From: Chloroflexota bacterium
Lineage (GTDB): Bacteria; Chloroflexota; Limnocylindria; Limnocylindrales; CSP1-4
Direction of reading: 5' to 3'
Length of the DNA: 8,433 nt
Assembly: GCA_021786915.1 (NCBI GenBank)
Contig: JAJYMP010000280.1
Coordinates: 1 to 8,433 of the forward strand
In this document: one piece after another, positions 1-8,433 of the stretch
Layout: each line of letters begins with the position of its first letter
How positions within the stretch are numbered: the first letter of the stretch is position 1
Program-made: the position numbers and the translations under genes
Notes under the pieces: model-generated
Seen by the model: only the letters and a program-made list of their open reading frames with translations
Database searches by the model: none
Told to the model about the DNA's origin: nothing

Positions 1-369
1 GGCGAAGCCCTCGGGCGACCCCTTCCAGCGGGCGCGCAGCTCGGGCAGGCCCACCCGCCGGCGGACGAAGCGAAGGGCCGCCACCGCCACGACGATGTCG
101 TCGATGGGCCCGAGGCCCGGGATGAACTCGGGGATCAGGTCGATGGGCGAGACGATCCATGCGATGAGCCCGACCAGCACGATCCTGACGTCGAGCGGGA
201 CCGACGGGTCGGTCACGAGCGAGCGCAGGAGCCGCACGAGGTCCGGGATGGTCGCGACGAGCGCCCGCGTGGGCACGCCTTTCGGCCGGGCCAGCCAGAA
301 GACCACGAGCAGCGCCACCCACAGGGACACGACCGCGGCCACGATTGCGAGCAGGACATCGAGGGACAT
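1..369 (-). CDS. DUF1232 (YkvA-like) small membrane protein, C-terminus cut by window edge
   Basis: Reading the minus strand from the ATG at 369 gives 123 codons without a stop to the window edge, so the 3' end lies outside. Residues about 4-27 form one hydrophobic membrane segment (rich in V, L, A and W). Residues 74-91 read SPIDLIPEFIPGLGPIDD, the hallmark of the DUF1232/YkvA family, and are followed by a second hydrophobic stretch and a basic tail. The family is widespread, small and membrane-associated, and has no settled biochemical role, so none is assigned. The gene is divergent from the ABC operon, with about 50 bp between the two starts. No convincing Shine-Dalgarno precedes the ATG. 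Confidence 0.85.
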   Translation of the reverse strand, partial: MSLDVLLAIVAAVVSLWVALLVVFWLARPKGVPTRALVATIPDLVRLLRSLVTDPSVPLDVRIVLVGLIAWIVSPIDLIPEFIPGLGPIDDIVVAVAALRFVRRRVGLPELRARWKGSPEGFA

Positions 370-407
370 GACCCGATCGTGCCACAGGCGCGGGCCCCCG
401 GTGCCGG

Positions 408-413
408 TATGCT
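408..413 (+). promoter_or_regulatory. Putative -10 box (TATGCT) of the ABC exporter operon
   Basis: TATGCT ends 7 nt before the ATG at 421. A transcript starting at the usual distance would begin at 420-421, giving a leaderless or nearly leaderless mRNA. This supports 421 as the start over the in-frame GTG at 379 or ATG at 409. No good -35 is visible. Confidence 0.45.
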
Positions 414-420
414 CGAGGCG

Positions 421-1368
421 ATGGCGCTCGTGGTCGATCACCTCATCAAACGCTTCGGGGCGGTCGTCGCCCTCGACGGGCTGACGTTCGAGGTCGCGCC
501 CGGCCAGGTGTTCGGCTTCCTGGGCGCCAACGGCGCGGGCAAGACCACGACGATGCGGATCACGCTGGGGGTGCTCGAGGCCGACAGCGGCACCGTGACC
601 TGGCGCGGCGCGGAGAGCCACCGCCTGCCCCGATCGACCTTCGGGTACCTGCCCGAGGAGCGTGGCCTCTACCCGCGGATGCGCGTCCTCGACCAGCTCG
701 CGTTCTTCGCCGGGCTCCACGGCGTGCCGCCGGATCGTGCGCGCCGCGAGGCGAGGTCCTGGCTCCACCGGTTCCGCGCGGACGACCTCGCGGACCGCCG
801 CGCGGAGCAGCTCTCCAAGGGCAACCAGCAGAAGGTCCAGTTCGTCGCGGCCGTCCTCCACGAACCCGAGGTGCTCATGATGGACGAGCCCTTCACGGGG
901 CTCGACCCGGTCAACGTGGCGCTCCTGCGCGAGGCGTTCCTCGAGCTGCGCGACCGCGGCCGCACCGTGGTGTTCTCGACCCACCAGATGGAGGTCGCCG
1001 AGGCCCTGTGCGAGTCCGTCGCGATCGTGGACCGCGGGCGGATGGTGGTCGGGGGTGCGCTGCGCGACGTTCGGCGCTCGACCGGGCGGCGGATGGTGCG
1101 GATCTCCGTCGCGGGCGACCACCGGCTGCCCTGGCTCGATGCCGTGCCCGGCGCGCGCGTCATCCAGGCGGGGATGGACCGCACCACCGTGGAGCTCGAG
1201 CCCGGGCTGGAACCCGACGCCATCCTCGCCGCAGCCGTCGGGGCGGGCGCGCGCGTGATGCACTTCGAGGTGGCCGACCCGTCGCTCGAGCAGGTGTTCA
1301 TCGACCACGTCGGGCGGCCCGTGGAGGAGGACGTGCACCTCGCACCGGTGGCCGAGGGCGCGGCGTGA
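421..1368 (+). CDS. ABC exporter ATP-binding protein, NatA-like (with DUF4162 tail)
   Basis: This 315-aa protein is the cytoplasmic ATPase of an ABC-2 type exporter. Walker A is GANGAGKTT at residues 35-43 and the Q-loop region is GYLPEERGLY at about 75-84. The ABC signature is LSKGNQQK at 131-138, Walker B with the catalytic Glu is VLMMDEP at 151-157, and the switch His is H188 in STHQ. The LPEERGLY and LSKGNQQ forms are typical of the NatA branch (Na+/drug-type exporters). After about residue 225 comes a DUF4162-like C-terminal domain ending in PSLEQVFIDHVG, standard for this family. The start at 421 was chosen because a -10 hexamer lies just upstream and the first residues align with family N-termini; in-frame upstream starts (GTG 379, ATG 409) would overlap that promoter. 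The last codons overlap the permease start by GTGA, indicating translational coupling. The substrate cannot be told from sequence. Confidence 0.93.
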   Translation: MALVVDHLIKRFGAVVALDGLTFEVAPGQVFGFLGANGAGKTTTMRITLGVLEADSGTVTWRGAESHRLPRSTFGYLPEERGLYPRMRVLDQLAFFAGLHGVPPDRARREARSWLHRFRADDLADRRAEQLSKGNQQKVQFVAAVLHEPEVLMMDEPFTGLDPVNVALLREAFLELRDRGRTVVFSTHQMEVAEALCESVAIVDRGRMVVGGALRDVRRSTGRRMVRISVAGDHRLPWLDAVPGARVIQAGMDRTTVELEPGLEPDAILAAAVGAGARVMHFEVADPSLEQVFIDHVGRPVEEDVHLAPVAEGAA

Positions 1369-2687
1369 GCATCGAGCGCCACCGGGCCAACGTCTGGCTC
1401 GTCGCCCGCCGGGAGTTCAGCGAGCGGGTCCGGTCGCGGGCGTTCGTGTTCTCGACGATCCTGCTGGCAGGCCTGGCGGTGGTGGTCGCGCTCATCCCGC
1501 TGGGCGTCCGCCTGGCCGACAAGGCGACGGTCTCCCGGGTAGCGGTCACCGCGACGGAGCCCGGCCTGGCCGCACAGGCCATGGGCACCATGAACTCGTT
1601 CCTCAACACGAGCGGCGAGCCGGGCGCGGGCGCGGGCGCCACGGCGAACAAGGTGTTCGACTTCGTCACGTACGGCGACGAGGGCGCGGCGGCCCAGGCC
1701 GTGCGCGACGGACAACTGGTCGCCTCGATCTCCATCCAGCGCGGCGCCGACGGCGGGCTGCGCTTCACGGTGTTCAACATCGGCGGCCTGGCCGCGGACC
1801 GGGCGCAGCTGCTCCAGGTGGGCGCGTTCGCCGTGGGCATCCTGGACTGGACGCGGTCGAACCCGGGCGCCACGCGCCCGTTCGTCACGCCGGCCTTCAG
1901 CGTGGTCGACGCAGGCGATGCGGCCGCCGCTGGGCCCGGCCAGGCCTTCGACCCGGCCGACTACGCCAGCCGCCGGATCGTGGGGATCGTGTTCGTGGTC
2001 CTGTCGTTCCTGACCCTCGTGTTCTACGGGCTGTGGGTGGCGTCGGGCGTGGTGGCGGAGAAGTCGAGCCGGGTGATGGAGCTGCTGATCTCGGCGGCCA
2101 CGGCCCAGCAGCTCGTGGTCGGCAAGATCCTGGGGATCGGCCTCGCCGGGCTCGCGCAGGTGAGCCTGGTGCTGCTTCCGTCCGTGGTCGCGCTGTTCGC
2201 GTCGGGGAGCATCGGCGACGCGCTGCTCGGCCCGGACTCGGGAACCGGGGCGTCGCTGTCATCGCTGTCGCCGGGGCTCATCGCGGCGTTCCTCGTCTAC
2301 TTCGTGCTCGGGTTCGGGCTGTACGCCGCGCTGTATGCGGCGGCGGGGTCGCTGCTGTCGCGCGAGGAGGACCTCCAGACCGTGGCGCTGCCGCTGTCGA
2401 TCCCCGCGGTGGCGGGATACCTGCCGGCGGTGCTCGCGCTGTCGGGGAGCACGTCCTGGCTGGTCCGCGCGGCGTCCTACGTCCCGCTCTGGAGCCCGTT
2501 CGCGATGATGGCCCGCCTGGCCGTGGGTCGGGTGGCGCCCTGGGAGGTCGTGCTGTCCGTGGGGCTGCTGCTGGTCACCGTGCCGCTCGTGACGCTGCTC
2601 GCGATCCGGGTCTACCGCGCTGGCGTGGTGATGTACGGGCAGCCGCCCTCGCCGCGGACGTTCTGGCGGGCGATCCGGGGCGCATAG
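1365..2687 (+). CDS. ABC-2 type exporter permease, NatB-like
   Basis: This 440-aa membrane protein partners the ATPase just upstream. The GTG start at 1365 overlaps the ATPase stop (GTGA), which is why this start is preferred. The topology matches the ABC2_membrane_3/NatB family. TM1 lies at about 27-49. An extracytoplasmic domain of about 150 residues follows (50-200), then TM2 at about 204-228. The conserved cytoplasmic helix VVAEKSSRVMELLISA is at 229-244. Four more hydrophobic segments follow at about 252-279, 303-329, 338-360 and 393-416. A short basic tail, containing RTFWRAIRG, ends the protein. The permease and ATPase probably export a cation, drug or lipid-like substrate, but the sequence does not say which. 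The downstream gene is convergent, so the operon appears to contain only these two genes. Confidence 0.92.
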   Translation: MSIERHRANVWLVARREFSERVRSRAFVFSTILLAGLAVVVALIPLGVRLADKATVSRVAVTATEPGLAAQAMGTMNSFLNTSGEPGAGAGATANKVFDFVTYGDEGAAAQAVRDGQLVASISIQRGADGGLRFTVFNIGGLAADRAQLLQVGAFAVGILDWTRSNPGATRPFVTPAFSVVDAGDAAAAGPGQAFDPADYASRRIVGIVFVVLSFLTLVFYGLWVASGVVAEKSSRVMELLISAATAQQLVVGKILGIGLAGLAQVSLVLLPSVVALFASGSIGDALLGPDSGTGASLSSLSPGLIAAFLVYFVLGFGLYAALYAAAGSLLSREEDLQTVALPLSIPAVAGYLPAVLALSGSTSWLVRAASYVPLWSPFAMMARLAVGRVAPWEVVLSVGLLLVTVPLVTLLAIRVYRAGVVMYGQPPSPRTFWRAIRGA

Positions 2688-2709
2688 GGACGCGGAGCGC
2701 GCCCGCGGC

Positions 2710-3444
2710 TCAGCCGCCCTCGAGGTCCAGCGGCAGTCGCCGCAGCACGGTGAGCACCGGCGGTCCTGCACGGCGTCCCGGCTCGGGCTCGGGTGGCTCG
2801 GCACCGTCGTCCGGCCCGGACACGTCCGCCGCCCGCACCGCGATCGAGCGCCAGAGTCGGCTCCGCACGCCCGGCAGGTAGGGGCTGGTGCGGCTCCGCG
2901 CGAGCACCCCGGCGATGCCCTGGCTCACGACGGCGGCGTAGAGCGCCCGGCCCTCGCCCGTGATTGCCGGCACCACGACGCCAGCATCGCCGTCGGCCAT
3001 GACCTTGCGCAGCAGCGCCCGGCGCGCCTCGAGCGGCTTGCCCAGGAGCCACGAGCCGTTGTGGTGGAGCAGGTCGAACGCGAGCAGCGACACCGTCCGG
3101 ACGGGTTCGCCCGCCAGCCTGGCGCGGAACGCCGCCATGTCCGCGCGTCCGCGCCCGTCCACGGCCACGAGCTCGCCGTCGATCACCGCCGAGCGCGCCT
3201 CCACCTGGGCGCGCATCCCGGCCAGCTCCGGAAGCCGGTCCGCGACGTCCGTGCTCGAGCTGTCAACCACCCGCAGCCCGCCGCTCGGCTGGAGGAACAC
3301 GAGGACGCGCAGGCCGCCCCACGTCGGCTCGAACAGGTGGTCCGCCGAATCGAACGGGTCGCGGCGCGGCACCGGCCACATCGGCGCCACGCCGGTCGCG
3401 CGGGGCAGGGCGAGATCGAACCCGAGGTTGAGCTGGTCGGCCAT
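2710..3444 (-). CDS. Degenerate ATP-dependent DNA ligase (LigD-type nucleotidyltransferase domain), probable pseudoenzyme
   Basis: This 244-aa protein aligns by eye with the adenylation domain of LigD-type ligases. An N-terminal block with PMWPVPRRDPF and LFEP corresponds to the family's PML...PF...LFEPKWDG. Motif III survives as IDGELVAVD (88-96) and motif IIIa as LLAFDLL (120-126). The family's SPYxPGxRSRxW pattern is present at 187-198. The residues that carry out chemistry are gone. Motif I reads EPTWGGLR (39-46), with Thr41 in place of the AMP-accepting Lys and Gly43 in place of Asp. Motif IV is AGVLAR (178-183) instead of EGVVAK, and motif V has no lysines after Trp198. No OB-fold domain follows; the C-terminus is a Pro/Glu-rich tail. 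The frame is open and uses the same codon bias as its neighbours, so it looks like a maintained gene rather than a decaying one. The start at 3444 is favoured by a -10-like TACCAT 8 nt upstream and the good match from there. Function: unknown, perhaps nucleic-acid binding without ligation. Confidence 0.8.
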   Translation of the reverse strand: MADQLNLGFDLALPRATGVAPMWPVPRRDPFDSADHLFEPTWGGLRVLVFLQPSGGLRVVDSSSTDVADRLPELAGMRAQVEARSAVIDGELVAVDGRGRADMAAFRARLAGEPVRTVSLLAFDLLHHNGSWLLGKPLEARRALLRKVMADGDAGVVVPAITGEGRALYAAVVSQGIAGVLARSRTSPYLPGVRSRLWRSIAVRAADVSGPDDGAEPPEPEPGRRAGPPVLTVLRRLPLDLEGG

Positions 3445-3452
3445 CGCGAGTG

Positions 3453-3458
3453 ATGGTA
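3453..3458 (-). promoter_or_regulatory. Putative -10 box (TACCAT) of the ligase-like gene
   Basis: Read on the minus strand, TACCAT ends 8 nt before the ATG at 3444, the same geometry as at the ABC operon. No Shine-Dalgarno sequence lies between, which points to a leaderless transcript. There is no clear -35. Confidence 0.35.
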
Positions 3459-3504
3459 GTCGGGCCGGCGCCGAGCGACCTCGGCCCGCCGGCCCAGTCA
3501 GAAG

Positions 3505-3666
3505 TGGCCGCCCATGCCATGGATCCGCGGGGGGTCGGTCGAGTCGTGGCACGCGATGCCACGAAGTGACGCGATCCGAACCGTCGGGCGGGTCGAACCG
3601 ATCGAATCACGGCACCGGAGGCCACGATTCGACGCCGAGAGCCGGAATCCATGGCATGCGGTGCCA
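3505..3666. repeat. Array of four phased palindromes, core TGGCA-N5-TGCCA
   Basis: Four 15-bp dyads occur in the gene-free divergent region. They are 3505-3519 (TGGCC-N5-TGCCA), 3547-3561 (TGGCA-N5-TGCCA), 3610-3624 (CGGCA-N5-GGCCA) and 3652-3666 (TGGCA-N5-TGCCA). All share an exact GGC-N7-GCC. Their centres (3512, 3554, 3617, 3659) are 42, 63 and 42 bp apart, all multiples of 21 bp, so they would sit on one face of the helix. The second is a perfect 8-bp-arm dyad (3544-3564). The third has extra outer arms TCGAATC/GATTCGA (3602-3608, 3626-3632). The outer pair form a 12-bp inverted repeat, CATGCCATGGAT at 3513-3524 and its complement at 3647-3658, so the block is symmetrical about 3585.5. 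It could be an operator array between the ligase-like and peptidase genes, or a dispersed intergenic palindromic repeat. Confidence 0.7.
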
Positions 3667-3672
3667 ATCGCG

Positions 3673-3738
3673 GCGCGGCGGGAGCAAGTGGGCTGCGCGG
3701 CGGGAGCAAGTGGGTTGCGCGGCGGGAGCGGGCGGGGA
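3673..3738 (+). repeat. 22-bp tandem repeat, two near-identical units plus a degenerate third
   Basis: Units at 3673-3694 and 3695-3716 are each 22 bp, start GCGCGGCGGGAGCAAGTGGG and differ at one base (CT versus TT at the end). The third, 3717-3738, keeps only the GCGCGGCGGGAGC half and then diverges. The repeat lies between the palindrome array and the -10 box of the peptidase gene. No coding role is seen. Confidence 0.8.
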
Positions 3739-3770
3739 GCCCGAGCCCCCGAGAGGCTCCGAGCGCGGGC

Positions 3771-3776
3771 TAGACT
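3771..3776 (+). promoter_or_regulatory. Putative -10 box (TAGACT) of the S9 peptidase gene
   Basis: TAGACT is preceded by GGGC, an arrangement common at -10 elements of high-G+C bacteria, and lies 62 bp before the GTG start. Unlike the leaderless-looking genes here, this transcript would have a leader of about 55 nt carrying a Shine-Dalgarno (GGAGGA at 3829-3834). No -35 consensus is evident. Confidence 0.4.
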
Positions 3777-3838
3777 GGCCGCGCTTCCCGCCCGCAAGCC
3801 CCGCCGACGACCCTTCCTGCGCGCATCCGGAGGACCCC

Positions 3839-5953
3839 GTGCCCCGACCCGCCCACCCCGACGACCTGTACCGCCTCCAGACCCCGACCGACCCGAACCT
3901 ATCGCCCGACGGCGGGACGGTGGCCTTCACGGTCAGCCGTTCGGCAGCGGGTCGCGACGGCTACCGCGCCTCGATCTGGGCTGCGCCCCTCGACGGCAGT
4001 GCCCCGGCGCGTCGGCTCACGTACGGCCCCCGCTGGGACGCGCACCCCAGGTTCTCGCCCGACGGGCGGACGCTGGCGTTCCTCTCGGATCGGCGGCTGA
4101 AGGTGGAGGAGGACCCCGAGCTCGAGGAAGCCAAGGATCGTCAGGACGGCACGCAGGTCTACCTGTTGCCGCTCGACGGCGGCGAGGCCCGGCGCCTCAC
4201 GGACCTGCCCCACGGCGTCGAGGGCTTCGAGTGGTCGCCCGACGGGGCGACGCTCGCCGTGTTGACGTCGTCGCTCGGCGCCAGCCGCCAGCTCGACACG
4301 CGCCGGCGCGGCCGCCCGGCCCCGCCCAAGCCGGGCCAGACCCCGCTCTCCGACTACCGCTACATCGACAAGCTGGGCTACCAGTTCAACGGGATCGGGT
4401 TCATCGACGACAAGGACGCCCACCTCTGGCTCGTGGACGCGGTCACGGGCGAGGCGCGCCAGCTGGTCGCCGGGCCGACGCCCGAGAGCGACATCGCCTG
4501 GTCGCCCGACGGCAGCCGCATCGCCTTCGCCGCCAACCGCCACCCGCAGGCGGACATCTTCGCGAGGAGCTCGGTCTTCGCCGTCGACGTGCCAAGCGGT
4601 GCGGTCACGACCCTCGCCGGCGGCTCCGACGCGGCATTCCAGAAGCCGTGCTGGACGCGCGACGGCGCCGCTGTCCTGGTGCTCGGCGATCGCTCGCCGA
4701 GATCGGAGTACCGGACCGGGATCTGGCGGTTCGCGGCCGACGGCTCGGACGCGGCGGGCGGCTCGGACCTGCTGACGGGCAGCAAGCTCAAGCCCGGTGC
4801 CGGGATGAACAGCGACGTCGCGAACGGGGAGCCGGCCCGCCTGTGGTCGACCGCCGACGGGACGGCGGTCCTGTTCACGGCGCCTGTGGACGGCAGCTAC
4901 GAGCTGTGGCGCGTCTCGCTCTCGAGTGGCGGCCAGCCGGAGCGGCTGACCGACGGGCGCCACTACCTGTCCGGCTGGGGCGCTGCGGCCGTCAATGGCG
5001 AGGACATGGTCGCGGCGGTCGTCTCCGCTCCGACGGCCCTTCCCGAGGTCCACGCTCTCGACCACGGCCGGGACCGCTGGCGAAGGCCCCGGCGCCTGAC
5101 CGCGCTCAACCTGGACCTGGCGGCGGAGATCGCCTGGGTCGAGCCGCAGGAGCGCCGCTGGACGAGCGGCGGCCACGAGGTCCAGGGCTGGCTCTACCCG
5201 GCGGGCGAGGGCGCCCAGCCGATGGCCCTGGAGATCCACGGCGGCCCGCACACCCTGTACGGCTGGAGCCCGACGCTCGAGTGGCAGGTCCTCGCGGGCG
5301 CCGGCATCTCCGTGCTGGCCTCGAACCCGCGCGGGTCGGAGGGGTATGGCGAGGCGTTCAACCGGGGCAACCTCGGCGACTGGGGCGACGGGCCGATGGC
5401 CGACGTGCTGGCCGGCGTGGACCAGGCGGTCGCCGACGGCCTGGCCGACCCCGAGCGACTGGGCGTGACCGGCGGCTCGTACGGCGGCTATCTGACGAAC
5501 TGGATCGTGGGGCGGACGCAGCGGTTCCGGGCGGCCGTGACGTGTCGGTCAGTCGCGGACATGTCGATGCTGTTCCTCACGGGCGACATCTCGAACGCTG
5601 AGTGGGCCCAGGTCGAGTTCGGCCGGCTGCCCTGGGAGGACCCGGCCTACTTCTGGTCCATCTCGCCCCTGTCGCTCGCCGCCAACGTGCGGACCCCGCT
5701 GCTGATCCAGCACGCGGAGCGCGACATTCGCTGCACGGTGGGCCAGGCGGAGGCGCTGTTCACGGTGCTGCGGACGCTCCGCCGGCCGGTTCGCTTCATG
5801 CGCGTGCCCGAGGAGAACCACGAGTTGACGAGGTCGGGGACGCCCTTCCGCCGCGCGGAGAACCTGGCCCAGGTGCGCGACTGGTTCGTCCACTATCTCG
5901 TGAAGGGCGAGCGGCGGCTCCCCCCGGCGCCGAGGAACCGGGCCGGACGCTGA
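3839..5953 (+). CDS. S9-family serine peptidase (acylaminoacyl-peptidase / prolyl oligopeptidase type)
   Basis: This 704-aa protein is a cytoplasmic alpha/beta-hydrolase peptidase with an N-terminal beta-propeller; no signal peptide is seen. Propeller blades carry PD40/WD40-like SPDG motifs starting at residues 22, 73, 133 and 222. The catalytic domain spans about 440-704. It contains IHGGPH (466-471, oxyanion region), the nucleophile Ser547 in GGSYGGY, Asp629 in HAERD and His661 in PEENHE, giving a complete triad with normal S9C spacing. The length is usual for the family. Such enzymes remove acylated or ordinary N-terminal residues from short peptides, the propeller keeping out large substrates. 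The GTG start at 3839 was chosen because GGAGGA lies 4 nt upstream and family homology begins here (HPDDLYRLQ); the open frame runs further upstream only through repeats and the divergent gene. The exact substrate is not predictable. Confidence 0.93.
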   Translation: MPRPAHPDDLYRLQTPTDPNLSPDGGTVAFTVSRSAAGRDGYRASIWAAPLDGSAPARRLTYGPRWDAHPRFSPDGRTLAFLSDRRLKVEEDPELEEAKDRQDGTQVYLLPLDGGEARRLTDLPHGVEGFEWSPDGATLAVLTSSLGASRQLDTRRRGRPAPPKPGQTPLSDYRYIDKLGYQFNGIGFIDDKDAHLWLVDAVTGEARQLVAGPTPESDIAWSPDGSRIAFAANRHPQADIFARSSVFAVDVPSGAVTTLAGGSDAAFQKPCWTRDGAAVLVLGDRSPRSEYRTGIWRFAADGSDAAGGSDLLTGSKLKPGAGMNSDVANGEPARLWSTADGTAVLFTAPVDGSYELWRVSLSSGGQPERLTDGRHYLSGWGAAAVNGEDMVAAVVSAPTALPEVHALDHGRDRWRRPRRLTALNLDLAAEIAWVEPQERRWTSGGHEVQGWLYPAGEGAQPMALEIHGGPHTLYGWSPTLEWQVLAGAGISVLASNPRGSEGYGEAFNRGNLGDWGDGPMADVLAGVDQAVADGLADPERLGVTGGSYGGYLTNWIVGRTQRFRAAVTCRSVADMSMLFLTGDISNAEWAQVEFGRLPWEDPAYFWSISPLSLAANVRTPLLIQHAERDIRCTVGQAEALFTVLRTLRRPVRFMRVPEENHELTRSGTPFRRAENLAQVRDWFVHYLVKGERRLPPAPRNRAGR

Positions 5954-5984
5954 CGGCCGATCGCGGCCGCGATCGGCGGTCAGC
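5949..5984 (+). terminator. 36-bp near-perfect palindrome over the peptidase stop codon, probable terminator
   Basis: Arms of 17 nt beginning GCTGACGGCC pair with one mismatch around a central GCGGCCGC (a NotI site). The TGA stop at 5951-5953 is inside the left arm. The RNA would form a very stable GC hairpin, but no U-tract follows, so termination efficiency is uncertain. It could also protect the mRNA 3' end. Confidence 0.6.
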
Positions 5985-6040
5985 GCTCTGCGGGAGGGGC
6001 CAGCGCATCTCGGCCCGAGCCCATCCGGGCGGATCGCCGT

Positions 6041-6060
6041 GCGGGACCGGCTCATCCCGC
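6041..6060. promoter_or_regulatory. Inverted repeat just upstream of a -10 box
   Basis: GCGGGA and TCCCGC form a perfect 6-bp dyad with an 8-nt spacer, ending 5 nt before TATCCT. It sits in the -35 to -10 spacer region of the proposed ancestral C45 gene promoter. It could be an operator or a small hairpin; nothing more can be said. Confidence 0.3.
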
Positions 6061-6063
6061 GCG

Positions 6064-6072
6064 GTATCCTCC
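6064..6072 (+). other. Left target half-site and core at the IS110 left junction
   Basis: GTATCCTC at 6064-6071 is repeated exactly inside the first loop of the RNA at 6113-6120. This is the relation expected between the left target and the left target guide, the guide pairing with the bottom strand. The core dinucleotide is read as the final TC. Confidence 0.7.
6065..6070 (+). promoter_or_regulatory. Putative -10 box (TATCCT), apparently of the downstream C45 gene, separated by the IS110 insertion
   Basis: When the IS110 element is removed in silico (joining 6071 to 7344), TATCCT is followed by CCCATG and then GTG, so the transcript would start at or beside the C45 gene's first possible codons. 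This is the same geometry as the other leaderless-type starts in the window. In the present arrangement it points into the left end of the element and could drive the bridge RNA and recombinase instead. Both roles are inferred. Confidence 0.4.
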
Positions 6073-6247
6073 GGGTGAGTGTCACCCTCTCGGGTGTCCG
6101 GCGGCTTGGCTCGTATCCTCGCTGCCCGCCGACGGGTGTGGCCTTCATGGGATCTGCCGGCCGCCGGACATGGATCGGACCGACCGGTGTGACTTCATAG
6201 GAGCGTGGCAACCGCCCCCACTCAGGCGTGTCCACCGGCCGGTCCGG
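6073..6247 (+). ncRNA. IS110 bridge RNA (seekRNA)
   Basis: The RNA directs the recombinase to bring target and donor DNA together. Three structures are visible. A 5' hairpin pairs GGGTGA (6073-6078) with TCACCC (6082-6087). Stem-loop 1 pairs 6095-6105 with 6160-6170 (11 bp, plus G-U ends), then GGC (6108-6110) with GCC (6156-6158), and has an apical hairpin CCCG/CGGG (6125-6128, 6133-6136). Stem-loop 2 pairs 6175-6189 with 6233-6247 (14 of 15 positions, including one G-U) and has a small inner hairpin near 6207-6216. Loop 1 is the target loop. Its 5' strand carries GTATCCTC (6113-6120), equal to the left flank, and its 3' strand carries CATGGGAT (6146-6153), the reverse complement of the right flank at 7341-7348. 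Loop 2 is the donor loop. Its 5' strand carries CATAGGAGC (6196-6204), equal to the right end of the element at 7332-7340. Its 3' strand has CACTCA (6219-6224), complementary to TGAGTG at 6076-6081 in the left end; this last match is the weakest. Length and loop order agree with the IS621 bridge RNA. Transcript ends are estimates. Confidence 0.8.
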
Positions 6248-6281
6248 ATGTGTCACCCCTGATCAGGAGGCGACGGAAGGA

Positions 6282-7331
6282 ATGATCGTCATCGGCATCG
6301 ATTCCCACAAGCGCACCCACACCGCGGTCGCGGCCGACGGCAACGGTCGCAAGCTCGGCGAGGTCACGCTCGGCACGACGAGCGCGGGGCACCTCGAGCT
6401 CGTCCGCTGGGCGGCCCGGTTCCCCGGCCACCGGTTCGCGCTCGAGGACACCCGCCACCTGTCCCGCCGCCTGGCGGGCGACCTGCTGCGTGCGGGCGAG
6501 GCGGTCACCTGGGTGCCGACGAGGCTCATGGCCGGCGCCCGCCGGCATGGCCGCGAGCAGGGCAAGAGCGATCCGATCGACGCCCTGGCGGTCGCCCGCG
6601 CCGCGCTCGCGGACCCGGACCTCCCGACGGCCACCCTCGAGGGCGAGGAGCGCGAGCTGCGGCTCCTGGTCGACCACCGCGAGGACCTCGTCGCCGAGCG
6701 CACCCGGGCCCAGAACCGCCTGCGCTGGCACCTCCACGAGCTCGAACCCGGCAACGAGCCTGGGCCACGCTCCCTGGACCGGGCGGTCGTGCTGCGGGCC
6801 CTCGACGAGCGGCTCGAGACCGTCGAGGGCACCGTCGCCCGGATCGCCCGCGAGCTCGTCGGCCGGATCCGCGACCTGACCCGCACGATCGATGCCCTGG
6901 AGCGCGAGATCACCCGGCTGGTCCGCGAGGTCGCCCCGACCCTGCTCGCCCTGCCCGGCTGCGGCCCGCTCTCGGCCGGCAAGCTCGTCGGCCAGGTCGC
7001 CAAGGCCGGCCGCTTCCGCTCGGCCGCCGCCTTTGCCCGCCACAACGGCTCGGCACCGCTCCCGGTCTGGTCGGGCAACGACGAGCGCCACCGCCTGTCG
7101 CGCAAGGGCGACCGCCAGGTCAACGTCGCGCTCCACCGGATCGCCATCACCCAGATGCGGATCGACGAGCGAGGCCGGGCCTACTACGAGCACCGCCGGG
7201 CGGCAGGCGACACGAAGACCGAGGCGATCCGGGCGCTGAAGCGCCGGATCAGCGACGAGATCTACCGCCGGATGCGTCACGATGAGCGCCTCCGGGCGAC
7301 CCCGCGGGCAGCCCTCGCGGCGGCCGCTTGA
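6282..7331 (+). CDS. IS110-family DEDD recombinase (transposase)
   Basis: This 349-aa protein has the two IS110 domains. The N-terminal RuvC-like DEDD domain starts MIVIGIDSHK with Asp7, Glu55 (FALED), and Asp97 and Asp100 (KSDPID); the intervals (48, 42 and 3) match IS110 enzymes. A charged helical linker, probably coiled coil, runs about 120-220. The C-terminal Transposase_20 (IS116/IS110/IS902) domain begins with LPGCGPLSAGKL (224-235), and Ser264 in PVWSGN is the likely nucleophile, followed by HRLSRKGDRQVN. The ATG at 6282 is chosen because family N-termini begin here and AGGAGG (6265-6270) lies 11 nt upstream; the in-frame GTG at 6228 falls inside the RNA. The TGA stop is 10 bp from the element's right end. 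The enzyme acts with the upstream bridge RNA to excise a circle and insert it at a guide-matched site. Confidence 0.95.
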   Translation: MIVIGIDSHKRTHTAVAADGNGRKLGEVTLGTTSAGHLELVRWAARFPGHRFALEDTRHLSRRLAGDLLRAGEAVTWVPTRLMAGARRHGREQGKSDPIDALAVARAALADPDLPTATLEGEERELRLLVDHREDLVAERTRAQNRLRWHLHELEPGNEPGPRSLDRAVVLRALDERLETVEGTVARIARELVGRIRDLTRTIDALEREITRLVREVAPTLLALPGCGPLSAGKLVGQVAKAGRFRSAAAFARHNGSAPLPVWSGNDERHRLSRKGDRQVNVALHRIAITQMRIDERGRAYYEHRRAAGDTKTEAIRALKRRISDEIYRRMRHDERLRATPRAALAAAA

Positions 7332-7333
7332 CA
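7328..7333 (+). promoter_or_regulatory. TTGACA at the right end of IS110, possible outward or junction -35
   Basis: A consensus TTGACA overlaps the recombinase stop codon and points out of the element. IS110-family circles are known to form a promoter across the joined right and left ends, with the -35 in the right end. A clear -10 at 16-18 bp is not visible in either the present right flank or the predicted circle junction, so the role is tentative. Confidence 0.35.
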
Positions 7334-7348
7334 TAGGAGCATCCCATG
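7332..7348 (+). other. IS110 right end, core and right target half-site
   Basis: CATAGGAGC (7332-7340) is the donor sequence copied in loop 2 of the RNA. ATCCCATG (7341-7348) is complementary to the 3' strand of loop 1. The core TC is read at 7342-7343, where the element passes into the genomic right flank. Confidence 0.7.
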
Positions 7349-7352
7349 GTGC

Positions 7353-7392
7353 GTCCTGAAAGCTGGACCAGGCCAGCGGGTGTGAGTCCCGC
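7353..7392 (+). promoter_or_regulatory. Leader with two small hairpins before the C45 gene
   Basis: GTCC (7353-7356) pairs with GGAC (7365-7368), and GCGGG (7376-7380) pairs with CCCGC (7388-7392) across a 7-nt loop. Together they would structure the leader if translation starts at 7406. If translation starts at 7346 or 7349 the segment is coding. No known riboswitch was recognised. Confidence 0.25.
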
Positions 7393-7405
7393 CCAGGTAA
7401 GCGCG

Positions 7406-8433
7406 ATGACTCCTCGCCGTACTGATCTCGTGGACGGTGGCGGGCTCCCGCTCCTGCGCGTCGCCGGATCGCACCGGGAGGTCGGGCGCCAGCTGGGCGA
7501 GGCGACGGCGGACACCATCCGCGAGGCCGTGGACTTCGAGGGCCGGCTGCCCCCCGGCTGGACGCTCGACGCGCAGCTCGCCCTTGCCGCCGCCCACCGC
7601 GACGCCACCCTCCGCGCCACGCCCTGGCTGGTCGACGAGATCGACGGCGCTGCCGAGGGGGCCGGGGTGGATCCGCTCGCGCTGTTCGCCGCGTCGATCG
7701 AGGAGATCTGGGCGTCGCGGCCCTCGCGGGCAGGCCCGGGCGCCGGAGGCGTGCGGCCGTTCGGCCACGGGCGCTGCTCGGACCTGGTCGCCGTCCCGCC
7801 CGCCACCGCGGACGGTCACGTCTGGGTGGCCCACAACAACGACCTCTCGCCCTCGTCCGAGGCTGCGGCAGTCGCGGTCGAGTGGCGCGTGCCGGGCGAG
7901 CCGGTCGTGTTCTCGCTGGGGGTCGGCCCGTGGATCTCGGTGGGGTGGAACTCGGCCGGGCTCTCGCTGACCGGCAACGAGCTCTCGCCCAACGACGACC
8001 GGGTGGGGGTGCCGCGCCTGCTGATGGTTCGTGAGCAGTTGACCGCGAGGACGCTCGACGAGGCGGTCGGGATGGCGCTCCGCCCTGACCGGGCGTCCTC
8101 GTACAACACCGTGTTCGCGCACAGCGACGGGCGCGTCGTGAATGTGGAGGGCTCTGCGACCGACGCCGAGCTCACGGTCCCGGGCGCCGCGGGGACGCTC
8201 GCCCACACGAACCACTACACCTGCGAGCGGATGCTGCGCTACGAGGCCGATCCGGCGTACGCACGCAAGTCGGGAGTCCGCCTGGCCCGTGCGCTCGAGC
8301 TGCTCGACGGGCCGGCCGCCGAGGGCCCCGCACCCGGGGCCATCACGGGCGACACGCTCTACGCCGCCCTCTCCGACCACGCGACCACGCCCTCGATCTG
8401 CCGCCACGATGACGGCGTCGAGACCTCGGTGAC
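7406..8433 (+). CDS. Peptidase C45 / acyl-CoA:6-APA acyltransferase-like Ntn-hydrolase, C-terminus cut by window edge
   Basis: 342 codons are visible before the window ends. The family (isopenicillin-N acyltransferase-like, C45) comprises self-processing N-terminal nucleophile hydrolases that cut or transfer amide-linked acyl groups. Visible hallmarks are GSHREVGRQLGE (21-32), Cys124 in GRCSDL as the predicted nucleophile freed by autocleavage, AHNNDLSP (142-149), AHTNHYTCERM (266-276) and SDHATTPSICRH (323-334). No signal peptide is seen. The start is uncertain. ATG 7406 is listed because AGG lies about 8 nt upstream, but the same frame is open back to ATG 7346 and GTG 7349, and the ancestral promoter would place transcription start there. 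Those first codons have unusually A/T-rich third positions, which argues against their being translated. The IS110 insertion lies directly upstream and appears to have removed the original promoter. Substrate unknown; homologues often act on small amides. Confidence 0.88.
   Translation, partial: MTPRRTDLVDGGGLPLLRVAGSHREVGRQLGEATADTIREAVDFEGRLPPGWTLDAQLALAAAHRDATLRATPWLVDEIDGAAEGAGVDPLALFAASIEEIWASRPSRAGPGAGGVRPFGHGRCSDLVAVPPATADGHVWVAHNNDLSPSSEAAAVAVEWRVPGEPVVFSLGVGPWISVGWNSAGLSLTGNELSPNDDRVGVPRLLMVREQLTARTLDEAVGMALRPDRASSYNTVFAHSDGRVVNVEGSATDAELTVPGAAGTLAHTNHYTCERMLRYEADPAYARKSGVRLARALELLDGPAAEGPAPGAITGDTLYAALSDHATTPSICRHDDGVETSV

Follow-up and report, generated by a model that had tools for sequence, protein, structure and literature searches.

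The IS621/IS110 bridge recombinases combine DEDD and Tnp domains with a non-coding left end, two guide loops of a characteristic geometry, a promoter formed at the circle junction and handshake pairing (PMC11208160, PMC11208158), the handshake guides of IS621 pairing with donor positions 6-7 after strand exchange (PMC11208158). Targets named there include REP elements, and IS621 has a CT core in both donor and target (PMC11208160, PMC11208158). ISEc21 is likewise an IS110-type element with an upstream non-coding RNA (seekRNA) and no duplication on insertion, and its target is a coding motif of the transposases of IS3-family elements (PMC11187229). A related element was analysed in a window of 8,433 nucleotides, the term window referring throughout to this whole stretch of DNA. 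The domains, the two-loop left end with its guide geometry, the circle-junction promoter (by sequence) and handshake pairing all have counterparts here, and the element shares with ISEc21 its type, its upstream RNA and, as predicted, insertion without duplication. In contrast to REP elements or a transposase coding motif, however, the sites at which it and its relatives are found are predicted to be leaderless promoters with their start codons. At the position of the IS621 core, the inferred circle joins C to T, with boundaries uncertain by 1-2 nt, and the target bases vary (G and C in the window). Judged from sequence, it is highly probable that an IS110-group element lies here between a -10-like box and a start codon, that its bridge RNA guides it to leaderless promoters, and that it would borrow the promoter of the host gene and likely supply that gene with a Shine-Dalgarno sequence.

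The 349-aa reading frame matched the NCBIfam model NF033542 (IS110 family RNA-guided transposase) with 180.8 bits, above the cut-off of 140, contained Pfam domains PF01548 and PF02371 (DEDD_Tnp_IS110 and Transposase_20) and aligned with IS621 (8wt6) at an E-value of 2e-6. GIDSHK (residue 5), ALEDTR (53), KSDPIDA (95) and RLSRKG (271) lie opposite the DEDD-residue and serine stretches of IS621, the serine correspondence being our own reading of the alignment. A weak match to the TIGR-Tas endonuclease model NF052498 (36.8 bits) fell below its cut-off of 100. The arrangement of the IS1111 group, with the bridge RNA in a long right end, was not found; the RNA is in the left end and the right end extends 12 nt beyond the stop codon. 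Among 7999 scored candidates, 7932 reached E<=0.001. No relative was found on viral contigs, and the best plasmid matches were less than 60% identical. In six plasmid regions inspected (L305-L310), the next annotated same-strand gene was a transposase in two (L305, L310) and a same-strand host gene directly followed the element in none; only L310 had the right-end pattern described below, and it is included in the count of 73 right ends.

Table 1. Positions of the element, its predicted bridge RNA and the surrounding host signals in the window.
Feature	Position	Strand	Basis or remark
Host -10-like box TATCCT (TANNNT), part of left target	6065..6070	+	Same box at empty site L262
Host bases between -10 box and element, 5 nt	6071..6075	+	With 7344-7345, give spacing 7 to start codon
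IS110-group element	6076..7343	+	Boundaries inferred, +/- 1-2 nt
Right donor, left element end TGAGTG	6076..6081	+	Complementary to 6219-6224; cis/trans test
CACCCT (CANNNT), predicted -10 of circle-junction promoter	6083..6088	+	TTGACA-17 nt-CANNNT
Bridge RNA target-binding stem-loop, predicted	6096..6169	+	Consensus fold with covariation
Left target guide GTATCCTCGC	6113..6122	+	First eight bases equal left flank 6064-6071; cis/trans test
Right target guide	6146..6153	+	6146-6150 complementary to CCATG 7344-7348; 6151 complementary to C7343
Right guide handshake positions	6152-6153	+	Complementary to element end A7341 T7342
Bridge RNA donor-binding stem-loop, predicted	6177..6245	+	Consensus fold
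Left donor guide CATAGGAGC	6196..6204	+	Equals 7332-7340; AGGAGC invariant in 16 aligned sequences
Right donor guide CACTCA	6219..6224	+	Reverse complement of 6076-6081; cis/trans test
IS110 recombinase, 349 aa and stop	6282..7331	+	Pfam, NCBIfam NF033542, alignment with IS621 8wt6
TTGACATAGGAG	7328..7339	+	tnp stop codon 7329-7331, -35-like TTGACA, most of left donor, Shine-Dalgarno-like AGGAG 7335-7339
Right target CC and host-gene start codon ATG (7346-7348)	7344..7348	+	Counterpart of the ATG at empty site L262

To examine the non-coding left end, those of 16 relatives, the window included, were aligned from 6077 onwards. The consensus comprised two stem-loops with 40 pairs, of which 18 had changes on both sides; 96.9% of the cells were paired, against 33-45% for slid partners, and these measures were reached by none of 500 shuffles. 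With a covariance model built from the same 16 left ends, the window among them, the RNA was detected at E<=0.001 in two classes, in 35 of 177 genomes of one and 18 of 110 of the other; searching Rfam at gathering thresholds across the window gave no match. The element's left end likely encodes a two-loop bridge RNA. The initial annotation had drawn two long loops behind a 5′ hairpin and proposed folding with a covariance model from IS110 left ends; a stable two-loop fold is indeed present in the alignment, and the loops are conserved with covariation. The hairpin (GGGTGA..TCACCC) was not confirmed, consensus columns 1-22 being unpaired in an alignment that starts at 6077, inside its inner TGA/TCA pairs, and its outer three bases (6073-6075) come from the host. 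That the locus is an IS110-group element with a bridge RNA is strongly supported by the NF033542 and Pfam assignments, the conserved fold and the tracking of flanks by loop 1.

Three correspondences between the RNA and the element's junctions had been reported for the window, and their letters were read back as stated. Positions 6064-6071 and 6113-6120, the latter in the 5′ strand of loop 1, are both GTATCCTC; the reverse complement of 6146-6153 is 7341-7348 (ATCCCATG); and 6196-6204 in loop 2 equals the element's right end at 7332-7340 (CATAGGAGC). A fourth guide, absent from the initial annotation, lies at 6219-6224, where CACTCA is the reverse complement of the left end TGAGTG (6076-6081). 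The element most likely starts at T6076, the left host flank reaching 6075. The earlier reading of 7341-7348 as flank throughout was rejected, since CATC is constant in eight copies in genome G109 whereas the next two bases vary; CATC (7340-7343) most likely belongs to the element, the 8-mer thus starts with the element's own last bases, and the target is 7344-7348 (CCATG). A two-base target duplication was also rejected, by eye on the paired ends of the window, L004, L016, L043 and L045.

Read as host signals, the left guide amounts to a -10 box (TANNNT) and the right guide to a start codon. A TANNNT box some 12 bp upstream of the start is the mark of leaderless genes (PMC3160421). TANNNT was present in the left guide in 41 of 54 rows (24 of 36 distinct guides) and in the left flank in 41 of 54. 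Among 73 distinct right ends with the pattern TTGACA[TC][AG]GGAG, ATG or GTG stood at offset 6 after GGAG in 38, with 0-6 occurrences at each other offset from 0 to 49. The frame was open for at least 90 codons in 33 of these 38 ends versus 10 of the 35 others, and GC was highest at the third codon position in 34/38 versus 10/35. A fresh search of 394 genomes from the class of G009 (Tsukamurella), which we take to be Actinomycetes, yielded 25 right ends in 13 genomes, a reversed control pattern giving no match; ATG or GTG occupied offset 6 in 18 of the 24 new ends and any other offset up to 29 at most once. The offset-6 start codon was absent from 35/73 ends of the first set and 6/24 of the second, and near misses were seen at offset 5 (L134) and 7 (L034, L330).

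Removal of the element (T...C) yields TANNNT-N6/7-start codon in 27 of 27 elements read at both ends by script, a set defined by a TANNNT guide and a left hexamer with at most one mismatch from it, with left spacings of 3-7 tested, and reconstructed without L011, L063 and L328, which were not captured. The spacing, made up of the left remainder and two right bases, was N6 in 18 and N7 in 9. In sequence, leaderless promoters show just this pattern. It is seen directly at an orthologous site that is empty (L262), flanked as in the window by the end of an S9 peptidase gene and by the AAT gene and reading GCGCGTATCCTCGCGCCCATGG uninterrupted. The window has GCGCGGTATCCTCCGGG before the element and CCATGG after it, a spacing of 7 as in L262, and all ten bases of the left guide are present at the empty site. 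Such empty sites come from related species rather than the same strain. With the flank of L209 as the query, alignment to the 11 relatives inspected was confined to the upstream gene, and L221 (G078) has TACGATCC without a start codon at the expected place and so gives no support.

In G109, eight left and eight right ends were located at contig ends, left and right not being paired up. All eight left flanks read TAGG[CA]T and all eight right flanks CATC-NN-[AG]TG, with the start codon at offset 6. Downstream genes were scanned for seven of these right ends and represented six Pfam families (CorA, phosphotransferase, FAD-binding, 3HCDH_N, enoyl-CoA hydratase and alpha/beta hydrolase) and one gene without a family. 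The 3HCDH gene was targeted in both G109 and G007. In a sample of 30 loci from a longer list of matches, 18 of the 29 other 3HCDH orthologues showed TANNNT-N6..9-start by eye, 17 of them with spacing 6-7; the remaining 11 were without the leaderless pattern, several having a purine-rich, Shine-Dalgarno-like run instead. Upstream of the 3HCDH gene, L250 (G001) carries AGGAGCATCCGATG without an element, identical to the right end plus start codon and possibly an excision scar or a chance Shine-Dalgarno sequence. Directly behind the start codon in the window lies a group II intron-like 5′ fragment (7349-7479, with GTGCG at 7349), which matched RF02003 at 7374-7479 with an E-value of 0.0013 and 23.1 bits, below the gathering threshold of 49. 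L262 is without these extra bases and the AAT frame is open through the fragment in the window; given its place after the ATG, translation may now begin at the ATG at 7421.

IS900, reportedly treated by Doran et al. in 1997, is also a member of the IS110 family. The target motif of this actinobacterial element is CATGNNNNNNTCTCCTT, which reads as a translation-initiation signal (PMC8141618), and it is the nearest precedent for a family member aiming at initiation signals. By our own reading, the motif on the other strand is a Shine-Dalgarno sequence followed by a start codon, so that IS900 would split the two, whereas here it is a -10 box that is separated from a leaderless start, and a Shine-Dalgarno-like run arrives with the element. 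The IS900-type target was not found at this locus, where the left target is TANNNT. Within the titles and opening lines of abstracts in open-access PMC, no paper described leaderless promoters among the targets of IS110. While bridge and seek RNAs have been described before, what is new is the target class, a leaderless promoter with its start codon, which had also gone unseen in the initial annotation.

The element's ends suggest how such a site could be used. Across the circle, TTGACA-17-CANNNT was present in 13 of 14 circles with a script-readable right end, using inferred boundaries and 18 listed elements, and L071 had one extra base. In the proposed mechanism, loop 1 would pair with the target TATCCTC and CCATG and loop 2 with both ends of the element itself; circle and target would then be joined by the recombinase with no bases duplicated. 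The predicted junction of the circle is GGAGCATCTGAGTG, whose promoter (TTGACA-17-CANNNT) would make the RNA. After integration, the host -10 box at 6065-6070 would start transcription at the left end of the element, near 6077, so that the host promoter would drive both bridge RNA and recombinase, and read-through would reach the host gene, whose leaderless start would be lost. Counted back from the ATG at 7346, AGGAG (7335-7339) is 6 nt away and the stop codon of tnp 14 nt away, an arrangement in which AGGAG would serve as a Shine-Dalgarno sequence; the element likely supplies the host gene with one. With the promoter borrowed and a Shine-Dalgarno sequence supplied, insertion would be nearly harmless to the split gene.

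Relatives whose targets are not start codons (L005, L006 and L047) have AGGAG as well, suggesting that it is kept as donor sequence and that its Shine-Dalgarno role may be a by-product. The targeting could therefore be real and the gift accidental, with AGGAG serving as left donor only and the guides having drifted to a frequent motif, a serious possibility that we place somewhat short of even and that the invariance of AGGAGC in the donor guide also favors. Against it, 56 of 97 right ends are cut at one constant distance from the start codon, leaving a usable Shine-Dalgarno spacing, and this offset is kept, along with a TANNNT guide, even in L063 and L065, whose recombinases are only 32-33% identical. 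Evenly balanced, in our estimate, is the broader reading in which a widespread bridge-RNA lineage carries a copy of a leaderless promoter (-10 box and start codon) as its guide, inserts itself between promoter and gene, makes the host gene second in the element's own operon and gives it a Shine-Dalgarno sequence from 12 bases in which the tnp stop codon, a -35 box, the donor site and a ribosome-binding site coincide, acting as an RNA-programmed, self-neutralising promoter parasite. If so, leaderless genes would be converted into Shine-Dalgarno-led ones. On the main reading, the bridge RNAs of a large, mostly uncultured lineage would aim at a generic host signal rather than at a repeat or transposon, one guide thereby offering many safe harbours per genome. 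The pattern points to recombinases with the target rule TANNNT-N4/5 before the cut and N2-RTG after it in high-GC bacteria.

Insertion in genes is generally costly, and wide insertion followed by survival of only those copies between promoter and start codon would place elements at such sites by selection, not guidance. This explanation is very improbable, since TANNNT and the start codon are written in the guide itself, and since guide class goes with site class, non-TANNNT guides being mostly elsewhere: a start codon was present at the site for 13 of 14 elements with a TANNNT guide, versus 1 of 10 with other guides (Fisher 7e-5; of the 13 rows, L108, L292 and L293 are copies of one element). 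The exceptions were L011, with a TANNNT guide and no start codon, and L097, with another guide and a start codon. We predict instead that the bridge RNA guides the element to leaderless-gene promoters.

Guides and flanks vary together among relatives. Left guides matched their own flank at 7.02 of 8 positions and the flanks of others at 4.93 (54 rows, for which 56 were reduced to 49 by dropping the chance regex matches L036, L041, L057, L260 and L290, the stray L205 and a second left-end start of L044, and five, L019, L021, L047, L048 and L098, were entered by hand). For the 36 distinct left guides the means were 7.08/8 in cis and 4.86 in trans, and for 21 right guides, six of them read manually where the regex missed the register, 6.8 and 4.15; each difference was reached in none of 20,000 permutations. 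In 19 of 22 elements, the last two element bases ahead of the junction are complementary to the 3′ end of the right guide (permuted mean 7.3, 0/10,000 permutations; misses L021, L048 and L310), with a small bias towards agreement because both handshake bases are among the eight used to choose the guide shift. Right donor guides covaried modestly with the left end: in 41 elements the longest match was 6.4 in cis and 5.6 in trans (2/20,000 permutations), and 26 distinct guides gave 21/20,000. By eye, this longest match was at the left end in 25 of the 41 elements, with CTTTAT in L047 and CCCAGTG in L098 as examples, and elsewhere in the remainder. The left donor guide is nearly invariant and so provides no covariation evidence. 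Covariation of loop 1 with flanks in homologues, proposed earlier as a check, was thus found for left and right guides, that of loop 2 with element ends for the right donor guide only, the left being too constant. Natural covariation is thereby added for three of four guides and for handshake pairing, and it is stronger proof than shuffling. When the non-coding left end (6077-6272) was dinucleotide-shuffled 2000 times, 177 shuffles equalled the left match, 109 the right and 10 the donor match, and none equalled all three together; either target match alone is unremarkable but the conjunction of three is not, as the initial annotation had supposed. A chance origin, or one from ordinary repeats within a GC-rich non-coding end, might be argued from single 8-mer target matches in 5-9% of shuffles, but is refuted, and left with a negligible probability, by the joint result and the cis/trans covariation.

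Some relatives have other guides. In L005/L019, L047, L310 and L033 the guide is TTTCTTCG or similar and the site lies in a CTTTCTTCG motif, which resembles the orfA/orfB region of IS3 elements, and in L310 the element is followed by a gene for an IS3 transposase. These members look like natural retargeting to another transposon. Like ISEc21, L005/L019 and L310 seem to target IS3-family elements, at another site (PMC11187229). A second target class is formed by L049, L051, L052, L097 and L155, with a guide family around CACTATGAC and left flanks CACGATGAC; the right ends of L049 and L051 have AATTGATAG in common. On the reverse complement of L044, at about 1260-1333, the left end contains a 37-bp tandem duplication that takes in the TGAGTGTCA end together with the 5′ half of stem 1. 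In the window itself, a cluster of palindromic GTGGCAC..GTGCCAC-like words lies between divergent reading frames at 3500-3670.
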